Below are positions 1 through 64,000 of a stretch of 64,000 bases of DNA, piece by piece (position 1 is the first letter of the stretch; each line of letters starts with the position of its first letter). The stretch is taken from contig NZ_CP076023.1 in assembly GCF_018623035.1 (NCBI RefSeq), positions 1,240,001 to 1,304,000 of the forward strand, written 5' to 3'. The notes under the pieces are model-generated. The model was not told where the DNA came from and made no database searches. It saw nothing but the letters and a program-made list of their open reading frames with translations. A program made the position numbers and the translations under genes. The stretch comes from Cellulomonas dongxiuzhuiae (GTDB taxonomy: Bacteria > Actinomycetota > Actinomycetes > Actinomycetales > Cellulomonadaceae).

Positions 1-569
1 CGCAGTACGCCCGCGATCACACCGACACGAACGTCCTCGGGTTCACGATCTCGCCCGTGCTGTACCAGTCGGTCAACCCGGCGAGCATCATCGTGCTCGC
101 GCCCGTGTTCGCGTGGCTCTGGGTGCGGCTGGGGGACCGGCCGTCGACGGCCGTGAAGTTCGCGATCGGCCTGACCCTCGCGGCGCTGAGCTTCGTGTTC
201 CTGGCGGTGGCGTCCGCCGTGGCCGGAGACGGGCGCTCGCCGTGGTGGGTGCTCGTGGTCGTCTACGTCGTGCAGACGCTCGGGGAGCTGTGCCTGTCAC
301 CCGTCGGGCTCGCGGCCACGACGCTGCTCGCCCCCCTGGCGTTCCGCGGCCAGGCCATGGCGCTGTGGTTCCTGGCGCCCGCGGCGGGCCAGGCGATCAC
401 GGCGCAGCTCATCACGGCGACCGACGGGATGAGCCGGACCAGCTTCTTCGGCGGCATCGGGCTCGTCACGCTCGTGGTCGCGGGAGTGATGTTCGCGCTC
501 GCGCCGTGGGTGACCCGGCGCATCCGCGAGGGCGCGGAGACCGACGAGGAGATCGCGGCACGTCACTGA
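1..569 (+). CDS. POT/PTR-family peptide transporter, C-terminal fragment
   Basis: This is the 3' end of a gene that begins outside the window; the reading frame is open from base 3. The visible 188 residues hold several hydrophobic helices separated by short charged loops, and end in a charged cytoplasmic tail. The segment around NPASIIVLAPVFAWLWVRLG, and the later GELCLSPVGL followed by a helix beginning AMALWFL, are typical of the C-terminal half of proton-coupled di/tripeptide permeases (POT family, DtpT type). Known members import small peptides across the cytoplasmic membrane with protons. Family assignment rests on half the protein only; substrate cannot be read from it. Confidence 0.8.
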   Translation, partial: QYARDHTDTNVLGFTISPVLYQSVNPASIIVLAPVFAWLWVRLGDRPSTAVKFAIGLTLAALSFVFLAVASAVAGDGRSPWWVLVVVYVVQTLGELCLSPVGLAATTLLAPLAFRGQAMALWFLAPAAGQAITAQLITATDGMSRTSFFGGIGLVTLVVAGVMFALAPWVTRRIREGAETDEEIAARH

Positions 570-632
570 GCAGGGGCGCCGACGGAGCCGTGAGAAGTTC
601 ACCCGGTCGTGGTGCCGGTCCGGGCGTGTCGG

Positions 633-1658
633 TCAGCCGTGGCGGGGCGGGCCCGTGGAGGCGCGCGGCACGAGCTCGGTCGGCAGCCGACGGTGCGTCT
701 GGACGTCGGTACCCGCGATGAGGTCGACCAGCAGGTGCAGCGCGGCCGCCCCCATGGCCTGCAGCGGCTGCGACACGGTCGTCAGCGGCGGCGTGCTGAG
801 CGCCGACTCGGGGACGTTGTCGAAGCCGATCACGGACAGGTCCTCGGGCACCTCGAGCCCCAGCGCCTGGGCCACGTCCAGGACGGCCAGGGCCGACAGG
901 TCGTTGGCCGCGAACACCGCGGTGGGGCGGTCCGGACGGTCCAGCAGGACGCGCGCGGGCTCCTGCGACGCGCCCCGGCGGTAGTCGCCCATGCCCACGA
1001 GGCTCTCGTCGACCGGAACTCCCGCGGCGGCCATCGCGCTGCGGAACCCCTGGTCACGCAGGCGCGCGGACGCGAGATCGGGGCGTCCGCCGAGGAACGC
1101 GATCCGGCGGTGGCCCAGCTCGAGCAGGTGCCGGGTCGCGAGCACCGCACCTGCGAGGTTGTCCGAGTCGACGGTGGGCAGGCCGGTCGGGCCGGCGTGC
1201 GGGTCGACCGCGACGACCGGCACGCCGGGGCGCGCCTCGACCACGGTCGGCGTCACGATGATCGCGCCGTCGATGAGCGTCCCGGACAGCCGGGACAGGT
1301 AGCGCCGTTCCCAGCCGACCTCGGCCGAGCCGCCGCCCCCGGAGTAGGCGAGCAGCTCGTACCCGGTGGTGGTGACGGCGTTGCCGGCGCCCTTGAGGAG
1401 CTCGGCGGAGAAGGGCTCGAACTCCGCGACGAGGATGCCCAGGACGTTGGTCCGGTACGACCGCAGCGACCGCGCGCCGAGGCTCGCCTCGTAGCCCAGG
1501 TCCGCGATCACCTCCTGAACTCGCTCAAGTGTGCGCTGCGAGACGCCGTAGCGGCCATTGACGACCTTGGAGACGGTGGCGACGGAGACCCCAGCAGTTC
1601 GGGCGACATCGGCCATCTTGACGCGGGGGAGCGAATCCACGCGGTGATCATAGGACAT
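633..1658 (-). CDS. LacI-family transcriptional regulator of the sugar uptake/GH3 locus
   Basis: 341 residues with an N-terminal LacI helix-turn-helix (about residues 15-35, ADVARTAGVSVATVSKVVNG) and a periplasmic-binding-protein-like effector domain with the usual VIGFDNVPES stretch near the C-terminus. The frame is open further upstream, but ATG 1658 is preferred: a GTTATC -10-like hexamer on the minus strand ends exactly 6 nt before it, the spacing seen across this window. The gene is divergent from the sugar-binding protein, and a perfect 20-bp palindrome in between overlaps its own -10, so it probably represses itself and the importer. The inducing sugar is unknown, likely a product released by the neighbouring GH3 enzyme. 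Confidence 0.9.
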   Translation of the reverse strand: MSYDHRVDSLPRVKMADVARTAGVSVATVSKVVNGRYGVSQRTLERVQEVIADLGYEASLGARSLRSYRTNVLGILVAEFEPFSAELLKGAGNAVTTTGYELLAYSGGGGSAEVGWERRYLSRLSGTLIDGAIIVTPTVVEARPGVPVVAVDPHAGPTGLPTVDSDNLAGAVLATRHLLELGHRRIAFLGGRPDLASARLRDQGFRSAMAAAGVPVDESLVGMGDYRRGASQEPARVLLDRPDRPTAVFAANDLSALAVLDVAQALGLEVPEDLSVIGFDNVPESALSTPPLTTVSQPLQAMGAAALHLLVDLIAGTDVQTHRRLPTELVPRASTGPPRHG

Positions 1659-1660
1659 CG

Positions 1661-1680
1661 TGTCGATAACGTTATCGACA
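1661..1680. promoter_or_regulatory. LacI operator (perfect 20-bp palindrome)
   Basis: TGTCGATAACGTTATCGACA reads the same on both strands and has the central CG flanked by AACG/CGTT typical of LacI-family operators. It lies between the divergent lacI gene and the sugar-binding protein gene, 3 nt from the lacI start, and contains the likely lacI -10 (1665-1670). A TTGACA at 1685-1690 could be a -35 for the importer, although no good -10 follows at 17 bp. Confidence 0.85.
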
Positions 1681-1756
1681 TCGATTGACACCGCTCCTGG
1701 ACCACTGTCAACCTGGGCGCCGTCCGACCTCTCAGCGACGACGAGGAGATTCAAAG

Positions 1757-3058
1757 ATGAAGAGGACTGCGGCACTGCGCGCGGTCGCGCTCGGCGCAGC
1801 GGTAGCGATGATCGCCACCGCCTGCAGCTCCGGGAGCGGCAGCGACGACGCCACTGAAGGCCCCGGCGAGAACGTCACCCTCTCGTGGTGGCACAACTCC
1901 AACACCGGTGCCGGCAAGGACTACTACGACCAGCTGGCCGACGAGTTCGAGTCGGACCACCCTGGCGTGACGATCGAGGTCACCGCCCTCCAGCACGAGG
2001 ACATGCTGATCAAGCTCGACGCGGCGTTCCAGTCGGGTGACGCACCCGACGTGTACATGGAGCGTGGCGGTGGCGAGCTGAAGGCGCACGTCGCTGCCGA
2101 GCTCACCAAGGACATCACCGACGACGCCGCGGACACCATCGCGGCGATCGAGGGCTCCGTCGCCGGTTGGACCGTCGAGGACCGCGTGTACTCGCTGCCG
2201 TTCTCGATGGGCGTGGTCGGCTTCTGGTACAACAAGACGATGTTCGCGGAGGCGGGCATCACCGAGCCGCCCAAGACGATGACCGACTTCTACGCGGCCG
2301 TCGACGCACTCAAGGCCGTGGGCATCGAGCCTGTGTCGGTCGGTGCGGGTTCGGCGTGGCCGGCAGCGCACTACTGGTACTACTTCGCGCTGCGTCAGTG
2401 CTCGCAGGACACCATCGCCGAGGCGTCGCAGACGCTCGAGTTCACGGACGACTGCTGGGTCAGGGCCGGTGAGAGCCTCGAGGAGCTCGTGTCGAAGGCG
2501 CCGTTCAACACGGGCTTCCTCGGCACCGAGGCCCAGGGCACGCCGGAGTCGGCGTCCGGTCTCCTCGCGAACCGCAAGGTCGCCATGGAGCTCGCCGGTC
2601 ACTGGGAGCCCGGCGTCATGCAGGGCCTGACGGAGGACGAGCAGGGCCTCGGCGAGGACACCGCCTGGTTCCCCTTCCCCGAGGTCGAGGGTGGCGAGGG
2701 TGACCCCGCCGCGCAGCTCGGTGGCGGCGACGCGTGGGCCTGCTCGCAGGACGCGCCCGACGTCTGCGTGGACTTCATCGAGTTCATGCTCTCGAACGAC
2801 GTGCAGAAGGGCTTCGCGGAGCTCGACATGGGTCTCCCGACGCTCCCGGCGGCCACGGCCTTCGTCGCAGCGCCCGAGCTGGCCCAGCTCCTGTCGTTCC
2901 GTAACGACGCGCCGTACGTCCAGCTGTACTTCGACACCCAGTTCGGCGAGAGCATCGGTGGCGCCATGAACGAGGCCATCGTGTCCGTGTTCGCGGGGAG
3001 CGGGACGCCTCAGGGCGTCGTCGACGCGACCCAGGCCGCGGCTGACCTCGAGAAGTGA
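1757..3058 (+). CDS. ABC sugar importer, extracellular solute-binding lipoprotein
   Basis: 433 residues. The start is ATG 1757, preceded by GAGGAG 8 nt upstream; the longer open frame from 1685 has no ribosome site. A lipoprotein signal peptide ends at Cys23 (IATAC), followed by a Ser/Gly-rich linker and a family 1 (MalE/UgpB type) binding-protein fold. The protein is expected to be lipid-anchored outside the membrane and to deliver a mono- or oligosaccharide to the two permeases that follow with start/stop overlaps. No ATP-binding subunit is encoded here, so a shared MsiK/MsmK-type ATPase elsewhere is likely. The LacI palindrome upstream suggests induction by the substrate. The exact sugar is not predictable; the adjacent GH3 enzyme suggests a beta-linked oligosaccharide or xylo-oligomer. 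Confidence 0.9.
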   Translation: MKRTAALRAVALGAAVAMIATACSSGSGSDDATEGPGENVTLSWWHNSNTGAGKDYYDQLADEFESDHPGVTIEVTALQHEDMLIKLDAAFQSGDAPDVYMERGGGELKAHVAAELTKDITDDAADTIAAIEGSVAGWTVEDRVYSLPFSMGVVGFWYNKTMFAEAGITEPPKTMTDFYAAVDALKAVGIEPVSVGAGSAWPAAHYWYYFALRQCSQDTIAEASQTLEFTDDCWVRAGESLEELVSKAPFNTGFLGTEAQGTPESASGLLANRKVAMELAGHWEPGVMQGLTEDEQGLGEDTAWFPFPEVEGGEGDPAAQLGGGDAWACSQDAPDVCVDFIEFMLSNDVQKGFAELDMGLPTLPAATAFVAAPELAQLLSFRNDAPYVQLYFDTQFGESIGGAMNEAIVSVFAGSGTPQGVVDATQAAADLEK

Positions 3059-4110
3059 CCGACGTGGCAGGAGACCTGACCCCCCGCGGGGGGCGCGCAA
3101 ACAGGGCTGCTGCCGCCACCGCAGTGAACCCGGGTGCCACCGGCCAGGCCACGGCCTGGTCGGTGGCCCCTGGGCCGCGGGGGCGCGGAGCGTCGTCCAA
3201 CGAGTGGCGCAAGCGCCTCGAGATCCTCTTCTTCGTGGCCCCGGCGCTGCTGCTCTTCGCCATCTTCGTCGTGGTGCCGGTCGTCCAGGCCGCCCGCTAC
3301 TCCGTGTTCCGGTGGAACGGCCTCGGGCCGATGGAGAACTTCGTCGGTCTCCAGAACTACGTCACGGCGCTCGGCGACATGATCTTCCAGCGTGCCGTGA
3401 CCAACAACCTCACGATCGCGGTCCTCTCGATCGCGATCCAGCTCCCGATCGGCCTGCTGATCGCTCTGCTGCTGAACCGCAAGTTCCCCGGGCAGACCGC
3501 GATGCGCGTCATCGTGTTCGTGCCCTACGTGCTGGCCGAGGTCGTCGCCGGTGTCATCTGGAAGCTGCTGCTGCAGCCGCAGGGTGGCGTCAACGCGTTC
3601 CTCGAGGCCATCGGGCTCGGCGGGTTCGCCAAGGCGTGGGTCGGTGACCCGAACGTCGCGCTGTGGACCGTCATGGGTGTGCTCACCTGGAAGTACTGCG
3701 GTCTGGCGATCGTCCTGCTCCTCGCCGGCCTCCAGGGGGTCCCCGAGGAGCTCCACGAGGCCGCGTCGATCGACGGCGCGAGCTGGTGGCAGACGCAGCG
3801 CAAGATCACGATCCCGCTGCTCGGCCCGACCATCCGCACCTGGATGTTCCTGTCGATGATCGGATCGCTGCAGCTGTTCGACATGGTGTGGATCCTCACG
3901 AAGGGCGGTCCGGACAACGCGACCGTCACCATGGCGACCTACCTGATCCGCCAGGGCACCGAGCGCAGCCAGTACGGCTACTCGTCCGCGGTCGCGATCA
4001 TCCTCTTCGTCATCTCGTTCGTGCTGGCGGGCCTGTTCCAGGCGTTCGTCCTCAACCGCGACTCGGGCGACGACAAGCCGAAGCAGCGCCGGAAGAAGGT
4101 GTCCCGATGA
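3055..4110 (+). CDS. ABC sugar importer permease, MalF type
   Basis: 351 residues. GTG 3055 overlaps the stop of the binding protein (GTGA), implying translational coupling; a slightly later GTG at 3064 is possible. A Pro/Gly/Arg-rich cytoplasmic N-terminus of about 50 residues precedes six predicted membrane helices, starting with LEILFFVAPALLLFAIFV. The EAA loop that contacts the ATPase is visible near residue 232 (EELHEAASIDGASWWQTQRK). Together with the next gene it should form the transmembrane channel of a carbohydrate uptake class 1 importer. The C-terminus is lysine/arginine-rich (KPKQRRKKVSR). Confidence 0.92.
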   Translation: MTDVAGDLTPRGGRANRAAAATAVNPGATGQATAWSVAPGPRGRGASSNEWRKRLEILFFVAPALLLFAIFVVVPVVQAARYSVFRWNGLGPMENFVGLQNYVTALGDMIFQRAVTNNLTIAVLSIAIQLPIGLLIALLLNRKFPGQTAMRVIVFVPYVLAEVVAGVIWKLLLQPQGGVNAFLEAIGLGGFAKAWVGDPNVALWTVMGVLTWKYCGLAIVLLLAGLQGVPEELHEAASIDGASWWQTQRKITIPLLGPTIRTWMFLSMIGSLQLFDMVWILTKGGPDNATVTMATYLIRQGTERSQYGYSSAVAIILFVISFVLAGLFQAFVLNRDSGDDKPKQRRKKVSR

Positions 4111-4988
4111 CCTCCGTCGTCGCCCCGCCGTCACGCGGCTCGCGAGGAGCGGCCCGGTCCGGCTCCCAGCGCCGTCGTTCGATCAGCCCGTGGGTCTACG
4201 TCGCGTCCGTCCTGGTCGCCGGGATCACGCTGGCACCCGTCGTGTACGCGGTGCTCAGCGGCTTCCGCTCGAACGGCCAGCTGGGTGCGAACCCGGTCGG
4301 CCTGCCGAACCCGTGGGTCTTCGAGAACTACGTCGGCGTCCTGACCTCGGGGAGCTTCTGGCAGTACGCGGTGAACTCGGTCATCATCGCCGGTGTCACC
4401 ACGGCGCTCGTCGTGATCGCCGGCGTCATGGCGGCGTACCCGCTCGCGCGCTACCGCTTCAAGGGCCGTCAGGCGCTCTTCAACGTGTTCGTCATGGGTC
4501 TGATGTTCCCCCTGACGGTGGCCATCATCCCGCTGTTCCTCATGGTCCGTGAGCTCGGGCTGACCAACACCTACTGGGGTGTGGCACTGCCGCAGGCGGC
4601 GTTCGCGCTGCCGATGACGATCGTCATCCTGCGGCCTTTCCTCATGGCGTTGCCGGACGAGCTCGAGGAGGCCGCGATGCTCGACGGTGCGTCGCGCATC
4701 GGGTTCTTCTGGCGGATCCTGGTCCCGCTGTCGGGCCCGGGGATGGTGACCACCGGTGTGCTCGCGTTCGTGGGCTCCTGGAACGGCTACCTGCTGCCGC
4801 TGCTCTTCCTCAACAACCCCGCGCTCAAGACGCTCCCGCTCGGCGTCGCGGACTTCTCCACCGAGCACTCGGCCGACACGGCCGGTGTGCTCGCGTTCAC
4901 CTCGCTCGCGGTCATCCCGGCGCTGGTGTTCTTCCTGACGATGCAGAAGCGGATCGTCAGTGGCCTGCAGGGGGCCGTGAAGGGCTGA
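4107..4988 (+). CDS. ABC sugar importer permease, MalG type
   Basis: 293 residues. ATG 4107 overlaps the stop of the preceding permease (ATGA); the frame is open further upstream but only as a shadow of the MalF-type gene. Six membrane helices follow a short basic N-terminus. The EAA loop reads DELEEAAMLDGASRIGFFWR, with the conserved Gly. It pairs with the upstream permease and depends on an ATPase not encoded in this operon. The C-terminal QKRIVSGLQGAVKG is the normal MalG-type ending, so the gene is complete. Confidence 0.92.
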   Translation: MTSVVAPPSRGSRGAARSGSQRRRSISPWVYVASVLVAGITLAPVVYAVLSGFRSNGQLGANPVGLPNPWVFENYVGVLTSGSFWQYAVNSVIIAGVTTALVVIAGVMAAYPLARYRFKGRQALFNVFVMGLMFPLTVAIIPLFLMVRELGLTNTYWGVALPQAAFALPMTIVILRPFLMALPDELEEAAMLDGASRIGFFWRILVPLSGPGMVTTGVLAFVGSWNGYLLPLLFLNNPALKTLPLGVADFSTEHSADTAGVLAFTSLAVIPALVFFLTMQKRIVSGLQGAVKG

Positions 4989-5107
4989 GCCCTTCCCCCT
5001 GACGTCCCCACCCTGGCGTGTCCGGGGCCTCGCGCGAGCTGTGCGCGGGGCCCCGGGCCGTCCGTGCCCGCATCGTGGCGGGCGCGCACGTGAAGGAGAG
5101 CAGTCCA

Positions 5108-7387
5108 GTGACGCAGATCGAGCTGTCCGGAGGCCCACGCGTCTCGCAGCGGGTGCGGGATCTCCTGGCTCGCATGACGCTCGACGAGAAGCTCGCCCAG
5201 ATCGTCGGCTTCTGGGAGAAGAGCGAGGGCGAGGCCGTCGCCCCGCTCCAGGGCGAGTTCGAGGCGCCGCGCGGGCTCGACGACGCGATCCAGGACGGGC
5301 TCGGCCACCTCACGCGCGTCTACGGCACACGCCCGGTCGACGCGGCGGAGCGGGCCGCCTGGCTCTGGGCCAAGCAGCGCTGGTTCGTCAACGAGACCCG
5401 CCTCGGCATCCCCGCTCTCGTGCACGAGGAGTGCCTCACCGGGCTCTCCGCGTGGGGTGCGGCGACCTTCCCGACCCCCCTGGCCTGGGGCGCGTCCTTC
5501 GACGCCGACCTCGTCACGCGCATGGGCGAGCTCATCGGCGGGTCGATGCGCGAGCTGGGCATCCACCAGGGCCTGGCCCCCGTGCTGGACGTCATCCGCG
5601 ACCCCCGCTGGGGTCGCGTGGACGAGTGCATCTCCGAGGACCCCTACCTGGTCGGCACGCTGGGCACGTCGTACGTCCGCGGCCTGCAGTCGACAGGCGT
5701 CCACGCCACGCTCAAGCACTTCGTCGGGTACTCGGCCTCCCAGTCCGGCCGCAACTTCGCCCCGGTCCACATCGGCCGTCGTGAGCTGGCCGACGTCCTG
5801 CTCGTGCCGTTCGAGATGGGTGTCGTCGACGGCGGGGTGCGCTCCGTCATGCACTCCTACGCCGGCATCGACGGCGTGCCCGTCGCGGCCGACCCCGACC
5901 TGCTGACCGGTCTGCTGCGCGAGCGCTGGGGCTTCGACGGCACGGTGGTCGCCGACTACTTCGGCGTCGCGTTCCTCCAGCTGCTGCACCACGTCGCCGC
6001 CGACCTCGGTGAGGCTGCCGGCCAGGCGCTCGCCGCCGGCGTCGACATCGAGCTGCCGACGGGTGACGCGTACCTCGAGCCGCTCGCCGCCGCCGTCCGC
6101 GCGGGCACCGTCGACGAGGCGCTCGTCGACCGCGCGGTGCTGCGGGCGCTCGCCCAGAAGGAGGCGCTGGGCCTGCTCGACGCGACCTTCGAGGACGAGC
6201 CGCCTACCGACGTCGACCTGGACTCGCCCGAGCACCGCGAGGTCGCGGCCCTCCTCGCCGAGCGCTCGCTCGTGCTGCTCACGAACGACGGCACGCTGCC
6301 CCTCGCGCGGGACGCCCGCGTGGCGGTGATCGGCCCGAACGCCGACCGGGCCGCCGCGCTGTTCGGCTGCTACTCGTTCCTCAACCACGTGCTCGCGCAC
6401 CACCCGGACGCGGTGGTCGGGATCGAGACGCCCACCGTGCTCGAGGCCCTGCGCCGCGAGCACGGCGGCGACGTCTCCTCCACGCCCGGCTGCGCGGTGG
6501 ACGACGACGACCGTTCGGGCTTCGCCGCGGCCGTCGCCGTGGCGAGCGCCGCGGACGTCGCGGTGCTCGTGGTCGGCGACCACGCCGCGCTGTTCGGCCG
6601 TGGCACGGTCGGCGAGGGCTGCGACCGGGACGACCTCGAGCTGCCCGGCGTCCAGCGTCAGCTCGTCGAGGCCGTCCTGGCGACCGGCACGCCCGTCGTG
6701 CTCGTCATGCTCACGGGCCGCCCCTACGCGGTGGACTGGGCGCTCGAGCGCTGCGCCGCAGCGGTGCAGGCCTTCTTCCCGGGGGAGGAGGGCGGCAACG
6801 CGGTCGCCGGTGTCCTCACGGGCCGCGTGAACCCGTCGGGCCGGCTGCCGGTCTCGCTGCCACGCTCCGCCGGCGCGCAGCCCTACACCTACCTGCACCC
6901 GACGCTGGGCGGCGACGGCGACGTCACCAACCTCAGCACCGTGCCGACGCTGCCGTTCGGCCACGGGCTGTCGTACACGTCCTTCACCCGCACGGACCTG
7001 CGGGTGGCGCCCGGCGCCACCACCAGCGCCGGTCTGACCGTCACCGTGACCGTCACCAACACCGGGGACCGGGCAGGTGCCGACGTCGTGCAGCTCTACG
7101 GCAAGGACGTCGTCGCGAGCGTCACGCGCCCCGTGGCTCAGCTGCTCGGCTACCGCCGGGTCGAGCTCGCGCCCGGCCGGTGCGTCGAGGTCGAGCTCGC
7201 CGTGCCCGCCGCGCGCCTCGCGTTCACCGACCGCACGGGTCGCCGCGTCGTCGAGCCCGGAGCGCTCGAGGTGTGGGTGGGGCCGTCGTGCGCGCAGCGC
7301 GAGACCCAGGCCGTCGTCGACCTCGCCGGCCCGACCTACCCCGTGACGATCGACGACCCCCGCTGGACCGGCGTCACGGTCCGCTGA
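5108..7387 (+). CDS. Glycoside hydrolase family 3 beta-glucosidase/beta-xylosidase
   Basis: 759 residues, no signal peptide, so cytoplasmic. Start GTG 5108 has GAAGGAGAG 8 nt upstream; the frame is open to 5018 without a ribosome site. The GH3 N-terminal barrel carries KHFVGYSASQSGRNF and the nucleophile Asp283 in TVVADYFGV; an alpha/beta sandwich domain and a C-terminal fibronectin III-like domain (from about residue 630, TVTVTVTNTGDRAGADVVQL) follow. The VVADYF form of the nucleophile motif is more usual in xylosidase-like GH3 branches than the SDW form of classical beta-glucosidases, but specificity is not settled by sequence. It lies 119 nt after the importer and probably hydrolyses the imported oligosaccharide inside the cell, under the same LacI control. 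Confidence 0.9.
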   Translation: MTQIELSGGPRVSQRVRDLLARMTLDEKLAQIVGFWEKSEGEAVAPLQGEFEAPRGLDDAIQDGLGHLTRVYGTRPVDAAERAAWLWAKQRWFVNETRLGIPALVHEECLTGLSAWGAATFPTPLAWGASFDADLVTRMGELIGGSMRELGIHQGLAPVLDVIRDPRWGRVDECISEDPYLVGTLGTSYVRGLQSTGVHATLKHFVGYSASQSGRNFAPVHIGRRELADVLLVPFEMGVVDGGVRSVMHSYAGIDGVPVAADPDLLTGLLRERWGFDGTVVADYFGVAFLQLLHHVAADLGEAAGQALAAGVDIELPTGDAYLEPLAAAVRAGTVDEALVDRAVLRALAQKEALGLLDATFEDEPPTDVDLDSPEHREVAALLAERSLVLLTNDGTLPLARDARVAVIGPNADRAAALFGCYSFLNHVLAHHPDAVVGIETPTVLEALRREHGGDVSSTPGCAVDDDDRSGFAAAVAVASAADVAVLVVGDHAALFGRGTVGEGCDRDDLELPGVQRQLVEAVLATGTPVVLVMLTGRPYAVDWALERCAAAVQAFFPGEEGGNAVAGVLTGRVNPSGRLPVSLPRSAGAQPYTYLHPTLGGDGDVTNLSTVPTLPFGHGLSYTSFTRTDLRVAPGATTSAGLTVTVTVTNTGDRAGADVVQLYGKDVVASVTRPVAQLLGYRRVELAPGRCVEVELAVPAARLAFTDRTGRRVVEPGALEVWVGPSCAQRETQAVVDLAGPTYPVTIDDPRWTGVTVR

Positions 7388-7466
7388 GCCGTCCGCCGGC
7401 GGTCGGAGCAGCCGCCGCCGGCGGATCACTGGACGGACGTCCGACGTGCGTGCCGCTGCGCGGGCG

Positions 7467-7499
7467 TAGCGTGTCGAGGTCGTCACCCCGGAGGTGACG
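7467..7499 (+). promoter_or_regulatory. Probable promoter -10 and 5' leader hairpin of the first ilvD
   Basis: TAGCGT at 7467-7472 looks like an actinobacterial -10. The transcript would begin just before a hairpin, CGTCACC/GGTGACG (7481-7487 with 7493-7499, loop CCGGA), ahead of the GAAGGAG ribosome site at 7514-7520. No branched-chain codon-rich leader peptide is present, unlike ilvB and cimA. Weakly supported. Confidence 0.3.
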
Positions 7500-7528
7500 T
7501 CGTGCCCCCGTGCGAAGGAGATCCCACG

Positions 7529-9391
7529 TTGAGCCGTCCGCTGCGCTCTCGTACCTCGACCCACGGCCGGAACATGGCCGGTGCGCGTGCGCTGTGGCGT
7601 GCGACGGGCATGACGTCCGAGGACTTCGGCAAGCCGATCATCGCGATCGCGAACTCCTACACGCAGTTCGTCCCCGGGCACGTGCACCTCAAGGACATGG
7701 GTGACCTCGTCGCGGGCGCGATCCGCGAGGCGGGCGGCGTCGCCAAGGAGTTCAACACGATCGCGGTCGACGACGGCATCGCGATGGGCCACGGCGGCAT
7801 GCTCTACTCGCTGCCGAGCCGTGACCTCATCGCCGACTCGGTCGAGTACATGGTCAACGCGCACTGCGCCGACGCGATCGTCTGCATCTCCAACTGCGAC
7901 AAGATCACGCCCGGCATGCTCAACGCGGCGCTGCGGCTGAACATCCCGGTGATCTTCGTGTCCGGCGGGCCGATGGAGGCCGGCAAGGCGGTGGTCGCCG
8001 ACGGCGTGGCGAAGACGCACCTGAACCTCATCAACGCGATCAACTACTCGGCCGACGACAACGTGTCCGACGAGGCGCTGGGCCGCGTCGAGGAGAACGC
8101 GTGCCCCACGTGCGGCTCGTGCTCGGGCATGTTCACGGCCAACTCGATGAACTGCCTGACCGAGGCCCTCGGGCTCTCGCTGCCGGGCAACGGCTCGACG
8201 CTCGCGACGCACACGGCCCGGCGCGAGCTGTTCCTCGAGGCGGGACGCACGATCGTCGACCTCGCGCGCCGCTACTACCAGGACGAGGACGACAGCGTCG
8301 CGCCCCGGTCGATCGCCAACCGTGCGGCGTTCAGCAACGCCATGACGCTCGACGTCGCGATGGGCGGCTCCACCAACACCGTGCTGCACATCCTGGCGGC
8401 CGCGCAGGAGGCCGAGCTCGAGTTCACGCTCGAGGACATCGACACCATCAGCCGCCGGGTGCCGTGCCTCTCGAAGGTCGCGCCCAACCACCCGGACTTC
8501 CACATGGAGGACGTGCACCGCGCTGGCGGCATCCCCGCGCTGCTGGGCGAGCTGGACCGTGCCGGCCTGCTCGACCACGACGTCACCAGCGTGCACACCC
8601 CGACCCTGCGGGCGTGGCTGGACGACTGGGACATTCGCAGCGGCACGGCGACGCAGCGCGCGCTCGACCTGTTTCTGGCGGCGCCGGGCGGCGTGCGCAC
8701 GACGCAGGCGTTCTCCACGTCGAACGTGTGGGAGTCGCTCGACACGGACGCGGCCGCGGGCTGCATCCGCGACGCCGCGCACGCCTACACCGTCGAGGGC
8801 GGTCTCGCGGTGCTGCGGGGCAACCTGGCGCCGGACGGCGCGATCATCAAGACCGCGGGCATCGACCCCGACGTCTTCCACTTCGTGGGTCGCGCGCTGG
8901 TGTGCGAGTCGCAGGACGAGGCCGTCGACAAGATCCTGCGCAAGGAGGTCCAGCCCGGTCACGTCGTCGTGGTGCGCTACGAGGGCCCCGCGGGCGGGCC
9001 CGGCATGCAGGAGATGCTCTACCCGACGTCGTTCATCAAGGGCCGCGGCCTGGGCAAGGTGTGCGCGCTCCTCACCGACGGCCGGTTCTCGGGCGGGTCC
9101 AGCGGCATCTCCGTGGGTCACGTCAGCCCCGAGGCGGCCGCGGGCGGCACCATCGGGCTGGTCGAGGACGGCGACGAGATCGAGATCGACGTCGAGGCGC
9201 GGGTCATCCGGGTCAACGTCCCGGACGCCGTGCTCGCGGAGCGTCGCGCCAAGATGGAGGCGAGCGAGAACCCGTGGCAGCCGGTCGACCGCGACCGCTA
9301 CGTGTCGCCCGCGCTGCAGGCGTACGCGGCGATGGCGACGAGTGCCGACCGCGGCGCGGTGCGCGACGTGAGCCGGCTGCGGCGGCGCTGA
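7529..9391 (+). CDS. ilvD: Dihydroxy-acid dehydratase, E. coli-type
   Basis: 620 residues; converts 2,3-dihydroxy-isovalerate and -methylvalerate to the 2-keto acids in valine and isoleucine synthesis. TTG 7529 is chosen because GAAGGAG sits 8 nt upstream and the protein then starts [20 protein letters not shown], colinear with E. coli IlvD; GTG 7502 would lack a ribosome site. Cluster and active-site segments [12 protein letters not shown] and [18 protein letters not shown] are present. At the position where [2Fe-2S] enzymes have an early TPCN cysteine this protein has [12 protein letters not shown], as in the oxygen-sensitive [4Fe-4S] class. A second, different ilvD lies 600 bp downstream. 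Monocistronic; a convergent lipoprotein gene follows within 5 nt. Confidence 0.95.
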
Positions 9392-9395
9392 GCGA

Positions 9396-9935
9396 TCAGC
9401 ACTCCTCCTGCGAGCGCTCGTCCAGCAGCCAGTGCCCCGGCCCGGGGCGCAGGACGACGCGGCCGCAGCTGCCCGCCGCGTAGGTGACGTGCAGGACGGC
9501 GCGGTCGGCCGACTCCTCGCGCACCTCGACGACCGTCTCGGGCGGCTGGCCGGCCGCCGCGAACAGGGCGGCGGTCATCGTGATGAGGCTCGCGCAGTCG
9601 GTGACCCCAGGGACGCCCTGGGCCGTGAGCTGGTCGAGCATCCGCTGCGACAGCTCGGGCGTCATGTAGGCGCAGGCGGTCGCGGCGTCGGGTGCCCGGC
9701 TCGCGGCGAGCCAGGTCCGGAAGCTGCCCTCGGGGCCGGCCGGGTCGGCGGTGGCCGCGGGCGCGGACTCGGGGCCGGAGACGGGTGCCGACGTGGTGGG
9801 GCTCGGCGCGTCGGCCGCGGCGCTCGCGCTCGGGCTGCCCGACGCGTCGGGCGCGTCGGACGAGCACCCGGACAGGAGCGCGGCGCACAGCAGGGGCGCG
9901 ATCAGCCACGACGGACGGCGGGTGGTGCGGAGCAT
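9396..9935 (-). CDS. Small secreted lipoprotein of unknown function
   Basis: 179 residues. ATG 9935 is preferred, with GAGCAGG about 6 nt upstream; GTG 9941 is an alternative. A signal peptide ([15 protein letters not shown]) ends in a lipobox cysteine at about residue 25, followed by a 50-residue Ser/Ala/Pro/Thr linker and a compact domain with four cysteines ([22 protein letters not shown] and the C-terminal EEC) that could form two disulfides outside the membrane. The fold resembles the small NTF2-like domains common in actinobacterial lipoproteins, but I do not recognise a specific family. It lies between the two ilvD genes on the other strand, with its end 5 nt from the end of the first ilvD. 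Confidence 0.75.
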
Positions 9936-10004
9936 GGTCACCTGCTCATCCTGGCACCGCCGCGGCGGGCGGCGTCCGGCGCGCTGCGTGGCTATGGTCG
10001 CGAC

Positions 10005-11723
10005 ATGACTTCATCGCACGACGCGCCGGCACCGGGCATCGACATCAAGCCCCGCTCCCGGCAGGTGACGGACGGGCTCGAGGCGACGGCCGCGCGCGGC
10101 ATGTTGCGTGCCGTCGGGCTCGGGGACGACGACTTCGCGAAGCCGCAGATCGGTGTCGCGAGCTCGTGGAACGAGATCACGCCGTGCAACCTGTCGCTCG
10201 ACCGGCTGGCCAAGGCCGCCAAGAACGGTGTGCACGCGGCAGGCGGGTACCCCCTGGAGTTCGGCACGATCTCGGTGTCCGACGGCATCTCGATGGGCCA
10301 CGAGGGCATGCACTACTCGTTGGTCAGCCGCGACATCATCGCGGACAGCGTCGAGACCGTGATGATGGCCGAGCGGCTCGACGGCTCGGTGCTGCTGGCG
10401 GGCTGCGACAAGTCCCTGCCCGGCATGCTCATGGCGGCGGCGCGGCTGGACCTGGCGTCGGTGTTCCTCTACGCCGGCTCGATCATGCCCGGCTGGGTCA
10501 AGCTGTCGGACGGCACCGAGAAGGAGGTGACGATCATCGACGCGTTCGAGGCCGTCGGGGCGTGCGCGCGCGGGCTGATGTCGCGCGAGGACGTCGACCG
10601 CATCGAGCGCGCGATCTGCCCGGGCGAGGGCGCGTGCGGCGGCATGTACACCGCCAACACGATGGCGTCCGTCGCCGAGGCGATCGGCATGTCGATCCCC
10701 GGGTCGGCCGCGCCGCCCTCGGCGGACCGGCGCCGCGACCAGTTCGCGCACCGGTCGGGCGAGGCCGTGGTCGAGATGCTGCGTCGCGGCATCACGGCCC
10801 GCCAGATCATGACGAAGGAGGCGTTCGAGAACGCGATCGCCGTCGTCATGGCGTTCGGCGGGTCGACCAACGCGGTGCTGCACCTGCTGGCCATCGCGCA
10901 CGAGGCGGAGGTCGACCTCACGCTCGACGACTTCAGCCGGGTCGCGTCGCGCGTGCCCCACCTGGGCGACCTCAAGCCGTTCGGCCGGTACGTCATGAAC
11001 GACGTCGACCGGGTCGGGGGCGTGCCCGTCATCATGAAGGCCCTGCTCGACGCCGGGCTGCTGCACGGCGACTGCCTGACCGTCACGGGCCGCACGGTCG
11101 CCGAGAACCTCGCCGAGATCGCCCCGCCGGACCCCGACGGCAAGATCCTGCGCGCGCTGGACAACCCCATCCACCGCACGGGCGGCATCACGATCCTGTC
11201 CGGGTCCCTCGCCCCGGAGGGGTCGGTCGTGAAGTCCGCGGGCTTCGACTCCGACGTCTTCGAGGGGACCGCGCGCGTCTTCGAGCGCGAGCGGGCCGCG
11301 CTGGACGCGCTCGAGGACGGCACGATCCAGGCCGGTGACGTCGTCGTCATCCGGTACGAGGGCCCCAAGGGCGGGCCCGGGATGCGCGAGATGCTCGCCA
11401 TCACGGGGGCGATCAAGGGCGCCGGCCTCGGCAAGGACGTCCTGCTCGTGACCGACGGCCGCTTCTCGGGCGGCACGACGGGCCTGTGCGTGGGGCACAT
11501 CGCACCCGAGGCCGTCGACGCCGGCCCGATCGCGTTCGTCCGCGACGGCGACCGCATCCGGCTCGACGTCGCCCACGCGACGCTCGACCTGCTGGTGGAC
11601 GACGCCGAGCTCGCGCAGCGCCGTGCGGGCTGGTCGCCGCTGCCGCCGCGGTACACGCGCGGCGTGCTCGGCAAGTACCAGAAGCTCGTGCAGTCGGCCT
11701 CGAAGGGCGCCGTCCTGTACTGA
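10005..11723 (+). CDS. ilvD: Dihydroxy-acid dehydratase, actinobacterial [2Fe-2S]-type
   Basis: 572 residues, a paralogue of the first ilvD but from a different branch. Three candidate cluster cysteines are visible: in [24 protein letters not shown] and [14 protein letters not shown], the pattern of the oxygen-tolerant [2Fe-2S] enzymes of plants and mycobacteria. The C-terminal [16 protein letters not shown] is the conserved active-site loop. Start ATG 10005 is probably leaderless: TATGGT (9993-9998) ends 6 nt before it. This is likely the main biosynthetic enzyme, with the upstream copy as a conditional isozyme; some relatives of this fold dehydrate sugar acids, but the sequence looks like a true IlvD. 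Confidence 0.93.
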
Positions 11724-11825
11724 GCGGCGCCCTCGAGCACCGCTGCGCGGGCGTGCTTCGGACTTTCGGTGCGAAGCCTGAACGTTTCGTGGTCCAGACG
11801 GGACGGGCGTCAGCCGCTTCCCTGG

Positions 11826-11850
11826 TCCCGTGTGCGGGCAGCACACGGGA
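11826..11850 (+). promoter_or_regulatory. Perfect hairpin next to the ribosome site of the carbohydrate-binding protein gene
   Basis: TCCCGTGTGC (11826-11835) and GCACACGGGA (11841-11850) are exact inverse complements around GGGCA. The 3' arm ends one base before GAAGGAG (11852-11858). It has no T-run, so it is not a typical intrinsic terminator; it may be mRNA structure that affects translation or stability, or a protein operator. Confidence 0.45.
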
Positions 11851-11863
11851 CGAAGGAGCAACG

Positions 11864-13579
11864 ATGCGACGAGGAACCACGGCCGCAGCGGTCGCCGGGC
11901 TGATCGTGACGAGCCTGGTCGGGACCGCCCCCGCAGCCGGTGCGGCGGAGCCGGCGGTGGAGGAGGCGCTCGCCGGCCACCTGCCGGTGCACGCCACCGC
12001 CCACGTGCTGGACTGGGACGCGGGCAGCGAGACGACGATCGGGCTGACGGGCTCGTCGGCGGTCGTGACCGGTGACGGCGCGAGCGCGGACGGGGGCACG
12101 GTCACCATCACCGCGCCGGGCACGTACCGCGTCAGCGGCGCGCTCGCGGACGGCGCGCTCGTCGTCGCGTCGGCGGGTGACGGCGTCGTGCGGGTGGTGC
12201 TCGACGGTGCCTCGATCACGTCGGCCACGACGTCGCCGCTGCAGGTGCAGGACGCGGGCGAGGTGGCCGTGGTCCTCGCCGACGGCTCGACGAACACCCT
12301 GACCGACGCCGCCACGTACACCTACCCCGAGGGTGTCGACGAGCCGAACGCCGCGCTGTTCTCCTCGGCCGACCTCACGATCGCCGGGGGCGGTGCCCTG
12401 ACCGTGGTCGGCAACGCGAACGACGGGATCGCGTCCAAGGACGGCCTGGTGCTCGCGGGCGGGAGGCTCACGGTGCGCGCCGCCGACGACGGCGTCCGCG
12501 GCAAGGACTACCTCCAGGTGACAGGGGGCACCCTCGACGTCACGGCGACCGGCGACGGCCTGAAGTCCGACGACGACGCACCCGAGGGCGGGTTCGTGCA
12601 CGTCGCCGGCGGCAGCACGACCGTGACGTCCGGGGACGACGGCGTCACGGCCGCGTCCGACGTGGTCGTCTCGGGCGGGGACCTCGGGGTGACCGCCGGC
12701 GGCGGCGCCGCGGGGACGGGACAGGGCGCGAAGGGCCTCGTCGGCGACGCGTCGGTCGTGCTGGGCGGCGGCGCGCTCGTGGTGGACGCGATCGACGACG
12801 CCGTCCACTCCGACGGCACGATCCGCGTCGCGTCCGGCAGCGCGACGCTCGCGACCGGCGAGGACGGCATCGACGCCGGTGAGCGGCTCGCGGTCTCGGG
12901 CGGTGCGCTGGTCGTCAGGACGTCCGTCGAGGGGCTGGAGTCGAAGGTCGTCGAGATCTCGGGTGGCCTGGTCGAGGTCACGGCGACGGATGACGCGATC
13001 AACGCCGCCGACCCCGCGGCGCCCGACTCGATGGACGTGCTGCCCGGGGTCCACGTCGCTGTCAGCGGCGGCCGGCTCGTGCTGCACTCGGCCGTCGGTG
13101 ACGGCCTGGACTCCAACGGGACGGGCGCGATCTCGGGCGGCACGATGTACGTCGACGGCTCGACCGAGTGGGTCAACTCCGCCCTGGACGTCACCGGGGA
13201 CTTCCAGGTCACCGGCGGGACCGTCGTCGGGACGAGCCACGGCGGTCACGTGGCCACGCCGGCGACCACGTCACCCCAGACCTGGGTGTCGCTCAGCTCG
13301 CAGCAGCCCGCCGGCACGCTGATGCACGTGCTCGCGCCCGACGGCACGGTCGTCGTCTCGTTCCGGACCATGAAGGCCCAGGGCAACGTCCTGGTGTCCA
13401 GCAGCGCCCTCGTCGCGGGAACGCAGTACCGGCTCGCCGTCGGCGGTGCCGCCGCGGGGCCCGTGCTGGGCGGGTACTACGAGATGCCGGGCGACGCGTC
13501 CGCGGCGACCGTCGTCGCGACCGCCACCGCGGGCACCGCGCCGGCGCCGGGCGGCTGGGGAGGGTGGCCGCCGCGCTGA
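11864..13579 (+). CDS. Secreted carbohydrate-binding protein, Cthe_2159-like beta-helix
   Basis: 571 residues. Start ATG 11864 follows GAAGGAG. A Sec signal peptide (AGLIVTSLVGTAPAAGAAEP) is cut near AGA-AE. The mature protein is built of repeated beta-strand turns with Asp/Gly-rich loops: DGIASKDGLVL, DDGVRGKDYLQVTGG, GDGLKSDDDAP, EDGIDAGERLAVSGG, DDAINAADPA. This recurring D-x-I/V-x-x-x-x pattern matches the right-handed beta-helix of Cthe_2159, a calcium-binding, cellulose- and acidic-polysaccharide-binding protein of Clostridium thermocellum. The last about 100 residues form a separate region with a Gly/Trp/Pro-rich end. It is probably extracellular and may hold cells or enzymes on plant cell wall; no catalytic residues are evident. 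It stands alone between ilvD and the adenylation operon. Confidence 0.8.
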   Translation: MRRGTTAAAVAGLIVTSLVGTAPAAGAAEPAVEEALAGHLPVHATAHVLDWDAGSETTIGLTGSSAVVTGDGASADGGTVTITAPGTYRVSGALADGALVVASAGDGVVRVVLDGASITSATTSPLQVQDAGEVAVVLADGSTNTLTDAATYTYPEGVDEPNAALFSSADLTIAGGGALTVVGNANDGIASKDGLVLAGGRLTVRAADDGVRGKDYLQVTGGTLDVTATGDGLKSDDDAPEGGFVHVAGGSTTVTSGDDGVTAASDVVVSGGDLGVTAGGGAAGTGQGAKGLVGDASVVLGGGALVVDAIDDAVHSDGTIRVASGSATLATGEDGIDAGERLAVSGGALVVRTSVEGLESKVVEISGGLVEVTATDDAINAADPAAPDSMDVLPGVHVAVSGGRLVLHSAVGDGLDSNGTGAISGGTMYVDGSTEWVNSALDVTGDFQVTGGTVVGTSHGGHVATPATTSPQTWVSLSSQQPAGTLMHVLAPDGTVVVSFRTMKAQGNVLVSSSALVAGTQYRLAVGGAAAGPVLGGYYEMPGDASAATVVATATAGTAPAPGGWGGWPPR

Positions 13580-13710
13580 CGAGGGCGCGCTGACCAGGAC
13601 GCGCACGAAGGGGGCGCCCGGGAGGGCGGACGTGCGGCTGACCGGGTGAAACGTGTCCGCAGGGTGCGCCCGCCCTCCCCGGTGCGTGCGCGATCGGCGA
13701 TGGTGTGCGC

Positions 13711-15351
13711 ATGACCACCGACCGACGTGATCCCCTCGTCCGGCCGGGGACCACACCGCGCGCGAGCGCGGTGCGGCAGGCCGCGCTGCGGATCGCCACG
13801 TGGGGTGTGACCACGGTGTACCGCGCCTACCGCCTGCACCCGGCGCTGTGGCGGTTCACGGCCCGCAACTACCACCCGGCGATGGAGCGGTTCGCCCGGC
13901 TCAACGCCTGGATGATCTGCCAGCACGCGTACCTCGACGTCCCGGCGTACCGGCACTACGTGGACGAGGCGGGGTTCCGGTTCCGGTGGTGGGACCTGAC
14001 TGCCTACCGGCCGACGTCGAAGCACGAGTACGTCGACCGGTACCCCGAGGACGTCCGCTGCTGGGACGGGCTCATCGAGACCGTCGGGACCGTCGTCGAC
14101 GAGTCGAGCGGCTCGTCGGGCACGCCCTACAACTGGATGCGCTCGCGGCGCGAGCTGGTGACCGTGCACAAGAACGTCGCCGGGTACGTGACGTCGCTGT
14201 TCGGCACGCGGCGGCTGTTCGCGATCAACGCGTTCTCGATGGGCGCGTGGGCCACCGGCACCAACACCGGCATCGCGATGTCGCGCATCGCGATGGTCAA
14301 GAACACCGGCCCGGACATCGACAAGATCGTCGACACGCTGCGGCACTTCGGCCCCCGGTACACCTACCTGGTCTGCGCCTACCCGCCCTTCCTCAAGCAC
14401 CTGCGCGACCGGCTCGACGCCGACGGCTTCGACTGGGACGCCTACGACCTCAACGGGTTCGTCGGCGGCGAGGCGCTGACCGAGGGCCTGCGCGACTACC
14501 TGGAGGACCGGTTCGGCCGCGTCTACTCGGGCTACGGCGCGTCCGACCTGACGATCGGCATGGCGGGGGAGAGCGATCTCGCCGTGTGGGTGCGGCGCAC
14601 GCTTGCCGCGGGCGGGCCGCTGCGCGACGCGCTGCTCGGGGCCGACGAGACGCGCACGCCGATGGTGTTCCAGTACAACCCGCTCGAGACGTACATGGAG
14701 ACCACGGCGGACCGGCACCTGCTGGTGACGCTCAACTCGGCCGACATCATGAGCCCCAAGCTGCGGTACGACATCGGCGACGAGGCGCAGATCGTCACGT
14801 TCGACGCCATGAAGGCCGCGATCGCGGCGCTGCCGGAGCCGCAGTGCGACCGGCTCGCGTTCGGCTTCGAGCGCGCGTACGCGGTCCAGCGGATGCGCCT
14901 GCCGTTCCTGCTGCTGTACGGCCGCAAGGACTCCACCGTCTCGTACATGGGCGCCAACCTGTACCCCCTCGACGTCGAGAACGGCCTGTACCTCGACAAC
15001 CCGCACGCGGCCGTCATCGAGTCGTTCAAGCTGGCGCTCGTCGACGTGGGTGACCACGAGCAGCGCCCGGCGATCCACCTGCAGCTGCGGGCGGACGCGG
15101 ACGTGACCGCCGACGAGCGGGCGGACCTCGCCGAGCGAGCCGCCGCAGGCGTCCTGGCGCACCTCGCGTCGGTGTCGCGTGACGTCGCGCAGTCGCTCGA
15201 GGAGGACCCGACGTCGGGCGACCTGCGGGTGCACGTCCACGACCACGGCACGGGCCCCTTCGCGGGCGGCAGCACGAAGATCAAGAACGTGTACCTCGTC
15301 GACGCCGCCGACAGGGACCCGTCGACGACCCACCCCGGACGCACGGCCTGA
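13711..15351 (+). CDS. PaaK/CapK-like adenylate-forming enzyme
   Basis: 546 residues. ATG 13711 is preceded by GATGGT with a 6-nt gap, suggesting a leaderless start; an in-frame GTG 6 nt upstream would fall inside the spacer. The protein has the phosphate-binding loop ESSGSSGTPYNW (about residue 132), YSGYGASDLTIGMAGE, and RYDIGDEAQIV plus GRKDSTVSYMGANLYPLDVE towards the C-terminus, the layout of phenylacetate-CoA ligase-like enzymes (COG1541). Such enzymes activate a carboxylate with ATP and pass it to CoA, a carrier or an amine. No carrier protein or thioesterase is nearby, so the acyl acceptor may be an amine used by the GNAT encoded two genes later. First gene of a coupled four-gene operon; substrate unknown. 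Confidence 0.82.
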   Translation: MTTDRRDPLVRPGTTPRASAVRQAALRIATWGVTTVYRAYRLHPALWRFTARNYHPAMERFARLNAWMICQHAYLDVPAYRHYVDEAGFRFRWWDLTAYRPTSKHEYVDRYPEDVRCWDGLIETVGTVVDESSGSSGTPYNWMRSRRELVTVHKNVAGYVTSLFGTRRLFAINAFSMGAWATGTNTGIAMSRIAMVKNTGPDIDKIVDTLRHFGPRYTYLVCAYPPFLKHLRDRLDADGFDWDAYDLNGFVGGEALTEGLRDYLEDRFGRVYSGYGASDLTIGMAGESDLAVWVRRTLAAGGPLRDALLGADETRTPMVFQYNPLETYMETTADRHLLVTLNSADIMSPKLRYDIGDEAQIVTFDAMKAAIAALPEPQCDRLAFGFERAYAVQRMRLPFLLLYGRKDSTVSYMGANLYPLDVENGLYLDNPHAAVIESFKLALVDVGDHEQRPAIHLQLRADADVTADERADLAERAAAGVLAHLASVSRDVAQSLEEDPTSGDLRVHVHDHGTGPFAGGSTKIKNVYLVDAADRDPSTTHPGRTA

Positions 15352-16151
15352 TGCGCACGCGCGACTTCTCCCGGGCGCCCGCCCCGGCCCGTGCGGACGC
15401 GCTCGTGGTCGTGGAGCGGCCGGGCGCCGGTGCGGCGTGGGTGCGTGCGACCCGGCGCGCGGCGCGCGCCGCGGACGGCCACCTCTGGAGCGTCGGGCTG
15501 CGGGCGCGCGACGGTGCGGGTGCGGTGCGCGGCCGTGTGGTGTGCTTCGCGACGGTGGCGCACGCGCAGCGGTTCACGGCGGGTCTCGACCTCGCGCGGG
15601 ACCGCGTCCGCACGTTCTGCGCCGACCCCGACGGCTACGCCAACGGTGTGTGGCGTGCCGAGGGTGACGTCATGGCGCACGTCGAGCGGTTCTCCCCGAC
15701 GAGCAGCGAGAGGGCGCAGGGCCGGCTCCCCCCGAGCGTCGCGCCGGCCCCGCCGCGTCGCGACCGTCGTGCACGCACCCCCGGGCCCGCGTCGTCTCCC
15801 GCGCCGGTCGCGGGTGCGCGCGGCACCCCGGCCCGGGCCGGGGCGATGTTCCTCGGTGCCACGCGCTACCGCGGGCCCCACTCGTGGGCCGTGCTCGCGC
15901 GCGAGTGGTACCCCATGGTCGCCGCCATGCGGCGCATGACGGGCTACGTGTGGCACCGCGTGTACTGGGAGCCCCCGTTCACGCTCGGGACGCTCGCGTT
16001 CTTCACGGACCGGGACGCGCTGATGGTCTTCGCGCGCATCCCCGCCCACCGGCGCCTCATGACGTGGATCACGCGCGACCGCAGGCACGGCACCGGCGGG
16101 TACATCCGCGTGCACCTCGCCGACGCGGGCCGCCCGGGCGAGGTGCCGTGA
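15351..16151 (+). CDS. Unknown protein, two halves joined by a proline-rich linker
   Basis: 266 residues; ATG 15351 shares a base with the preceding stop, so translation is coupled. The first about 110 residues and the last about 95 residues are ordered-looking domains, separated by a Pro/Arg/Ala-rich linker. The C-terminal part (FLGATRYRGPHSWAVLAREW, then LAFFTDRDALMVFARIPAHR) resembles dimeric alpha-beta barrel, monooxygenase-like proteins, and the N-terminal half shows a similar order of features (VVCFATVAHAQRF, then GVWRAEGDVMAHVERF), so the gene may be an internal duplication. This is inference from pattern only. No metal or flavin motif is obvious. It may act as a structural or cofactor-free oxygenase component of the pathway encoded by the operon. 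Confidence 0.6.
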   Translation: MRTRDFSRAPAPARADALVVVERPGAGAAWVRATRRAARAADGHLWSVGLRARDGAGAVRGRVVCFATVAHAQRFTAGLDLARDRVRTFCADPDGYANGVWRAEGDVMAHVERFSPTSSERAQGRLPPSVAPAPPRRDRRARTPGPASSPAPVAGARGTPARAGAMFLGATRYRGPHSWAVLAREWYPMVAAMRRMTGYVWHRVYWEPPFTLGTLAFFTDRDALMVFARIPAHRRLMTWITRDRRHGTGGYIRVHLADAGRPGEVP

Positions 16152-17299
16152 GCGGCCTCGCCGTCGTGCCGGTCGCCTCGCGCGCGGACCTGCGCGACTT
16201 CCTCGACCTGCCCCTGCGGCTGCACCCCCGCCACCTGGCGGTGCCGCTGCTCGCGTCGACCGTGGAGTCCTGGTGGCGCGGGACGTCGCCGCACCCCGAG
16301 CCGGTCGAGCTCCTGCTCGTGCGCGACGCGGCCGGGCGGGCGGTGGGTCGCACCACGGTCCACACCGACGCGCGGCTCGACGCGCGGCTGGGGGCCCGGT
16401 CGCTGCTGTTCGGTGCGACCGAGTTCAGGGACGCCGACGCCGCGCGTGCGCTCGTCGCCGCGCTCGAGGCGCGCGCCGCCGGCCACGCACAGCTGTTCGG
16501 TCCCGTGGCGCTGCTGCCCAACCAGTCCGGCGGGGTCGTCACGTCGGGCTTCGAGCACCGCGGGTTCGTCGACTCGCCGTGGAACCCGGCCTGGGTCCCC
16601 GCGACGTACGAGGCCCTGGGCTTCGCGCGCTGGGGCGAGTCCGACACGTGGGTCGTCGACGTCGCCGCGTCGTCCGCGGGGGACCTGCCGTCGCAGGACG
16701 AGTGGCGCGCGGCGGGTCTGCGCCTGGAGCGCGGGCGACGCTCGCAGCTCGCGCGTCTCGTGCCCGAGGTGCTCGCGGTGCTCAACCGCTCGTTCGCCGC
16801 GCTGCCGTACTACACGTCCATCACCGAGCAGGAGATGGCGGCGGCGACCGACGGGCTGGGCCACCTCGTCGACGAGGACCTGCTGCTGCTCGCGCGCGAC
16901 GCCGCGACCGGCGCGCTCGTGGCGTTCGTGCTGGTGGTCCCGGACATCACGGCCTACGTGCAGCGCGTCGGTGGCCGCCTCGGGCTGCTGCAGCAGCTGC
17001 TCCTGCTCGCGACACGGGGTCGCTACCGGCGCGAGGCGGTCCTCATCATCCAGGGCACCGATCCCGACCGGCAGGGGCAGGGCGTGCTCACGCTGCTGAC
17101 GCGCACTCTGCACGCGCACCTCGCGACGGGCGGATACGCCCGGCTGCGCTCGACGTTCGTCGGGCGGGACAACCCCGCCTCCGCGCGGCAGTTCCAGCGC
17201 GTCGGCGGGCGTCCCCTGCACGGCGTGACGTTCTACCGTCGGCCGCTGCCGCCGCCGGACGCGACGACCGCCCGCGTGGCGGCGGAGGAGACCCCATGA
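16148..17299 (+). CDS. Long GNAT-superfamily acyltransferase
   Basis: 383 residues; GTG 16148 overlaps the previous stop by 4 nt (GTGA). An N-terminal part containing FGPVALLPNQSGGVVTSGFE and RGFVDSPWNPAWVPATYEAL is followed by a C-terminal acetyltransferase-like region (about 230-370) with VLIIQGTDPDRQGQGVLTLL, the acyl-CoA pyrophosphate-binding loop position, and RLRSTFVGRDNPASARQFQR. This two-part, about 380-residue form is a poorly characterised actinobacterial and proteobacterial group distinct from short GNATs. It could join the acyl group activated by the first gene product to an amine. Substrates are not predictable. Confidence 0.72.
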   Translation: MSGLAVVPVASRADLRDFLDLPLRLHPRHLAVPLLASTVESWWRGTSPHPEPVELLLVRDAAGRAVGRTTVHTDARLDARLGARSLLFGATEFRDADAARALVAALEARAAGHAQLFGPVALLPNQSGGVVTSGFEHRGFVDSPWNPAWVPATYEALGFARWGESDTWVVDVAASSAGDLPSQDEWRAAGLRLERGRRSQLARLVPEVLAVLNRSFAALPYYTSITEQEMAAATDGLGHLVDEDLLLLARDAATGALVAFVLVVPDITAYVQRVGGRLGLLQQLLLLATRGRYRREAVLIIQGTDPDRQGQGVLTLLTRTLHAHLATGGYARLRSTFVGRDNPASARQFQRVGGRPLHGVTFYRRPLPPPDATTARVAAEETP

Positions 17300-18390
17300 G
17301 CTCGACGCACGACCACGACCTGCACGCCTGGGTCCGGACCGCGGGGCGTGCACCGTCCGCGCACAACACCCAGCCGTGGTCGGTGCGCGTGCTCGACGAC
17401 CGCATCGAGGTCGCGGTCGTCCCCGACCGGGTCCTGGCCGCGGGCGACCCGTCCTTCCGTGACCTGCTGCTGTCGCTCGGGGCCTGGGTCGAGTGCGTCG
17501 CGGTCGCCGCGGCGGCCGACGGTCGGGGCGTGACGGTCGAGCCGATGCCGCACCTGGACCGCCTCGAGGACCTGCCGGTGCGGGGCCCGGCCGACCCGGA
17601 CGCACCGGTCCTCGTGCTGCGGCCCGACGCGACGGCGTACGCGACACCCTTCACGCCGCGCGACGTGGACGAGCGACGGGCGGACCGCGGACGTCTCGAC
17701 CGCGCCCCCGACCTGCGGGCCGATCTCCCGGCGCTGCCGCCGTGGCTCGTGCTGCTCCAGGTGGACGACCCGGCCATGCGCCACCTGGTGCGGCTGGGGA
17801 CGGCGTGGACCGCCTCGCGGCGCGCGGTGGCGGCCGAGCTCATCCGGTGGCTGCGCCTGAGCCCGACCCACCCGCGGTACGCACGCGACGGCATGACCGA
17901 CCGCATGCTGCGGCTGCCGCCCGTCGCGGCCCGCGTGGCCGCACCGCTCACGCGTCGCCCGGGGCTGCACGACGCGACGCTGACGGTGGCGGGCTGGGCG
18001 GGTCGTGCCGTCGAGGCGGTGGTGCGCGCGCGACCGCTGCCGCCCGCGCCCGGGCCAGGCGAGCCGCTCGAGGGCCCGCAGCACCTGGTGCTCGTCGCCC
18101 GCACGCCCGGCGTGCTCGGGGCCACGGAGGCGCTCGACGCGCGGCTCGGGCTGCCGCCGGCGGACGTGGTCGAGGCGGGGCGGGCGCTGCAGCGCACGTG
18201 GCTGCACGCGGCACGTGCGGGTCTCGCCGTCGCACCCCACTCCGAGGTGGTCGACTCGCCGCACGCCGTCGCCGGGCTGCGCCGTCGCCTGGGGCTGCGC
18301 CGGTCGCAGGTCGCGCTCGCGGTCTTCAGCGTGGGCCGGCCGGCGGCGCCGGTGCCGCGCTCGCCGCGGCTCACGGACCGCACCGGCTGA
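17296..18390 (+). CDS. Acg-type nitroreductase-like flavin oxidoreductase
   Basis: 364 residues; ATG 17296 overlaps the previous stop (ATGA). The N-terminal WVRTAGRAPSAHNTQPWSVR is the flavin-binding opening of the nitroreductase fold, and a second, diverged half occupies the C-terminus (AGLAVAPHSEVVDSPHAVAG), as in the fused single-chain Acg (Rv2032) family of actinobacteria. Classical nitroreductases are homodimers of about 200 residues; the fusion explains the length. Acg itself is reported to bind FMN without easy turnover, so a catalytic or flavin-storage role are both possible. Last gene of the coupled operon; it could oxidise or reduce the acyl-amide product. Confidence 0.78.
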   Translation: MSSTHDHDLHAWVRTAGRAPSAHNTQPWSVRVLDDRIEVAVVPDRVLAAGDPSFRDLLLSLGAWVECVAVAAAADGRGVTVEPMPHLDRLEDLPVRGPADPDAPVLVLRPDATAYATPFTPRDVDERRADRGRLDRAPDLRADLPALPPWLVLLQVDDPAMRHLVRLGTAWTASRRAVAAELIRWLRLSPTHPRYARDGMTDRMLRLPPVAARVAAPLTRRPGLHDATLTVAGWAGRAVEAVVRARPLPPAPGPGEPLEGPQHLVLVARTPGVLGATEALDARLGLPPADVVEAGRALQRTWLHAARAGLAVAPHSEVVDSPHAVAGLRRRLGLRRSQVALAVFSVGRPAAPVPRSPRLTDRTG

Positions 18391-18543
18391 CCGCTCGTGC
18401 GCGGGCACGCGCCGCGGCCGCGAACGGCGAAGCCCCCCGGGTTCGGCCCGGACAGCGTCCGGTCCCGGCTGGGTGCGGAGCAGGGCGATGAGCCCGTGCG
18501 TGAGCACGACGAACGTCGTGCGCACGTGTGCGATCTCCACGCA

Positions 18544-18558
18544 GTTGACAGAGTCAAC
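18544..18558. promoter_or_regulatory. Candidate operator upstream of the GH13 gene
   Basis: GTTGAC-AGA-GTCAAC is a perfect 6-bp inverted repeat about 105 nt before the GH13 start, in the 272-bp gap 18391-18662 that otherwise holds no gene. TTGACA inside it could also be a -35 element. A local regulator gene is absent, so a remote regulator would be needed. Confidence 0.35.
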
Positions 18559-18662
18559 GCGACGATGGGCCGAACGTCCCGATCTGCCCGACCTCGGGAT
18601 GTGCGTGCGGTGAGCCCGTGCGAGGGTCGAGGTCCCGAGGCCGACGACCCCGAGGAGCACAC

Positions 18663-20402
18663 GTGAACCCCACGCCTGACGACGCCCCCTGGTGGACCGG
18701 TGCGGTCGTGTACCAGATCTACCCGCGGTCCTTCCAGGACTCCGACGGCGACGGGATCGGTGACCTGCGCGGCGTCCTGCAGCGGATCGACCACCTCGTC
18801 GAGCTCGGCGTCGACGTCGTGTGGTTCTCGCCGCTGTACCGCAGCCCGCAGGACGACAACGGCTACGACATCAGCGACTACCAGGACGTCGACCCGCTGT
18901 TCGGGACGCTCGCCGACCTCGACGAGGTGATCGACGCGCTGCACGCGCGCGGCATCAAGGTCGTCATGGACCTCGTCGTCAACCACACGAGCGACGAGCA
19001 CCCGTGGTTCGTCGAGTCGCGGTCGTCCGTCGACTCGCCCAAGCGCGACTGGTACTGGTGGCGCCCGGCCCGCCCCGGCATGGCGCCCGGCACGCCCGGT
19101 GCCGAGCCGACCAACTGGGGGTCGTTCTTCTCCGGTCCCGCGTGGGAGTACGACGAGGCGTCCGGCGAGTACTACCTGCACCTGTTCAGCCGCAAGCAGC
19201 CCGACCTCAACTGGGAGAACCCGCAGGTCCGCCAGGCCGTCTACGCGATGATGCGCTGGTGGCTCGACCGGGGGGTCGACGGGTTCCGCATGGACGTCAT
19301 CAACCTCATCTCGAAGGTCGTCGCCGAGGACGGCACGCTGTCCGACGGCCCGGCGACCACGGGCGCGCTCGGCGACGGGTCCGCGCAGTACATGCACGGC
19401 CCCCGGCTGCACGAGTACCTGCAGGAGATGCACCACGAGGTGTTCGACGGACGCCGCGACGGCCTGCTGCTGGTGGGGGAGACGCCCGGTGCGACCGTCG
19501 AGGACGGCGTCCTGTTCACCGACCCCGCGCGCCGCGAGCTCGACATGGTCTTCACGTTCGAGCACGTCGGCCTCGACCACGGGCCCGGCGGCAAGTACGA
19601 CCCGCGGCCCCTGGACCTGCGGGACCTCAAGGCCGTGCTCGGCCGCTGGCAGGCGGGCCTCGCCGACGTGGGCTGGAACTCGCTCTACTGGGACAACCAC
19701 GACCAGCCGCGCATCGTGTCGCGCTTCGGCGACGACGGCGAGTACCGCCGCGAGTCGGCCACCATGCTCGCGACCGTGCTGCACCTGCACCGCGGGACGC
19801 CGTACATCTACCAGGGCGAGGAGCTCGGGATGACGAACGCGCACCTCACGTCGCTCGACGACTACCGGGACATCGAGGCGCTGCGCTACGCGGAGGAGGC
19901 GCGCACGCTGGGCCACGTCCCCGAGGAGCGCATCCTCGCGGGTCTCGCCGCGATGAGCCGCGACAACGCGCGCACACCCGTGCAGTGGGACGCCTCACCG
20001 CACGCCGGCTTCACGACGGGCCGGCCGTGGCTGCCGGTCAACCCGAACCACCGGCACGTCAACGCCGAGGCCGAGCGCGCCGACCCGTCCTCGGTGTTCC
20101 ACCACTACCGCCGCCTGATCGCGCTGCGGCACGACGACCCGGTCGTGCGCCTCGGGGACTTCACGATGCTGCTGCCCGACCACCAGCACGTCTACGCGTT
20201 CACACGCGCGCTCGGCGGCGTGCGGCTGCTCGTGCTGGGCAGCTTCACCGGTGACGAGCAGACGGTGGAGGTCGGGCCGGGGTGGGACGACGCCGAGGTC
20301 GTCCTGGGGAACCACGCCGAGCCGGCCCGCGTGGCCGCCGGTGCGGTGACGCTGCGTCCGTGGGAGGCCGTGGTGCTGCGGGCCGGCACGCCGACCGGGT
20401 GA
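18663..20402 (+). CDS. GH13 alpha-glucosidase / oligo-1,6-glucosidase
   Basis: 579 residues, no signal peptide, cytoplasmic. GTG 18663 follows GAGGAG with a 6-nt gap; the open frame begins earlier without a ribosome site. The GH13 regions are complete: VVYQIYPRSFQDSDGDGIGD, VMDLVVNHTSDEHPWF, the nucleophile Asp in GVDGFRMDVINLI, the acid/base Glu in LLLVGETPG and the third carboxylate in YWDNHDQPRIVSRF. The region-II GFRMDVINLI form with a Val after Asp is typical of enzymes acting on alpha-1,6 and short alpha-1,4 oligosaccharides (MalL/oligo-1,6-glucosidase subfamily). It probably releases glucose from isomalto- or malto-oligosaccharides after uptake. No transporter is adjacent. Confidence 0.92.
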   Translation: MNPTPDDAPWWTGAVVYQIYPRSFQDSDGDGIGDLRGVLQRIDHLVELGVDVVWFSPLYRSPQDDNGYDISDYQDVDPLFGTLADLDEVIDALHARGIKVVMDLVVNHTSDEHPWFVESRSSVDSPKRDWYWWRPARPGMAPGTPGAEPTNWGSFFSGPAWEYDEASGEYYLHLFSRKQPDLNWENPQVRQAVYAMMRWWLDRGVDGFRMDVINLISKVVAEDGTLSDGPATTGALGDGSAQYMHGPRLHEYLQEMHHEVFDGRRDGLLLVGETPGATVEDGVLFTDPARRELDMVFTFEHVGLDHGPGGKYDPRPLDLRDLKAVLGRWQAGLADVGWNSLYWDNHDQPRIVSRFGDDGEYRRESATMLATVLHLHRGTPYIYQGEELGMTNAHLTSLDDYRDIEALRYAEEARTLGHVPEERILAGLAAMSRDNARTPVQWDASPHAGFTTGRPWLPVNPNHRHVNAEAERADPSSVFHHYRRLIALRHDDPVVRLGDFTMLLPDHQHVYAFTRALGGVRLLVLGSFTGDEQTVEVGPGWDDAEVVLGNHAEPARVAAGAVTLRPWEAVVLRAGTPTG

Positions 20403-20447
20403 CGGACGTGCCGGGCGCGGGCGTGTGACGGCTGGCACGATGCACCG

Positions 20448-21023
20448 ATGGGCAAGGTCCACGAGCACATCGGGGAACGCATGCGCGCGTGGCTGCTCGC
20501 GCAGCACGTCTTCTTCGTCGCGACGGCGCCGAGCGGGCCGGACGGCCACGTCAACGTCTCGCCGAAGGGCGTCGGCGGCACGTTCGCGGTGCTCGACGAG
20601 CGCACGGTCGCCTACGTCGACCTCACCGCGTCGGGGTCGGAGACCATCGCGCACCTGCGCGAGAACGGCCGCATCACGCTGATGTTCTGCGCGTTCGAGG
20701 GCCCGCCGGACATCGTGCGCCTGCACGGCCGCGGCCGGTTCGTCACGCTCTACGACGACGGGTTCGACGATCTCCTCGCCCGCTTCGACGGGGATGTCGA
20801 CGAGGCCAGTGGAGCGCGCGCGGTCGTCGTCGTCGACGTCGAGCGCGTCTCCGACTCCTGCGGGTACGGCGTCCCCCTCATGGACTACCGCGGCGAGCGC
20901 GACCTGCTGCCCCGGTACATGACGCGCAAGGGGGTCGAGGGGCGGGCGGCGTACCGCCGGCTGAAGAACCGCACGAGCATCGACGGCCTGCCCGCGTTCG
21001 ACATGGACCCCGCGGACGGGTGA
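20448..21023 (+). CDS. Pyridoxamine-phosphate-oxidase-fold protein
   Basis: 191 residues. ATG 20448 is probably leaderless, with CACGAT ending 6 nt before it. The protein has a split-barrel flavin-binding fold: VFFVATAPSGPDGHVNVSPKG, followed by SGSETIAHLRENGRITLMF, then VRLHGRGRFVTLYDD. It belongs to the widespread general PPOX family rather than PdxH itself, which is encoded at 60828. Relatives bind FMN or F420; a role in redox detoxification is possible but unproven. A GC-rich hairpin follows the stop. Confidence 0.82.
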   Translation: MGKVHEHIGERMRAWLLAQHVFFVATAPSGPDGHVNVSPKGVGGTFAVLDERTVAYVDLTASGSETIAHLRENGRITLMFCAFEGPPDIVRLHGRGRFVTLYDDGFDDLLARFDGDVDEASGARAVVVVDVERVSDSCGYGVPLMDYRGERDLLPRYMTRKGVEGRAAYRRLKNRTSIDGLPAFDMDPADG

Positions 21024-21025
21024 AA

Positions 21026-21051
21026 CCCCGCGCGTCACCTCGCGCGCGGGG
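21026..21051 (+). terminator. Hairpin after the PPOX-fold gene
   Basis: CCCCGCGCG (21026-21034) pairs perfectly with CGCGCGGGG (21043-21051), starting 2 nt after the stop codon. There is no T-tract, as is common for actinobacterial terminators, so termination is plausible but not certain. Confidence 0.5.
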
Positions 21052-21075
21052 CCGGGCGTGCCGTAGCCCCGGGGG

Positions 21076-22059
21076 ATGACTGCTGCACGGACGGCCGCCG
21101 GTGAGCCCGCCGTGAGGGTCCGGGGTCTGCGCAAGACCTACCGGACGTTCACGCTGCGGCAGGTCGTCGCCGTCGACCGCCTCGACCTGACCGTGCCCTC
21201 GGGCGGCGTGCACGCGTTCCTCGGCCCCAACGGGTCCGGCAAGACCACGACCATCCGCATGCTCCTGGGACTGGTCCGGCCCGACGCGGGGACGGTGCAC
21301 CTGTTCGGCACGCCCGTGCCGTCCCGGCTGCCCGACGTGGTCGCACGCGTCGGGGCGATCGTCGAGAACCCCAAGTTCGTGCCGGGCTTCTCCGGCCGGC
21401 GCAACCTGCGGCTGCTGGCGACCGCCGTGGACGTGCCGCACACGCGGGTCGAGGAGGTCCTCGAGCGCGTCGGGCTGCGCGACCGCGGGCAGGACCAGTT
21501 CCGCCGGTACTCGCTGGGCATGAAGCAGCGGCTGGCCGTCGCGGCAACCCTGCTCAGGGACCCGGACCTGCTGATCTTCGACGAGCCCACCAACGGGTTG
21601 GACCCCGCCGGGATCCGCGACGTGCGCGCCACGATGCGCGGCCTCGCCGAGGAGGGCCGCACCGTCCTGGTCTCGAGCCACATGCTCGCGGAGGTCGAGC
21701 AGGTCGCGGACACCGTGTCGGTCGTGGCGCGCGGCCGGCTCGTCGCGGAGGGCACGGTGGCGGAGCTGCTCGGCGGGGGTGCCGCCGCCGACGTGCGGGT
21801 CGGCGTGGCCGACGCGGTGCGCGCGCAGGCGCTGCTGGGCACCGCGGGCTGGACCGTGCGGCGGGCCGGCACCTCGCTGCTCGTCGGGGGCTCGCCCGGC
21901 GCGGCGCAGGTCAACGAGGCGCTCGCCCGCGGCGGCGTGTACGCGCACGAGGTCGCCCTCGTGCGCCGCGACCTGGAGGCCGCGTTCCTCGAGCTCACCG
22001 GTCCGGGTCCCGACGGCGCTCCCGGGCCCACGGTCACCTCCGCGGCGGGTGCCGCGTGA
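21076..22059 (+). CDS. ABC transporter ATP-binding protein (export type)
   Basis: 327 residues. Walker A is GPNGSGKTT (about residue 55), the signature is YSLGMKQRL, Walker B LLIFDEPTNGLDP, and the switch His is in VSSHMLAEVEQVAD. A C-terminal extension of about 90 residues is typical of CcmA/NatA-type exporters of drugs, antibiotics or lipids. TAGCCC ends 6 nt before ATG, so the transcript may be leaderless. It is coupled to the permease gene by a GTGA overlap. Confidence 0.93.
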   Translation: MTAARTAAGEPAVRVRGLRKTYRTFTLRQVVAVDRLDLTVPSGGVHAFLGPNGSGKTTTIRMLLGLVRPDAGTVHLFGTPVPSRLPDVVARVGAIVENPKFVPGFSGRRNLRLLATAVDVPHTRVEEVLERVGLRDRGQDQFRRYSLGMKQRLAVAATLLRDPDLLIFDEPTNGLDPAGIRDVRATMRGLAEEGRTVLVSSHMLAEVEQVADTVSVVARGRLVAEGTVAELLGGGAAADVRVGVADAVRAQALLGTAGWTVRRAGTSLLVGGSPGAAQVNEALARGGVYAHEVALVRRDLEAAFLELTGPGPDGAPGPTVTSAAGAA

Positions 22060-23054
22060 GCGGGCTGCTGCGCGCCGAGCTCGCGCGGGCCCGCGCCCGC
22101 CCCTTCGTCTGGGGCGTCGTCGCGGCCGTCACGCTCGGCGCGGTCGGGCTCGTGCTCATCGGCTGGTGGGACACGCGCCCGCCGACGTCCGGACAGGTCG
22201 ACGAGGCCCACGTCGCCCTCGCCGAGGCCGCGCAGCGGTGGGAGGCGGACGGAGCGGCGCTCGTCGCCCGGTGCCTCGAGCTGCAGGACGAGGTCCGGGC
22301 CGACGAGGGTGAGGCCGTCGACCTCGGGTGCGACGCGATGGAGCCGGTCCTCGAGCAGTTCCTCCCGTACCGCCCCGGGCTGGCCGACCTGCTCGAGCAG
22401 CGGCTCACGTCCACGGCGCTGATGGTGGTCATCGGCATGCTCATGACCGGCGTAGGCCTCGTGTCCGCGGAGTTCGCGTCGGGCGCGATGGGGACGTGGC
22501 TGACCTTCACGCCGCGGCGTGGGCGCGTCTTCGTCAGCAAGCTCGCCGCGGCGTCCGTGGCCGCCCTGGTGGTCGCCGTCGTGCCGACGGTGCTCGCACT
22601 CGCCGGTCTCACGGCCGTGTGCGCGCTGCACGGCACCGGGACCACGGTCGAGCCTGCGGTGGCCGCGGAGCTGGCGGGGCAGGCGGCGCGGTGGCTCGCG
22701 GTCGGTCTCGGGGCGACCGCGCTCGGCGTCGGGCTCGCGTTCGCCGTGCGGCACGCCGCCGCGGTGACCGGCATCGTCGTGTGGTGGATCGCCGCCGTCG
22801 AGAGCACGCTCGCGCTCGTGCTGCCGCCCGCGCGCTGGCTGCCGCTGTCGACCAACGTCCGCGCCTGGACCACGGGCGAGGCGATGTACGAGGTGCCCGC
22901 GTGCGTCCACGACCCCCAGGCGTCCGGCGGCGAGGTGTGCGAGATGGTGGTCCGCTACGTCGGGGCCGGCCAGGGTGCCCTGGTGATGGGCGTGCTGGTC
23001 GCGCTCGCGCTCCTGGCGGGGTGGCTCTCGTTCCGGCTGCGGGACGTGACCTGA
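22056..23054 (+). CDS. ABC-2-like membrane protein, partner of the ATPase
   Basis: 332 residues; GTG 22056 overlaps the upstream stop. One N-terminal helix (GVVAAVTLGAVGLVLIGWW), then a hydrophilic extracytoplasmic stretch of about 80 residues with Cys pairs (ARCLELQ, LGCDAMEPV), then five hydrophobic segments ending FRLRDVT. This is the ABC-2 type exporter layout, with the large loop after helix 1. Function is inferred from the pairing with the preceding ATPase; substrate unknown. Confidence 0.82.
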   Translation: MSGLLRAELARARARPFVWGVVAAVTLGAVGLVLIGWWDTRPPTSGQVDEAHVALAEAAQRWEADGAALVARCLELQDEVRADEGEAVDLGCDAMEPVLEQFLPYRPGLADLLEQRLTSTALMVVIGMLMTGVGLVSAEFASGAMGTWLTFTPRRGRVFVSKLAAASVAALVVAVVPTVLALAGLTAVCALHGTGTTVEPAVAAELAGQAARWLAVGLGATALGVGLAFAVRHAAAVTGIVVWWIAAVESTLALVLPPARWLPLSTNVRAWTTGEAMYEVPACVHDPQASGGEVCEMVVRYVGAGQGALVMGVLVALALLAGWLSFRLRDVT

Positions 23055-23070
23055 CGGGCCGCGGTGGGCT

Positions 23071-23718
23071 TCAGTCGTCCTGCACGTCCACGACGACGCG
23101 CACCGGGTCGGACAGCACGAGGACCCGGAACGGCCGCGGTCCGTCGTCGACCCCGACGAACGACTGCGTCATGCCCTCGAAGGTCAGGGGCCGCACGACG
23201 TGCTCGACGTCGCCGTCCGACGGGCGCAGGTCCTGCGAGAACTCCTGCGGGCCGCCCTCCACGGGGTACGTCGTGCCGACGAGCCGCACCTGCAGCACCG
23301 CGTCCCCGTCGACCTCACGGACCTCGTCGCTGGGGTCCTCCACCGCGCGGTCGACATAGCCGACGCGGTAGCCCGGGGTGCCATGACCGCCCGTGAGCTC
23401 GTAGACGACGCGGTCGTACCCGTCGTGCGAGCCGGTGCGCACCTGGGTCACCACGTAGCCGGACGCGTCGCCGTCAGCGGTGGCCTCGGTACCCGGCGCG
23501 GTGAACCCGCCGAGGTCCGCCGTCGGCTCTGCGGCCGCGGTCGGCGGCTGGGACGTGGGTGCCGTGGACGCGGTCGGGCGGGGGGACGGTCCGGCGGACG
23601 ACGGCGTCGACGTCGGCGACGCGGACTGCGGGGGCGCTCCGGACCCGCCACCGCACGCGGCCAGCGCGAGCACCAGTGCCCCGGTCGCCATGCCCACCCT
23701 GCCGGTCCTCGCGCGCAC
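23071..23718 (-). CDS. Lipoprotein with an AMIN-like domain
   Basis: 215 residues. GTG 23718 is chosen because AGAGGGACGG lies just upstream; the longer frame to 23940 overlaps the FAD-enzyme gene. A signal peptide with lipobox LALAACGGG is followed by a 50-residue Pro/Ser/Thr linker and a beta-rich domain (RTGSHDGYDRVVYELTG, then DPVRVVVDVQDD) as in the AMIN-like domain found in actinobacterial lipoproteins. Such domains are thought to bind cell-wall components. It converges on the exporter operon with a 16-nt gap. Confidence 0.8.
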   Translation of the reverse strand: MRARTGRVGMATGALVLALAACGGGSGAPPQSASPTSTPSSAGPSPRPTASTAPTSQPPTAAAEPTADLGGFTAPGTEATADGDASGYVVTQVRTGSHDGYDRVVYELTGGHGTPGYRVGYVDRAVEDPSDEVREVDGDAVLQVRLVGTTYPVEGGPQEFSQDLRPSDGDVEHVVRPLTFEGMTQSFVGVDDGPRPFRVLVLSDPVRVVVDVQDD

Positions 23719-23798
23719 GGTCCACCGTCCCTCTGCCGTCGTCGCAGTGCCCGGCCCCACCGTACGGTTCGGCACCGGCGCGGACGGCGACGTGCGCC

Positions 23799-24827
23799 TC
23801 ACGCGGCGAGTCGCTCCACGACGGCCGCGAAGAGACCGGGGGACCGGCGCGCGAGCGGCACGATCGTCGGTCGCAGGGGCGACGCCGCCCACGCGACCAG
23901 GGCCGACGTCAGCACGCGGTAGTCGCGCGTCGCGGCCCACCAGGCACGCTCGTAGGCGGCCGGGTCGTCGAGGGTCGCCACGGCGGCCCGGGCCTGCGCG
24001 AAGCCCACGCGCAGGCCCTCACCCGTCAGCGCGTCGACGTAGCCCGAGGCGTCGCCGACGAGCCGCACCGGTCCCGCGGTGCGCCGTGTGCTGCGCTGCC
24101 GCAGCGGGCCCGCCCCGCGCACGGGGCCCGCGGGCGCGCCCGCCAGGCGCTCCGCGAGCTCGGGCAGCGCCGCGAGGGCGGCGTCCAGCGACGCGCCGCG
24201 CGGCCCGAGCAGGGCCACCCCGACGAGGTCCGCCGCGACGGGCGTCACGTACACCTCGGCGACGGGGGACCAGTGCACCTCGACGAGGTCCGTCCACGGC
24301 GCGAGGTGGTGGTGACGGCGAAGGCCGTAGCGACGTCCGTCCGTGCGGCCCGGCCGGCGCGCCGGGGGCTCCAGCCCGACGAGGCGCCGGACGGGCGAGT
24401 GCAGGCCGTCGCACGCGAGCAGGTGGCGCGCGGAGATGCCGGCCACCTCGACGCCGCCTGGGGTCACCCGCACCTCGCCGGCGCGTCCGGTCACGGTGAC
24501 CGCGCCGAGCGCCGCGGCGCGCTCGCGGAGCGCGCGGTGCAGGACCGTCCGGCGCACCCCGCGGCCTGCCGAGCCCCGGAAGCGGTGGTCGACGTGCCCG
24601 GCGGGGGAGCGGTAGCTGATCCCCGCGATCGGGTGGCCCGCGGGGTCGACGTCCCATGCGTGCAGCAGGCGCAGCGCACCCGGCATGAGGCCCTCGCCGC
24701 AGGCCTTGTCGACCGTCCCCGTGCGCGGTTCGAGGACGACGACCTCGTGGCCGCGGCGACGTGCCTCCACGGCCGCAGCCAGGCCCACGGGCCCGCCACC
24801 GACGACCAGGACGTCCGTGTCGGGCAC
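23799..24827 (-). CDS. FAD-dependent oxidoreductase of the type III PKS cluster
   Basis: 342 residues. GTG 24827 follows the methyltransferase stop by 8 nt; the track upstream of it is inside that gene. An N-terminal Rossmann FAD motif (DVLVVGGGPVGLAAAVEA), VLEPR, GEGLMPGALRLL, and the second FAD motif VRLVGDASGYVDALTGEGLR identify the group that includes aromatic hydroxylases and geranylgeranyl reductases. CGEGLMPGAL-type motifs are commoner in the reductase branch. In the S. griseus srs operon a flavoprotein (SrsC) hydroxylates alkylresorcinols to quinones; this protein takes the same place. It could instead reduce an isoprenoid side chain made with the divergent UbiA enzyme. Confidence 0.85.
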   Translation of the reverse strand: MPDTDVLVVGGGPVGLAAAVEARRRGHEVVVLEPRTGTVDKACGEGLMPGALRLLHAWDVDPAGHPIAGISYRSPAGHVDHRFRGSAGRGVRRTVLHRALRERAAALGAVTVTGRAGEVRVTPGGVEVAGISARHLLACDGLHSPVRRLVGLEPPARRPGRTDGRRYGLRRHHHLAPWTDLVEVHWSPVAEVYVTPVAADLVGVALLGPRGASLDAALAALPELAERLAGAPAGPVRGAGPLRQRSTRRTAGPVRLVGDASGYVDALTGEGLRVGFAQARAAVATLDDPAAYERAWWAATRDYRVLTSALVAWAASPLRPTIVPLARRSPGLFAAVVERLAA

Positions 24828-24835
24828 GTCGTCGC

Positions 24836-25360
24836 CTACGCCGGCGCCGGCGCGGCCTGCAGCGCCCGCTCCTCTGCCGGGATGCGGAAGCGCAGCAGCA
24901 GGACCGCGTTGAGCACCGTGAACACCAGCGCGGTGACCCACGCCGTGTGCACCAGCGGGAGCGCGATGCCCTCGACGACCACGGCCACGTAGTTGGGGTG
25001 CCGGAGCCAGCGGTAGGGCCCGCCGCCCACGAGCGGCAGCCCGGGCACCACGATCACGCGCGTGTTCCAGCGCGGGCCGAGCGTGGCGATGCACCACCAC
25101 CGCAGCGCCTGGCTGGCCACGACGAGCGCGAGCGCGGGCCACCCCAGCCACGGCAGGAAGGGCCGGTGCGCGACGAGGACCTCGACGACGCACGCGACGA
25201 GCAGGGCGGTGTGGAGCAGCACCATGGGGGGGAAGTGCCCGCGGCCGCTCTCGACGCCGCCGCGTGCGAACGACCAGCGGGCGTTGCGCGTGGACACGAC
25301 GAGCTCAGCGAGGCGCTCGACGGCTGTCAGGCCGACGACGACCAGGTAGAGGGTCAGCAT
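24836..25360 (-). CDS. ICMT-family membrane methyltransferase
   Basis: 174 residues with four to five hydrophobic helices and the C-terminal motif GPYRWLRHPNYVAVVVEG plus a late RIPAEE, the S-adenosylmethionine-binding region of isoprenylcysteine carboxyl methyltransferase-like enzymes. It starts 4 nt after the type III PKS stop, so they are co-transcribed. In bacteria this family often O- or C-methylates lipids and polyketides; SrsB of the S. griseus phenolic lipid operon occupies the same position. It probably methylates the PKS product at the membrane. Confidence 0.88.
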   Translation of the reverse strand: MLTLYLVVVGLTAVERLAELVVSTRNARWSFARGGVESGRGHFPPMVLLHTALLVACVVEVLVAHRPFLPWLGWPALALVVASQALRWWCIATLGPRWNTRVIVVPGLPLVGGGPYRWLRHPNYVAVVVEGIALPLVHTAWVTALVFTVLNAVLLLRFRIPAEERALQAAPAPA

Positions 25361-25364
25361 GCGC

Positions 25365-26441
25365 TCAGCCTGCCGTGGACCACCGCAGGAGCACCACCTC
25401 TGCGCTCACCCCGGGTCCGAACGCGAGCAGGACCCCGGGCGTGCCGTCGGGCACGCCGGCGCGCTGCGTGCGGTCCAGCACGTCCAGGACGGACGCCGAA
25501 GAGAGGTTCCCGACCGCGGACAACGACGCCCGGCTCACGTCGAGGGTGCCCGCCGGCAGGGCCAGCGCCTCCTCGACGGCGTCGAGGATCCGGGGCCCGC
25601 CGGCGTGCACGACCCAGCGACCCACGTCCCCCGTCTTCAGGCCGTGGGCCGCGAGGAGACCCTCCACGTCCGGGGCGAGCCCGGCGCGCACGACGTCGGG
25701 CAGTCGGGCCGACAGCACGATGCGGAAGCCGGAGCCGCCGATCCGCCAGCCCAGGTCGCCCTCGGTGCCGGGGTACAGCCGGCTGCGGGTCGCCACGACG
25801 CGGGGTCCCGTGGCGGCGGCCGCCGCGGGGTGGGCGTCGCCGACGAGGACCGCGACCGCCGCGCCGTCGCCGAACAGGCCGTTGGCCACCAGCGCGGCGG
25901 GGTCCGCGTCGCCGTGCTGCAGCGTCAGCGAGCACAGCTCGAGGCACACGAGCAGCGCGGTGTCGTGGGGGTGGCCCGTGAGGTAGTCGTGCACCCGGGC
26001 GAGGCCGGCCGCACCCCCGCCGCAGCCCAGACCGAACGAGGGGAGCCGCTTGACGTCGTCGCGCAGCCCGAGCAGACCGACGAGCGCGGCGTCGACCGAG
26101 GGCGCCCCGATGCCGGTCACCGAGGTGAACAGGACGAAGTCGACCTCCTGCGGGTCGACCCCCGCGCGGGCGAGCGCGTCGCGCGCGGCCCGTGCCGCGA
26201 GGTCGGTGCCGATGGCGAGGTACAGGTCGTTCGCGTGCCCGAAGTCCCGGACCCCCGCGTACTCGTCCGGCGCGAGCGCGAGGTGCCGGGTCGTCACGCC
26301 GCTGCTGCGGTGCACGCGCCGCAGCAGCACCCCGTGGCGGTCGTCCGCGGCCGCGACGAGCGGCGCGACGATCTCGGTGATGGCACGCTGGTCGCGCGGG
26401 GGGCCGGGGAAGGCCGGTGCGACGGCGAGCACGCGTGACAT
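25365..26441 (-). CDS. Type III polyketide synthase (chalcone/stilbene synthase family)
   Basis: 358 residues. The catalytic triad is visible: Cys140 in PSFGLGCGGGAAG, His279 in WVVHAGGPRILDAVEEA and Asn312 in AVGNLSSASVLDVL. ATG 26441 is leaderless by the window rule, with CACGAT on the minus strand ending 6 nt before it; the much longer open frame upstream is a shadow of UbiA. It condenses malonyl-CoA units onto an acyl starter to give alkylresorcinols, alkylpyrones or naphthols. The order PKS, ICMT methyltransferase, flavoprotein matches the srsABC phenolic-lipid operon of Streptomyces, so a membrane phenolic lipid is the most likely product; the divergent UbiA gene is an addition. Confidence 0.93.
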   Translation of the reverse strand: MSRVLAVAPAFPGPPRDQRAITEIVAPLVAAADDRHGVLLRRVHRSSGVTTRHLALAPDEYAGVRDFGHANDLYLAIGTDLAARAARDALARAGVDPQEVDFVLFTSVTGIGAPSVDAALVGLLGLRDDVKRLPSFGLGCGGGAAGLARVHDYLTGHPHDTALLVCLELCSLTLQHGDADPAALVANGLFGDGAAVAVLVGDAHPAAAAATGPRVVATRSRLYPGTEGDLGWRIGGSGFRIVLSARLPDVVRAGLAPDVEGLLAAHGLKTGDVGRWVVHAGGPRILDAVEEALALPAGTLDVSRASLSAVGNLSSASVLDVLDRTQRAGVPDGTPGVLLAFGPGVSAEVVLLRWSTAG

Positions 26442-26495
26442 CTCGAAATCGTGGCACGCACACCCCGTGTCGGCACGGGGGACTACGGTCGCACC

Positions 26496-27383
26496 GTGCC
26501 TGACGCCCCGACCGGTCCCGCGCGCCGCGCGCCCGCGGCCCGGGACGCACGGGCGCGTGCGGCCGCGCTGGTGCGCGCGTGCCACACGGGTCCGACGGTC
26601 GTGGTGACGACGCTGTGCACGGCGCTGGCGGTGGCGCTCGACGCCCCGGCCGGCACGGTGCTGCTCGTGCTCGGCGTCGTGCTGGCCGGTCAGCTCTCGA
26701 TCGGGTGGTCGAACGACTGGCTCGACGCCGCGCGCGACCAGGCCGTCGGCCGGGCCGACAAGCCGGTCGTGGCCGGCGCGGTGACGCCGCGCGAGCTGCG
26801 GACGGCGGCCCTGGTCGCGCTCGCGGCGAGCGTGGTGCTCTCGGTGCCCACGGGCGCGGCCGCCCTGCTCGCCCACGCGACCGCCGTGACGATGGGGTGG
26901 GCGTACAACCTCGGGCTCAAGAGCACCGCCGCGTCGTGGCTGCCGTACGCCGTCGCCTTCGCGCTGTTCCCCGCGTTCGTCGTGCTGGCGGGACCCGACG
27001 ACGCGGTCCCTGCCGGCTGGCTGCTGGCCGTCGGTGCGCTGCTCGGTGTGGGGGCCCACCTCGCGAACGTCCTGCCCGACCTGGAGGACGACGCGGCGAC
27101 CGGCGTGCGGGGCCTGCCCCACCGGTGGGGCAGGCGGGTGACCGGTGTGCTCGCGCCGGCGGTGCTCGGGACGGCCGTGGTCGTCGCCGTGGCGGGCCCG
27201 CCGGCCCCCCCCGGCGCCGCGTCGGTCGTCGTCGGCGTGGTGGCCGTCGCGGTGGCACTGGCCGCCGGCACGGCCGGTCTGCTGCGGGAGCGCAGCAGGT
27301 GGCCGTTCCGGCTGGCGATGGTCGTGGCGGCGCTGTGCGTCGTGGCGCTGCTCGTGGGGGGTGCGCGCGGGGCGGCCGTGTGA
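26496..27383 (+). CDS. UbiA-family prenyltransferase
   Basis: 295 residues with about eight membrane helices. The first Asp-rich motif is SNDWLDAARDQAVGRADKP (N73, D74, D77, D81) and the second is NVLPDLEDDAATG, the two Mg/diphosphate-binding sites of UbiA enzymes. GTG 26496 is leaderless: TACGGT ends 6 nt before it. It is divergent from the type III PKS with only 54 bp between the two starts, so both promoters share one regulatory space. It may prenylate the phenolic product of the PKS, making a meroterpenoid-like lipid or quinone; an independent role in quinone or heme-like synthesis is possible, but canonical menA and cox context is absent. Confidence 0.88.
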   Translation: MPDAPTGPARRAPAARDARARAAALVRACHTGPTVVVTTLCTALAVALDAPAGTVLLVLGVVLAGQLSIGWSNDWLDAARDQAVGRADKPVVAGAVTPRELRTAALVALAASVVLSVPTGAAALLAHATAVTMGWAYNLGLKSTAASWLPYAVAFALFPAFVVLAGPDDAVPAGWLLAVGALLGVGAHLANVLPDLEDDAATGVRGLPHRWGRRVTGVLAPAVLGTAVVVAVAGPPAPPGAASVVVGVVAVAVALAAGTAGLLRERSRWPFRLAMVVAALCVVALLVGGARGAAV

Positions 27384-27492
27384 CCAGGGGTGCCGGTGTG
27401 CGGGACGTCCGCTCCGTGGACCTGTGAACCACGATGCGAGACGAGCGGCACGGCGCGTGACATCCCCCGGGTCCCGGGCGTAGGGTGACGGC

Positions 27493-27534
27493 GTGCAGAT
27501 GATCCTCGTAGTACTTCCTGAGCGCGCCGGCTGA
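27493..27534 (+). CDS. ilvB leader peptide (13 aa, branched-chain codons)
   Basis: GTG 27493 opens a 13-codon frame, [13 protein letters not shown], ending TGA 27534. Five of the first eight residues are Ile, Leu or Val (codons ATC CTC GTA GTA CTT); GTA and CTT are rare codons in this DNA. TAGGGT (27481-27486) ends 6 nt before the GTG, so the peptide would be translated from a leaderless transcript. An intrinsic terminator follows 35 nt later and ilvB after that. The layout is that of transcription attenuation by ribosome stalling when Ile, Leu or Val-tRNA is short, as known for ilvBNC of corynebacteria and streptomycetes. Too short to be proven without translation data, but every element is in place. 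Confidence 0.85.
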
Positions 27535-27568
27535 CGCCACCCGCCCAGGTCGCACGTCGCGCGCGCTC

Positions 27569-27608
27569 GCCCCTCGTCCAGCCCGGTGCCCGGGTCGAGG
27601 GGCTTTTT
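27569..27608 (+). terminator. Attenuator terminator upstream of ilvB
   Basis: GCCCCTCG (27569-27576) pairs with CGAGGGGC (27596-27603), with further pairing inside (CCCGG/CCGGG), followed directly by five T. It lies between the leader peptide and ilvB, so it ends the transcript early unless the ribosome stalls on the Ile/Leu/Val codons. Confidence 0.88.
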
Positions 27609-27682
27609 CGTGCCCGACGTCCGTCCGGCGCGGCCCCCCGCACCGGACGACCACACCCGCACTCGACCCGCAGGAGACGACC

Positions 27683-29551
27683 ATGGTCCAGGGTCCCCAT
27701 CCCGCACCCCCCCGCAGCACCGTGCGCCCCGTGCGCCCGGCAGCGGACGGGCTGCCCCGCCCCGCCGAGTCGCCGGCCGACGCGCCGCGACGCATCGGGC
27801 CCGAGAAGGTCACGGGCGCGCAGTCGATCGTCCGCTCGCTGGAGGAGGCGGGCGTCGAGGTCGTCTTCGGGATCCCGGGTGGCGCGATCCTGCCCACCTA
27901 CGACCCGCTCATGGACTCGACCCGGGTCCGGCACATCCTCGTGCGGCACGAGCAGGGCGGCGGGCACGCCGCGGCCGGCTACGCGTACTCCTCGGGCAAG
28001 GTCGGCGTCACGATGGCGACGTCCGGGCCGGGTGCGACCAACCTCGTGACCGCGATCGCCGACGCCAACATGGACTCGGTGCCGATGGTCGCGATCACCG
28101 GCCAGGTCGGCGCGTCGCTGATCGGCACGGACGCGTTCCAGGAGGCCGACATCGTCGGCATCACGCTGCCGGTCACCAAGCACAACTACCTGGTCACCGA
28201 CCCGGACGACATCCCGCGCACCATCGCCGAGGCGTTCCACATCGCCTCGACCGGCCGGCCGGGCCCGGTCCTCGTCGACATCGCCAAGTCCGCGATGCAG
28301 GCGCAGACCACGTTCTCCTGGCCGCAGGACATCACGCTGCCGGGCTACCACCCGGTCACCAAGCCGCACGCCAAGCAGATCCGCGAGGCTGCGCGCCTGC
28401 TGGCGACGTCGCGCCGACCGGTGCTGTACGTCGGCGGAGGCGTGGTCCGCGCGGGCGCCTCCGACCTGCTGCGACGCCTCACCGACACCTCGGGCGCGCC
28501 CGTCGTCACCACGCTGATGGCCCGCGGCGCCCTGCCGGACTCGCACCCGCAGAACCTCGGCATGCCCGGCATGCACGGGACCGTCGCGGCGGTCGCCGCG
28601 CTGCAGAAGGCCGACCTCGTCATCGCCCTCGGCGCCCGGTTCGACGACCGCGTGACCGGCCTGCTGTCGTCGTTCGCACCGCTGGCGACCGTGGTGCACG
28701 CCGACATCGACCCCGCGGAGATCGGCAAGAACAAGCGCACCGACGTGCCGATCGTCGGCGACCTGCGCGAGGTCATCGCCGACCTGCTGCCGGAGCTCGA
28801 GCGCGAGCACGGCCAGCACGGCAGGCCCGACCTCGAGGCGTGGTGGCAGCAGCTCGACGCCTGGCGCGAGACGTTCCCGCTGGGCTTCGACGAGCCGTCG
28901 GACGGCCACCTGGCACCCCAGCACGTGATCTCGCGCATCGGGGAGATCTCGGGGCCGGAGTCGATCTTCGTGGCGGGTGTGGGGCAGCACCAGATGTGGG
29001 CCGCGCAGTTCATCAAGTACGAGCGGCCCGGCGCCTGGATCAACTCCGGCGGGCTGGGGACGATGGGCTTCTCGGTGCCCGCGGCCATGGGCGCGAAGGT
29101 CGGCGACCCCAGCCGCACGGTGTGGTCCATCGACGGTGACGGCTGCTTCCAGATGACCAACCAGGAGCTCGCCACCTGCACGATCAACGAGATCCCGATC
29201 AAGGTCGCGGTCATCAACAACAGCTCGCTCGGCATGGTCCGGCAGTGGCAGACGCTGTTCTACGAGTCGCGCTACTCCAACACCGACCTGCACACGGGCC
29301 ACGGCACGGCACGCGTCCCCGACTTCGTGAAGCTGGCGGACGCGTACGGCGCCGTGGGCCTGCGGTGCGAGACGAAGGCGGACGTCGACGCGACGATCAA
29401 GCGCGCGATGGAGATCGACGACCGGCCCGTCGTCGTCGACTTCACGGTGTCGCGCGACGCCATGGTGTGGCCGATGGTCGCCGCCGGCGTCAGCAACGAC
29501 GCCATCCAGTACGCGCGCGGCATCAGCCCCGCGTGGGACCGCGAGGACTGA
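27683..29551 (+). CDS. ilvB: Acetolactate synthase large subunit
   Basis: 622 residues. ATG 27683 has CAGGAG 7 nt upstream. A Pro-rich N-terminal stretch of about 45 residues is followed by the thiamine-diphosphate enzyme core: [17 protein letters not shown], catalytic Glu90 in [15 protein letters not shown], the FAD-binding middle domain, and the ThDP motif [15 protein letters not shown] with the closing [12 protein letters not shown]. It condenses two pyruvates, or pyruvate with 2-ketobutyrate, in the first common step of valine, leucine and isoleucine synthesis. It heads ilvBNC, with the regulatory subunit 16 nt downstream, and sits behind an attenuator. Confidence 0.97.
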
Positions 29552-29567
29552 GGAAGGTAGCCGAGCC

Positions 29568-31182
<1,615 letters not shown>

Positions 31183-31200
31183 CCCACCCCGGTAGAGGTC

Positions 31201-31239
31201 GCGAGAGAGCAATCCGGTCGCACCGGATCGCTCTCTCGC
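31201..31239. repeat. Long inverted repeat after ilvC, member of an intergenic repeat family
   Basis: GCGAGAGAGCAATCCGGT (31201-31218) and ACCGGATCGCTCTCTCGC (31222-31239) are inverse complements with one mismatch around CGC. It can terminate or stabilise the ilvBNC transcript. Related sequence appears again at 43019-43091, so it is probably a dispersed REP-like element rather than a simple terminator. Confidence 0.75.
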
Positions 31240-31347
31240 GCCCCACGGAGGGGTGGGCACGGGGTGCGGCGGCGGGGGGTGTGGGGGAGGATCGCCGCGG
31301 CCCCGTCGGACGGGGTGGACGATCGCGCACGACGACGAGGGGTGACC

Positions 31348-31896
31348 ATGACCGAGCAGCCGACGGTGGACGCCGAGACCGGCACGCAGGACACGCGGAT
31401 CGCGGACTTCTGGGACGCGGCACGCGGGCACCTGGGCTGGGGCAAGCTCGACACCGTGCTGGGGGAGTCGGTCGACGGCGCCGTCCCGCCGCCCGCCTGG
31501 TCCTTCGGCGACGACGCGCGACTGGCGGACGAGCTGCTCGCGCTGGTCCTCGAGGGCCGCAAGACGGCGACGGCGACCGCGCTCGTGGAGTTCACGTCGG
31601 GCGACGAGCCGTTGCCGCGCGTGGGCAGCGTCTCGATCGTGCTGGACTCGTCCGGCGACCCCCGCGCCCTGGTGCGCACGACCGACGTCGAGGTCGTGCC
31701 GTTCGACCGCGTGGACGCCGCGCACGCCGCAGCGGAGGGCGAGGACGACGGGACGCTGGAGTCCTGGCGGCGCGAGCACGAGGTGTACTGGCGTCGGGTC
31801 CTGGGCGCCGACGGGTTCTCGCCCACCATGGACGTGGTCGTCGAGCGCTTCGAGCTCGTGTACCCGACGCAGGGACCGACGCCGCCCGTCGACTGA
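31348..31896 (+). CDS. ASCH-domain protein
   Basis: 182 residues. ATG 31348 follows GAGGGGTGACC; the upstream frame to 31264 has no ribosome site. The core ELLALVLEGRKTATATALVE is the ASCH-domain opening with the GRKTAT motif, followed by LPRVGSVSIVLDSSGDPRAL and later FSPTMDVVVERFELVY. ASCH proteins have a PUA-like beta barrel; some bind RNA, and YqfB-type members hydrolyse N4-acetylcytidine. This one is longer and closer to the group annotated only as ASCH domain. Monocistronic between ilvC and leuB; function unknown. Confidence 0.85.
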   Translation: MTEQPTVDAETGTQDTRIADFWDAARGHLGWGKLDTVLGESVDGAVPPPAWSFGDDARLADELLALVLEGRKTATATALVEFTSGDEPLPRVGSVSIVLDSSGDPRALVRTTDVEVVPFDRVDAAHAAAEGEDDGTLESWRREHEVYWRRVLGADGFSPTMDVVVERFELVYPTQGPTPPVD

Positions 31897-31908
31897 TCGG
31901 ACTGTGAG

Positions 31909-31927
31909 ACGCCTCGTTCCGAGGCGT
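31909..31927. terminator. Hairpin between the ASCH gene and leuB
   Basis: ACGCCTCG (31909-31916), loop TTC, CGAGGCGT (31920-31927): a perfect 8-bp stem 13 nt after the ASCH stop, without a T-run. The leuB -10 (TAGGCT, 31939-31944) lies just downstream. Confidence 0.6.
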
Positions 31928-31950
31928 GGACACGGGTCTAGGCTGGTCCC

Positions 31951-33015
31951 ATGGCTGACACGACCTCTCCCTCTTCTCTGAACCTGGCCGTCGTGGCCGG
32001 CGACGGCATCGGCACGGAGGTCGTCGAGCAGGGTCTGCTCGTGCTCGAGCAGGCGCTGCACGGCACCGGCACCACGGTGCGCACGACGGACTTCGACCTC
32101 GGCGCGCGCCGCTGGCACGCCACGGGCGAGACGCTCACGGACGAGGACCTCGCCGCGATCCGCGTGCACGACGCGATCCTGCTCGGCGCCATCGGCGACC
32201 CGGGCGTGCCCTCCGGCGTGCTCGAGCGCGGGCTGCTGCTCAAGCTGCGCTTCGCGCTGGACCACTACGTGAACCTGCGTCCCGGCAAGCTCTTCCCCGG
32301 CGTGACGAGCCCGCTCGCGGCCCCCGGCGACGTCGACTTCGTGGTCGTGCGGGAGGGCACCGAGGGGCCGTACGTCGGCAACGGCGGCGCCATCCGCGTC
32401 GGCACCCCCCACGAGGTGGCCAACGAGGTCAGCGTCAACACCGCGTTCGGCGTGGAGCGCGTCGTGCGCGACGCCTTCGCCCGCGCCGCCGCGCGCCCCC
32501 GCCGCAAGCTCACGCTCGTGCACAAGCACAACGTGCTGGTCCACGCCGGCCACCTGTGGCGCCGCACGGTCGAGGCCGTCAACGCCGAGTTCCCGGACGT
32601 CACGGTGGACTACCTGCACGTCGACGCCGCGACGATCTTCCTCGTGACGAACCCGTCGCGCTTCGACGTGATCGTCACCGACAACCTCTTCGGTGACATC
32701 CTCACCGACCTGGCGGCGGCCATCACGGGCGGCATCGGCCTGGCGGCGTCGGCGAACATCAACCCCGACCGCACGGCCCCGAGCATGTTCGAGCCCGTGC
32801 ACGGCTCCGCGCCCGACATCGCGGGCCAGGGCAAGGCCGATCCCACGGCGACGGTGCTGTCGGTCGCCATGCTGCTCGACCATGTCGGCCTGCCGGACGC
32901 GGCCCGCGCGGTGGAGACGGCCGTCGCGGCCGACCTCGCCGAGCGCGGCTCCGCCGAGCGAGTACGGTCGACGGCCGAGGTGGGCAAGGACCTCGCCGCG
33001 CGCGTCGCCGGCTGA
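31951..33015 (+). CDS. leuB: 3-isopropylmalate dehydrogenase
   Basis: 354 residues. It opens [20 protein letters not shown], has [20 protein letters not shown] for substrate binding, the metal-binding [20 protein letters not shown] and the NAD-binding [19 protein letters not shown]. It oxidises and decarboxylates 3-isopropylmalate in leucine synthesis. ATG 31951 is leaderless: TAGGCT ends exactly 6 nt before it. There is no attenuator, unlike ilvB and cimA. ilvE follows after 128 nt, possibly in the same transcript. Confidence 0.96.
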
Positions 33016-33143
33016 CCCCTCCCGGGGCGAGCCGACGACGACGCGCTCGGCGCGTCCGTCGCTGCGCAGGCTCGCGCCTGCTCCTGTCCACCCGGCCGTC
33101 CGCACCGGTACCGTCGACGTCGACCCTGGTGAAAGGCCCCCTG

Positions 33144-34250
33144 ATGAGCACCGTGACGACCCCCACGTCCCCGACCTTCGAGATCCACCTCAGCGACACC
33201 CCGGCGTCCACCGCCGAGCGAGAGGCGGCGTTGGCCGCGCCCCGGTTCGGTGTCGCCTTCACCGACCACATGGCCCGCATCTCCTGGACGCAGGACGCCG
33301 GGTGGACCCACCGCCGGGTCGAGAAGTACGGCCCCCTCCAGCTCGACCCCGCGACCGCCGTCCTGCACTACGGGCAGGAGGTCTTCGAGGGCCTCAAGGC
33401 GTACCGGTACCCGGACGGCACGGTGTGGTCGTTCCGCCCGGAGGCCAACGCGGCACGCTTCGCGCGCTCGGCGTACCGGCTCGCGCTGCCCGAGCTCCCC
33501 GAGGCGGACTTCCTCGGGGCGATCAAGGCCCTCGTCGAGGTCGACCGCGCCTGGATCCCGCCGGGGGACGAGACGAGCCTGTACCTGCGTCCGTTCATGT
33601 ACGCCTCCGAGCCGTTCCTGGGAGTGCGGCCGTCCCTCGAGGCCGAGTTCCTCGTCATCGCCTCGCCCGTGGGCCCGTACTTCGCCGGCGGGGTCACGCC
33701 GGTGTCGATCTGGGTGTCGCGGGAGTACGCCCGCGCCGGGAGCGGCGGCACGGGCGCCGCGAAGTGCGGCGGCAACTACGCGGCGAGCCTCCTGCCGCAG
33801 CAGCAGGCCCACGCCAAGGGCTTCGACCAGGTGTGCTTCCTCGACGCGCGGACGGGCACGCAGCTCGAGGAGCTCGGCGGCATGAACATCGTCGTCGTGC
33901 GCGCCGACGGCTCCGTGGTGACCCCGCCGTTGTCCGGCACGATCCTCGAGGGCGTCACGCGCGCGTCGATCCTCACGCTGCTCGCGGAGGCGGGCCACGA
34001 GGTCGCGGAGCGCCCCCTGCTGCTGGAGGAGCTGCGCGCCGGCCTCGCGGACGGCAGCGTCACCGAGGTGTTCGCGTGCGGCACCGCGGCCGTCATGACG
34101 CCCATCGGCCGCCTCGCGAGCGACGACTTCGACCTCGTCGTGGGCGACGGGACGGCGGGCCCCGTCACGACGCGCATCCGGGCGCAGCTCACGGACATCC
34201 AGTACGGGCGCGCGTCCGACTCGCACGGGTGGATGCACCGCCTCGTCTGA
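33144..34250 (+). CDS. ilvE: Branched-chain amino acid aminotransferase
   Basis: 368 residues, fold-type IV PLP enzyme. ATG 33144 has GAAAGG 7 nt upstream; GTG 33129 would include that site. Lys207 in GTGAAKCGGNYAASL carries PLP; YGQEVFEGLKAYR, YLRPFMYASEPFLGV and ELGGMNIVVV are family hallmarks. It performs the last step of valine, leucine and isoleucine synthesis. The transcript ends at a very long palindrome just after the stop. Confidence 0.96.
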   Translation: MSTVTTPTSPTFEIHLSDTPASTAEREAALAAPRFGVAFTDHMARISWTQDAGWTHRRVEKYGPLQLDPATAVLHYGQEVFEGLKAYRYPDGTVWSFRPEANAARFARSAYRLALPELPEADFLGAIKALVEVDRAWIPPGDETSLYLRPFMYASEPFLGVRPSLEAEFLVIASPVGPYFAGGVTPVSIWVSREYARAGSGGTGAAKCGGNYAASLLPQQQAHAKGFDQVCFLDARTGTQLEELGGMNIVVVRADGSVVTPPLSGTILEGVTRASILTLLAEAGHEVAERPLLLEELRAGLADGSVTEVFACGTAAVMTPIGRLASDDFDLVVGDGTAGPVTTRIRAQLTDIQYGRASDSHGWMHRLV

Positions 34251-34264
34251 GCGGCGGCTGACCG

Positions 34265-34308
34265 ACGACGAGGGGCGGGCACCCGTACGGGTGCCCGCCC
34301 CTCGTCGT
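34265..34308. terminator. Bidirectional terminator, 44-bp perfect palindrome
   Basis: The two 20-base arms (34265-34284, 34289-34308) are perfectly complementary and the central GTAC is itself palindromic. It begins 14 nt after the ilvE stop and ends 14 nt before the stop of the convergent membrane protein gene, so it can serve both transcripts. Confidence 0.88.
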
Positions 34309-34322
34309 CCCGGGGGTGGACG

Positions 34323-34886
34323 TCACACGGCGACGCGCCGCACGGTCCAGCCGAGCACGCCGGTCAGCAGCGACCACACGGCGATGCCGATGAGCAGGTT
34401 GACGATGCCGGTGGCGATCGCCGACCCGGCCTCGTCGGTCCACGTCAGCGGCAGCAGGGTCGCCACGACGGTCGCCAGGCCGAGGATCCAGCCGAAGAAC
34501 GCCCGGGGGCGCGGCGTCGTCAGGACCAGCAGCTGCAGCAGGGCGGCGGCGGCCACGGCGACGAGGACGCCCCCGAGGATGTACGCGCCCATCGCCGAAC
34601 CGGTGCCGAACGGGTCGCGCAGCACCAGCTCGATCCGCAGGATCCTCTCGAGGACGATGACGCCCACGACCCCCACGAGGGCCGCGACGAACGCGGTGGC
34701 GGCCGCGCCGGCCCAGAACCGGCCCGTCTCGACGGTGAGGCGGGTCTCGGTGCGCGGCGGCGCCGTCGAGGCGGGGGCGACCGCGGGCGCCGACGCGGGC
34801 ACGGTCGGGGGTGCGGCGGTCGGGGGGACCGCCTCGTACCTGCGGGTCGGCTCGTCCTGCGGCCGGCCGGAGGTGGGGATCGACAT
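34323..34886 (-). CDS. Four-helix membrane protein (DUF6069-like)
   Basis: 187 residues. ATG 34886 follows AGGAGCC; the longer frame to 35015 lacks a ribosome site and runs into the cimA leader region. A Pro/Ala/Thr-rich cytoplasmic N-terminus of about 65 residues precedes four hydrophobic helices, the last two ending LTWTDEAGSAIATGIVNLLI and LLTGVLGWTVRRVAV. The spacing of helices resembles small actinobacterial membrane proteins of the DUF6069 type. No function is known. Confidence 0.75.
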   Translation of the reverse strand: MSIPTSGRPQDEPTRRYEAVPPTAAPPTVPASAPAVAPASTAPPRTETRLTVETGRFWAGAAATAFVAALVGVVGVIVLERILRIELVLRDPFGTGSAMGAYILGGVLVAVAAAALLQLLVLTTPRPRAFFGWILGLATVVATLLPLTWTDEAGSAIATGIVNLLIGIAVWSLLTGVLGWTVRRVAV

Positions 34887-35071
34887 CGTCGGCTCCTGTC
34901 TCGCACGGGACGTCGGGTCGCGCGCACGCGTGACGTCAGCGCTCACCGTAGCGACCGGGTGCCCGTTCGGCACCGGTTGGTCCCCGTTGCCCGGCCAGCG
35001 TCGTGCAGGAACCACCCGTCCGCATGATGGACGGGGTGCCGTGCGCGGCCGCGTTGTGCCACGATCGCCGT

Positions 35072-35101
35072 GTGACCCGCTTCACGCTCATCATCGCGTA
35101 G
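35072..35101 (+). CDS. cimA leader peptide (9 aa, Thr/Leu/Ile codons)
   Basis: GTG 35072 opens MTRFTLIIA, ending TAG 35101. CACGAT (35060-35065) ends 6 nt before the GTG, so the peptide would start a leaderless transcript. The consecutive ATC ATC codons after CTC fit control by isoleucine (and leucine) charging of the citramalate pathway. A hairpin starts at the last base of the stop codon and a T-tailed terminator follows, so the same attenuation logic as at ilvB is expected. Confidence 0.8.
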   Translation: MTRFTLIIA

Positions 35102-35155
35102 CGCGTCGGCCGACCAGCCGACGCGCAGACCTCCCGTACCTCGGGGGGTCTTTTT
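35101..35155 (+). terminator. Attenuator structure upstream of cimA
   Basis: Two hairpins in series: GCGCGTCGGC (35101-35110) with GCCGACGCGC (35117-35126), a perfect 10-bp stem beginning at the leader stop codon, then GACCTCCC (35128-35135) with GGGGGGTC (35143-35150, one G-U) followed by TTTTT. The second is the terminator; the first may form or not depending on ribosome position. The antiterminator pairing is not evident by eye. Confidence 0.82.
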
Positions 35156-35287
35156 GTTGGTCCAGACGTCCGTGGGCACCACCCCCGCCCGCACGACACG
35201 TCGACGAGGCACCGGCACCACCCCCGCCGGACGCGCACCCCCTGCCGCCCCGCCGACGCACGCCCGCACCGCCCCGAGGAGCCCTCC

Positions 35288-36928
35288 GTGACACAGTCCA
35301 CGGCACCCGCGTCGACCACGTCGTCGCCGTTCCACGTCTACGACACCACGCTGCGTGACGGCGCCCAGCAGGAGGGCATCAACCTGTCGGTCGCCGACAA
35401 GCTGGCGATCGCGCCGATGCTCGACGAGCTGGGCGTGGGGTTCATCGAGGGCGGCTGGCCGGGCGCCGTGCCCAAGGACACGGAGTTCTTCCGGCGGGCG
35501 GCGAAGGAGCTGGACCTGCGCAACGCGGAGCTGGCCGCCTTCGGCGCCACGCGCAAGGTCGGGGTGCGTGCGGCCGACGACCCGCAGGTGCGTGCGCTCC
35601 TGGACTCCGAGGCGCCCGTCGTCACGCTCGTCGCCAAGTTCGACGTGCGGCACGTCGAGCGTGCGCTGCGCACGACCGCGGACGAAGGACTGGCGATGAT
35701 CGCGGACACCGTGACGCTCCTCCTGGGGGAGGGGCGGCGCGTGTTCGTCGACGCCGAGCACTTCTTCGACGGGTACCGGTACGACGCGGCCTTCTCGCGC
35801 AGCGCCGTGCTGACCGCGTTCGAGGCCGGTGCCGAGGTCGTCGCCCTGTGCGACACCAACGGCGGCATGCTGCCGGACTGGGTGCGGGAGATCGTGCTGG
35901 AGGTCCGCGCGGCCGCCGGCCCCGACGCGCTGCTGGGCATGCACGCCCACAACGACTCCGGGTGCGCGGTCGCCAACACCCTCGCCGCCGTCGACGCCGG
36001 CTGCATGCACGTGCAGGGCACGGTCAACGGGTACGGCGAGCGCACGGGTAACGCCGACCTCCTGTCGGTCGTCGCGAACCTCGAGCTCAAGCTCGGCCGG
36101 CAGGTGCTCGCGCGGCACCCGGACGCGCCGGGCGGGCTTCCCGAGCTGACCCGCATCGCGCACGCGATCAGCGAGCTGACGAACATCTCGCCGTTCGCGC
36201 GCCAGCCGTACGTCGGCGCGAGCGCCTTCGCCCACAAGGCGGGCCTGCACGCGTCGGCGATCAAGGTCGACCCCGACCTCTACCAGCACGCGGACCCCGA
36301 GCTCGTCGGCAACGACATGCGGATGCTCGTGTCCGACATGGCAGGGCGCGCCTCGATCGAGCTCAAGGGCCGTCAGCTCGGCATCGACCTCGCGGAGCAC
36401 CCGGACGTCCTGTCGCGCGTGATGCACCGCATCAAGGACGCCGAGGCCGGCGGCTACACCTACGAGGCGGCCGACGCGTCGTTCGAGCTCGTGCTCGTCG
36501 AGGAGCTCGAGGGTGCGCGGCCGGCGTACTTCAGGGTCGAGTCGTGGCGCGCGATCGTCGAGCGCAACGGCGGACGCGGCACGGCCGCGACGGCCGAGGC
36601 GACGGTCAAGCTGCACGCGGGCGGTGAGCGCATCGTCACCACCGGCGAGGGCAACGGACCCGTCAACGCGCTGGACCACGCGCTGCGGACCGCCCTGGGA
36701 CGCGTGTACCCCGAGCTCGCCGAGTTCGAGCTCATCGACTTCAAGGTGCGCATCCTCGACCAGATGCAGGGCACGGACGCGGTGACCCGGGTGCTCATCG
36801 AGAGCACCGACGGTCAGACGTCGTGGAGCACCGTCGGCGTGGGTCCCAACCTCATCGAGGCCTCGTGGGAGGCCCTCACCGACTCCGCCATCTGGGGCCT
36901 GCGCCACCACGGGGTCCCGCCGCGCTGA
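35288..36928 (+). CDS. cimA: Citramalate synthase
   Basis: 546 residues. GTG 35288 has GAGGAG 6 nt upstream. The HMGL-like TIM barrel opens FHVYDTTLRDGAQQEG and has the metal-binding MHAHNDSGCAVANT and the catalytic NGYGERTGNADL; a C-terminal LeuA-type regulatory domain (from about residue 405) follows, ending NLIEASWEALTDSAIWGL. The pattern matches citramalate synthases rather than isopropylmalate synthases: pyruvate plus acetyl-CoA to citramalate, a threonine-independent source of 2-ketobutyrate for isoleucine. The C-terminal domain probably binds isoleucine as inhibitor. The Ile-codon leader upstream adds transcriptional control. Confidence 0.94.
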   Translation: MTQSTAPASTTSSPFHVYDTTLRDGAQQEGINLSVADKLAIAPMLDELGVGFIEGGWPGAVPKDTEFFRRAAKELDLRNAELAAFGATRKVGVRAADDPQVRALLDSEAPVVTLVAKFDVRHVERALRTTADEGLAMIADTVTLLLGEGRRVFVDAEHFFDGYRYDAAFSRSAVLTAFEAGAEVVALCDTNGGMLPDWVREIVLEVRAAAGPDALLGMHAHNDSGCAVANTLAAVDAGCMHVQGTVNGYGERTGNADLLSVVANLELKLGRQVLARHPDAPGGLPELTRIAHAISELTNISPFARQPYVGASAFAHKAGLHASAIKVDPDLYQHADPELVGNDMRMLVSDMAGRASIELKGRQLGIDLAEHPDVLSRVMHRIKDAEAGGYTYEAADASFELVLVEELEGARPAYFRVESWRAIVERNGGRGTAATAEATVKLHAGGERIVTTGEGNGPVNALDHALRTALGRVYPELAEFELIDFKVRILDQMQGTDAVTRVLIESTDGQTSWSTVGVGPNLIEASWEALTDSAIWGLRHHGVPPR

Positions 36929-37024
36929 CGCGGGCACGTCCCGCGGGTCGTCGCGCAGGGGGCGCGTGCACGACCTAGCCTCGGGGATGCACCCGAGGCC
37001 CGACCGATGGAAGGAGTCCCCCGC

Positions 37025-37927
37025 GTGTCCGGCACCGCCCCCGAGCCGCTCGACGCGTCCAGGACGCCCGTCGGCCCGCCGACGCCCGACGACGACCGCC
37101 AGGGCATGCCCCCGGCGCGTCCGCGCAGCCGGTGGTGGCTCGTCGTGGTCGTCGTCGCCGCGCTGGCGGTCGTGCTCGTGTGGCGCCCGTGGGACGGTGG
37201 CGAGCCGGCCCCCGTGCCCACGCCCGAGCCGACGCCCGAGGTCACGCCCACGCCCACGCCGGAGCCCTCGCGGACCCCGACGGCGAGCGCCGCGCCCGCG
37301 CCGGGTGCCGATGCGATCTTCGACCCGGCGACGGCGGGCAGCCTGTTCGCGACGAGCGCGGACCTCGAGCGGGACGTCCCCGGTGCGGCGGCCGGCGTCG
37401 CGCGCGGTCTGGAGCCCGGGACCCGACCGTGGGGGCTGCCCGAGGGTGCGAGCATCGACCCCGCGTCCTGCACGACGGCCGTGACGGTCGTGTCGGCGCC
37501 GCCGTCGTTCCACGACGCGACGTCCTGGGTCAACGAGGACCTGACGTTCGAGCAGGACGTCGTGGTGCTGCTCGACCCGGCGGCGGCGCGGGCCGCGTTC
37601 CGTGCGCTCGTCACGACGGTGGACGAGTGCCCGCGCTACACGCTGGACGTGCCCGGGGCGGGCGGTACGCGGTGGACGGCGGAGCCCGCACTGGAGGGCC
37701 AGGGCGTGTTCCCCGCGATCGTGCACGACCTGACGGCGCAGGTCGACGACGACACCTACCAGCAGACGACCGGCCACGTCCTGGTCGGCAACGCCATCCT
37801 CACGTGGACCGCGACGGCCCTCGACGCGAGCGACCGCCAGGACGCCCGCGCCGTGCTGGGGGACCCGGCCCAGCTCAGCGAGATGGTGGAGCGGCGCGCG
37901 CTCGCCGCCGTGCGCGGGCTGCCCTGA
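37025..37927 (+). CDS. Single-pass membrane protein with an extracytoplasmic domain, unknown function
   Basis: 300 residues. GTG 37025 is preferred since GGAAGGAG lies 8 nt upstream (inside the alternative frame from ATG 37007); TAGCCT near 36975 may be the promoter. A 40-residue Pro-rich cytoplasmic segment is followed by one membrane helix (WWLVVVVVAALAVVLVW), a Pro/Thr repeat linker (TPEPTPEVTPTPTPEPS) and an external domain of about 200 residues with two Cys (PASCTTAV, VDECPRYT) that could pair. The external domain resembles sensor-type domains of actinobacterial membrane proteins, but no specific family is recognised. Confidence 0.75.
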   Translation: MSGTAPEPLDASRTPVGPPTPDDDRQGMPPARPRSRWWLVVVVVAALAVVLVWRPWDGGEPAPVPTPEPTPEVTPTPTPEPSRTPTASAAPAPGADAIFDPATAGSLFATSADLERDVPGAAAGVARGLEPGTRPWGLPEGASIDPASCTTAVTVVSAPPSFHDATSWVNEDLTFEQDVVVLLDPAAARAAFRALVTTVDECPRYTLDVPGAGGTRWTAEPALEGQGVFPAIVHDLTAQVDDDTYQQTTGHVLVGNAILTWTATALDASDRQDARAVLGDPAQLSEMVERRALAAVRGLP

Positions 37928-37963
37928 CCCGGGTGCACCGGCGTCGACGCCTAGGCTGACCGC

Positions 37964-39040
37964 GTGCATGGTGAGTACAAGGTGCCCGGTGGCAAGCTCG
38001 TGGTCGTCGACCTGGAGGTCGGTGACGGACGCCTGCGGGACGTGAGCCTGTCGGGCGACTTCTTCCTCGAGCCCGACGACGCGCTGGAGGTGCTGTCGCG
38101 CGCGCTGGACGGCACGCCGGCGGACGCGGGCGTCACGCAGCTCGTCGGCGTGCTGGAGGACGGTCTGCGGCTCGCGGTCGACCAGGGCCGCATCGCCGGG
38201 CCCGTCGCCATGGTGGGGTTCGACGTGCGCGCGGTCGCGCTCGCCGTGCGCCGCGCCCTGGGGCTGTCCACCGCGTGGGCGGACCACGAGTTCGCGCTCC
38301 TGGACACCGGTCCCATGCCTCCGGCGATGCACGTCGCGCTCGACCAGGTGCTCACCGAGGAGCTCGACGCGGGGCGCCGCGGCCCCACCGTGCGGTTCTG
38401 GGAGTGGGACGAGCCCGCCGTCGTCATCGGCTCGTTCCAGTCCCTGCGCAACGAGGTGGACCTCGAGGCGGCGGCGCGGTACGGCGTCACGGTCGTGCGG
38501 CGCATCTCCGGCGGCGGCGCGATGTTCATGGAGGCGGGCAACTGCATCACGTTCTCCCTGGTGGTGCCGGGGTCCCTGGTCGACGGCATGTCCTTCGAGG
38601 AGTCGTACGCGTTCCTCAACGCGTGGGTCCTCGGGGCGCTCGCGGACGTGGGCGTGACGGCCACGACGACGGGGCTCAACGACATCTCGTCGGCCGCGGG
38701 CAAGCTCGCGGGGTCCGCGCAGAAGCGCCTGGCGCACGGTGCTGTGCTGCACCACGTGACGATGGCGTACGACATCGACGCCGACAAGATGATGCAGGTG
38801 CTGCGGATCGGCCGCGAGAAGCTGTCGGACAAGGGCACGCGGTCGGCGAACCGGCGGGTCGACCCGGTGCGCTCGCAGACCCGGCTGCCGCGCGAGCAGG
38901 TGGTGGAGGCCTTCGTGGCGCACTTCCGGTCGCGGTACCGGACGGTCGACGACGTGCTGCGCCCGGCCGAGGTGGAGCGTGCGCGCGAGCTCGTGGCCAC
39001 CCGGTTCACGGATCCGGCATGGACCGCACGCGTGCCGTGA
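37964..39040 (+). CDS. lplA: Lipoate-protein ligase with accessory domain at the N-terminus
   Basis: 358 residues. GTG 37964 is leaderless: TAGGCT ends 6 nt before it. Residues 1 to about 85 (HGEYKVPGGKLVVVDLEV, then LEPDDALEVL) look like the small domain that normally follows the catalytic domain of LplA. The catalytic domain follows, with RISGGGAMFMEAGNCITF for the lipoyl pocket and NDISSAAGKLAGSAQKR, which carries the adenylate-binding Lys. It should attach lipoate to E2 subunits and GcvH using ATP. The domain order is reversed relative to E. coli LplA; see findings. Confidence 0.85.
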   Translation: MHGEYKVPGGKLVVVDLEVGDGRLRDVSLSGDFFLEPDDALEVLSRALDGTPADAGVTQLVGVLEDGLRLAVDQGRIAGPVAMVGFDVRAVALAVRRALGLSTAWADHEFALLDTGPMPPAMHVALDQVLTEELDAGRRGPTVRFWEWDEPAVVIGSFQSLRNEVDLEAAARYGVTVVRRISGGGAMFMEAGNCITFSLVVPGSLVDGMSFEESYAFLNAWVLGALADVGVTATTTGLNDISSAAGKLAGSAQKRLAHGAVLHHVTMAYDIDADKMMQVLRIGREKLSDKGTRSANRRVDPVRSQTRLPREQVVEAFVAHFRSRYRTVDDVLRPAEVERARELVATRFTDPAWTARVP

Positions 39041-39071
39041 GCAGGGCGCCCGGGCCCGCGGGACGCTCCGC

Positions 39072-39425
39072 TCAGCCGCGCCAGGTCAGCACGACGACGA
39101 GCGCAGCGGCGCCCAGGAGCACGAGGGCCGCGGCGCAGGCCGTGACGAGGCGACCGCCCGGGTCACGACCGACGGTCCGCTCCGTGGCCGTCGTCAGGTT
39201 CGACCGCTGACGTCCGTGCACGCCGGTCCGGCGCCGGCGTGCGGCACGCAGCAGCACCACGGCGATGACGGTCCCGGCGGCGGTGACCGACCACGCCGCG
39301 ACCCCCCAGGTCTCGACGAGCAGGCGGCCGGCTGCCACCGAGCCCCCGACCAGGCCCAGCGCCGTGCGGCGCCACGCCAGCGCCGTGCGCTCGGCGGCGA
39401 GCGACGGGTGTGCCGGGGCGGTCAC
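39072..39425 (-). CDS. DUF202 membrane protein, second of a pair
   Basis: 117 residues. GTG 39425 overlaps the stop of the upstream DUF202 gene (GTGA). The N-terminal SLAAERTALAWRRTALGLVG is the DUF202 signature, followed by three hydrophobic helices. The two adjacent DUF202 proteins are probably translated together and may form a hetero-oligomer. Function is unknown; the E. coli relatives are YidH and YidG, which are also encoded side by side. Confidence 0.85.
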   Translation of the reverse strand: MTAPAHPSLAAERTALAWRRTALGLVGGSVAAGRLLVETWGVAAWSVTAAGTVIAVVLLRAARRRRTGVHGRQRSNLTTATERTVGRDPGGRLVTACAAALVLLGAAALVVVLTWRG

Positions 39426-39817
39426 GCGTGCAGCAGACCGAGCAGGACGAGGACACCGGCCACGGCGACGCCGCCCACGAGCAGGCCGAAGCCCACGGGA
39501 GCGGGCAGGGGGTCGCCGCGCCGCATGGCGCGCTCCGCACGGGACCACCCCCACCAGGCCACCGCGGGCGCGAGGGTCCCCAGCGCGATGAGCACGACGG
39601 CGGCGGCGAGCCGCAGCGCGGGCTCGACGGGCAGGCCGAGGGCCTCGAGGGCGACACCGCCGGCGAGCAGCGCGAGGCCGGTGCGCGCCCACGCGAGGAA
39701 GGTGCGCTCGTTGGCGAGCGTGAAGCGCGCGTCGGGCTCGGCACCGACGCCGTAGACCCACCGGGGGAAGCGTCGGTCGGGCGCGCGCCCCTCGGGCACG
39801 GGTCGCTCGTGATCCAT
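39422..39817 (-). CDS. DUF202 membrane protein, YidH-like
   Basis: 131 residues. ATG 39817 has GAGGAT ending 6 nt before it on the minus strand, so it may be leaderless or use GGGGAGG. A short basic N-terminus with FPRWVYGVGAEPDARFTLAN is followed by the DUF202 motif ERTFLAWARTGLALLAGGVA and three membrane helices. PRWVYxxGxxPDxRFTLANERTFLAW is typical of the YidH branch. It is the first gene of the coupled pair. Confidence 0.88.
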   Translation of the reverse strand: MDHERPVPEGRAPDRRFPRWVYGVGAEPDARFTLANERTFLAWARTGLALLAGGVALEALGLPVEPALRLAAAVVLIALGTLAPAVAWWGWSRAERAMRRGDPLPAPVGFGLLVGGVAVAGVLVLLGLLHA

Positions 39818-39858
39818 GCGCCCATCCTCCCCACCTGGCGTGCCGGCCACCGCCGCGG

Positions 39859-40617
39859 TCACGCGCCCGGCACAGCGGCGGGAGCCGGTCGGGACCCGAA
39901 GACGGCGGTCCCGACCCGGACGACCGTCGCGCCCTCCGCGACCGCCACCTCGAGATCGTTGCTCATCCCCATCGACAGCCCGTGCGCGTCGCCCGTGCCG
40001 GGTGCGCCGGACCGGACGACCTCGTCGCGGACCGCGCGCAGCAGGGCGAAGCCGGCGCGCACCACCCCCTCGTCGTCGCTGCGCGCACCCACGGTCATGA
40101 ACCCGGCCAGCCGGAGCCCGGGCAGCGCCGCGACCCGCACCGCGAGGTCCGCCGCCGTTCCCGGGTGGGCGCCGTGCTTGCTGGCCTCGCCCGACACGTT
40201 GACCTGGACCCAGACGTCGAGCGGCACGGCGCGCCCCTGCACGCGGTCGGACAGGCGCCGTGCCAGCGCGTCGTCCGCGACGGACTCCACCGCGGACGCC
40301 CACCGCAGCGCCGCGTTGACCTTGTTCGACTGCAGCGGCCCGATGACGTGCCACGTCGGCGCGAGGTCGACCAGCGCGGGCGCCTTCGCGACGAGCTCCT
40401 GGACCCGGTTCTCGCCCAGCAGCACCGGCGCCCCCGTCGAGCCGGCCTCCCGTGCGGCGGCGTCGGCCAGCAGCGCGGCGCGCACGGTCGCGACGTCCAC
40501 CGTCTTGGACGCCAGCAGGACCCGGACCTCGTCCGCGCCGCGTCCCGCCGCGGCGCACGCCGCGGCGACCCGTTCGCGCACCTGCGCCAGACGACGCGTC
40601 ACGTCCTCGCTGCTCAC
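39859..40617 (-). CDS. YggS-family PLP homeostasis protein
   Basis: 252 residues. Lys38 in VRVLLASKTVDVATV is the PLP-binding lysine; GENRVQELVAKAPAL, WHVIGPLQSNKVN and GLSMGMSNDLEVAVAEGATV are the conserved family segments. These single-domain alanine-racemase-fold proteins bind PLP and buffer its level without known catalysis. GTG 40617 is preceded by TACGGT 8 nt upstream. Unlike in many actinobacteria it is not next to ftsZ or sepF; pdxH lies 20 kb away. Confidence 0.92.
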   Translation of the reverse strand: MSSEDVTRRLAQVRERVAAACAAAGRGADEVRVLLASKTVDVATVRAALLADAAAREAGSTGAPVLLGENRVQELVAKAPALVDLAPTWHVIGPLQSNKVNAALRWASAVESVADDALARRLSDRVQGRAVPLDVWVQVNVSGEASKHGAHPGTAADLAVRVAALPGLRLAGFMTVGARSDDEGVVRAGFALLRAVRDEVVRSGAPGTGDAHGLSMGMSNDLEVAVAEGATVVRVGTAVFGSRPAPAAVPGA

Positions 40618-40733
40618 GACGCCTGACCGTACCCGCCCCCGCGGCGTGCGCCGCGCTCGCCGGGCGGGCGAAACCCGTGCCCCCGCGCCCGCCCGTGTGG
40701 CGCGCGGGGGTCGCCGGGTCGCATGCTGGCGGG

Positions 40734-41285
40734 ATGGAGGGGTGCACGGGGCGGCTGCTCGTCGCGACACCGGGGCTGCAGGACCGCAGCTTCCGGCGGT
40801 CGGTCGTGCTCGTCCTCGAGCACACCGAGGCCGGTGCGCTGGGGGTCGTCCTCGACCGGCCGCTCGACGTCGACGCGAGCGCGGTGCTGCCGCAGTGGCA
40901 GGACCACCTCAGCGCGCCCGGCCGGCTCTTCCAGGGCGGCCCTGTGTCCCGTGACACGGCACTGGCGCTCGCTGACCTCCCCGACGCGGGCGCGCCGCCC
41001 GGTGTCCGGCACCTGTCGCCGCGGCTCGGGGTCGTCGACCTCGAGGCCCCGCCCGCGCTCGTGGTCGACGCCGTCCGGGCGCTGCGCGTGTTCGTCGGGT
41101 ACGCCGGGTGGGCCGAGGGGCAGCTGGACCGCGAGATCGAGGCGGGCGGCTGGTTCGTCGTCGACCTCGAGCCGGGCGACGTGTTCAGCGCCGACCCGCG
41201 CGGCCTGTGGCGGCGCGTCCTGCGCCGTCAGCCGGGGGACCTGGCGCTCCTGTCGACGGCGCCGGACGACGTCTCGCTCAACTGA
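40734..41285 (+). CDS. YqgE/AlgH-family protein
   Basis: 183 residues. ATG 40734 has CATGCT ending 6 nt before it, so it is probably leaderless. It opens GRLLVATPGLQDRSFRRSVV, with ALGVVLDRPLDVD and FQGGPVSRDTAL, then VFVGYAGWAEGQLDREIEAG and the tail WRRVLRRQPGDLALL, all family hallmarks. The family is conserved in many bacteria and is sometimes called a transcriptional regulator, but the molecular function is not established. Confidence 0.92.
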   Translation: MEGCTGRLLVATPGLQDRSFRRSVVLVLEHTEAGALGVVLDRPLDVDASAVLPQWQDHLSAPGRLFQGGPVSRDTALALADLPDAGAPPGVRHLSPRLGVVDLEAPPALVVDAVRALRVFVGYAGWAEGQLDREIEAGGWFVVDLEPGDVFSADPRGLWRRVLRRQPGDLALLSTAPDDVSLN

Positions 41286-41344
41286 GGGTCGGGTCGGGGT
41301 GATCCCCGATGTCGCCCCGTGCCCCGCCGTGGGACGGTGAGCAC

Positions 41345-41743
41345 GTGAAGACCCTGCTGAACGTCATCTGGCTCGTGTTCGCCGGTGCCTGGCTCGCCCT
41401 GGGCTACGTGGCCGCCGGCGTCGTCTGCTGCGTGCTGATCGTGACGATCCCGTTCGGCATCGCGTCCTTCCGGATCGCGAGCTACGTGCTGTGGCCGTTC
41501 GGGCGCACGATCGTCGAGAAGCCGACCGCCGGTGCGCTGTCGACGATCGGCAACGTCATCTGGGTGCTGGTCGCCGGGATCTGGCTCGCGATCGGGCACG
41601 TCGCCACCGCGATCCCGCTGTTCGTCTCGATCATCGGCATCCCGATGGGCATCGCGAACCTCAAGCTCATCCCGGTGTCCCTCGTGCCGCTGGGCAAGCA
41701 GATCGTGCCGACCGACAGCCCGTTCGCGGCGTACGGGCACTGA
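41345..41743 (+). CDS. YccF-family membrane protein
   Basis: 132 residues. GTG 41345 is preceded by GACGGT with a 6-nt gap. Two similar halves, each with a hydrophobic pair: LLNVIWLVFAGAWLALGYV and IGNVIWVLVAGIWLAIGHV, both followed by TIPFGIASFRIA or GIPMGIANLKLI. This internal duplication is the YccF domain signature. An inner-membrane protein of unknown function. Confidence 0.9.
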   Translation: MKTLLNVIWLVFAGAWLALGYVAAGVVCCVLIVTIPFGIASFRIASYVLWPFGRTIVEKPTAGALSTIGNVIWVLVAGIWLAIGHVATAIPLFVSIIGIPMGIANLKLIPVSLVPLGKQIVPTDSPFAAYGH

Positions 41744-41774
41744 CGGGTACTGACCCGCGTGGCGGCGGGGCGGC

Positions 41775-42281
41775 TCAGTCCCGCGCGACGTCTGCCACGA
41801 CCGCGTCGGTGAGCCGCACGAGGTCGTCGGGCGCGAGCTCGACGTCCAGCCCGCGCCGGCCGCCGGACACGAGCACGGTGTCGAACAGCCACACGCTCTC
41901 GTCCACCACGGTGCGCAGCGTCGTGCGCTGCCCCAGCGGCGAGATCCCGCCCACCACGTAGCCGGTCGCGCGCTCGGCGGCGTGGGGGTCCGCCATCGCG
42001 GCCCGCTTGCCGCCGACCGCTGCGGCGAGCGCCTTGAGGTCCAGCCGGCCGGTCACGGGTACGACCGCCACGGTCAGCGTGCCGTCGACCTCCGCGACGA
42101 GGGTCTTGAAGACCTGCTCGGGCGGGACCCCCAGCACGCGCGCCGCCTCCAGGCCGTAGCCGAGGTCGCTCGCCGGGTCGTGCTCGTACGTGCGGGCGGT
42201 GTGCGGCACGCCGGCCTCCGCGAGCGTGACGAGGGCGGGGGTGCCGCCGCTGCTGCTGCTGCGTGCGTCCTTCCTGGCCAC
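41775..42281 (-). CDS. ybaK: YbaK/EbsC-type aminoacyl-tRNA deacylase
   Basis: 168 residues. GTG 42281 is leaderless, with TACCCT ending 6 nt before it. The pattern FKTLVAEVDGTLTVAVVPVT, then GYVVGGISPLGQRTTLRTVV and LVSGGRRGLDVELAPDDLVR, is the Cys-tRNA(Pro) deacylase group (YbaK) rather than ProX or the ProRS insertion. It hydrolyses cysteine mischarged on tRNA-Pro. The Lys in the FKT motif is the catalytic residue position. Confidence 0.92.
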   Translation of the reverse strand: MARKDARSSSSGGTPALVTLAEAGVPHTARTYEHDPASDLGYGLEAARVLGVPPEQVFKTLVAEVDGTLTVAVVPVTGRLDLKALAAAVGGKRAAMADPHAAERATGYVVGGISPLGQRTTLRTVVDESVWLFDTVLVSGGRRGLDVELAPDDLVRLTDAVVADVARD

Positions 42282-42298
42282 CCGCCCAGGGTAGGACG

Positions 42299-42898
42299 TC
42301 AGAGCGCGACGCCGACCAGTGCACCGACCCCGTACGTGACTGCCATCGCCAGCGAGCCGCCCAGCACGTTGCGCAGGACGGAGCGGCCGTGCGACGCACC
42401 CGTGAAGCGCGCCGACGCCCAGCCCGTCAGGACGAGCGCGACGAGGACCGCCGCGAACGTCGCCGGGACCCGCGCGGCCGTGGTCCACGGGGCCAGCACG
42501 ACGAGCAGCGGGATGAGCGCCCCCGCGGTGAACGCCAGCATGGACGCGAGCGCGGCCTGCCACGGGTTGGTGAAGTCCTGGTGGGCGTCGGTGATGGGCC
42601 GGCCGGACGCGGCGGCGACGCGCTCGGCGTCCCGCTGGCTGGAGACGGACACGTACTCGCCCGAGGCCATCGACAGCGCACCGGCGAGCAGCGCGGCACC
42701 GCCCGCCAGGGCGATGGTCGACGTCGACGCGGCGGCGCCCGCGACGCCCACGACCGTCGCGCCGACGGACACGATGCCGTCGTTGGCGCCGAGGACCCCG
42801 GCGCGCAGGCGGTTGAGACCTGCGTTCGACGCCGCGCGCCGCGGCGTGCGGCGGAGCAGCGCGCCGAACCCGACGACGCGGTCGCTGGTCGTGGTCAT
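42299..42898 (-). CDS. VIT1/CCC1-family metal transporter
   Basis: 199 residues. ATG 42898 is preceded by TACCGT with a 5-nt gap. It has the CCC1-type opening NRLRAGVLGANDGIVSVGA, then GEYVSVSSQRDAERVAA, a helix TNPWQAALASMLAFTAGALI and two C-terminal helices (SVLRNVLGGSLAMAVTYGVG). Five membrane helices are expected. Family members carry Fe or Mn; the ferritin-like extension found in some bacterial versions is absent. It lies 17 nt before the YbaK frame on the same strand, so the two may be co-transcribed. Confidence 0.9.
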   Translation of the reverse strand: MTTTSDRVVGFGALLRRTPRRAASNAGLNRLRAGVLGANDGIVSVGATVVGVAGAAASTSTIALAGGAALLAGALSMASGEYVSVSSQRDAERVAAASGRPITDAHQDFTNPWQAALASMLAFTAGALIPLLVVLAPWTTAARVPATFAAVLVALVLTGWASARFTGASHGRSVLRNVLGGSLAMAVTYGVGALVGVAL

Positions 42899-43018
42899 GG
42901 GCCACGGTAGGCCCGCGCGCGCAGTCCTGTCACCGCAGGAAAGGCTGGCCTGACCTGGGGCGATGCAGGCGTGCCTACCCTGACTCACACCCCGGCCGGC
43001 GCCCCCGCCGAGGTGACG

Positions 43019-43091
43019 GGATCGCTCTTTCGCGCGCGGGGGAGGGGGGGTGGGTTGCTCTCTCGTGCGTGAGAGTGCGATCCAGTCGTGC
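43019..43091. repeat. Degenerate copies of the ilvC-distal repeat
   Basis: GGATCGCTCTTTCGCGC (43019-43035) matches 16 of 17 bases of the right arm at 31225-31241. Further on, GCTCTCTC (57-64) and GAGAGTGC (71-78) form a near-perfect stem that runs into GATCCAGTCGTGC, similar to the left arm and centre of the same element. Together they form a palindrome-like unit just after the helicase stop, in the 202-bp gap 42899-43100. Confidence 0.6.
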
Positions 43092-43100
43092 GGCGCGGCG

Positions 43101-45701
43101 TCAGAGGGGGCCGACGTCCAGGACGCGCAGGCGGACCTCGCCGGCCTCGTCCGACGCCGCGAGGTCCACGAGGGCGTCGATGCGCCAGTCGTGGTCGCCC
43201 GCCGGGTCGTCGAGGACCTGCCGGACGTGCCAGGTGCCGGCCGCTGGCCCGTGCGCGTCGGCGGCGGTCCCGGGCGTCACCTGGAACAGCGCCGGACCGC
43301 GCGCGGCGGCGCCGGTGCCCATCTCGTCGTGGTCGTCGAAGTACGGCTCGACCGCGTCGGCCCAGCGGTCGGCCGTCCACGGCTCGCCCTCGGCGTCGAC
43401 GTCGCCCAGGGCGGCGAGGGCCCCCCAGCGCTCGCGGGCGGCGAGCTCGACCCGCCGGAACATCGCCCCGCGCACGAGCGCGCGGAACACCCGCGGGTCG
43501 GCGGTGACGGGCGGCGGGGGAGCGTCCTCGCCGGGCACGTCGGCGTCGTCCTCGAGGACGGCCGTCGGGTCGGACAGCCGCTCCCACTCGTCGAGCAGGC
43601 TCGAGTCGGTGCGCCGCACGAGGTCGCCCAGCCACGCGATGAGCTCCTCGAGCTCTTCGGTGCGGCGGTCCTCGGGGACCGTGCGCCGCAGCGCGCGGTA
43701 CGCGTCGGCGAGGTAGCGCAGCAGGACGCCCTCGGTGCGGTCCAGGGAGTAGAGCTGCACGTACTCCGCGAACGTCGCGGCGCGCTCGTGCATCTCGCGC
43801 ACCACGGACTTGGGCGACAGCGTGAGGTCCGCGACCCACGGGTTGGTGCGCCGGTACGTCGCGAACGTGGCCTCGAGCAGCTCGCTCAGCGGGCGCGGGT
43901 ACGTGACGCCCTCGAGCAGCGCCATGCGCTCGTCGTACTCCAGCCCCTCGGACTTCATGCGGGCCACGGCCTCGCCGCGGGCCTTGTTCTCCTGCGCCGC
44001 GAGCACCTGGCGGGGGTCGTCGAGCGTGGCCTCGATGACCGAGACGACGTCGTGCGCGTAGCCGGGGTCCTGCGGGTCGAGCAGGTCGAGCGCCGCGTAC
44101 GCGAACGGCGAGAGGGCCTGGTCGAGCGCGAAGTTGAACGGCAGGTCGGCGACGAGCTGCACGGTCCGGCGTCGGCCGCCCGGCGCCGACGGGTCGTCGA
44201 CCCACGGGCGCTCCACGACGCCGCCCGCGCGCAGGGACCGGTACACGTCGACCGCGCGGCGCACGTGGCGCGAGCGCGCGCTCGCGGGCTCGTGGTTGTC
44301 GGTGAGCAGGTGCGTCATGACCGCCACGGGGTCCGCGCGGCCGTCGCGGCCCCGCTGCAGGACGTGCAGCACCATCGCGTGCGACACCTGGAAGCTCGAC
44401 GTGAGCGGCTCCGGCGGGGCGTCCCGCAAGCGCTCGAACGTCTTGTCGGTCCAGTTGACGTGGCCCGACGGCGCCTGCTTGCGGACGATCTTCTTCTGCT
44501 TCTTCGGGTCGTCGCCGGCCTTGGCGAGCGCCTTGCGGTTCTCGATGACGTGGTCGGGCGCCTGCACGACGACCTCGCCCACGGTGTCGTACCCGGCGCG
44601 TCCGGCGCGGCCCGCGATCTGGTGGAACTCCCGCGCGCTCAGGTGCCGCATCCGGACCCCGTCGTACTTGACGAGGCTCGTCAGGACCACCGTGCGGATC
44701 GGCACGTTGATGCCGACGCCCAGGGTGTCGGTGCCGCAGACGACCGGCAGCAGCCCGCGCTGCGTGAGGCGCTCGACGACACGGCGGTACTTGGGCAGCA
44801 TGCCCGCGTGGTGCACGCCGACGCCGTGCCGCAGCAGGCGCGAGAGCGTCTTGCCGAACCCGGGGCCGAACCGGAACCCGCCCAGCTCCGCGGCGATCGC
44901 GTCGCGCTGCTCGCGGCTGGCCAGGGGCGTCGAGAGCAGCGACTGCGCGCGCTCGACGGCCTCCTTCTGCGTGAAGTGCACGACGTACACCGGTGCGCGG
45001 CGGGTGCTGACGAGCTCGTCGAGCAGCTCGTGCAGCGGCTCGACCGAGTACGTGAAGGTCAGGGGTACGGGCCGCTCGGTGTTCGCGACGACCGCCACGT
45101 CACGGCCCGTGCGGCGCGCGAGGTCCTCGACGAAGAACGAGACGTCGCCGAGCGTGGCCGACATCAGCAGGAACTGCGTGCGCGTCAGCTCGAGCAGCGG
45201 CACCTGCCACGCCCACCCGCGCTGCGGGTCCGCGTAGTAGTGGAACTCGTCCATGACGACGAGGCCGACGTCGGCGTCGGGGCCCTCGCGCAGCGCCTGG
45301 TTGGCCAGGATCTCGGACGTGCAGCAGACGATCGGGGCCCCGGAGTTGATCGCCGAGTCGCCCGTCACCATCCCGACGTTGGCCGACCCGAACACGTCGA
45401 CGAGCGCGAAGAACTTCTCGCTGACCAGCGCCTTGATCGGCGCCGTGTAGTACGAGCGGCGACCCTGCGCCATCGCCACGGCGTGCGCGGCGACGCCCGC
45501 GAGGGACTTCCCGGAACCCGTCGGTGTGGACAGGATCACGTGGGCGCCGGTGAGCAGCTCGAGCAGCGCCTCCTCCTGGTGGGGGTAGAGCGTCAGCCCC
45601 TGGTCCGCCGCCCAGGTGGAGAAGACCTCGTACAGCGCGTCGGGGTCGTGCGCGGCGTCTCCTGTCGGCAGGCGGTCGGTCAGGTTCGCAGCGTCGGGCA
45701 C
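43101..45701 (-). CDS. Ski2-like DEAD/DEAH-box helicase with DUF3516 C-terminus
   Basis: 866 residues. Motif I VILSTPTGSGKSL (about residue 60), motif II GLVVMDEFHYYADPQRGWAW (DEFH), motif III LMSATLGD, and motif VI FHQIAGRAGRAGYD are present, with the Ski2-type GTDTLGVGINVPIRTVVLT. From about residue 440 a C-terminal region of DUF3516 type follows. GTG 45701 has GAGGAT ending 6 nt before it, which also overlaps a GGAGGATC ribosome-like site. Related actinobacterial proteins are presumed RNA helicases; a DNA role is not excluded. Monocistronic. Confidence 0.92.
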   Translation of the reverse strand: MPDAANLTDRLPTGDAAHDPDALYEVFSTWAADQGLTLYPHQEEALLELLTGAHVILSTPTGSGKSLAGVAAHAVAMAQGRRSYYTAPIKALVSEKFFALVDVFGSANVGMVTGDSAINSGAPIVCCTSEILANQALREGPDADVGLVVMDEFHYYADPQRGWAWQVPLLELTRTQFLLMSATLGDVSFFVEDLARRTGRDVAVVANTERPVPLTFTYSVEPLHELLDELVSTRRAPVYVVHFTQKEAVERAQSLLSTPLASREQRDAIAAELGGFRFGPGFGKTLSRLLRHGVGVHHAGMLPKYRRVVERLTQRGLLPVVCGTDTLGVGINVPIRTVVLTSLVKYDGVRMRHLSAREFHQIAGRAGRAGYDTVGEVVVQAPDHVIENRKALAKAGDDPKKQKKIVRKQAPSGHVNWTDKTFERLRDAPPEPLTSSFQVSHAMVLHVLQRGRDGRADPVAVMTHLLTDNHEPASARSRHVRRAVDVYRSLRAGGVVERPWVDDPSAPGGRRRTVQLVADLPFNFALDQALSPFAYAALDLLDPQDPGYAHDVVSVIEATLDDPRQVLAAQENKARGEAVARMKSEGLEYDERMALLEGVTYPRPLSELLEATFATYRRTNPWVADLTLSPKSVVREMHERAATFAEYVQLYSLDRTEGVLLRYLADAYRALRRTVPEDRRTEELEELIAWLGDLVRRTDSSLLDEWERLSDPTAVLEDDADVPGEDAPPPPVTADPRVFRALVRGAMFRRVELAARERWGALAALGDVDAEGEPWTADRWADAVEPYFDDHDEMGTGAAARGPALFQVTPGTAADAHGPAAGTWHVRQVLDDPAGDHDWRIDALVDLAASDEAGEVRLRVLDVGPL

Positions 45702-45772
45702 GTGGCGATCCTCCCACGTGGCGCACGGGCGACCGGGGCCGGCCCGTCGGGCGTCGGGCCGCGGCCGTCAGG

Positions 45773-46588
45773 TCAGGTGGCGTCCCAGAGCAGCCGGTAG
45801 TACGCGATGCGCTCGTGATCCGGTGCGACGCCGTACGCGGCGTACACGTGGCCCTCGTATCCCGGGCCGAAGTTCCACACCGTGCTCCAGGCCGCCACCG
45901 CGAGGTCGGCCCAGCGGTCCGCGACGCCGAGGCGGCCCAGGTCGACGTGCGCGGCCCACCGCCCGTCGGGGCCGATGAGGGTGTTCGGTGCGCACGCGTC
46001 GCCGTGGCACACGACGAGCTCGTCGAGGGGTGGGGGATCGAGCAGCCGGGCGCGGGCGTCGGCCACCGTGAGGTCGCGGTGCTCGGGCGACCACGCGGCC
46101 GGCGTGTCACCGGCGTCGAGGTGCTCCAGGGCGGTCGCCAGCCGCGCCTCCACCGACCAGTCGAAGGGCGACTCGCCCACCGGAAGCGCGTCGTGGAGCG
46201 CGCGCAGGCCCGCCCCGATCGCGGCGGCGGCCTCGGCGGGGCGGTCCACCCACGGCGGCACGACGGCGCTGCGTCCCGGCAGCGCGGCCGTCACGAGCCA
46301 CGTCCCCTCCTCGTCGGCGCCCCCGTCCAGGACCTCCGGGACGGGGGTGAACGGCCGCGCCCACAGCAGGCGTGCCGCCTCGCCGGGCAGGTCGATCCCG
46401 GGGACGTCCGCCGGGGCCCACTTGACGTAGCGCGAGGTCCCGAGGCGGAAGGTGCGGCCGCCGAGCTCGTTGACCCACACGGGCTCCACCGGCGCACCGG
46501 CGGCGAGGTCCGCCACCGCAGCCGGGACGGCGACCGGCCCCTCGGGCAGGCCTCGGATCTGACGGGGCGCGGGGGTCTCGGGCAGCAC
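45773..46588 (-). CDS. APH(3')-like phosphotransferase family protein
   Basis: 271 residues. The Brenner motif VVCHGDACAPNTLIGPDGRW (catalytic Asp) and the metal-binding VDLGRLGVADRWADLAVAAW are clear, and a kinase-like N-lobe precedes them (GGRTFRLGTSRYVKWAPADV). GTG 46588 is preceded by CAGGAT with a 6-nt gap; the very long frame upstream is a shadow. The family includes kanamycin kinases, but actinobacteria carry many members with other small-molecule substrates, so no resistance claim is made. It lies 20 nt downstream of mgtE on the same strand. Confidence 0.88.
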   Translation of the reverse strand: MLPETPAPRQIRGLPEGPVAVPAAVADLAAGAPVEPVWVNELGGRTFRLGTSRYVKWAPADVPGIDLPGEAARLLWARPFTPVPEVLDGGADEEGTWLVTAALPGRSAVVPPWVDRPAEAAAAIGAGLRALHDALPVGESPFDWSVEARLATALEHLDAGDTPAAWSPEHRDLTVADARARLLDPPPLDELVVCHGDACAPNTLIGPDGRWAAHVDLGRLGVADRWADLAVAAWSTVWNFGPGYEGHVYAAYGVAPDHERIAYYRLLWDAT

Positions 46589-46608
46589 GGGCCGATCCTG
46601 CCACCTGG

Positions 46609-47871
46609 TCAGATCCCGAGCACGGCCTTGGCGATGGAGAAGTAGACGATCAGGCCGGTGGTGTCGACGAAGGTCGAGATGAACGGCGCGGACACGATCG
46701 CGGGGTCGATGCCCACCCGCTTGGCGAGCAGCGGGACGCTCGATCCGACGGTCGTGGCGAGCGTGCAGACGGCGACGACCGTGAGCGCGAGGACGAGGCC
46801 GATCGCCGGGCCCGCGACGAGCATCGCGGGGCCCACTCCCACGGTGGCCAGGGTGAGGCCCAGCAGCAGCCCGGTGAGCATCTCGCGGCCGACGACCCGC
46901 GCGACGTCGCCCGTGCGCACGTCGCCCACGGCGCTCGCGCGCACCACGGTCGTGGCGGCCTGCGACCCGGCGTTGCCGCCGGTGCCGATGAGCAGGGGCA
47001 CGAAGAGGGCCAGCGCCACGACCTGTGCGAGCTCGTCCTCGAAGTAGGACTGCACGCCGACGGTCAGCGACGCCGCGACGATGAGCATGAGCAGCCACAC
47101 GACGCGCGAGCGCACCAGGCCGAGCACGGACACCGACAGGTACGGCCGGCGCAGCGGCTCGGCGCCACCGGTGCGGGCGGAGTCCTCGTCGTCCTCGGCC
47201 TCGAGCACGCGCATGGCGTCGTCCACGGTGAGGACGCCCACGAGGCGGTCCTCGCCGTCCACGACGGGGACGCCGACGAAGCCGCCGTCGCGCACGACGT
47301 TCGCGGCGTGCTCGGCGTCGTCGGTGGCGCGCACCGTCGTGGCGGGCGACATGACGGCGTCGACGGGCGTGGCCGGGTCGGTGAGGACGAGCCGGCGCAG
47401 CGACACGACCCCGCGCACACGCCGCCCGTCGGCGACCACGGGGACGACGTAGACGGTCTCGGCGTCGTCGCCGGCGGCGCGCACCTGCGCGATGGTGTCG
47501 CCGACCGTGGTGCCGACGGGGACGGCGACGACCTCCGGTGACATGCGCCGCCCGGCGCTGTCCTCGGGGTACCCGAGCAGGGCGGTCGTCGCGGCGTGCT
47601 CGTCCGGGGGCAGGGCCGCCAGCAGGCGCCGCGCGACGCCGGCCGGGACCTCGTCCAGCAGCGCGGCGCGGTCGTCGGGGTCCAGAGCCGCGAAGATGGC
47701 GGCGGCGTGGCCGTGCAGCGAGGCGACGAGCTCGGCCTGCAGGGCGGGGTCGAGGTCCTCGAACACCTCGACGGCGCGGTCCTTGGCCAGCAGGCGGAAG
47801 GCCACGGCGCGGTCCGTGGCGCCCAGCCGACCGAGCTCGTGGACGACCTCGGCCACGTTCAGGGTCGCCAT
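46609..47871 (-). CDS. mgtE: MgtE-family magnesium transporter
   Basis: At least 420 residues: an N-terminal MgtE-N helical domain (VAEVVHELGRLGATDRAVAF), two CBS domains (about 110-225, with MSPEVVAVPVGTTVGDTIAQ and TDPATPVDAVMSPATTVRAT) and five C-terminal membrane helices with the selectivity segment LLIGTGGNAGSQAATTVVRA. It should import Mg2+, with CBS domains sensing it. The only standard start is ATG 47871, which has neither a -10 nor a ribosome site; a strong GAGGAGGG at 47962-47969 sits 90 nt upstream in frame, after a stop, and is followed by ATC ATC codons. The true N-terminus is probably about 29 residues longer (see findings). Confidence 0.9.
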   Translation of the reverse strand: MATLNVAEVVHELGRLGATDRAVAFRLLAKDRAVEVFEDLDPALQAELVASLHGHAAAIFAALDPDDRAALLDEVPAGVARRLLAALPPDEHAATTALLGYPEDSAGRRMSPEVVAVPVGTTVGDTIAQVRAAGDDAETVYVVPVVADGRRVRGVVSLRRLVLTDPATPVDAVMSPATTVRATDDAEHAANVVRDGGFVGVPVVDGEDRLVGVLTVDDAMRVLEAEDDEDSARTGGAEPLRRPYLSVSVLGLVRSRVVWLLMLIVAASLTVGVQSYFEDELAQVVALALFVPLLIGTGGNAGSQAATTVVRASAVGDVRTGDVARVVGREMLTGLLLGLTLATVGVGPAMLVAGPAIGLVLALTVVAVCTLATTVGSSVPLLAKRVGIDPAIVSAPFISTFVDTTGLIVYFSIAKAVLGI

Positions 47872-47961
47872 CCGGGCCTGCAGGTCGCGCAGTGCGGGGG
47901 AGCGTTCGGCGGTCAGCGTCGAGTTCGGCGTCTCGTCGTCGCGGTCGTGCTCGGGGATGAT

Positions 47962-47969
47962 CCCTCCTC
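47962..47969 (-). promoter_or_regulatory. Strong ribosome binding site in front of a non-standard mgtE start
   Basis: GAGGAGGG on the minus strand, immediately after an in-frame TGA (47970-47968) and directly before ATC ATC CCC GAG in the mgtE frame. It has no ATG, GTG or TTG at usable distance in any frame that gives a protein. It suggests initiation at ATC 47958 or thereabouts. Confidence 0.5.
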
Positions 47970-48080
47970 ACGTCGTGCGCGGGACGGGTCCGGCCGGGGC
48001 GGCGCGGCCGTCCCGGGCGGTCGGCCCTGGCAGCGTACGTGCCCCTGGCGCGGGCGGCCTCCCTAGGACCTACGGGCCGG

Positions 48081-48106
48081 TAACCTACGGTCGCGTAGGT
48101 TACGCT
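48081..48106. promoter_or_regulatory. Palindromic operator overlapping the promoter of the acyl-CoA ligase gene
   Basis: TAACCTACG (48081-48089), spacer GTCG, CGTAGGTTA (48094-48102): a perfect 9-bp inverted repeat whose right end overlaps TACGCT (48101-48106), the probable -10. A third CCTACGG lies at 48069-48075, in direct orientation. The size and symmetry suit a TetR-family repressor of fatty acid metabolism; no such gene is in the window. Confidence 0.75.
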
Positions 48107-48112
48107 GGCACG

Positions 48113-49825
48113 GTGATGTCCAGCGCTGCCCCAGCCGATCTTCCCGCCGCCTGGCCGCAGGGAGTTCCCCGCGACATCGAGATCCCGGACGAGCCCCTCA
48201 CCGCCACGCTCGACCGTGCGGTGTGCGACCACCCGGACCGCGTCGCCGTCGACTTCCTGGGCCGGGCCACCACCTACCGCGAGCTCGGCGCCCGCGTCGA
48301 GCGCGGCACCCGCGTCCTGCACGACCTCGGCGTGCGCGCGGGCGACCGCGTCGCGCTCGTCATGCCGAACTGCACGTCGCACGTCGTCGCGTTCTGGTCC
48401 GTCCTGCGCCTCGGCGCGGTCGTCGTCGAGCACAACCCCACGTACACCGCCGACGAGCTCGCGCACCAGCTGGCCGACTCCGGCGCGACCGTCGCGATCG
48501 TGTGGGAGCAGACCGTCCCGCGCGTGCTCGAGGCCAGGGACCGCACCGACCTGCGCCACGTGGTGGCCGTCGACCTGTCCGCCGACCTGCCTCGCACGTC
48601 GCGCTGGGCGCTGCGGCTGCCCGTGGCCAAGGCGCGTGCCACGCGCGCGGCGATGCGCGGGCCGGTGCCCGCCGGTGTGCCGCACTGGCACCGGCTGCTC
48701 GACGCCGCCGAGCCCCTGCGGCCGTCGGACGCCCCCGAGGCGTCGGACGTCGCGCTCCTGCAGTACACCGGCGGCACCACGGGGACCCCGAAGGCCGCCG
48801 TGCTGACCCACCGCAACCTCGTCGCCAACGCGCTGCAGGGCCAGACGTGGACGCAGCACCGGTCCGGCACCGAGGTCGTCTACGGCGTCCTGCCCTTCTT
48901 CCACGCGTTCGGTCTGACGCTGTGCCTCACCTACTCGGTGCGGATCGCCGCGACGCTCGTCGTGCTGCCGTCCTTCGACCCCGCGCGCGTGCTCGCCGCG
49001 CAGCGCCGCCGGCCCGGCACGTTCCTGCCCGCCGTGCCGCCCATGCTCGACCGTCTCGCCGTCGCGGCGGAGGAGGCTGGAGCGGACCTCACGTCGTTCC
49101 GCTACTCGATCAGCGGCGCCATGGCCCTGCCCCGTGCGACGGCCGAGCGCTGGGAGCGGGTCACCGGCGGCATCGTCTCCGAGGGCTACGGCATGACCGA
49201 GACCTCGCCCGTCGCGCTCGGCAACCCGCTGAGCCGCGACCGGCGGCCCGGTGCGCTCGGCCTGCCCTTCCCCTCGACCCGCATCCGCGTGGTCGACCAG
49301 GAGGACCCCTCGCGCGACGTGCCGACGGGGGAGCAGGGCGAGCTGCTCATCTCCGGACCGCAGGTGTTCCAGGGCTACTGGAAGCGCCCGGAGGAGACGG
49401 CGCACCAGCTGCTCGACGGTGGCTGGCTGCGCACCGGCGACGTGGTCCGCGTGGACGAGGACGGCATGGTCGTCCTGGTCGACCGCATGAAGGAGATGAT
49501 CGTCACCGGCGGCTTCAAGGTGTACCCCTCGCAGGTCGAGGACCACCTGCGCGGCATGCCGGGCGTGTTCGACGTCGCCGTCGTGGGCGAGCCCGCCGGC
49601 GACATGGGCGAGCACGTCGTGGCCGCCGTGGTGCTGCAGGAGGACGGGTCCGGTGCGGGCGTCGACCTGGCCGCGGTGCGCGAGTGGTGCGAGACGCGGC
49701 TCGCGCGGTACGCGCTGCCCCGCCGGGTCGTCGTGCTCAAGGACCTGCCGCGCTCGCAGGTCGGCAAGGTGCTGCGCCGGGTCGTCCGCGAGCAGGTGCT
49801 CGAGAAGTCGTCGAAGAAGTCCTGA
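48113..49825 (+). CDS. Long-chain fatty acid-CoA ligase (AMP-binding enzyme)
   Basis: 570 residues. GTG 48113 lies exactly 6 nt after TACGCT; the next codon is ATG 48116, an alternative start. The P-loop [56 protein letters not shown] and the C-terminal [19 protein letters not shown] and [13 protein letters not shown] segments are the full FadD/long-chain acyl-CoA synthetase set, with the swinging C-terminal Lys present. It activates fatty acids for beta-oxidation or lipid synthesis, probably under the palindromic operator in front of it. No beta-oxidation gene is adjacent. Confidence 0.93.
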
Positions 49826-49883
49826 CCCGCCGGCGCCCCGTCGTGCGCGCCGAGCCGGCGACGGACCGAAGTACGGTGTCCGC

Positions 49884-50357
49884 GTGAGCGAGACCGACGA
49901 CATGACCCCCGTGGAGATGTGGACCGACGGCGCCTGCAAGGGCAACCCCGGCGTCGGGGGGTGGGGTGCCTGGATGCGCTTCGGCGACCAGGAGAAGGAG
50001 CTGTGGGGCGGTGAGGCCGTCACCACCAACAACCGCATGGAGCTGTCGGCCGTCATCGAGGGGCTGCGCGCGCTGCGCCGGCCGTGCCGGGTGACGCTGC
50101 ACGTGGACTCGACGTACGTCATGAACGGGCTCACCAAGTGGCTGCCGAACTGGAAGCGCAACGGCTGGCTCACGGGGGAGAAGAAGCCCGTGAAGAACAA
50201 GGAGCTGTGGCAGGCGCTCGAGACCGAGGTCGAGCGGCACCACGTGACGTGGGTCTGGGTGAAGGGGCACGCGGGCGACCCGGGCAACGAGCGCGCCGAC
50301 GCGCTGGCCAACCGCGGCGTCGACGACGTGCGCGCGGGAGCGGGCGCCGGTCGCTGA
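49884..50357 (+). CDS. rnhA: Ribonuclease HI
   Basis: 157 residues. The four carboxylates are in place: Asp15 in [12 protein letters not shown], Glu53 in [12 protein letters not shown], Asp75 in [11 protein letters not shown] and Asp139 in [12 protein letters not shown], with catalytic His129 in VKGHAGDPG. It degrades the RNA of RNA-DNA hybrids. GTG 49884 is leaderless, with TACGGT ending 6 nt before it. It is the E. coli-type short form with no N-terminal hybrid-binding domain. Confidence 0.96.
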
Positions 50358-50393
50358 CCGGTCGGCGCCTGCCCCCGCGCCGTCAGGGCCGCG

Positions 50394-51566
50394 TCAGGTC
50401 GCGACGGGCGTCCACCGGGAGTCGTCGGCCGCCGAGCGCTCGACCGCGTCGAGCACCTGCTGGACCTGCAGCCCGTCGGCGAACGTCGGCGCGGGCTGCG
50501 TGCCCGCCGCGACGGCCTCGACGAGGTCGACGACCTGGTGCGTGAACGCGTGCTCGTAGCCCAGCCCGTGCCCGGTGGGCCACCAGCTGCCCGTGTACGG
50601 GTGCTCGGGCTCCGTGACGTAGACGCGGCGGAAGCCCTGCAGGCCCGCCGGGTCGTGCGCGTCGTACACGTGCAGGACGTTCATGTCCTCGAAGTCGAAC
50701 GCGATCGACCCGTCGGTGCCGTTGATCTCGACGCGGATCGCGTTGCGGCGGCCGAGCGCGAAGCGGGTCGCCTCGAAGAGCGCGAGCCCGCCGCCCGAGA
50801 GGCGTGACGTGAACACCGCCGCGTCGTCGACGGTCACGGGGCCGGTCGCCCCGCCCGCGTCCCCGACGCCCGACAGGCCGCCGAACGCCGCCGCGACCGG
50901 CCGCTCCTCGACGAACGTCGCGAGCTGCGCGGACACCCCGGTCAGGGTCTCGCCGGTGATGAACTGCACGAGGTCGATGACGTGCGCGCCGATGTCGCCC
51001 AGCGACCCCGACCCGGCCTTCGCCTTGTCGAGACGCCACGACAGCGGCGTGGCGGGGTCCGACAGCCAGTCCTGCAGGTACAGGCCGCGCGCGTGCCGCA
51101 CGGTCCCGATGCGCCCCTCGGCGACGAGCCGGCGTGCCAGCGCGATGGCGGGGACGCGGCGGTAGGAGTACCCGACCATCGCGACCTGGTCCGGCGCGGC
51201 CTCGGCGGCCGCAACCATCGCCTCGGCCTCCGCGACCGAGTTGGCCAGCGGCTTCTCGCACAGCACGTGCTTGCCGGCCTGCAGCGCCGCGATCGCGATC
51301 TCGGCGTGCGTGTCGCCCGGCGTGCAGATGTCGATCAGGTCGACGTCGTCGCGGTCGAGCAGCTCGCGCCAGTCGGTCGTCGAGGACCCCCAGCCCAGCC
51401 GCTCCGCCGCGGCGGCCGCGCGCTGCGGGTCGCGCCCGGCGACGACGGTCAGGTCGGGCCGCAGCGGCAGGTCGAAGAAGCGCGGCGCGGTCTGCCAGGC
51501 GTGCGAGTGGGCCAGGCCCATGAACGCGTGGCCGATCATGCCGACGCCCAGGCGCGGGGCGCTCAC
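50394..51566 (-). CDS. Gfo/Idh/MocA-family oxidoreductase (distal gene of the ThuA operon)
   Basis: 390 residues. Rossmann motif LGVGMIGHAFMGLAHSHAW, then DIDICTPGDTHAEIAIAALQ and the hallmark GKHVLCEKPLANSVAEAEAM (EKP); the C-terminal domain has the substrate motif GSGSLGDIGAHVIDLVQF (DxxxH). GTG 51566 overlaps the stop of the upstream paralogue. The family oxidises sugars, inositols or their derivatives with NAD(P). Relatives pair with ThuA and sugar phosphate isomerases in uncharacterised pathways. It is the third gene of a LacI-controlled operon. Confidence 0.9.
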   Translation of the reverse strand: MSAPRLGVGMIGHAFMGLAHSHAWQTAPRFFDLPLRPDLTVVAGRDPQRAAAAAERLGWGSSTTDWRELLDRDDVDLIDICTPGDTHAEIAIAALQAGKHVLCEKPLANSVAEAEAMVAAAEAAPDQVAMVGYSYRRVPAIALARRLVAEGRIGTVRHARGLYLQDWLSDPATPLSWRLDKAKAGSGSLGDIGAHVIDLVQFITGETLTGVSAQLATFVEERPVAAAFGGLSGVGDAGGATGPVTVDDAAVFTSRLSGGGLALFEATRFALGRRNAIRVEINGTDGSIAFDFEDMNVLHVYDAHDPAGLQGFRRVYVTEPEHPYTGSWWPTGHGLGYEHAFTHQVVDLVEAVAAGTQPAPTFADGLQVQQVLDAVERSAADDSRWTPVAT

Positions 51567-52699
51567 GACGCGACCGCCGTCGGCGGGGTGGTGCGGGCCA
51601 TGTCGGGCCTCCCGAGGGCGTCGAGGTCGGTGAGCGGCACGAGCGGCGGGACGTCGCACGTGCTGGCGACCTCCAGCCTGGTGCCTGCGTCCGCGGCGCG
51701 CAGCACCGTCTCCATCGTGTCGAGCACGTGCAGCGCGACGTCCGCGGACGCGCGCGTCGTGCGCCGGTCGGCGCTGCGGGCGGCGTCGACGAGCCCGACC
51801 CCGCGGCCGGCGTCCCGGTAGCCGGCGGACGCGGGCAGCGTGCGCCACTCGTCGCCGCGCGCGTGCACGCGCACCTCACCGTCGAAACGGTTGGGGTCCG
51901 GCACGAGCAGCGAGCCCTCCTCGCCGTGCACCTCGATCGGCCGCGCGAGGGACGCGGGCGCGTCGAAGCTCATGAGGAGCGTCGTGACGGCGCCCGACGC
52001 GTGCTCGACGAGCGCGGTCACGTGCGTCGCGACGGCGACGGGGACCTGCTCGCCGGCCCGCGGGCCCTGCCCGATCGTGCGGTGCGTGCGTGGCCGGGTC
52101 GCCAGGCCCTGCACGGCCGTGACCGGCCCGAGCAGGTGCACGAGGGTCGTCAGGTAGTACGGGCCCATGTCGAGCAGCGGCCCGCCGCCCGGTGCGTAGT
52201 AGAAGTCCGGCTGGGGGTGCCACGCCTCGTGGCCGCCGCACGCCATGGTCGCGGTCGCGGCCACCGGTCGCCCGATCGCGCCCGACGCCACGGCCGCGCG
52301 TGCGGTCTGCACGCCCGTGCCGAGCACCGTGTCGGGTGCGCCGCCGACCGCGACGCCGGCGGCCCTGGCCGCCTCGACCACCCGGTGGGCCTCCTCCACC
52401 GTGGCGCACAGCGGCTTCTCGTTGTAGACCGAGCGGCCGTGCGCGATCGCCGCCAGGGCGACCTCCTCGTGCGCGGCGGGCGTCGTCAGGTCGAGCACCC
52501 ACTCGACGTCGTCGTGCGCGAGCAGCGCCGGCAGGTCGAGCGCGCGGACCCCGTGACGCGCGGCCGTCGCGTCGGCGCGGGTGCGGTCGAGGTCGGCGAC
52601 GGCGACGATCTCCAGCTCCGACGTGCGGGCGGCGGTCGTCAGGTAGGCCTCGGAGATGACGCCGCAGCCGACGACCCCGACCCTCAGCGGCTCGCCCAC
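51563..52699 (-). CDS. Gfo/Idh/MocA-family oxidoreductase (middle gene of the ThuA operon)
   Basis: 378 residues, a diverged paralogue of the next gene. It opens RVGVVGCGVISEAYLTTAAR, has GRSVYNEKPLCATVEEAHRV (EKP) and GGGPLLDMGPYYLTTLVHLL, where the usual DxGxHxxD is DMGPYYLTT, so the catalytic His is a Tyr, a known variant in this family. GTG 52699 follows GAGGAG by 6 nt and overlaps the 3' end of the ThuA gene by 16 nt. It probably acts in the same sugar oxidation route as its neighbours. Confidence 0.88.
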   Translation of the reverse strand: MGEPLRVGVVGCGVISEAYLTTAARTSELEIVAVADLDRTRADATAARHGVRALDLPALLAHDDVEWVLDLTTPAAHEEVALAAIAHGRSVYNEKPLCATVEEAHRVVEAARAAGVAVGGAPDTVLGTGVQTARAAVASGAIGRPVAATATMACGGHEAWHPQPDFYYAPGGGPLLDMGPYYLTTLVHLLGPVTAVQGLATRPRTHRTIGQGPRAGEQVPVAVATHVTALVEHASGAVTTLLMSFDAPASLARPIEVHGEEGSLLVPDPNRFDGEVRVHARGDEWRTLPASAGYRDAGRGVGLVDAARSADRRTTRASADVALHVLDTMETVLRAADAGTRLEVASTCDVPPLVPLTDLDALGRPDMARTTPPTAVAS

Positions 52700-53370
52700 A
52701 CCATGCTCCTCTCGATCATCGTGCGCACGCTGGGGTGCTCGAGGACGTCGAGGCTGTGGCCCGGCGTGACGACGCAGATGCGGCCCTCGCCCCACTGGCG
52801 CGTCCAGACGGCCGGGCACGTGATGGTGCGGTGCCACGGGTGCCACGGCGGTGCGGGGTGCGTCGTGGTGGCCAGGACGTCGTTGAGGTCGTCCGTGAGC
52901 ACCCAGTACTGCTCGGTCGTGAGCTCGAACGACTCGATCCCCGCGGTGACCGGGTGGTCGGCGGCGGCGGGCAGCATGTCGACCGTGTACGGCAGGTAGT
53001 TGTCGGACTGGTCGCCGGTGCACTGGTCCGGGTGCTGGGACGGGTGCGTGGCGAACTGCCCGCCGATGAGCTGCAGGTAGTCGGAGCTGTTGCGGAACGA
53101 GTCGGCGATGCCGCCGTGCCAGCCGACGAGGCCGGTGCCGGCCGCGACGGCCTTGCGCAGCCCGGCGACGGCCGCGCCGGAGGCCTCGCCCATCGTGTAG
53201 CACTGCACGATCAGGTCGACGTCCGCCATCGCGTCCTCGGCGTAGACCTCGGGGGTGTCGACGACGCGGACCGTGTGGCCCGTCGCCTCGAGGTGGGGGA
53301 GGAACATGTCCGTCGCGGCGAGGGGCGCGTGCCCGTCCCAGCCGCCCCGGACCACCAGAGCCTGCTTCAC
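52684..53370 (-). CDS. ThuA-domain protein
   Basis: 228 residues. A glutamine-amidotransferase-like fold without its usual catalytic Cys; the ThuA hallmarks are LVGWHGGIADSFRNSSDYLQ, LIGGQFATHPSQHPDQ and ITCPAVWTRQWGEGRICVVT. In Sinorhizobium, ThuA acts with the Gfo/Idh protein ThuB in trehalose and related disaccharide use through 3-keto intermediates. GTG 53370 follows GGAAGG by 6 nt. First gene of an operon with two Gfo/Idh oxidoreductases, 33 nt downstream of a LacI palindrome. Confidence 0.9.
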   Translation of the reverse strand: MKQALVVRGGWDGHAPLAATDMFLPHLEATGHTVRVVDTPEVYAEDAMADVDLIVQCYTMGEASGAAVAGLRKAVAAGTGLVGWHGGIADSFRNSSDYLQLIGGQFATHPSQHPDQCTGDQSDNYLPYTVDMLPAAADHPVTAGIESFELTTEQYWVLTDDLNDVLATTTHPAPPWHPWHRTITCPAVWTRQWGEGRICVVTPGHSLDVLEHPSVRTMIERSMVWASR

Positions 53371-53403
53371 GTGGAGCCTTCCGTGGGGATCTCGCACCGG
53401 TGA

Positions 53404-53415
53404 GAGATCGATCTC
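53404..53415. promoter_or_regulatory. LacI operator of the ThuA operon
   Basis: GAGATCGATCTC, a perfect 12-bp palindrome centred on CG, in the 83-bp gap between lacI and the ThuA gene. The identical 12-mer is found at 54511-54522 in front of lacI and the GH127 gene. Confidence 0.8.
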
Positions 53416-53453
53416 CCGGACGCTACCGGGGGAGCCCGAGGAAGGCCAGGGGC

Positions 53454-54467
53454 TCAGACCGACTCGCGTGCAGTGAGCGTCGTGGGCAGCACCACGTGCT
53501 GCGGCTCGACGCGCGGGTCGTCGAGGACCTCCAGCACGAGCTCGGCCGCACGCGCCCCCAGCTCGCGCAGCGGCTGGCGCACCGACGTGAGCGGCGGGTC
53601 GCACGTCTCGGCGACCACGGTGTCGTCGAACCCGACGACCGACACGTCGTCCGGCACGCGCCGGCCACCGGCCTCCAGCACGCGCATCGCTCCGAGCGCC
53701 ATGAGGTCCGACCCTGCGAACAGGGCGTCGACCATGGGGTCGCGGCGCAGCACGGAGGCCGCGGCCGAGGCGCCCGACGACATCGAGAACGATCCGTGCA
53801 CCACGGGCCCCGGGGCCACGTCCCATGCCGCCAGCTCGTCGCGGAACCCGCGCGTGCGCGCGTCGGCCGGTGCGTAGCCCGCCGGGCCCGCGACCGCGGC
53901 GATCCGGCGCCGGCCTGCCTCGAGCAGCGCGCGGGCCGCGAGCCGCCCGCCGCCGTAGTGGTCGCTGTCCACCGAGGTCAGCGCGTCGTCCATGGTCGCC
54001 CGAGGCCGTCCGACGAACACCACCGGCAGGGGCAGGTCCCCGAGCTCGGCGAACAGCGGCTCCGACTCGCGCTGCAGCACGACGACCGCGGCGTCCACGT
54101 GGCCCGACGTCAGGTAGCGCAGCAGCGGAGCGCGGTCGCGCGCGTCGTCGAGCAGGAGCACCGGCTGCACGGACCGGGCGAACAGCACCGCGGTGGCACC
54201 GCGCAGGGGGGCGCCGACGAACGGCCCGCCCTGGCCCTCGAGCTCGCTGCTCGGCGCCACGAGCGCGACCGACCCCGTCGCCCCGCTGCGCAGGGCGCGC
54301 GCCGCGGTGTTGGTGCGGTAGTCGAGGTCGGCGGCCGCGGCGCGCACGCGCCGGACGAGGTCGCCGTCGACGCTCGTGAGCCCGGCCAGCGCGCGCGACG
54401 CGGTCGCGCGCGAGACGCCGGCAGCGCGCGCGACGTCGAGCAGCGTGGGGCGTGCGGACCGGCTCAT
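53454..54467 (-). CDS. LacI-family regulator of the GH127/ThuA regulon
   Basis: 337 residues. Helix-turn-helix TLLDVARAAGVSRATASRAL (about residues 8-27) and an effector domain ending VPDDVSVVGFDDTVVAETCD plus PPLTSVRQPLRELGARAA. ATG 54467 has CAGCAT ending 6 nt before it on the minus strand. The gene is divergent from GH127 and upstream of the ThuA operon; each promoter region has one copy of the same palindrome, so it probably represses both until a sugar binds. Confidence 0.92.
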   Translation of the reverse strand: MSRSARPTLLDVARAAGVSRATASRALAGLTSVDGDLVRRVRAAAADLDYRTNTAARALRSGATGSVALVAPSSELEGQGGPFVGAPLRGATAVLFARSVQPVLLLDDARDRAPLLRYLTSGHVDAAVVVLQRESEPLFAELGDLPLPVVFVGRPRATMDDALTSVDSDHYGGGRLAARALLEAGRRRIAAVAGPAGYAPADARTRGFRDELAAWDVAPGPVVHGSFSMSSGASAAASVLRRDPMVDALFAGSDLMALGAMRVLEAGGRRVPDDVSVVGFDDTVVAETCDPPLTSVRQPLRELGARAAELVLEVLDDPRVEPQHVVLPTTLTARESV

Positions 54468-54510
54468 GGGGGCATGCTGCCACGGGTGCGCCCTGCGGGA
54501 CGACGGATCG

Positions 54511-54522
54511 GAGATCGATCTC
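54511..54522. promoter_or_regulatory. LacI operator between lacI and the GH127 gene
   Basis: Second copy of GAGATCGATCTC. It lies 44 nt upstream of the divergent lacI start and 43 nt upstream of the GH127 start, so one site can control both. Confidence 0.82.
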
Positions 54523-54565
54523 TGCGGGACGTGACGAACGCGCCGCCGGATGCGAGGCTGACCGC

Positions 54566-56842
54566 GTGAGCACCGTCGCCGCCCCCTCGTCGTCCGTCGC
54601 CGTCCCGTTCGACCTGTCGGCCGTGCGGCTCACCGACGGCCCGTTCGCGGCGGCGCAGCGCACCGCGCGGGAGTACCTGCTCGGGCTGCGTCCCGACCGG
54701 CTGCTGGCGCCGTTCCGGCGCGAGGCCGGGCTGCCTCCCGTCGCCGAGCCCTACGGCAGCTGGGAGTCGATCGGCCTGGACGGGCACATCGGCGGGCACG
54801 CGCTGTCGGCCGCGGCGCTGCAGTGGGCCGCGACGGGCGACGAGCGTGCCGCCGCGCTGGCCCGCGCGCTCGTCGACGGGCTCGTGGAGTGCCAGGACGC
54901 GCTCGGGACGGGCTACGTCGGAGGCGTCCCGGGCGGCGTCGCGCTGTGGGAGTCGGTGGCCTCCGGTGGCGCCGAGGCCGGCTCGTTCGACCTCGGTGGT
55001 GCGTGGGTGCCCTGGTACAACGTCCACAAGACGTACGCGGGCCTGCTCGACGCGGCCCGCGACGCGCCGGTCGACGTCGCGGCGCGGGCGCGGGACGCCG
55101 CCGTGCGCCTGGGGGACTGGGGCGTCGCGCTGTGCGACAGGCTCGACGACGACGCCTTCGCCCGCATGCTGCGCACCGAGTTCGGCGGCATGTGCGAGGC
55201 GTACGGCGACCTCGCCGAGCTCACCGGCGACCCGCGGTACGCGACCCTCGCGCGCCGCTTCGCCGACGCCTCGCTGCTCGGCCCGCTGCGTACGGGACGC
55301 GACGCGCTCGACGGCCTTCATGCCAACACGCAGATCGCCAAGGTCGTCGGCTGGCCGGGGATCGGCCAGACGCAGGCGGCTGCCGCGTTCGTCGCGACGG
55401 TGCTGCACCGTCGGACCCTCGTCTTCGGTGGCAACTCGGTCGCGGAGCACTTCACGCCCGACCCGCAGGCGCATGTGCTGCACCGCGAGGGGCCCGAGTC
55501 GTGCAACACCGCGAACATGCTCGAGGTCGAGCGGCGCCTCTATGCGGTCACGGGCGACGTGAGCCTGCTCGATGCCGCCGAGCGTCAGCTCGTCAACCAC
55601 GTGCTCTCCGCCCAGCACCCCGACGGCGGCTTCGTCTACTTCACGCCCGCCCGGCCCGGTCACTACCGCGTGTACTCGACGCGCGACGACGGTATGTGGT
55701 GCTGCGTGGGCACGGCGCTGGAGACCTACGCGCGGCTGGGCGAGCTCGCGTACGCGCACGCCGACGGCGACCTGCTGGTGAACCTGCCCGTGCCGTCGCT
55801 GCTGCACTGGCCCGAGCGCGGCGTGCGCGTGCGGCTCGCGTCGACGTACCCCGCCCCGGCGCCCGTGACCGTGGTGGAGCTGACGGTCGAGGTCGACGCC
55901 CCGACCACGTTCGGCCTGCACGTGCGGCGCCCCGCCTGGGCGCGCGAGGAGGTCGTGCTCACCGTCGACGGCGCCGACGTGACGCCCACGGACGAGCGCG
56001 ACGGCTACGTGACCGTGCGGCGCACGTGGCGGGGTGGCGAGACGGTCGCCTGGCAGCTCGTCGCCGGCCCGTCGGCGGAGCGGCTGCCGGGTGACGACGG
56101 CTGGGTCGCGCTCCTGTGGGGACCGGTCGCGCTCGCGGCCCGCGGTGACGCCGACGACCTCGACGGGCTGCGGGCCGACGACGCGCGCATGGGGCACGTC
56201 GCGCACGGCCCGCTGCGTCCGCTGGCGGACGCACCGCTGCTCGTCGGGTCGGACGACGACCTGGCGGCGGCGCTGCGTCCGGGCGACGACGGCGCGTTCG
56301 TCCTGGACCGCGGCGTCGACCACCCGCTCGCGCTCGAGCCGCTGCACACGCTGCACGACGCGCGGTACACCGTGTACTTCCCGGCCGTCCGCGACGCCGC
56401 CGACGTCGAGCGGCGGCGGGCGGCGCTCGCAGCCCTCGACGACGAGCAGCTGGGGCTCGCCGCGCGCACGGTCGATGCGGTCGCGTGCGGTGAGCAGCAG
56501 CCCGAGACCGACCACCGCTACCGCGGCTCGGACACGTGGACGGGCGCCGCCGACGGCCGCCACTGGCGCGCGACACGCGACCGGTTCTCCTACCGGCTGA
56601 CGGACCCCGACGCCCGCGGGGCGGTGCTCCGGGTCACGTACCTGGCGCAGCCCGGGAGCGCGCGCGTGGTCGTCGACGGCGCACAGGTCGGCGTCCTCGA
56701 CGTCACCGAGCCGGGCCCCGACACCCGCACCGTTGACCTGCTGGTGCCGCCCGGCACCCACGACGTCGCCATCGCGGCCGTCGCCCCGGCCCCGACGCCC
56801 CCGGTCGTGGCGATCCACCTCCTGACCTCGCCGACCGGCTGA
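54566..56842 (+). CDS. GH127-family beta-L-arabinofuranosidase-like enzyme
   Basis: 758 residues, no signal peptide. GTG 54566 has GAGGCT ending 6 nt before it. The (alpha/alpha)6 barrel carries YGSWESIGLDGHIGGHALSA and WVPWYNVHKTYAGLLDAAR; the zinc/cysteine active site of HypBA1 maps to Glu311 and Cys313 in GPESCNTANMLE and to Cys379-Cys380 in GMWCCVGTALETYARL, with the first of these the nucleophile. A beta-domain and an extra C-terminal domain (from about residue 640, YRGSDTWTGAADGRHW) follow. It probably removes L-arabinofuranose or a related sugar from plant oligosaccharides in the cytoplasm. Regulated by the divergent LacI protein. Confidence 0.9.
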   Translation: MSTVAAPSSSVAVPFDLSAVRLTDGPFAAAQRTAREYLLGLRPDRLLAPFRREAGLPPVAEPYGSWESIGLDGHIGGHALSAAALQWAATGDERAAALARALVDGLVECQDALGTGYVGGVPGGVALWESVASGGAEAGSFDLGGAWVPWYNVHKTYAGLLDAARDAPVDVAARARDAAVRLGDWGVALCDRLDDDAFARMLRTEFGGMCEAYGDLAELTGDPRYATLARRFADASLLGPLRTGRDALDGLHANTQIAKVVGWPGIGQTQAAAAFVATVLHRRTLVFGGNSVAEHFTPDPQAHVLHREGPESCNTANMLEVERRLYAVTGDVSLLDAAERQLVNHVLSAQHPDGGFVYFTPARPGHYRVYSTRDDGMWCCVGTALETYARLGELAYAHADGDLLVNLPVPSLLHWPERGVRVRLASTYPAPAPVTVVELTVEVDAPTTFGLHVRRPAWAREEVVLTVDGADVTPTDERDGYVTVRRTWRGGETVAWQLVAGPSAERLPGDDGWVALLWGPVALAARGDADDLDGLRADDARMGHVAHGPLRPLADAPLLVGSDDDLAAALRPGDDGAFVLDRGVDHPLALEPLHTLHDARYTVYFPAVRDAADVERRRAALAALDDEQLGLAARTVDAVACGEQQPETDHRYRGSDTWTGAADGRHWRATRDRFSYRLTDPDARGAVLRVTYLAQPGSARVVVDGAQVGVLDVTEPGPDTRTVDLLVPPGTHDVAIAAVAPAPTPPVVAIHLLTSPTG

Positions 56843-56857
56843 CCGCATCCCGCCCCG

Positions 56858-56874
56858 GCCGGCTCCGCGCCGGC
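56858..56874. terminator. Hairpin between convergent GH127 and hydrolase genes
   Basis: GCCGGC (56858-56863), loop TCCGC, GCCGGC (56869-56874): a perfect 6-bp stem 15 nt after the GH127 stop and 4 nt before the end of the convergent gene. No T-tract; may serve both directions. Confidence 0.45.
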
Positions 56875-56878
56875 GACG

Positions 56879-58195
56879 TCAGGGGTGCCGCGTCGTCGCC
56901 CGGACCACGGCCGTGACGGCCGTGCCGACGAGCCGGGACGGGCCGCGCCGCGGCAGGGCGGCCAGCCGGTCCGCGAGGGCCGGCAGCCGGGGCACAGCAC
57001 CGACCGTGGCCGCGTGCGCCGCCAGCAGTGCCGCGCGCCGGTGCGTGTCGAGCGCGCTGTGGCCGGTCGCGGTGAGCGGCACGAGGACCGCGCCGGGGAC
57101 CAGGTCGACGACCCGCTGCGCCACCGGCCGTGGCGTGCGCAGGTCCCGCTCGCCGGACAGGACCGCCGTCGGCCAGGCGAACGCCGGCAGGGCCGCGGGC
57201 AGGTCGACCGTCCCGGGTCCCGTCGGCACGGCACCTGCCGGGGCGTCCCGCCCGGCGGTCGCCGCACCGCCGGGCGGGGCGGTGTCGCGGCCCGCGTGCC
57301 GGGCCGCCGCGTCGGCGAAGGCCAGCTGCGGGTCCAGCGGGCCGCCGTCCGGTGGCAGACCGAACCCGAGCTCGTCGTACATGATCCCCGCGACGAGGTC
57401 CGGTTCCATGACGAACGGCACCCCCGTGCCCTCGCTCTCGCCCGCGCCGAGGGACGCGACGCGGTCCCACACGGCGCGCAGGCGGCCGGCGCGCCGCGCG
57501 AGGAGCAGGCGGTGCAGCACGTCGGGACCGGCGAACTCGTGCACCACCTGCACCACGTGCGCGAGCTCGGCGGCGGGCACGTCGTCCGCCAGGGCGCGGA
57601 CCGCGGCGGCGACGTCCGCCAGGGCCGGGTCGTCGCCGTCCCGCAGCGCGCCGTCCCACAGCAGGCGCCGCCGGTGCCGACGGGACAGGGTGAGGTCGCC
57701 CGGTGGGTCGAGGACGGGGGAGTCCAGCACCATCGCGGCCACGCGGTCCGGGTGGCGGGCGCCGAACACCTGCGCGACGTACGTCCCGTAGGACGAGCCG
57801 TAGAGGACCGCGCGCTCGACGCCGGCGTCGTCGAGCACAGCCGCGACGTCGTCGACGACCGCCGCCACGGTGACGGCCGACCGCGGCAGCTCCGCGCCGC
57901 CCGCGTCCCGGCGGGACAGCCCGATGCCGCGGTGCTCGACCATGAGGACGTCGAGCCCTCGCCGGGCCGCGTCCGCGCGGAGCCGCACGTACGGCAGGAC
58001 GGACGCGAGGCCGGGACCACCCGGGAGCACGACGACGGGCGGGACGTCGGTGCGCGGCCCCGTGCGCACGTACGCGAGCGGGAACGTCGCGCCCGACCCC
58101 CCGCCCACCGGTCGGTCGACCGTCCGCCCGTCCCGCGCGAGCACCTGCCGCGCCGCGCCCTCGGTCCCCGGCCCTGTCGTGCGCTGCGTCGTCAT
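56879..58195 (-). CDS. Alpha/beta-hydrolase, proline iminopeptidase-like
   Basis: 438 residues. The oxyanion segment VVVLPGGPGLASVLP, the nucleophile elbow VLYGSSYGTYVAQVFG, the Asp in VLSGERDLRTPRP and the His in LTATGHSALDTHR make a complete hydrolase triad. The GGPG and the two-part layout, with a cap of about 150 residues between elbow and Asp, are typical of proline iminopeptidases and TAP-like proteases. ATG 58195 overlaps the stop of the upstream gene (ATGA). No signal peptide, so cytoplasmic. The C-terminus (SRLVGTAVTAVVRATTRHP) is a short extra helix. Confidence 0.85.
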   Translation of the reverse strand: MTTQRTTGPGTEGAARQVLARDGRTVDRPVGGGSGATFPLAYVRTGPRTDVPPVVVLPGGPGLASVLPYVRLRADAARRGLDVLMVEHRGIGLSRRDAGGAELPRSAVTVAAVVDDVAAVLDDAGVERAVLYGSSYGTYVAQVFGARHPDRVAAMVLDSPVLDPPGDLTLSRRHRRRLLWDGALRDGDDPALADVAAAVRALADDVPAAELAHVVQVVHEFAGPDVLHRLLLARRAGRLRAVWDRVASLGAGESEGTGVPFVMEPDLVAGIMYDELGFGLPPDGGPLDPQLAFADAAARHAGRDTAPPGGAATAGRDAPAGAVPTGPGTVDLPAALPAFAWPTAVLSGERDLRTPRPVAQRVVDLVPGAVLVPLTATGHSALDTHRRAALLAAHAATVGAVPRLPALADRLAALPRRGPSRLVGTAVTAVVRATTRHP

Positions 58196-59133
58196 GACCT
58201 CCGTAACGGGGGCGCTGCGCCACGGGTTCCGACGAGCGCGCCGCGGTCGCGCACGAGTGCGCCGCACGCCACCAGCAGGCGCTCGCGCAGCGCGTTGGAG
58301 CGCTCCGCGTAGTCGCGCTGTCGCTGCACGTACTCGGCCTTGCCCGCCGGGGTTTCGATGGCGATCGGTGGAAGCCCGTAGGACGACACGTCGTAGGGGG
58401 AGGCCCGCATGTCGGTGGTGCGGATCTCGCGCGCGAGCTCGAAGGAGTCGAGCAGCAGGTCGCCGGGCACGAGCGGGCCGAGCTTCAGCGCCCACTTGTA
58501 GAGGTCCATGTTGGCGTGCAGGCACCCCGGCTGCTCCGTCGCCGTCTGCGTCTCGCGGGTGAGGGCCACGGTGTTGCGCCCGACCGCGTCGGGCGTGAAG
58601 AAGCGGAACGCGTCGAAGTGCGTGCAGCGGATGCGGTGCGCCTCGACGACGGCGTCGGTCCCCGCACCGCCCAGGCGCAGCGGCAGGGGGTGGCGGTGCT
58701 CGCCCGCGCGCTCGCGGTAGACCATCGCCCACTCGTGCAGCCCGAAGCACCCGGTGGCGGCCGGGCGGGACGCGGTCGCGGCGAGCAGCCCGGCGACGAA
58801 CCGCACGGTGTCGCCCCGCGCGGCGAGGAACGCGTCGACGTCGAGCGTCGCCGCGCCCGCGTCGTCCGTCCGGTACCAGCGCCACGCCGCGTGCGGAGCG
58901 GGACCGTCGTCGCCCGGCGCGAGCGCGACGCCCGCCCCGGGGTGCCACCGGCGCAGCTGCGCGGGCGTCGCCGGGTAGTACTCGAACAGGAAGTCCTCGA
59001 CGGCGTGCTTCTCGTGCCGCGACCGGCGTGCCCGGTGGCCGGCCGTGAGCGCGTCGGCGCGCTCGGCGTGCGCCGCGGCGTACGTCGACCAGGCTGCCGC
59101 GTCGAGTGCGGTCGGGGTGGGGGCGGCGGGCAC
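58192..59133 (-). CDS. Conserved actinobacterial protein often labelled 3-methyladenine DNA glycosylase
   Basis: 313 residues. Start GTG 59133 is leaderless: TACCCT on the minus strand ends 6 nt before it. Highly conserved stretches are visible: HAVEDFLFEYYPATPAQLRR, GCFGLHEWAMVYR, CTHFDAFRFFTPDAVGRN, EQPGCLHANMDLYKWALKL and IETPAGKAEYVQRQRDY. Database entries call this family 3-methyladenine DNA glycosylase, but I see no helix-hairpin-helix or AAG motif and no basis for that name in the sequence. The HEW, His-Phe-Asp and GCLHANMDLYKW motifs suggest a metal or ligand site. Co-transcribed with the downstream hydrolase. Confidence 0.8.
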   Translation of the reverse strand: MPAAPTPTALDAAAWSTYAAAHAERADALTAGHRARRSRHEKHAVEDFLFEYYPATPAQLRRWHPGAGVALAPGDDGPAPHAAWRWYRTDDAGAATLDVDAFLAARGDTVRFVAGLLAATASRPAATGCFGLHEWAMVYRERAGEHRHPLPLRLGGAGTDAVVEAHRIRCTHFDAFRFFTPDAVGRNTVALTRETQTATEQPGCLHANMDLYKWALKLGPLVPGDLLLDSFELAREIRTTDMRASPYDVSSYGLPPIAIETPAGKAEYVQRQRDYAERSNALRERLLVACGALVRDRGALVGTRGAAPPLRRS

Positions 59134-59195
59134 CCACCCAGGGTAGGTCGACCGGGTCGGCCCCCGCGTCCGACGCCCTCCGCGCCCCATGCGTC

Positions 59196-60731
59196 TCAGC
59201 TCAGGAGCCGGCGCCACCAGTGACGCCGTCCGACCGGACGTGGACGCGGCCCCGGGCGCTCGACCGCGGCTGTCTGCGCGGAGGTCGGTCGCGCGAGCCC
59301 GGCGTGGAACGCGACCGACCGGACGTGGCGGTCCGGCAGCCCGCTCGCCGGCAGCAGCACGGCCATGCGGTCGCGCTCCTGCGGTGTCGGGGTGCCCCAG
59401 GTCGTCGCGGCACCGTGCCCGAGCCAGGTGGTCACGCCGGCCCGACCCGACGCCGCCAGGTGCGGGTCCGCGTCCACCGCCGCCCGCAGATCGGCCCCGA
59501 CACGGTCCCAGCCGCCCACCGCACGTGTGACGCGCCACGCGCCCTGCCGGTGGGCGGGGACCGGCGACGCCCACGCCAGCTCGGTGCACGAGGCCGGGGC
59601 GCCGAGGCGCGCGAGGTGACGTGCGGCGGTCGAGCTCACGCGTGCGCTCGGGTCGAGCAGCAGGGGCGCGAGCCGGGTGACGGCGTCCCGGACGTCCGTG
59701 AGCCCGGCGACCGCGCGCGCGGCCGACGCGCGCACGTGCGGGCTCGGGTCGCCGAGCGCGGCGACGGCGGTCGGGAGATCGCGGCGGTCACCGGCGACGG
59801 CGAGCTCGGCCAGGCACGCTGCCCGCACCCGCGACGGCACCGAGGACGCCTCCGCCAGCTCGCGGTAGCGGGCCACGGGGTCGAGACCACGGCGCCGGGC
59901 ACGGGGGATCGCGAGCTCGCGGACGCGCGGCGCCCGGTCGAGCAGGAGCGCGGCGATCACCTCGTCGTCGAGCGCCGCGTCCGGCAGCGCACCGACGGCC
60001 GCGACGCGCACCTCGACTGACCGCGCCGCGACCAGGTCGGCGAGCCGGTGGGCGTCGGTCGACGCCGTGAGCCAGCGGGCGCACGACGCACGCACCGCCT
60101 GGTCGGGGTCGTGGAGCGCTCCGTCGACGAGGTCGTCGCCCGTCAGCGTGCCGTCGGCGTACGCGCGGGCCCACGCCCAGCGGCGCACCGCCCGCCGACG
60201 GCTCGCCCGCAGGAGGCCACGCGGCTCGACGCGCCCGGCCAGGTGCCGGCAGGTCTCCTCGACCGTGTCGCCCTCGTCGTCACGCTCCTGCCCCGCCAGG
60301 AGGACGTCGAGCACCGCCTCGATCCGCTCGACGTCGCGGACCGTCGCCACGGACGCCCGGGCGGCGGCCCGCACGGGCCCGACGTGGTCGAACGTCCGGA
60401 CGGCCAGCGCAGCGGCGGCCAGTGGTCCCGCCTGCGTGCCGAGCACGCGGGTGGCCCGCTCACGGACACGGCCGTCGGTGTGCAGGCTCGTCACGGCCGC
60501 GACGAACCCCGAGGGCTCGAGCAGCGACGGGCCCAGCCATCCCGAGGTGCCGCTCACGCGGGGCGTCGGCCCGGCCGGTCCGTGCCTCCGTGCCGCGCGG
60601 TCGAGCCGCAACCACCCGCGACCGTCGAGCCCGCGCAGGACGGCGGCCGCGTCGTCCCAGCGGGCGGGGTCCTGGGAGACGGCCGCCGGGACGACGCGAT
60701 GGAGGAGGTCTCGGCTCGACGTCGTCATCAC
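59196..60731 (-). CDS. HEAT-repeat protein
   Basis: 511 residues. GTG 60731 is 6 nt after CACAGT on the minus strand; the next codon is ATG 60728, an alternative start. The protein is a series of about 35-residue alpha-helical repeats, for example DPDQAVRASCARWLTAS, RSVEVRVAAVGALPDAALDD, DPSPHVRASAARAVAGLTDV and DPSARVSSTAARHLARLGAP, with the D/P-x-x-V-R-x-x-A-A pattern of HEAT repeats. It is probably a scaffold for protein or nucleic-acid contacts; no catalytic motif is visible. Divergent from pdxH. Confidence 0.82.
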   Translation of the reverse strand: MMTTSSRDLLHRVVPAAVSQDPARWDDAAAVLRGLDGRGWLRLDRAARRHGPAGPTPRVSGTSGWLGPSLLEPSGFVAAVTSLHTDGRVRERATRVLGTQAGPLAAAALAVRTFDHVGPVRAAARASVATVRDVERIEAVLDVLLAGQERDDEGDTVEETCRHLAGRVEPRGLLRASRRRAVRRWAWARAYADGTLTGDDLVDGALHDPDQAVRASCARWLTASTDAHRLADLVAARSVEVRVAAVGALPDAALDDEVIAALLLDRAPRVRELAIPRARRRGLDPVARYRELAEASSVPSRVRAACLAELAVAGDRRDLPTAVAALGDPSPHVRASAARAVAGLTDVRDAVTRLAPLLLDPSARVSSTAARHLARLGAPASCTELAWASPVPAHRQGAWRVTRAVGGWDRVGADLRAAVDADPHLAASGRAGVTTWLGHGAATTWGTPTPQERDRMAVLLPASGLPDRHVRSVAFHAGLARPTSAQTAAVERPGPRPRPVGRRHWWRRLLS

Positions 60732-60827
60732 GGGTCCACTGTGCCGTGGCAGCGCGTCGGCGGTCACTCCCTTTGCGCCGACGCAGGCCGGTTGCCCCGA
60801 CGGTCCTCACCCGGCAGGGTGACGCTC

Positions 60828-61472
60828 GTGCGCGAGCTGCTGCGGTCCCTGCCCGCCGTGTCCGGCGACGCCCCGCCGTTCGACCAGGGCACGGCCTCCG
60901 ACGACCCCCTCGAGCTGTTCGCCGCGTGGTTCACCGCTGCGGTCGAGCTCGGCGTCCCCGAGCCGCACGCGGCGACGCTCGCGACCGCCGACGCCGACGG
61001 CCGGCCGTCGGCGCGCGTGCTCTTCCTCAAGGACGTCGGCCCCGAGGGCTTCGCGTTCGCGACCGACGCCCGCAGCGCGAAGGCGGCCGACCTGGCCGCG
61101 AACCCGCAGGCGGCGCTCGGTTTCTGGTGGCAGCAGCTGGTGCGGCAGGTGCGGGTCGCCGGGGCCGCCCGGTACCTCGGCGCGGAGGTCTCCGGGGTCG
61201 ACTACCTCGCGCGGTCGCCTGCGTCGCGCGCGGCCGCGGCGGGTGTCCGGCCGGGGGAGCCGCTGACGTCCGTCGACGACCTGCGGGCGGCCATGCGCGA
61301 CGCGCGCGGCCGCATCGACGCCGACCCCGGCTTCGTCCTGCCGACGTGGCAGGCGTGGCTCGTCGTCCCGCAGGTCGTCGAGTTCTGGCAGGGCAGCGCC
61401 GACCGTGCCCACGTCCGGCTGGTCTACCGCCGCACGGGCGACGGCTGGGACCACGCGCTGGTGTGGCCCTGA
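60828..61472 (+). CDS. pdxH: Pyridoxamine 5'-phosphate oxidase
   Basis: 214 residues. The opening RELLRSLPAVSGDAPPFDQG, EPHAATLATADADGRPSARV, FLKDVGPEGFAFATDARSAK, FWWQQLVRQVRVAG and the C-terminal VEFWQGSADRAHVRLVY plus ALVWP match PdxH throughout. It oxidises PNP and PMP to PLP with FMN. GTG 60828 is preferred (CAGGGT ends 7 nt before it); GTG 60819 in the same frame would overlap that hexamer. A small leader peptide gene follows, then an amino acid importer. Confidence 0.93.
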   Translation: MRELLRSLPAVSGDAPPFDQGTASDDPLELFAAWFTAAVELGVPEPHAATLATADADGRPSARVLFLKDVGPEGFAFATDARSAKAADLAANPQAALGFWWQQLVRQVRVAGAARYLGAEVSGVDYLARSPASRAAAAGVRPGEPLTSVDDLRAAMRDARGRIDADPGFVLPTWQAWLVVPQVVEFWQGSADRAHVRLVYRRTGDGWDHALVWP

Positions 61473-61480
61473 CGGGCACT

Positions 61481-61510
61481 GGAGGGCTCTGGAGGGCTCT
61501 GAAGGGCTCT
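61481..61510. repeat. Three tandem 10-bp repeats upstream of the cysteine leader
   Basis: GGAGGGCTCT, GGAGGGCTCT, GAAGGGCTCT in a row, 8 nt after the pdxH stop. They end 20 nt before the TAGGGT -10 of the leader peptide, so they cover the -35 region and above. One turn of DNA per unit would place three binding sites on one face. Confidence 0.75.
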
Positions 61511-61543
61511 GACCGGCACCGACGCGGTGCTAGGGTCGCCCGC

Positions 61544-61606
61544 ATGACCACGACCTCCCGTGACGCCCTCGTCGTCGCGTGTCGTGCTTGTCGCTGCTGT
61601 CGCTGA
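61544..61606 (+). CDS. Cysteine-rich leader peptide of the amino acid importer
   Basis: ATG 61544 opens a 20-residue frame MTTTSRDALVVACRACRCCR, ending TGA 61606. TAGGGT (61531-61536) ends 7 nt before the ATG, so the transcript would be leaderless. The last eight codons contain four Cys, three as TGT, a rare codon in this DNA, with Arg codons between. Leaderless upstream peptides ending in Cys runs control sulfur genes in mycobacteria by ribosome stalling, and short annotated leader peptides occur in front of sulfur transport genes in many actinobacteria. The importer that follows is cystine-type, which fits. 140 nt with several GC hairpins but no T-run separate it from the importer. Confidence 0.82.
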   Translation: MTTTSRDALVVACRACRCCR

Positions 61607-61746
61607 CGCAGCCCCCGTCGGACGTCTCCCGTCCGGCCCGCGACCTCCGTCGCCCCCGGTGGCACGAGCCACCCTCCCGTGGTGCTCTCTCCTCATGTCT
61701 CTGCGTGCCCCGTCGCGGCACGCGGGCCCGTCCCGAAAGGTCCCTC

Positions 61747-62529
61747 ATGTCCCGCACCCCCCGCCTCCTCGCCGCCGCACTCGTCGTCGCCGTCGGGACG
61801 CTGGCCGCGTGCTCGTCCGGCGACCCGGAGCCGAGCGGTGAGGGCACGTCGCAGGCCGGCGTGCTGCGCGTCGGCACCGAGGGCACGTACTCGCCGTTCA
61901 GCTTCCACGACGCGGACGGTGAGCTGACGGGCTACGACGTCGAGGTCATCACGGCCGTCGCGGACCAGCTGGGCCTGGAGGTCGAGTTCTCGGAGACCAC
62001 GTGGGACTCGATCTTCGCGGGGCTCGAGGCGGAGCGGTACGACGTCATCGCCAACCAGGTCACGGTCAACGACGAGCGCGCCGAGAAGTACGACCTCAGC
62101 GAGCCGTACACCGTGTCGACGGGCGTCGCGCTGGTCGCCGCCGACAACGACGCCGTGACGTCGATCGCCGACGTCTCGGGCCTGACCGCCGCGCAGTCCG
62201 CGACGTCGAACTGGTCGCAGGTCGCCACCGACGCGGGCGCGACGGTGGAGTCCGTCGAGGGCCTCACGCAGGCCGTCGCGCTGCTCAAGCAGGGGCGCAT
62301 CGACGTGACGTTCAACGACGACCTCGCGGTGCTCGACTACCTCCAGCAGTCCGGTGACACCTCGGTGAAGATCGCCTTCGAGACCGGCGACACCGTCGAG
62401 CAGGCGTTCGCGCTGCGCAAGGGGTCGGACCTCACGGCGCAGCTCGACGAGGCGCTCGCGGCGCTGCGCGCGGACGGCACGCTCGCCGAGATCTCCCAGA
62501 CGTGGTTCGGCCAGGACGTCTCGCAGTGA
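61747..62529 (+). CDS. Polar amino acid (probably cystine) ABC importer, binding lipoprotein
   Basis: 260 residues. ATG 61747 has CGAAAGG 6 nt upstream. A lipoprotein signal peptide ends at Cys22 (GTLAACSSG). The family 3 binding-protein fold is clear: VLRVGTEGTYSPFSFHDADG, LTGYDVEVITAVADQLGLEV, TTWDSIFAGLEAERYDVIAN and LVAADNDAVTSIADVSGLTA. EGTYSPFSFHD and WDSIFAGLEAERYDVIANQV resemble cystine-binding proteins (TcyA/FliY type) more than glutamine or histidine binders. Cys-codon leader control supports cystine, but substrate assays are needed to separate it from other polar amino acids. Confidence 0.88.
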   Translation: MSRTPRLLAAALVVAVGTLAACSSGDPEPSGEGTSQAGVLRVGTEGTYSPFSFHDADGELTGYDVEVITAVADQLGLEVEFSETTWDSIFAGLEAERYDVIANQVTVNDERAEKYDLSEPYTVSTGVALVAADNDAVTSIADVSGLTAAQSATSNWSQVATDAGATVESVEGLTQAVALLKQGRIDVTFNDDLAVLDYLQQSGDTSVKIAFETGDTVEQAFALRKGSDLTAQLDEALAALRADGTLAEISQTWFGQDVSQ

Positions 62530-62554
62530 GACCGGCGCGGCGCGAGGAGGTGGC

Positions 62555-63223
62555 GTGAGCGCGGACACGTGGGACCTGGTCGCGTCGTCGATCGGGCCGC
62601 TGCTGTCCGGGGCCGTGCGCGGCACCATCCCGCTGACGCTCATCTCGTTCGCCATCGGGCTGGTGCTCGCGCTGGTCGTCGCCCTCGCCCGGCTCTCGCG
62701 CCGGCGCGTGGTGTCGGCGCTGGCGCGGGTCTACATCTCGCTGATCCGCGGGACGCCGCTGCTCGTGCAGCTCTTCATCATCTTCTACGCGCTGCCGTCG
62801 TTCGGGCTGGTCATCGACCCGTTCCCGTCGGCGGTCGTCGCGTTCTCGCTGAACGTCGGCGGGTACGCGGCCGAGACGATCCGCGCCGCGATCCTGTCGG
62901 TGCCCAAGGGCCAGTGGGAGGCGGCCGCGACCATCGGGCTGAACCACACGCTGACGCTGCGGCGGGTCGTGCTGCCGCAGGCCGTGCGCGTCGCGGTGCC
63001 GCCGCTGTCGAACACCTTCATCTCGCTGGTCAAGGACACGTCGCTGGCGTCGACGATCATGGTCACCGAGCTGCTGCGCAAGGCGCAGGAGATCGCGGCG
63101 CCGACGTACGAGTTCATGACCCTGTACTCGCTGGCCGCGGTCATCTACTGGCTCATCTGCCTGGTGCTGTCGACGCTCCAGTCGCGGCTCGAGCGCCGGC
63201 TCGACCGGTTCGTGGCGCACTGA
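62555..63223 (+). CDS. Polar amino acid (probably cystine) ABC importer, permease
   Basis: 222 residues. GTG 62555 follows GAGGAGG by 5 nt. Five hydrophobic helices; ISLIRGTPLLVQLFIIFYAL is the signature of the His/Glu/Gln/Arg permease subfamily, and AAILSVPKGQWEAAATIGLN with VVLPQAVRVAVPPL is the EAA region that meets the ATPase. LVKDTSLASTIMVTELLRKA is the usual C-terminal segment. It probably forms a homodimeric channel with the adjacent ATPase. Confidence 0.93.
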   Translation: MSADTWDLVASSIGPLLSGAVRGTIPLTLISFAIGLVLALVVALARLSRRRVVSALARVYISLIRGTPLLVQLFIIFYALPSFGLVIDPFPSAVVAFSLNVGGYAAETIRAAILSVPKGQWEAAATIGLNHTLTLRRVVLPQAVRVAVPPLSNTFISLVKDTSLASTIMVTELLRKAQEIAAPTYEFMTLYSLAAVIYWLICLVLSTLQSRLERRLDRFVAH

Positions 63224-63236
63224 CGTGGGAGACGTG

Positions 63237-64000
63237 ATGACGACGAGCGACGCGACGACCCCGCCGGATGCCCGCCTCCTGGTCGAGGTCCGCGATCTGC
63301 ACAAGTCCTTCGGGGACCTGCACGTGTTGCGCGGCATCGACCTGAGCGTCGACCGCGGCAGCGTCACGGTGCTGATCGGCCCGTCCGGGTCCGGCAAGAC
63401 GACGCTGCTGCGCTGCCTCAACTCGCTCGAGGTCCCGGAGGCGGGCACCGTGCGCGTCGACGACGTCGAGCTCGACCTCGCGCGTCGCCCGACGGCGAGC
63501 GAGCTGCGCCGCCTGCGTGCGACCTCAGGCATGGTCTTCCAGTCCCACCAGCTCTTCCCGCACCGCACCGCGCTGCAGAACGTCACCGAGGGTCCGCTGT
63601 ACGCGCAGCGCCGGCCCGCCGCCGAGGTGAGGACCGAGGCGACGGCGCTGCTGGCCAAGGTCGGGCTGGCCGACAAGGCCGCCGCCTACCCGCACGAGCT
63701 GTCGGGCGGTCAGCAGCAGCGGGTGGGCATCGCGCGTGCGCTCGCGCTGCGGCCCCGGCTGCTGCTGTTCGACGAGCCCACGTCGGCGCTCGACCCCGAG
63801 ACGGTGGGGGAGGTGCTCGCGGTCATGCGGGACCTGGCCGCCGAGGGCTGGACGATGGTCGTCGTGACGCACGAGATCCGGTTCGCGCGGCAGGTGGCCG
63901 ACCACGTCGTGTTCATGGACGACGGGCACGTCGTCGAGGAAGGGCGCCCCGACGACGTGCTGGGTGCCCCGCGGCACGAGCGGACGCGCCGCTTCCTGCA
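63237..64000 (+). CDS. Polar amino acid ABC importer, ATP-binding protein (3' end beyond window)
   Basis: At least 254 residues, open at the right edge. ATG 63237, directly preceded by an in-frame GTG (63234). Walker A is LIGPSGSGKTTLLRCLN (about residue 50), the Q-loop MVFQSHQLFPHRTALQNV, the signature HELSGGQQQRVGIARAL, Walker B LLLFDEPTSALDPE and the switch His in VVVTHEIRFARQVADH. It is of the GlnQ/HisP/TcyC type and energises the preceding permease. Only the last few residues are expected to be missing, since the visible end DVLGAPRHERTRRFL is close to the normal C-terminus. Confidence 0.94.
   Translation, partial: MTTSDATTPPDARLLVEVRDLHKSFGDLHVLRGIDLSVDRGSVTVLIGPSGSGKTTLLRCLNSLEVPEAGTVRVDDVELDLARRPTASELRRLRATSGMVFQSHQLFPHRTALQNVTEGPLYAQRRPAAEVRTEATALLAKVGLADKAAAYPHELSGGQQQRVGIARALALRPRLLLFDEPTSALDPETVGEVLAVMRDLAAEGWTMVVVTHEIRFARQVADHVVFMDDGHVVEEGRPDDVLGAPRHERTRRFL

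Follow-up and report, generated by a model that had tools for sequence, protein, structure and literature searches.

A short, cysteine-rich open reading frame, predicted to be leaderless, precedes the genes of a cystine-type ABC importer in the window analysed here (the whole 64-kb stretch of Cellulomonas DNA, to which coordinates refer unless stated otherwise) and very probably serves as a cysteine-responsive leader-peptide attenuator of some kind. That this attenuator has a Rho-like output is a reading that we hold with slightly better than even confidence. The frame (MTTTSRDALVVACRACRCCR*; 61544-61606, forward strand) comprises 20 codons and a TGA stop, is kept in ten of ten close orthologs and starts 7 nt downstream of a predicted -10 box, TAGGGT (61531-61536, forward strand). 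Its Cys codons cluster at 61580-61600 of the same strand (TGT at 61580, TGT at 61589, TGC at 61595 and TGT at 61598) and give the peptide the C-terminus CRACRCCR, in which the final Cys stands one codon ahead of the stop. The 140 nt between the leader TGA and the ATG of the solute-binding gene (61747) hold a C-rich, G-poor spacer (61607-61734, forward strand), a candidate Rho-loading region that is predicted to form local GC hairpins and lacks a T-run, and the importer Shine-Dalgarno (SD) sequence GAAAGG (61735-61740, forward strand), which reads GAAAGG in all ten close orthologs. The box, its 7-nt distance from a 20-codon frame, the four clustered Cys codons and the 140-nt gap are all present as described in a first-pass annotation of this DNA.

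The leader is not a chance frame: none of 5000 dinucleotide shuffles of positions 61400-61746 produced a short ORF that both had three or more Cys among its final 12 codons and followed a TANNNT box by 5-9 nt, and the leader is the sole ORF on either strand of the 64-kb window to combine such a Cys cluster with such a box. When the box was not required, 98 of the same 5000 shuffles gave at least three Cys in the last 12 codons and seven gave at least four. Pattern searches of the source genome (chromosome of 3.98 Mb) returned 48 sites for TGYCGNNNNTGYCGNTG (36 for the reversed pattern) and 31 for TGYTGYCGNTGA (11 for the reversed pattern); among the 30 of 48 and 30 of 31 sites fetched, representing 321,740 nt with both strands counted and some overlap between loci, a Cys-rich frame behind the promoter box was found at the importer locus only. 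The pattern TGYTGYTGY was rejected for leader searches, its 652 sites (1892 when reversed) probably reflecting CTG repeats in another frame. Codon choice in the leader is also unusual: TGT makes up 31 of the 38 Cys codons in the ten close leaders versus 5 of 125 in the genes of the window, a background taken from rough calls of 41 genes that agrees with the earlier remark on the rarity of TGT in this neighbourhood.

Some match to the solute-binding protein occurs in 78 of the 81 genomes of the genus and a match at 52% identity or more in 24, the other 57 being without an importer ortholog at that level; among the named relatives scanned, Cellulomonas avistercoris comes nearest, with a binding protein that is 97% identical. 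Thirty genus loci were fetched, one for each of the 24 orthologs (L001-L024) and six for distant paralogs of 30-33% identity (L025-L030). Candidate leaders were frames of up to 70 codons with at least two Cys in the last 14, whether or not a promoter was present, and they were counted when they held at least three Cys. With L010 excluded, its sequence beginning at the gene, a Cys-rich leader was found in 19 of the 23 orthologs having upstream sequence. A frame resembling the leader, with two Cys as read by eye, lies at L014 and was left out of the count; L015 and L020 have no leader frame upstream of the importer ortholog; and L021 was scored as lacking a leader, its two frames that pass the filter being judged unrelated by eye (one enters the gene and the other is without the terminal Cys cluster). 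None of the six distant paralogs has a leader. Within the ten closest loci (L001-L009 and L011), which are not independent in that the leaders of L003 and L004 are identical, the start is fixed, leader length varies from 57 to 69 nt by multiples of three throughout, and all ten leaders end in TGT CGC TGA, the last Cys again one codon ahead of the stop; the spacers from stop to ATG measure 140-170 nt and follow no frame rule. Non-Cys positions vary freely among these ten leaders, which fits a leader peptide because only the control codons would matter.

At the family level (121 genomes), a Cys-rich leader was found at six of 27 newly fetched loci, in other spellings such as CCxxCC, and was not found at the remaining 21. 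Nine of the 80 named loci, which are the best 80 from 559 relatives, have a leader with a -10 box: five in Cellulomonas (the same genomes as L002, L003, L005, L009 and L011, and not independent of them), one in Propionicicella superfundia, two on contigs of one Actinomycetota MAG and one in an Actinomyces MAG. The leaders of Propionicicella and the Actinomycetota MAG (L121, L125 and L129) display Cys-x-Cys patterns with few Arg, e.g. MCPCCVVTRACI. No leader was found at the other 71 of these 80 loci, three of which have less than 240 nt of upstream sequence, and the Nocardia and Rhodococcus loci among them have none. Because no leader was found at most of the loci fetched at the family level and in the named set, importers of this kind also work without such a leader ahead of them. 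The comparison among related genera that had been proposed as a check on the leader shows the frame to be kept before most Cellulomonas orthologs and Cys to be the common element across genera. Leaders from other genera share the Cys cluster and mostly lack the Cys-Arg alternation (L126 being an exception). Sensing of arginine, which alternates with Cys in Cellulomonas, was ruled out on the ground that most leaders of other genera have their Cys without the Arg pattern.

The -10 box reads TAGGGT in nine of the ten close orthologs and TAGCCT in L011, and it stands 7 nt from the ATG in the close orthologs, but 6 nt in L006. A sigma-70 consensus scan gave no promoter at the leader locus and no -35 match, so that the promoter call leans on the -10 box alone. 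This box is retained 6-7 nt upstream in ten close orthologs; from it, the leader transcript likely starts at or adjoining the ATG and is predicted to be leaderless. An Rfam scan of positions 61300-61900 returned no family up to E = 1.

The three importer genes lie on the forward strand and encode the solute-binding protein (61747-62529; best NCBIfam model PRK11260, 187.1 bits, cut-off 312), the permease (62555-63223; PRK15100, a cystine permease, 265.8 bits, cut-off 300) and the ATP-binding protein (63225-64000, running off the window, with an alternative ATG start possible at 63237; PRK11264, TcyN, 319 bits, cut-off 406). For all three proteins the top NCBIfam model is one of cystine transport, with every score under its curated cut-off. 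Among solved structures, the binding protein is most closely related to 2YLN (3e-62 as a single protein, 7.6e-79 as a profile), with the next structure at 6e-41 and 2.6e-54, respectively; 2YLN is described as the gonococcal L-cystine receptor NGO0230 (PMC7170509). The assignment of the importer to cystine, first made from the leader, finds backing in this kinship, and cystine is the likely substrate on the two grounds taken separately, the leader providing a second line of support for a cystine-specific importer. The resemblance to NGO0230 and to E. coli FliY-YecSC, as these are presented in PMC7170509, lies in the binding protein having 2YLN as its nearest solved structure; the Cellulomonas protein differs in being actinobacterial, in having a ligand suggested by kinship and in not reaching the NCBIfam cystine cut-offs. 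Each part of the attenuator interpretation that sequence can test holds (a kept frame, Cys as the common element, no terminator and cystine-receptor kinship), and the interpretation as a whole is supported.

Cys-rich leaders also stand before two other loci of the same genome, where they were located from the genes and not from the pattern searches. The cysK gene (locus L198; G000:C1:1502890-1503783, reverse strand), identified by TIGR01139 (455.5 bits, cut-off 350.95), has upstream of it the leader MRVPTAAVAPVVRACAACTCCRCR*, which ends 183 nt ahead of the cysK ATG and carries an SD-like AGGAGAG; it is probably SD-led and not leaderless. Such a leader was found at 26 of 30 genus cysK loci fetched after a search of 81 genomes, each ending in CCRC followed by R, L or P, and TGT accounts for 71 of the 102 Cys codons in these 26 leaders; two of the four misses have just 207 and 276 nt of upstream sequence, and two have full upstream sequence. 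The second leader, MNLPGTCCLCRCCRAAAVPCACCPRNR* (positions 2875-2958 of locus L235, reverse strand), has a GTG start and two Cys clusters, the last Cys lying several codons from the stop, and ends 103 nt ahead of the gene for a NIR_SIR-family reductase, which is followed by two PAPS_reduct-family genes. Nitrite reductase ranks first, below its cut-off, among the NCBIfam models for this reductase, and the locus is probably an assimilatory sulfite-reductase operon. Leaderless starts are not general among these leaders, since a TANNNT box at 5-9 nt is absent from both the cysK and the reductase leader and the former has an SD-like site. The presence of Cys leaders before cysK and the probable sulfite-reductase operon agrees with cysteine sensing.

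In the mechanism that we propose, transcription likely begins at or adjoining the leader ATG and the ribosome would read the leader at once. When charged Cys-tRNA is plentiful, the ribosome would finish and depart, exposing the 140-nt untranslated C-rich spacer, on which Rho is predicted to load and to end transcription short of the importer. Under a shortage of Cys-tRNA, the ribosome would stall on the Cys codons, the last of them a codon ahead of the stop, and would either shield the start of the spacer or hold the RNA and polymerase in a read-through state, allowing the importer to be made. TGT is read slowly through G-U wobble, and the rare TGT codons probably raise the sensitivity of the sensor. 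We infer the start site, the stalling, the Rho step and the direction of control alike. More tentatively, with confidence somewhat short of even, the importer, cysK and sulfite-reductase operons may form a ribosome-read cysteine regulon of Cellulomonas, each opening with a leader of this type; the leaders of the importer and of cysK would be dominated by slow TGT codons, with the last Cys a single codon ahead of the stop and a C-rich spacer prone to Rho behind it, and Cys-tRNA charging would gate transcription termination, not SD masking.

Sites of Rho loading are usually marked by more C than G, and rho is encoded in the genome. The C-over-G skew of the spacers ranges from 0.26 to 0.38 across the ten importer loci and amounts to 0.27 for cysK, 0.30 for the reductase and 0.14-0.36 for 25 further cysK loci, whereas 113 control regions upstream of other genes in this genome, a set that leaves out the cysK and reductase spacers, have a mean of 0.002 (sd 0.092) and include one that reaches at least 0.26. 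This lone high control (skew 0.28) is the leader region of cimA, which has an intrinsic terminator; the skew is thus not specific to Rho and may mark leader regions generally, and the weight on the Rho-type reading was lowered, and that on its rivals raised slightly, on this account. A smaller control set of 20 regions, one of which belongs to the importer's own solute-binding gene with too early a start, held two high values, 0.24 and 0.28 (cimA). Within the window, the 100-nt region upstream of the gene at 42299-42988 (reverse strand) has a skew of 0.24, and the called start of this gene, which has no NCBIfam match, may be too early. The importer leader is followed by the C-rich, G-poor untranslated spacer expected of a tnaC-like Rho attenuator, a trait that cimA shows to be non-specific. 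In M. tuberculosis, Rho depletion is reported not to have relieved the effect of blocked translation on elongation (PMC10937400), which counts against the Rho reading. A stalled ribosome, moreover, covers few bases past the stop, and the shielding of a 140-nt spacer is left without explanation.

A rather unlikely alternative, though the one that survives best, retains the same Cys sensor and places the output in translation, the spacer masking the importer SD and a stalled ribosome freeing it, as has been described for the polycysteine uORFs of M. smegmatis. Unmasking of the ribosome-binding site is reportedly what Canestrari proposed in 2020. Citing papers speak of translation attenuation for the M. 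smegmatis cysteine genes, with SD unmasking as the general form (PMC13236596, PMC9031893), and the Cellulomonas leader region (from 61545) is structured, with a folding z of -3.3 (-0.03 to -2.92 for the spacers of the ten orthologs). The SD itself, however, has an unpaired probability of 0.36-0.66 in the ten orthologs without a ribosome and, in a common window, of 0.41-0.64 at the ten importer loci, compared with an average of 0.47 over 19 control genes. When a ribosome is modelled on the Cys codons, the importer value shifts by -0.10 to +0.12 at the best position and by down to -0.21 at the worst, and RNAalifold detected no conserved structure pairing spacer with SD among the ten close orthologs. 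The cysK SD is unpaired at 0.58 on average, and ribosome placement yields a largest gain of 0.31 and a mean best gain of 0.05 (23 of the 26 leader-bearing loci, the script having found no cysK start at the other three). Thermodynamic folding of GC-rich RNA is weak evidence. A Rho-type switch is favoured because the spacers are C-rich and G-poor and because folding predicts no masking of the SD.

Attenuation of transcription by a hairpin without a T-run, which would terminate or strongly pause the polymerase unless a stalled ribosome shifted the RNA into an alternative fold, is improbable. Hairpins do follow the leader stop in the predicted folds of all ten spacers, as is unsurprising in such GC-rich RNA, and their registers differ among the ten, for which we claim no covariation. 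Against this reading, none of the ten closest spacers has a run of four T, and a search for terminator-like sites found none in the importer leader and spacer; the hairpin followed by a T-run of a classical attenuator is absent from this leader, as was anticipated by the suggestion that the mechanism dispenses with an intrinsic terminator, and the cimA leader in the same window shows that a T-run terminator does occur in a leader of this genome. Very improbable is the view that the leader frame is untranslated, its Cys content arising by chance from a repeated TGTCGC string or belonging to a conserved DNA or RNA element: equal-length leader pairs do differ nonsynonymously at 21 and synonymously at 10 codons, but the shuffles, the fixed start and stop and the length changes in threes described above argue against it, other genera encode their Cys clusters by different nucleotide strings, and free non-Cys positions are expected of a leader peptide.

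The importer leader belongs to an already known broad kind, the Cys leader-peptide attenuators, in that a short ORF with clustered Cys near its stop precedes a cysteine-supply gene (the target being assigned by kinship) and its frame is conserved in relatives (19 of 23, with lengths in threes). At E. coli tnaC, a Rho-dependent leader attenuator, the ribosome arrests on its own peptide plus tryptophan and is held near the leader stop. The Cellulomonas leader is akin to tnaC (which is named in PMC1262725) in a ribosome held near the leader stop and a Rho-prone spacer, both of them predictions here, and differs from it in that charged-tRNA starvation would replace arrest by peptide and tryptophan. 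Cysteine-responsive leaderless polycysteine ORFs are reported from M. smegmatis (Canestrari et al. 2020, doi 10.1111/mmi.14498, as related in PMC9031893, PMC9094748 and PMC13236596). As portrayed in these citing papers, the mycobacterial sORFs likewise are short predicted leaderless ORFs with clustered Cys and a cysteine-related target, found at several operons per genome, whereas in Cellulomonas Cys alternates with Arg, is mostly encoded by TGT and comes last one codon before the stop, the leader precedes a cystine-type importer, folding predicts no masking of the SD and the cysK leader looks SD-led. Cys leader peptides were predicted as early as 2005 before cys operons of Mycobacterium and P. 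acnes and before cbs of B. longum (Seliverstov et al. 2005, PMC1262725); in that account they too have Cys runs near the stop and no conserved terminator hairpin, and Rho was proposed by analogy with tna, to which the Cellulomonas case adds the genus, the importer target, a measured C-over-G skew and the TGT bias.

A literature search covering titles and abstract openings, with few subscription papers, found no paper on a Cys leader from Cellulomonas or upstream of a cystine importer; as far as the searches show, the novel points are the occurrence in this genus, the control of a cystine-type importer, the preference for TGT, the invariant Cys-Arg-stop ending and the composition of the spacer. 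The range of cysteine-sensing leaders would then extend past mycobacteria, taking in a cystine-type importer and, within a single genome, also synthesis and probably sulfite-reduction operons. If the output is of the Rho type, the same sensor would be wired differently from the mycobacterial translational model, and the proposal of Rho made in 2005 for the cys leaders of actinobacteria, as worded in PMC1262725, would be directly testable.

The window also holds an attenuator-like leader, at 35072-35156, ahead of the citramalate synthase gene cimA (35288-36928). It encodes VTRFTLIIA* (35072-35101), followed by a GC hairpin and TTTTT (35127-35156), and would sense the supply of Ile and Leu; its layout suggests that this genome also uses intrinsic-terminator attenuation.
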